From positions 1-7,081 of the forward strand of contig USNJ01000105.1 of assembly GCA_900556055.1 (NCBI GenBank): a stretch of 7,081 bases of DNA, read 5' to 3'. Every line of letters starts with the position of its first letter. Position 1 is the stretch's first letter. The position numbers and the translations under genes were made by a program. This DNA is from an uncultured Ruminococcus sp. GTDB lineage: Bacteria > Bacillota > Clostridia > Oscillospirales > Ruminococcaceae. This document shows, in pieces, positions 1-7,081 of the stretch. Under the pieces are notes generated by a model, which was not told the DNA's origin, did not search any database, and saw only the letters and a list, made by a program, of their open reading frames with translations.

Positions 1-11
1 ATCCTTGCACC

Positions 12-66
12 CAACAACTGAAAAAGCACTCCGAAGCAAAGCTTCTACGCACTTTTTCAGTTGTTG
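12..66. repeat. Long inverted repeat with nested hairpin
   Basis: Two perfect 15-base arms, at 12-26 and 52-66, can pair. Inside the 25-base loop a second small hairpin is possible (GAAGC at 33-37 with GCTTC at 41-45). No T-run follows the stem on either strand, although A/T runs form part of the stem itself. It could end transcription of a gene to the left of the window, or be a palindromic intergenic element. The sequence does not decide between these. Confidence 0.6.
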
Positions 67-137
67 AGCAGACATTATAATAAAAACCATAATTCAATGA
101 GTTTTCGGCATTACACCGAGGAATTTGCCGCAAATTG

Positions 138-166
138 TTGAAATCAAGTGATAAATATGATATAAT
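138..166 (+). promoter_or_regulatory. Sigma-A-type promoter of the agrA-agrC operon
   Basis: A -35 element TTGAAA (138-143) and a perfect -10 element TATAAT (161-166) are separated by exactly 17 bp, and a TG dinucleotide at 158-159 adds an extended -10. The predicted transcript would begin near 173, about 33 bases before the agrA start codon. No pair of LytTR-type 9-bp repeats is visible upstream, unlike at the agrB and agrD promoters, so expression is inferred to be constitutive rather than autoregulated. Confidence 0.75.
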
Positions 167-205
167 ATTTACATTGCAAGAACAAATCATATACCGAGGT
201 GGACT

Positions 206-943
206 ATGCTGTACAGAGCTGCAATTTGCGATGATGAAGCGCAGTGTGCGTCACTCATCGAAAACTATATTACGGAATTTTCACTCAAATCAGACGCAGA
301 ATTCAGGATAACAAAATTTTCTGACGGCAATGCACTTCTGGAATGCTACAAAACAGAACGCTCTCCCTTTGATATCGTTTTCCTGGACATGGAAATGCCC
401 GGGAAAAGCGGTCTGGAAACGGCTGAGGAGATACGCCGAATACCCGACAGGAACGTACTTATAGTGTTTGTCACCAGCTTCCCCGACTATATGCAGGACA
501 GCTTCGATGTTCAGGCGGCGCAGTATCTCTGCAAGCCCGTTCCCTATGAGATGTTTGAAAAAAAGCTGAAAAAAATACTCGCCTACTTAGACGAGCTGGA
601 AACGAATATCACGGTCATAACCAACAAAGACGGCGAGCGGGTGCTTCATCTGAGCGAGATAGTCTGCATCGAGGCGGACAGGCTGCACGGTGTCGCCATA
701 ACGCTCAGGGACGGGAAAATCATCGCAAAGCAGAGGCTTGCGGAGTTTGAAGAGGCGCTTGCGGGCAGGGGCTTTGTCAGCGTTCACCGCTCATGCCTTG
801 CGAATATGAGGTTCGTAAAGCGGTTCAGTGCGGACGAGATGGAGTTTTCTACGGGAAAAACGGTCCGCATAAGCAGACGCAAAATGCCTGAGGTGAAGGA
901 GGCATTTTCAAGATACACGATAGCGAGGTTAAAGAATGAATGA
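206..943 (+). CDS. agrA: LytTR-family response regulator, AgrA-like
   Basis: This is the DNA-binding response regulator of the agr quorum-sensing system. It is expected to be phosphorylated by the adjacent AgrC-like kinase and then to activate the agrB and agrD promoters. The 245-residue protein has a receiver domain (about 3-125) with the acidic cluster D9-D10-E11, phosphoacceptor D61 in FLDMEMPG, T90 and K110. A LytTR DNA-binding domain (about 135-238) follows, with the typical stretches FVSVHRSCLANMRFV and RISRRKMPEV. Length is usual for AgrA proteins. The ATG is preceded by GAGG (196-199) at a suitable distance. The last codons overlap the start of the kinase gene by 8 bp, which indicates translational coupling. 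The symbol is given by family and context; orthology to Staphylococcus agrA in the strict sense is not shown. Confidence 0.9.
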   Translation: MLYRAAICDDEAQCASLIENYITEFSLKSDAEFRITKFSDGNALLECYKTERSPFDIVFLDMEMPGKSGLETAEEIRRIPDRNVLIVFVTSFPDYMQDSFDVQAAQYLCKPVPYEMFEKKLKKILAYLDELETNITVITNKDGERVLHLSEIVCIEADRLHGVAITLRDGKIIAKQRLAEFEEALAGRGFVSVHRSCLANMRFVKRFSADEMEFSTGKTVRISRRKMPEVKEAFSRYTIARLKNE

Positions 944-2222
944 TGTTGCTATGGCTGTCCTTGCGGTGCTGGGGACAGTCTTTGATATGTTCACGACGAT
1001 GTTTTTTCTGAGGGTATGTCTTGGAAATGACAGCATCAGGGTGAACAGGGTGCTTTTTTATCTGCTGTATGTTCTGGATTTCGGTGCGGGAATGGCACTC
1101 AGTCAGTTCGGTGCGGCGGGGATATTCTACGTTATAATGACGCTTGTGCTGCATATCCTGCTGACGCTGATGTACCGCTCAAAATGGACTGCCAGGATAT
1201 TTGCGGCTTGCTCGCTTCTTGTTTTCAGCATGATATCCGAGGTGATAAGCTACGGCATCTCAACGTCAACGCTTCGGAACATATCCGACAGCGATATGCA
1301 GTTTTACAGCCTTATGCTCTCAAAGCTGATAACGTTCATAATAGCTGCGGCTGTTTCGCTCATCATAAGGCGGAAAAACACGCAGGTCGTCAGCGGACGG
1401 GATTATGCGCTTTTCATCATCACGCCTGTTATAAGCATCATCACGGTAATTGTGATATCCTTCGAGCTGGACACGGGTGCGCCGAATGCCGCCTCGGGAA
1501 TATGCTTTGCTGCGGCGGGTCTGATGGTGATAAATCTCGTAGTATATTATCTGCTTGAAAATATCATCGAAGCGGCTGAACTGCGTGAAAAACAGATGCG
1601 CACGGAGCAGCAGCTTGAATATCAGGAGGAAAAATATGAGCAGACCGCACGCTCGTTCAACAGCATCAGGAGCGTGATCCATGATACGAACAAGCATCTG
1701 CTGTATCTGAACCAATGTCTTGAAAAGGAATTATATGATGAAGCAAAGCGGTATACTGAAACCGCTGCGGAGCATCTGAAAAGCTCATTCTGCCGCATAA
1801 ACACGGGATATCTCCCGATAGATGCACTGGTGAGCAATGCTCTGAGCCGTGCCGAGGCTGACGGAATAAAATTCACAAGCGATATAAATATCGACAAAAG
1901 CAGGATAAATATCGAGCGGTATGACCTATGCACGGCACTCGGAAACCTTCTGGACAATGCCCATGAGGCGTGCGTGAAATGTGCGGAGGGCGAAAGGTCG
2001 ATATCCCTTTCAATAAAAACAACGGACGATTCGCTTGCGATAGATATCGTGAACACTGCACCGGAAAATGTCGGCGCAGACCTGAAAACAGACAAGGAAA
2101 ACAAGCTCCTGCACGGCTTCGGCATAGGCAATGTCCGTGCTGCGGCTGAGAAATACGGCGGAGTTCTTACTGTCACCCGTCAGGGAGATACGTTTGAAGC
2201 GGCGCTTATTTTCCCTCTCTGA
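936..2222 (+). CDS. agrC: AgrC-like sensor histidine kinase (GHKL)
   Basis: This is the membrane sensor for the cyclic peptide signal, which passes phosphate to the AgrA-like regulator encoded just before it. The first ~210 of 428 residues are a polytopic sensor with about six or seven hydrophobic segments (roughly 5-27, 39-56, 62-80, 87-107, 125-145, 157-177, 187-208). A charged coiled-coil-like linker (about 210-240) leads to the dimerisation region with the histidine box VIHDTNKHLLYL, where H249 is the expected phosphorylation site. The ATPase domain follows, with the N box LGNLLDNAHEA (N341) and the G box HGFGIGNV (393-400), then the GGVL strand-turn typical of AgrC/GHKL kinases. GAGG at 925-928 serves as the ribosome binding site. 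The regulator-before-kinase order is the reverse of the Staphylococcus order. Confidence 0.9.
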   Translation: MNDVAMAVLAVLGTVFDMFTTMFFLRVCLGNDSIRVNRVLFYLLYVLDFGAGMALSQFGAAGIFYVIMTLVLHILLTLMYRSKWTARIFAACSLLVFSMISEVISYGISTSTLRNISDSDMQFYSLMLSKLITFIIAAAVSLIIRRKNTQVVSGRDYALFIITPVISIITVIVISFELDTGAPNAASGICFAAAGLMVINLVVYYLLENIIEAAELREKQMRTEQQLEYQEEKYEQTARSFNSIRSVIHDTNKHLLYLNQCLEKELYDEAKRYTETAAEHLKSSFCRINTGYLPIDALVSNALSRAEADGIKFTSDINIDKSRINIERYDLCTALGNLLDNAHEACVKCAEGERSISLSIKTTDDSLAIDIVNTAPENVGADLKTDKENKLLHGFGIGNVRAAAEKYGGVLTVTRQGDTFEAALIFPL

Positions 2223-2245
2223 TCCCGTGGGATGATCATTATTAT

Positions 2246-2295
2246 AACACATCCGCTGCATCTGCCGGCTGAGTGGCGGGTGCAGCGGATGTGTT
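2246..2295. repeat. Perfect 15-bp inverted repeat between convergent operons
   Basis: Arms at 2246-2260 and 2281-2295 are perfectly complementary over 15 bases, around a 20-base loop. It lies just after the agrC stop and beyond the agrD stop on the other strand, where both operons must end. There is no strong T-run on either side. It may work as a two-way terminator or 3' end stabiliser, or be an intergenic palindrome. Confidence 0.6.
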
Positions 2296-2302
2296 CTGAT
2301 GG

Positions 2303-2333
2303 GGCAGCCTGTTATTTGCGGGCTGCCTGTTTT
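2303..2333 (+). terminator. Probable rho-independent terminator of agrAC
   Basis: A G+C-rich 7-bp perfect stem (GGCAGCC at 2303-2309 with GGCTGCC at 2321-2327, loop of 11) is followed by TGTTTT (2328-2333). This fits a modest terminator for + strand transcripts coming out of agrC. On the - strand the flank is not T-rich, so agrD transcripts may stop further on, at the 2246-2295 hairpin. Confidence 0.5.
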
Positions 2334-2361
2334 CATGTTGCCGTTTCACTTCAGGGAAAGA

Positions 2362-2514
2362 TCAGTTTTTCCGCATTTCCTTCAGCCGGTCGGGAAGCTC
2401 GGGTTCGTGGAAGAAGAAATGACAATAAGGGTTGAGTGCAACTACGTTGAACATAAACGCAAATGCTGCCAGAGATGTGCCGAACTTGATGATCATTTTC
2501 TTTACGTTTTTCAT
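2362..2514 (-). CDS. agrD: AgrD-like cyclic autoinducer peptide precursor (50 aa)
   Basis: This small gene encodes the precursor of the agr signal peptide. Its layout is that of AgrD: a basic, amphipathic N-terminal leader (MKNVKKMIIKFGTSLAAF), a core containing the only cysteine (NPYCHFFF, C31), and an acidic, proline-containing C-terminal tail (HEPELPDRLKEM). Aligned with the known Listeria precursor (CFMFV followed by YEPKSP) and Staphylococcus type I (CDFIM followed by DEVEVP), the expected thiolactone ring is C31 to F35, with cleavage by AgrB between F35 and H36. The N-terminal trimming point cannot be predicted. The start ATG has AAAGGCGG (2523-2530) 8 bases upstream. It lies 83 bases after agrB on the same strand, has its own promoter and LytTR operator, and converges on agrC. 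Confidence 0.88.
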   Translation of the reverse strand: MKNVKKMIIKFGTSLAAFAFMFNVVALNPYCHFFFHEPELPDRLKEMRKN

Positions 2515-2522
2515 GGAAAATA

Positions 2523-2530
2523 CCGCCTTT
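2523..2530 (-). promoter_or_regulatory. Ribosome binding site of agrD
   Basis: AAAGGCGG read on the - strand, 8 bases before the ATG at 2514. It fixes the start of the 50-codon gene and argues for this frame over the longer overlapping open frame that begins at 2533. Confidence 0.7.
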
Positions 2531-2546
2531 CAAATATTATAGCTAT

Positions 2547-2614
2547 ATCATAGCACATATTTGAAGCTGTGTACGGATTTTCGTATGAACGGTCGGATTA
2601 TGCAGCCGAACGGT
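2547..2614 (-). promoter_or_regulatory. agrD promoter with tandem LytTR/AgrA operator
   Basis: Read on the - strand, ACCGTTCGG (2606-2614) and ACCGTTCAT (2585-2593) are direct repeats separated by 12 bp. Both fully match the published LytTR half-site pattern [TA][AC][CA]GTTN[AG][TG], and the 12-bp spacer is the AgrA one. Exactly 32 bp downstream is the extended -10 TGC-TATGAT (-10 at 2547-2552). The expected -35 position holds only a poor hexamer, which suits an activator-dependent promoter. The inferred transcript starts near 2540 and has a leader of about 26 bases. The operator spans the last codons and TAA of agrB. Confidence 0.82.
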
Positions 2615-3170
2615 ATTTTATCCTGCCGATGACCATTGAAACGACAGCCATCGACATACTTTCCAGCACAGCATACGCATACAGGCTGTCAAGCATGAGC
2701 AGCACAAAGACTGCCGCAGAGAATACCGCGGCAAGGGCAAGGGATATCCTGCGGTTCCTGACCTTCTGAGTGTCCGACATAGGCTTGTTCGGGCTTGCGG
2801 CGGGTGCGAGAAAAACCACTGCCGCAGCTTCCGCAGCGCAGATCAGTACGCATTGGACCGCCGAAAAGGAGAGCCTTCCGTAGGTGAGAATGACTGTCAG
2901 GAACACCGCTGTCGACATAAGATAGCATCCGCCTGCCGAATTGCAGTGAAATCCGCCTGCCATGCTTCGCAAAGGAATGAACACAAGCATGAATATCAGC
3001 GCAGCGGGAAATTCTCCGAGAAGTGCGCCGATTATTATCGCAGAGAGCAGGTTTGCCGCCGTTTCGAGCATAGTTCCGAAGCAGTAGATGTAGAGGCTGC
3101 GTTCCTCGCTTTTCAGCGTGCCGCCTTCAATAAGAGTATCGGTCAGGAATGTGCTGATGCGGTCAAACAA
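2598..3170 (-). CDS. agrB: AgrB-like membrane cysteine endopeptidase
   Basis: This membrane protease cuts the AgrD-like precursor at its C-terminal side and closes the thiolactone ring. The protein has 190 residues, the usual AgrB size, and several hydrophobic segments (about 36-64, 84-98, 104-122, 142-160, 163-182). The catalytic pair is visible in LRSMAGGFHCNSAGGC: H75 and C82, seven residues apart as in Staphylococcus AgrB (H77/C84). The family motif PNKP is at 127-130. The start is TTG at 3170, supported by a strong AGGAGGG site 6 bases upstream; no better ATG fits. Its substrate gene agrD follows on the same strand. It is likely induced by the AgrA-like regulator through the operator upstream. 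Confidence 0.9.
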   Translation of the reverse strand: MFDRISTFLTDTLIEGGTLKSEERSLYIYCFGTMLETAANLLSAIIIGALLGEFPAALIFMLVFIPLRSMAGGFHCNSAGGCYLMSTAVFLTVILTYGRLSFSAVQCVLICAAEAAAVVFLAPAASPNKPMSDTQKVRNRRISLALAAVFSAAVFVLLMLDSLYAYAVLESMSMAVVSMVIGRIKYRSAA

Positions 3171-3176
3171 GATGCT

Positions 3177-3183
3177 CCCTCCT
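3177..3183 (-). promoter_or_regulatory. Ribosome binding site deciding the TTG start of agrB
   Basis: AGGAGGG on the - strand, 6 bases before the TTG codon at 3170. A near-consensus site at this distance makes TTG the best start, and the protein begun there has the normal AgrB N-terminus and length. Confidence 0.8.
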
Positions 3184-3205
3184 ATCGGGTAACGATAACA
3201 TCTTT

Positions 3206-3273
3206 ATGATAGCACATTTTCGGCGCAGCGCACGTTTTTTCGGCTGAACGGTCGTTTTTTGATGCTGAACGGT
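3206..3273 (-). promoter_or_regulatory. agrB promoter with tandem LytTR/AgrA operator
   Basis: Two identical 9-mers ACCGTTCAG (3265-3273 and 3244-3252, - strand) are spaced by 12 bp, giving the 21-bp period (two helical turns) bound by AgrA-type LytTR dimers. After a 32-bp gap comes the extended -10 TGC-TATCAT (-10 at 3206-3211). No acceptable -35 hexamer is seen at 17 bp. The inferred leader is about 29 bases long. The whole module aligns with the agrD promoter, including the shared ATGTGCTAT before and into the -10. Confidence 0.85.
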
Positions 3274-3297
3274 AAAATATCATGCGAATTATAACAC

Positions 3298-3334
3298 AAA
3301 AAAGGCTGCCGCACCGATCGGGTGTGACAGCCTT
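3298..3334 (-). terminator. Rho-independent terminator of the aminotransferase gene
   Basis: Read on the - strand, AAGGCTG (3328-3334) pairs with CAGCCTT (3302-3308). The stem continues inward with one mismatch and one wobble to a 5-base loop, and a run of six T (3303-3298) follows. It is 20 bases past the aminotransferase stop and separates that transcript from the agrB operator. Confidence 0.88.
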
Positions 3335-3354
3335 CAGCTTATATTATCGTGAAA

Positions 3355-4635
3355 TTATTCAGCGAGCAGCTTTTCTGCGGAAGCAAGCTTTACGCAGAGG
3401 CAGAACAGATCCATTGCTGTTTTCAGCTCGTCAATAGGCGGGAAGGAAGGAGCAAGTCTGATGTTCTTGTCATCGGGATCCTTCTTGTAGGGGAATGTTG
3501 CGCCTGCGCCTGTCAGGACAACGCCTGCGTTCCTGCAAAGCTCAACAACTCTCTTTGCGCAGCCGTTCATTGTGTTTACGGAGATGAAATATCCGCCGTT
3601 GGGCTTTACCCAGTCGAGGATTCCAAGCTCGCCGACCTCTCTGTCAAGTGTTTCGAGGACAGCCTCAAACTTGGGAGCGAGGAGAGCCTTATGCTTTTCC
3701 ATGTGCGCTCTTACGCCGTCTGCATTCTTGAAGAAGCGGACGTGACGGAGCATATTCATCTTATCGTAGCTGATAGCCTGGAAGTTCAGGATCTTCAGTG
3801 TTGCGTCAACATTTTCCTTGGACATTGCCATTACAGCAACGCCTGCGCCCGGGAATGTGATCTTTGATGTGGAAGCGAACATGTAGACCATGTTTTCCTT
3901 GCCTGTCTTTTTCAGCTCATCCATAAGGTTCAGGAGCTTGTCGGGGTGGTCGGTCAGGTGATGTACGCAGTATGCGTTATCCCAGAAAATTCTGAAATCC
4001 TTAGCCTTGGGGGAAAGGTTTGCAAATCTCTTTACCGTTTCATCGGAATATGTGATACCGTCGGGGTTCGAGTACATGGGGACGCACCAGATGCCCTTGA
4101 TGGTTTCGTCCTCGGAAACGAGCTTCTCTACCATATCCATATCAGGACCTGTCTTGGTCATGGGGACATTTACAAGCTCGATGCCGAAGGTCTCGGTAAC
4201 GGAGAAATGTCTGTCATATCCGGGAACGGGGCAGAGGAACTTGATCTTATCGTACTTGCACCAGGGCTTGTCGCCGCCGGGAACGCCGAAGTTCCATGCT
4301 CTCTGTACTGTATCGAACATCAGAGTAAGGCTGGAGCTGCCGCCTACGATAACTTCCTCGGGCTGTACACCGAGAATGTCGGCAAAAAGCTTCTTGCACT
4401 CGGGGATACCCGAAAGCTCGCCGTAATTGCGGACATCAATGCCGTTTTCCGACTTGAAATCAGAGCCTTCTCTGAGAACGTCAAGCATGCCCATGGAGAG
4501 TTCGAGCTGGTCAGCGCCGGGCTTTCCTCTTGCCATGTTGAGCTTTAAATTTTTAGCCTTTACTTCGTTGTACTTCTTTTCGCAGTCTGCCTTGAAAGCG
4601 GCAAGCTGTTCCTTGGACATATCCTTAAGCAGCAT
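3355..4635 (-). CDS. Type Ic aspartate aminotransferase-like PLP enzyme
   Basis: This is a fold-type I, pyridoxal-phosphate-dependent aminotransferase, most like the type Ic aspartate aminotransferases (the family with LNMARGKPG near the N-terminus). It would exchange amino groups between aspartate or a related amino acid and 2-oxoglutarate in the cytoplasm. In the 426-residue protein I see the cofactor phosphate loop GGSSSL (98-103), N190 in YSNPDG, D219 and Y222 in WDNAYCVHH, the Schiff-base lysine K258 in STSKITFPGAGVA, and the substrate carboxylate arginine R393 in NIRLAPSFPP. Length is normal and no key residue is missing. The ATG has AAAGGAAG 8 bases upstream. It is transcribed alone, between its own promoter and terminator. 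The substrate preference is from the family, not shown here. Confidence 0.88.
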   Translation of the reverse strand: MLLKDMSKEQLAAFKADCEKKYNEVKAKNLKLNMARGKPGADQLELSMGMLDVLREGSDFKSENGIDVRNYGELSGIPECKKLFADILGVQPEEVIVGGSSSLTLMFDTVQRAWNFGVPGGDKPWCKYDKIKFLCPVPGYDRHFSVTETFGIELVNVPMTKTGPDMDMVEKLVSEDETIKGIWCVPMYSNPDGITYSDETVKRFANLSPKAKDFRIFWDNAYCVHHLTDHPDKLLNLMDELKKTGKENMVYMFASTSKITFPGAGVAVMAMSKENVDATLKILNFQAISYDKMNMLRHVRFFKNADGVRAHMEKHKALLAPKFEAVLETLDREVGELGILDWVKPNGGYFISVNTMNGCAKRVVELCRNAGVVLTGAGATFPYKKDPDDKNIRLAPSFPPIDELKTAMDLFCLCVKLASAEKLLAE

Positions 4636-4697
4636 AAAAATATCTTCCTTTCGTATATGCAGGCGATTACGCCTTTCGTCTTATACTCACACATTAT

Positions 4698-4726
4698 ATT
4701 GTATTACAATCCGCAGGATTTTGCAA
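4698..4726 (-). promoter_or_regulatory. Promoter of the aminotransferase gene
   Basis: On the - strand, TTGCAA (4721-4726) and TACAAT (4698-4703) are separated by 17 bp, a good sigma-A arrangement. A second TATAAT-like hexamer lies just downstream without a matching -35. The leader to the ATG at 4635 would be about 55 bases and includes the AGGCG/CGCCT hairpin. Confidence 0.65.
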
Positions 4727-4788
4727 GCAAATAAAAAAAAGCTGCAAAATATTTTTCTCTTTATACATAAACCCCTCGTTTTTCCGTG

Positions 4789-4846
4789 GGGGATATATAC
4801 AATTTTACCATTCGGGGATTTTGTTTTTTCATAATCGGGGATATTG
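4789..4846. repeat. Three spaced GGGGAT copies
   Basis: TCGGGGATTTTG (4812-4823) and TCGGGGATATTG (4835-4846) are 12-base direct repeats with one mismatch and a 23-bp period. A shorter GGGGATATA copy begins at 4789, about 25 bp earlier. The helical spacing could suit a DNA-binding protein, but no known site is recognised. Confidence 0.4.
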
Positions 4847-4868
4847 CCGCAGTTTTTTCTTTTATATA

Positions 4869-4900
4869 AATATTGTATCGGACGAATATTGTATCTGACG
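4869..4900. repeat. 16-bp tandem duplication
   Basis: Two adjacent 16-base units (4869-4884 and 4885-4900) begin AATATTGTATC and differ at one base (G to T at unit position 12). They lie just upstream of the candidate promoter of the SleC-like gene pair. The role is unknown. Confidence 0.7.
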
Positions 4901-4906
4901 AAAAGT

Positions 4907-4935
4907 CACATTTCCCGCATTATCCGCATAAAATA
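4907..4935 (+). promoter_or_regulatory. Candidate SigK/SigE-type promoter of the gene pair
   Basis: CACA (4907-4910), 16 bp, then CATAAAATA (4927-4935) matches the Bacillus SigK pattern mACm-N16/17-CATAnnnTA, and the -10 also fits SigE. A mother-cell promoter would suit a spore-cortex enzyme. Against it, the transcript would begin at or next to the ribosome binding site, leaving a leader of only about 16 bases. Confidence 0.35.
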
Positions 4936-4941
4936 TTCAGA

Positions 4942-4949
4942 AAAGGAGG
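4942..4949 (+). promoter_or_regulatory. Ribosome binding site fixing the start at 4958
   Basis: AAAGGAGG, 8 bases before the ATG at 4958. The frame stays open upstream to 4844, but that upstream part lacks a ribosome binding site and is A+T-rich intergenic sequence, so 4958 is the start. An ATG at 4953 is out of frame and stops at once. Confidence 0.85.
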
Positions 4950-4957
4950 ATAATGCC

Positions 4958-5545
4958 ATGAATAATATGCCCGATAAGGACACGATGCAGAGATACATGA
5001 AGCAGGCGATGAAGATGTACAAAAGCTATTCCGACAGCAGACACGCCGCAAAAACGGCTGAGAATATCCCCGTGACGGAAAGGGACGTTATCCCCGACGA
5101 AAGGAAATATCCCGAAGCAAATGGGGATATCCCGACAGACGATATCCCCGAAAATGAGGGCGCAGAGGGGAAGCTTATCGTCTATGTCAGCTCGGTAAGG
5201 GGGCTGTACCCTGTGGCGGGGGCGAAGGTCACTGTGTTCACGGGAAGCTTTGAATCGCCCGTCACGGTATCGGAAATGATATCCGACGGGAGCGGAAAGG
5301 CGGAATTTACGCTGTCCGCACCGCCGAAATATCTCTCGGAATCGCCCGGGAGCGATGAGCGGGTCTATGCGCTTTACAATGTATCGGTAAGGCGGGAGGG
5401 ATATCTTAACCAAGTGAACACCGATGTTGCGGTATTTGCGGACACCTCGACCGTTCTCAATGCCGTGCTGACGGCGGATTATGTGGCGGAATCGCCCGGA
5501 GATACTATTGTAAACGGCGAAGAATGTACCTATGACCATCTGTAA
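4958..5545 (+). CDS. Cna-B/carboxypeptidase-regulatory-like protein, probable SleC N-terminal half
   Basis: The 195-residue protein has no signal peptide or membrane segment. The N-terminal ~68 residues are polar: a helical, methionine-rich start (about 1-25), then a linker with repeated IP/DIP turns (NIPV, DVIP, DIPT, DIPE). Residues about 71-172 look like a carboxypeptidase-regulatory or Cna-B beta-sandwich (GKLIVYVSSVRG, PVAGAKVTVF, DGSGKAEF, YNVSVRREGYL). From memory of the family, similar domains form the N-terminal part of SleC-like spore cortex-lytic proteins in many Clostridia. Here the gene stops 12 bases before, and in the same frame as, the SpoIID/peptidoglycan-binding gene. The two are almost certainly co-transcribed and may act together as pro-region and enzyme. 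The role is inferred; a structural or adaptor role is also possible. Confidence 0.75.
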   Translation: MNNMPDKDTMQRYMKQAMKMYKSYSDSRHAAKTAENIPVTERDVIPDERKYPEANGDIPTDDIPENEGAEGKLIVYVSSVRGLYPVAGAKVTVFTGSFESPVTVSEMISDGSGKAEFTLSAPPKYLSESPGSDERVYALYNVSVRREGYLNQVNTDVAVFADTSTVLNAVLTADYVAESPGDTIVNGEECTYDHL

Positions 5546-5551
5546 AGGAGG
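5544..5551 (+). promoter_or_regulatory. Ribosome binding site overlapping the upstream stop codon
   Basis: AAAGGAGG begins in the TAA (5543-5545) of the upstream gene and lies 6 bases before the ATG at 5558. Such a strong site argues that the downstream gene is translated on its own and that the break is not a recent nonsense mutation. Confidence 0.85.
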
Positions 5552-5557
5552 GAGAAA

Positions 5558-6916
5558 ATGCCGATACTGAATTACCCGTATATCCCCGAAACGGTCACTG
5601 TGCATCTCGGAGCACCGAATTCAGATGCGGAAAATGTGACTGTTCCGTTTGTGGATTATATAAAGAATGTCGCATCGAGCGAGATATATCCGACATGGCC
5701 CGAGAACGCTCTGAGGGCGAATATCTACGCAATAGTTACATATGTCCTGAACCGCATATATACCGAATGGTACCGCTCCAGGGGATATGATTTTGACATC
5801 ACCGGCAGCACGCAGTATGACCAGGCGTTCGTTAAGGACAGGGAGATATTTGAAAATATCAGCAGGATAGTTGACGAGATATTCAATGATTATGTGGTGC
5901 GGCAGGGCTCAGTCGAGCCGTATTTCACGCAGTTCTGCAACGGCACGACCGTCACGTGCGAAGGGCTTTCGCAGTGGGGTACGGTAGACCTCGCAAACAG
6001 GGGATATACGCCGTATGAGATACTCCAATATTATTACGGGGACGATATAAACATAGTTCAGAATGCCCCGATAATGGGCATGACAGAGAGCTATCCGGGA
6101 TATCCGCTGAAGCCCGGCGACCGAGGAAACAACGTAAAGCTCATTCAGAACCGCCTGAACAGGATAAGGCGGAATTATCCCGCAATACCCGCCATAAAGG
6201 ACGAAAACGGCATTTACGGCACTGACACGGAAAATGCGGTGCGGACATTCCAGGAGATATTCGGACTTGAACCGACAGGGATAGTTGACAAAGCAACATG
6301 GTATCTCATAAAAAGATATTACGTTTCCGTAAAGCGGCTGACCGACCTGCTTTCGGAGGGCATTTCCTATGACGAGCTTGATGTGCCGTTCCCCGAAACG
6401 CTCCGTGAGGGAATGTCGGGAACGGGCGTGCGGGATATACAATACTATCTTAATGCTATAGGATATTTCAATCCCGAGCTTGACCTTGTGCCGATGACGG
6501 GATTTTTCGGGGGAGATACGCTGAATGCGGTGAAGGCGTTCCAGAGATATTATGACCTGCCCGTTACGGGTGAGGTCGGGGAGATGACGTGGAATAAAAT
6601 GCGGAACGTTTATGGGGATATAGCTGCGGGACTGCCTGCGGGATATGAGGGCGGGAGAGCGAAATTATATCCGGGATATGTGCTGTCGCAGGGAATGAGG
6701 GGGCAGGACGTTACGGATCTGCAAACATATCTGTCGGTGATAGGGAGAAATATCAGGGATATCCCCGAGATACCTGTGACGGGGTATTACGGGGAGCAGA
6801 CGAGAGATGCCGTGGCAACGTTCCAGAGATTGTTTGGCCTGCCTGTGACGGGAGCGGTCGGAGCGGCGACATGGCAGCAGATAGCGGAGCAGTATAACTA
6901 TATACAGGGCAGCTGA
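5558..6916 (+). CDS. SleC-like SpoIID-domain lytic enzyme with three peptidoglycan-binding domains
   Basis: This is a probable spore-cortex or cell-wall lytic transglycosylase of the SleC/SpoIID type. Residues about 25-165 form a SpoIID-like domain. VASSEIYPTWPENALRAN matches the SpoIID active-site region, and E42 is the counterpart of the catalytic glutamate (E88 in Bacillus SpoIID). CEGLSQWGTVDLANRGYTPY with EILQYYYGDDI is the typical SpoIID C-terminal signature, and C127 and C134 flank a short loop. Three PG_binding_1-like domains follow, at about 184-251, 283-347 and 376-442, each with the G-x-T or G-x-x-T, AV-x-FQ and TG-x-V-x-x-x-TW pattern. There is no signal peptide, as expected for a protein made in the mother cell and packed into the coat/cortex region, but also possible for a cytoplasmic protein. 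SleC has one C-terminal binding domain, so three is an expansion. It is the second gene of a pair. Confidence 0.85.
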   Translation: MPILNYPYIPETVTVHLGAPNSDAENVTVPFVDYIKNVASSEIYPTWPENALRANIYAIVTYVLNRIYTEWYRSRGYDFDITGSTQYDQAFVKDREIFENISRIVDEIFNDYVVRQGSVEPYFTQFCNGTTVTCEGLSQWGTVDLANRGYTPYEILQYYYGDDINIVQNAPIMGMTESYPGYPLKPGDRGNNVKLIQNRLNRIRRNYPAIPAIKDENGIYGTDTENAVRTFQEIFGLEPTGIVDKATWYLIKRYYVSVKRLTDLLSEGISYDELDVPFPETLREGMSGTGVRDIQYYLNAIGYFNPELDLVPMTGFFGGDTLNAVKAFQRYYDLPVTGEVGEMTWNKMRNVYGDIAAGLPAGYEGGRAKLYPGYVLSQGMRGQDVTDLQTYLSVIGRNIRDIPEIPVTGYYGEQTRDAVATFQRLFGLPVTGAVGAATWQQIAEQYNYIQGS

Positions 6917-6972
6917 CAGTGGGTAGTGAATAGTGAATAGTGGTCAGTGGACAGTGGTTAGTGAACAGCGAA
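6917..6972. repeat. Eight tandem 7-bp units directly after the stop codon
   Basis: From the base after the TGA there are eight continuous heptamers of the form (C/T)AG(T/C)G(A/G)N: CAGTGGG, TAGTGAA, TAGTGAA, TAGTGGT, CAGTGGA, CAGTGGT, TAGTGAA, CAGCGAA. A 7-bp period puts TAG or TGA stops in all three forward frames. It is a degenerate microsatellite-like array of unknown role. Confidence 0.8.
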
Positions 6973-6977
6973 GCTTC

Positions 6978-7018
6978 GGCGGTTATCACTTGGTGCATTT
7001 CAAGCGCACAGCACCGCC
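6978..7018. repeat. Imperfect inverted repeat in the 3' flank
   Basis: GGCGGT (6978-6983) can pair with ACCGCC (7013-7018), with CTTG/CAAG pairing possible inside. No T-run follows, so it is not a classical terminator. It may be part of a structured intergenic element together with the heptamer array and the next hairpin. Confidence 0.4.
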
Positions 7019-7050
7019 AAACCCGCACCCAAACTAAAAAGCGTTGGGGT

Positions 7051-7078
7051 CCAGCCCTTTGGCTTTGGAAAGGGCTGG
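7051..7078. repeat. 10-bp-stem hairpin at the right edge
   Basis: CCAGCCCTTT (7051-7060) and AAAGGGCTGG (7069-7078) are perfectly complementary around an 8-base loop. The window ends 3 bases later, so a T-run cannot be seen. It could be the terminator of the SleC-like pair or an arm of a larger intergenic repeat. Confidence 0.55.
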
Positions 7079-7081
7079 TCG

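What the first reader, a model, noticed from the sequence alone, without database searches (positions are those of the whole stretch)
2547..3273. Twin LytTR operators with identical geometry at agrB and agrD
Two promoters 659 bp apart both carry a pair of ACCGTTC-type 9-mers with a 12-bp spacer, both have exactly 32 bp from operator to -10, and both share an extended -10 preceded by ATGTGC. All four half-sites match the published LytTR pattern. The similarity extends through the roughly 70-bp module, which suggests a duplicated regulatory cassette controlled by the AgrA-like protein encoded at 206-943. The pattern can be used to find other regulon members in the genome.
Basis: partly seen in the sequence, partly recalled or inferred. 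Interest (0 to 1): 0.8.

Follow-up and report, generated by a model that had tools for sequence, protein, structure and literature searches.

The report
Twin quorum-sensing switches before agrB, agrD
In an unnamed bacterium, probably a gut relative of the Oscillospiraceae, two genes predicted to make a quorum-sensing peptide each carry the same kind of 30-base tandem repeat at the same distance from a promoter-like box; the AgrA-like protein encoded next door would likely bind both and boost signal production, which differs from the textbook agr system in giving the peptide gene its own switch.

Summary
Two ACCGTTCNN-N12-ACCGTTCNN operators (3244-3273 and 2585-2614, minus strand) each lie 32 bp from TATCAT or TATGAT, before agrB and agrD. 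A motif-blind test finds nothing like it in 500 shuffles. AgrA (receiver plus LytTR), AgrB and AgrD pass curated cut-offs. In 47 loci fetched by AgrB similarity, exact half-site pairs occur 15 times at 21 bp and at most twice at any other distance, but in only 8 loci. Of 15 forward operators tabulated, 14 have TAnnnT at 32-33 bp. The agrD operator overlaps the end of agrB; in 30 of 34 long-tailed AgrB homologues the C-terminus reads like the operator translated, in two frames, which points to selection on DNA. One relative has further copies before bacteriocin-like genes. The geometry matches published AgrA and PlnC sites, so this is a new variant of a known kind: the peptide gene has its own operator. 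The bare motif is no use for genome scans (26 hits against 28 for the reversed control, 396 genomes). Control by AgrA is inferred, not shown.

The parts
206..943 (+). agrA: response regulator, 245 aa, receiver domain plus LytTR DNA-binding domain
   Evidence: Pfam PF00072 58.2 bits and PF04397 52.4 bits, both above cut-off; Asp61 invariant in the 21 sequences aligned
936..2222 (+). agrC-like sensor histidine kinase, 428 aa, GHKL type
   Evidence: PF14501 75.2 bits, cut-off 22; match to staphylococcal AgrC model far below its cut-off
138..166 (+). agrAC promoter candidate, TTGAAA-N17-TATAAT, no operator beside it
   Evidence: promoter scan 11 of 12 matches with TG before the -10; no operator match at 1-205 with up to 3 mismatches
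2598..3170 (-). agrB: peptide-processing membrane endopeptidase by homology, 190 aa, TTG start
   Evidence: PF04647 121.9 bits, cut-off 23
2362..2514 (-). agrD: autoinducer precursor by homology, 50 aa, predicted thiolactone core around CHFFF
   Evidence: TIGR04223 25.9 bits, cut-off 19; CxFFFHE kept in L001, L002, L003 and in P0184, P0185
3265..3273 (-). agrB operator, distal half-site ACCGTTCAG
3244..3252 (-). agrB operator, proximal half-site ACCGTTCAG
3206..3211 (-). agrB extended -10 candidate (TGC-TATCAT), 32 bp from operator
2606..2614 (-). agrD operator, distal half-site ACCGTTCGG, inside the end of agrB (reads Y-R-S)
2585..2593 (-). agrD operator, proximal half-site ACCGTTCAT
2547..2552 (-). 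agrD extended -10 candidate (TGC-TATGAT), 32 bp from operator
2536..2565 (-). alternative agrD promoter TTCAAA-N18-TATAAT, its -10 starting 11 bp after the operator-linked -10
   Evidence: promoter scan, 10 of 12 matches
2302..2328 (+). terminator-like hairpin after agrC

Best explanation
The two 30-bp tandem repeats, each 32 bp from a -10-like box before agrB and agrD, are likely operators at which the AgrA-like LytTR regulator encoded at 206-943 is predicted to bind as a dimer and switch on both predicted signal-making genes. Shown: the repeats, their identical geometry, the neighbouring agr-type genes, and the recurrence of the geometry in relatives. Inferred: AgrA, phosphorylated by the AgrC-like kinase when the AgrD-derived peptide accumulates, sits at about -74 to -45, on one face of the DNA because the repeats are two helical turns apart, and recruits or bends DNA for RNA polymerase at promoters that have an extended -10 but no recognisable -35. 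No terminator-like site was called between agrB and agrD, so agrD would be transcribed both from the agrB promoter and from its own. That would raise the consumed precursor (AgrD) over the catalytic enzyme (AgrB). The agrAC promoter candidate has near-consensus boxes and no operator, so feedback in this lineage would run through signal supply rather than through receptor and regulator levels.
For: Operators and spacing. Gene identities. In 47 loci fetched by AgrB similarity, not by the motif, exact AYCRTTY pairs peak at 21 bp: 15 distinct pairs, at most 2 at any other distance from 10 to 50, in 8 of the 47 loci, two of which (L031, L043) look like chance. Of 15 forward operators tabulated (7 before agrB, 4 before agrD, 4 before other genes; window included) 14 have TAnnnT at 32 or 33 bp; background is 0.029 per position. 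Long-tailed AgrB homologues end in a peptide image of the operator, 28 in one frame and 2 in another, together 30 of the 34 with tails of 14 aa or more; the same patterns hit once in residues 1-175 of the 63 proteins. Seven of the 15 modules (all in relatives) have TTGACA 19 nt before the -10 position (read), the kind of over-long spacer reported for S. aureus P2 (18) and P3 (20), where the repeats centre near -60 (PMC4227749, passages); the window operators centre near -60 if the boxes are the -10s.
Against: No binding or expression data. The window's genome is not held, so targets beyond agrB and agrD are unknown. The window modules lack the TTGACA seen in some relatives. agrD has a second possible promoter with a better -10 (TATAAT). 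Of the 47 AgrB loci 39 have no exact 21-bp pair, so the arrangement belongs to a limited clade. L001 4130 has an operator but no TAnnnT box. The tail evidence comes from related proteins, not independent events, and only the window and L001-L003 were seen at the DNA level.
Confidence: 0.77

Rival explanations
1. Only the agrB operator matters; agrD is driven by read-through from agrB and by the separate TTCAAA-N18-TATAAT promoter, and the second operator is a decaying copy.
For: A 10-of-12 promoter match lies at 2565-2536, and no terminator-like site is called between agrB and agrD on the minus strand. The agrD half-sites differ from each other in their last two bases (GG, AT), the agrB ones do not.
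Against: Both agrD half-sites keep all seven core bases and the exact 32-bp distance. L001, L002 and L003 keep an operator at the same place with TAnnnT at 32 bp. AgrB tails in 30 of 34 long-tailed homologues read like it.
Confidence: 0.12
2. The operators are sites of repression, or of a different LytTR regulator encoded elsewhere, rather than of activation by the adjacent AgrA.
For: PlnD, a LytTR-type regulator, binds the same repeats as the activator PlnC and represses (PMC2714321, passages). Related genomes hold several AgrA-like regulators: 6 matches each in G002 and G003, some of them fragments.
Against: The promoters have no recognisable -35, which suits activation; the operator lies upstream of the promoter rather than over it; agrA is the only LytTR protein among the 7 window proteins tested and sits in the same locus in L001 and L003.
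Confidence: 0.15
3. The match between the two modules is only recent shared ancestry or base composition, with no function for the exact spacing.
For: The two window modules are set apart from the rest (support 92 and 96); the bare motif pair is at chance level in 396 genomes (26 against 28 control).
Against: Spacing and -10 distance are kept in L001-L003, whose AgrB is 52-56% identical and whose module interiors are only 32-48% identical to the window agrB module.
Confidence: 0.04

Closest known systems
Staphylococcus aureus agr P2/P3 with AgrA (PMC4227749, passages read)
   Same: AgrA, AgrB, AgrC and AgrD parts; AgrA binds direct repeats upstream of two promoters, centred near -60; promoters are weak without AgrA
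   Different: In S. aureus the operators serve P2 and P3 (P3 for RNAIII; recalled). Here they serve agrB and agrD separately, agrAC is on the other strand with its own promoter candidate, and no Rfam family reached its cut-off in the window
Plantaricin regulon of Lactobacillus plantarum C11, PlnC/PlnD (PMC2714321, passages read)
   Same: 9-bp tandem repeats with a 12-bp spacer directly upstream of five promoters shared by two LytTR-type regulators; bacteriocin genes among the targets, as before bacteriocin-like genes in L002
   Different: Repeat consensus there is TACGTTAAT, not ACCGTTCAG; the inducer is a double-glycine peptide (recalled), not AgrD processed by AgrB
Clostridium acetobutylicum agrBD/agrCA (PMC10301443, passages read)
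   Same: agr genes in two transcription units; an adjacent gene is controlled by agr
   Different: There agrBD appear to form one operon; no tandem operator for agrD appears in the passages seen

Membership tests
agr-type peptide quorum sensing | AgrB endopeptidase | tested here: met
   PF04647, 121.9 bits, cut-off 23
agr-type peptide quorum sensing | AgrD precursor with Cys core and acidic Pro-containing tail | tested here: met
   TIGR04223 25.9 bits, cut-off 19; CHFFFHEPELP in the sequence
agr-type peptide quorum sensing | AgrC kinase | tested here: inconclusive
   GHKL ATPase PF14501 met; staphylococcal AgrC model 27.8 bits against a cut-off of 500; transmembrane part not tested
agr-type peptide quorum sensing | AgrA with LytTR domain | tested here: met
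   PF00072 and PF04397 above cut-off
agr-type peptide quorum sensing | agrB and agrD under one shared regulated promoter (usual organisation, recalled) | tested here: not met
   Each gene has its own operator and -10 candidate; read-through not excluded. This is organisation rather than a part, so it marks a variant
LytTR tandem operator | two direct 9-bp repeats, 12-bp spacer, upstream of a promoter | tested here: met
LytTR tandem operator | binding by the cognate LytTR protein | not testable with these tools
   needs EMSA or footprinting
Pln-type bacteriocin regulon | same operator before bacteriocin genes | tested here: inconclusive
   None in the window. In L002 operators precede three short peptide genes with double-glycine-like leaders: one has no family match, two match TIGR03949 (one of them also PF10439), all below cut-off; a C39 exporter (TIGR01193) above cut-off follows

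The most novel reading that the evidence does not exclude
In this clade the LytTR operator is the modular joint of the whole system: every gene is a stop-codon-to-operator cassette with its own AgrA switch (agrB, agrD, bacteriocins), an inverted operator abuts the agrA -35 box, the operator dictates the AgrB C-terminus in whatever frame it falls, and loci recombine or move at the operators, as two copies in one genome bin diverge exactly there.
Probability: 0.2. Interest if true: 0.65.

Novelty: new variant of a known kind. Interest (0 to 1): 0.42.

Why it matters
It gives a concrete, testable wiring for a quorum-sensing system outside the well-studied pathogens: separate autoinduction of processing enzyme and peptide precursor, with receptor and regulator left under a promoter that has no operator. 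It predicts AgrD in excess over AgrB and a feedback loop that runs through signal supply. In one relative the same switch stands before bacteriocin-like genes, which would tie cell density to competition. It is also a clean case in which a DNA operator appears to shape the end of the protein whose gene it overlaps.

Tried and rejected
Whole-genome regulon of the window: not possible, no genome held. Bare-motif scan as regulon finder: rejected; 26 exact pairs in 22 of 396 genomes against 28 for the reversed control (control summed by hand from its table). Of these 26 sites, 7 have TAnnnT at 31-34 bp: two in G100, three in G296, one each in G250 and G182. Inverted-operator pattern ending in ATTG: 6 sites in 5 of 396 genomes, control 2 sites; 4 of the 6 lie upstream of agrA-type genes (two in G002, one each in G115 and G128), and the other two (G175, G096) lack the promoter that follows in the rest. 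Spacing count on all loci (23 pairs at 21 bp) set aside because some loci had been fetched with the motif; one search uses only protein-fetched loci. AgrB tail count (27 + 2) replaced (28 + 2), because the first script missed one shortened protein (P0059). Phage and plasmid origin: no AgrB relative in IMG/VR or PLSDB. Known RNA element: no Rfam match at gathering score in the window. Solved structure by sequence for the LytTR domain alone: no convincing match, best E-value 0.52. Module tree: 15 short modules, most internal supports low, so no duplication history is claimed. Literature: seven searches; I saw listings and starts of abstracts, plus passages of five papers, and noticed no agrD-specific AgrA operator. 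The library is open-access only, so this is no proof of absence.

Full report
What is in the window. The window holds an agr-like locus. On the plus strand agrA (206-943) and an agrC-like kinase (936-2222) follow a near-consensus promoter candidate (TTGAAA-N17-TATAAT, 138-166). On the minus strand lie agrB (3170-2598) and agrD (2514-2362), convergent with agrAC. AgrA has receiver and LytTR domains, AgrB and AgrD pass their curated cut-offs, and the kinase has a GHKL ATPase domain. An aspartate aminotransferase and a peptidoglycan-binding, SpoIID-like protein lie to the right. No bacteriocin gene was recognised. The source genome is not held. The 99% identical AgrB and AgrA entries lie on contigs of at most 1,754 and 1,694 bases; the nearest relatives with a title are Clostridia and Oscillospiraceae metagenome assemblies, two of them from animal guts by their titles.

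Both tandem repeats, the 12-bp spacer, the 32 bp to TATCAT or TATGAT and the shared ATGTGC are present. A motif-blind test finds no other 7-mer repeated at one fixed distance at two places, and none in 500 shuffles. The agrD operator's distal half-site is inside agrB: TAC CGT TCG GCT GCA TAA.

Relatives. Four loci were fetched from genome contigs by protein similarity. L004 (AgrB 25% identical) has no such operator. L001, L002 and L003 have AgrB 52-56% identical to the window's. L001 and L003 carry agrA-agrC-operator-agrB-operator-agrD-operator on one strand; L002 is the same but its stretch begins inside agrA. L019, L020 and L041, fetched in the same way from a related family (58 of 297 genomes had an AgrB match), also have the operator before agrB. 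In the 47 loci fetched by AgrB similarity, exact AYCRTTY pairs occur 15 times at 21 bp and at most twice at any other distance from 10 to 50; they are found in 8 of the 47, so most AgrB loci lack them. In two of the 8 (L031, L043) the pair looks like chance. I tabulated 15 forward operators, seven before agrB, four before agrD and four others; 14 have TAnnnT at 32-33 bp. Two of the 15 (L002 2787, L003 2933) have one half-site mismatch; L001 4130 lacks the box. In 12 of the 15 the operator starts within 3 nt of the previous gene's stop codon or overlaps that gene (read; exceptions: window agrB, L001 agrB, L002 5146).

Operator written into AgrB. Among 63 AgrB homologues, 58 could be anchored at their C-terminus and 34 of these have a tail of 14 residues or more. 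In 30 of the 34 the tail contains two copies of T/A-V/I-x or P-F seven residues apart, which is the operator translated in two frames (28 and 2). Of the other four, P0011 and P0049 differ by one residue and P0026 and P0040 keep one copy. Three short-tailed proteins (P0001, which stands for the window, P0002, and P0045, which ends like L003) read the first half-site in the third frame, as Y/C-R-S, and stop within the operator. The two patterns hit once in residues 1-175 of all 63 proteins. The most economical reading is that the DNA is conserved and the protein follows. These proteins are related, so this is not 30 independent cases, and DNA was seen only for the window and L001-L003.

Other targets in relatives. 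In L002 the third and fourth operators precede genes for peptides with double-glycine-like leaders; of the three, one matches no family and two match bacteriocin models below cut-off; an S41 protease lies between, and a C39 peptidase exporter above its cut-off follows. In L001, L003, two contigs of G002, G003:C119, G128 and G115 an operator in reverse orientation lies one base from TTGnnn-N17-TAnnnT before an agrA-type gene. The window lacks it. G002's two agrA 5' ends (C26, C33) are identical for 38 nt inward from this operator (79 of the first 85 without gaps) and differ from the first base outward; this could reflect mobility or a mixed-strain bin. L001 and G002 C26 are identical over 329 nt from this operator inward although G001 and G002 were searched as different families, which could be transfer or mis-binning.

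Mechanism. Published work gives the template. AgrA binds as a dimer to direct repeats centred near -60 at S. aureus P2 and P3, whose -35/-10 spacers are too long (18 and 20), and is thought to bend DNA (PMC4227749, passages). PlnC and PlnD need 9-bp repeats with a 12-bp spacer, found at five promoters (PMC2714321, passages). The window fits, with operators at about -74 to -45 if the -10 boxes are right. Seven of the 15 modules, all in relatives, have TTGACA 19 nt before the -10 position (read; in L001 4130 the -10 itself is missing). The window instead has extended -10s and no -35. With no terminator-like site called between agrB and agrD, agrD would receive read-through plus its own start. 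These steps are inferred.

Duplicated cassette? The window pair is more alike (66% outside the motifs) than either is to relatives' modules (at most 52%) and is set apart with support 92 and 96. Since L001-L003 also have both modules, a simple recent duplication does not suffice; gene conversion or shared constraint is as likely.

As a search tool. The exact pair is at chance level across 396 genomes of a related family (26 against 28 reversed). With the -10 filter 7 of the 26 remain, among them a second lineage with twin operators (G100, G296).

Verdict. A real pair of LytTR-type operators, conserved within a limited clade; a variant of known agr and Pln-type wiring, with control by AgrA still to be shown.

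Noticed in passing
L128 6284-6551 (G100) and L129 3776-3513 minus (G296): Twin near-identical operators 264-268 bp apart downstream of a LytTR-type regulator and a kinase (by likeness of sequence, no profile run). The first stands before a stretch in which my scan saw no ORF of 30 aa with a ribosome site but which folds into strong hairpins with a terminator-like end, alike in both genomes: a candidate regulator-driven small RNA. No credible Rfam match. The two genomes are close relatives, so the likeness alone proves little.
   Followed up: partly
L095 (G002:C26), L096 (G002:C33), L001 867-894: Two agrA 5' ends in one genome bin match inward from the inverted operator and diverge at once outward; near the C33 copy are ORFs that look (by eye, no profile run) like a site-specific recombinase and a mobile-element helicase, hinting that the locus moves.
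   Followed up: partly
L014, L081, L130, L001, L003, L095, L096: Inverted operator exactly one base from the -35 of agrA-type promoters (A-TTGnnn-N17-TAnnnT) in several lineages, absent in the window.
   Followed up: partly
window 13-67: Inverted repeat CAACAACTGAAAAAG...CTTTTTCAGTTGTTG upstream of agrA, perhaps a terminator or small repeat element (seen).
   Followed up: no
L097 9550-11386 (G128): agr locus with broken agrA (stops inside) and fragmentary agrC and agrB beside a second, intact LytTR regulator and double-glycine-like peptide genes.
   Followed up: no
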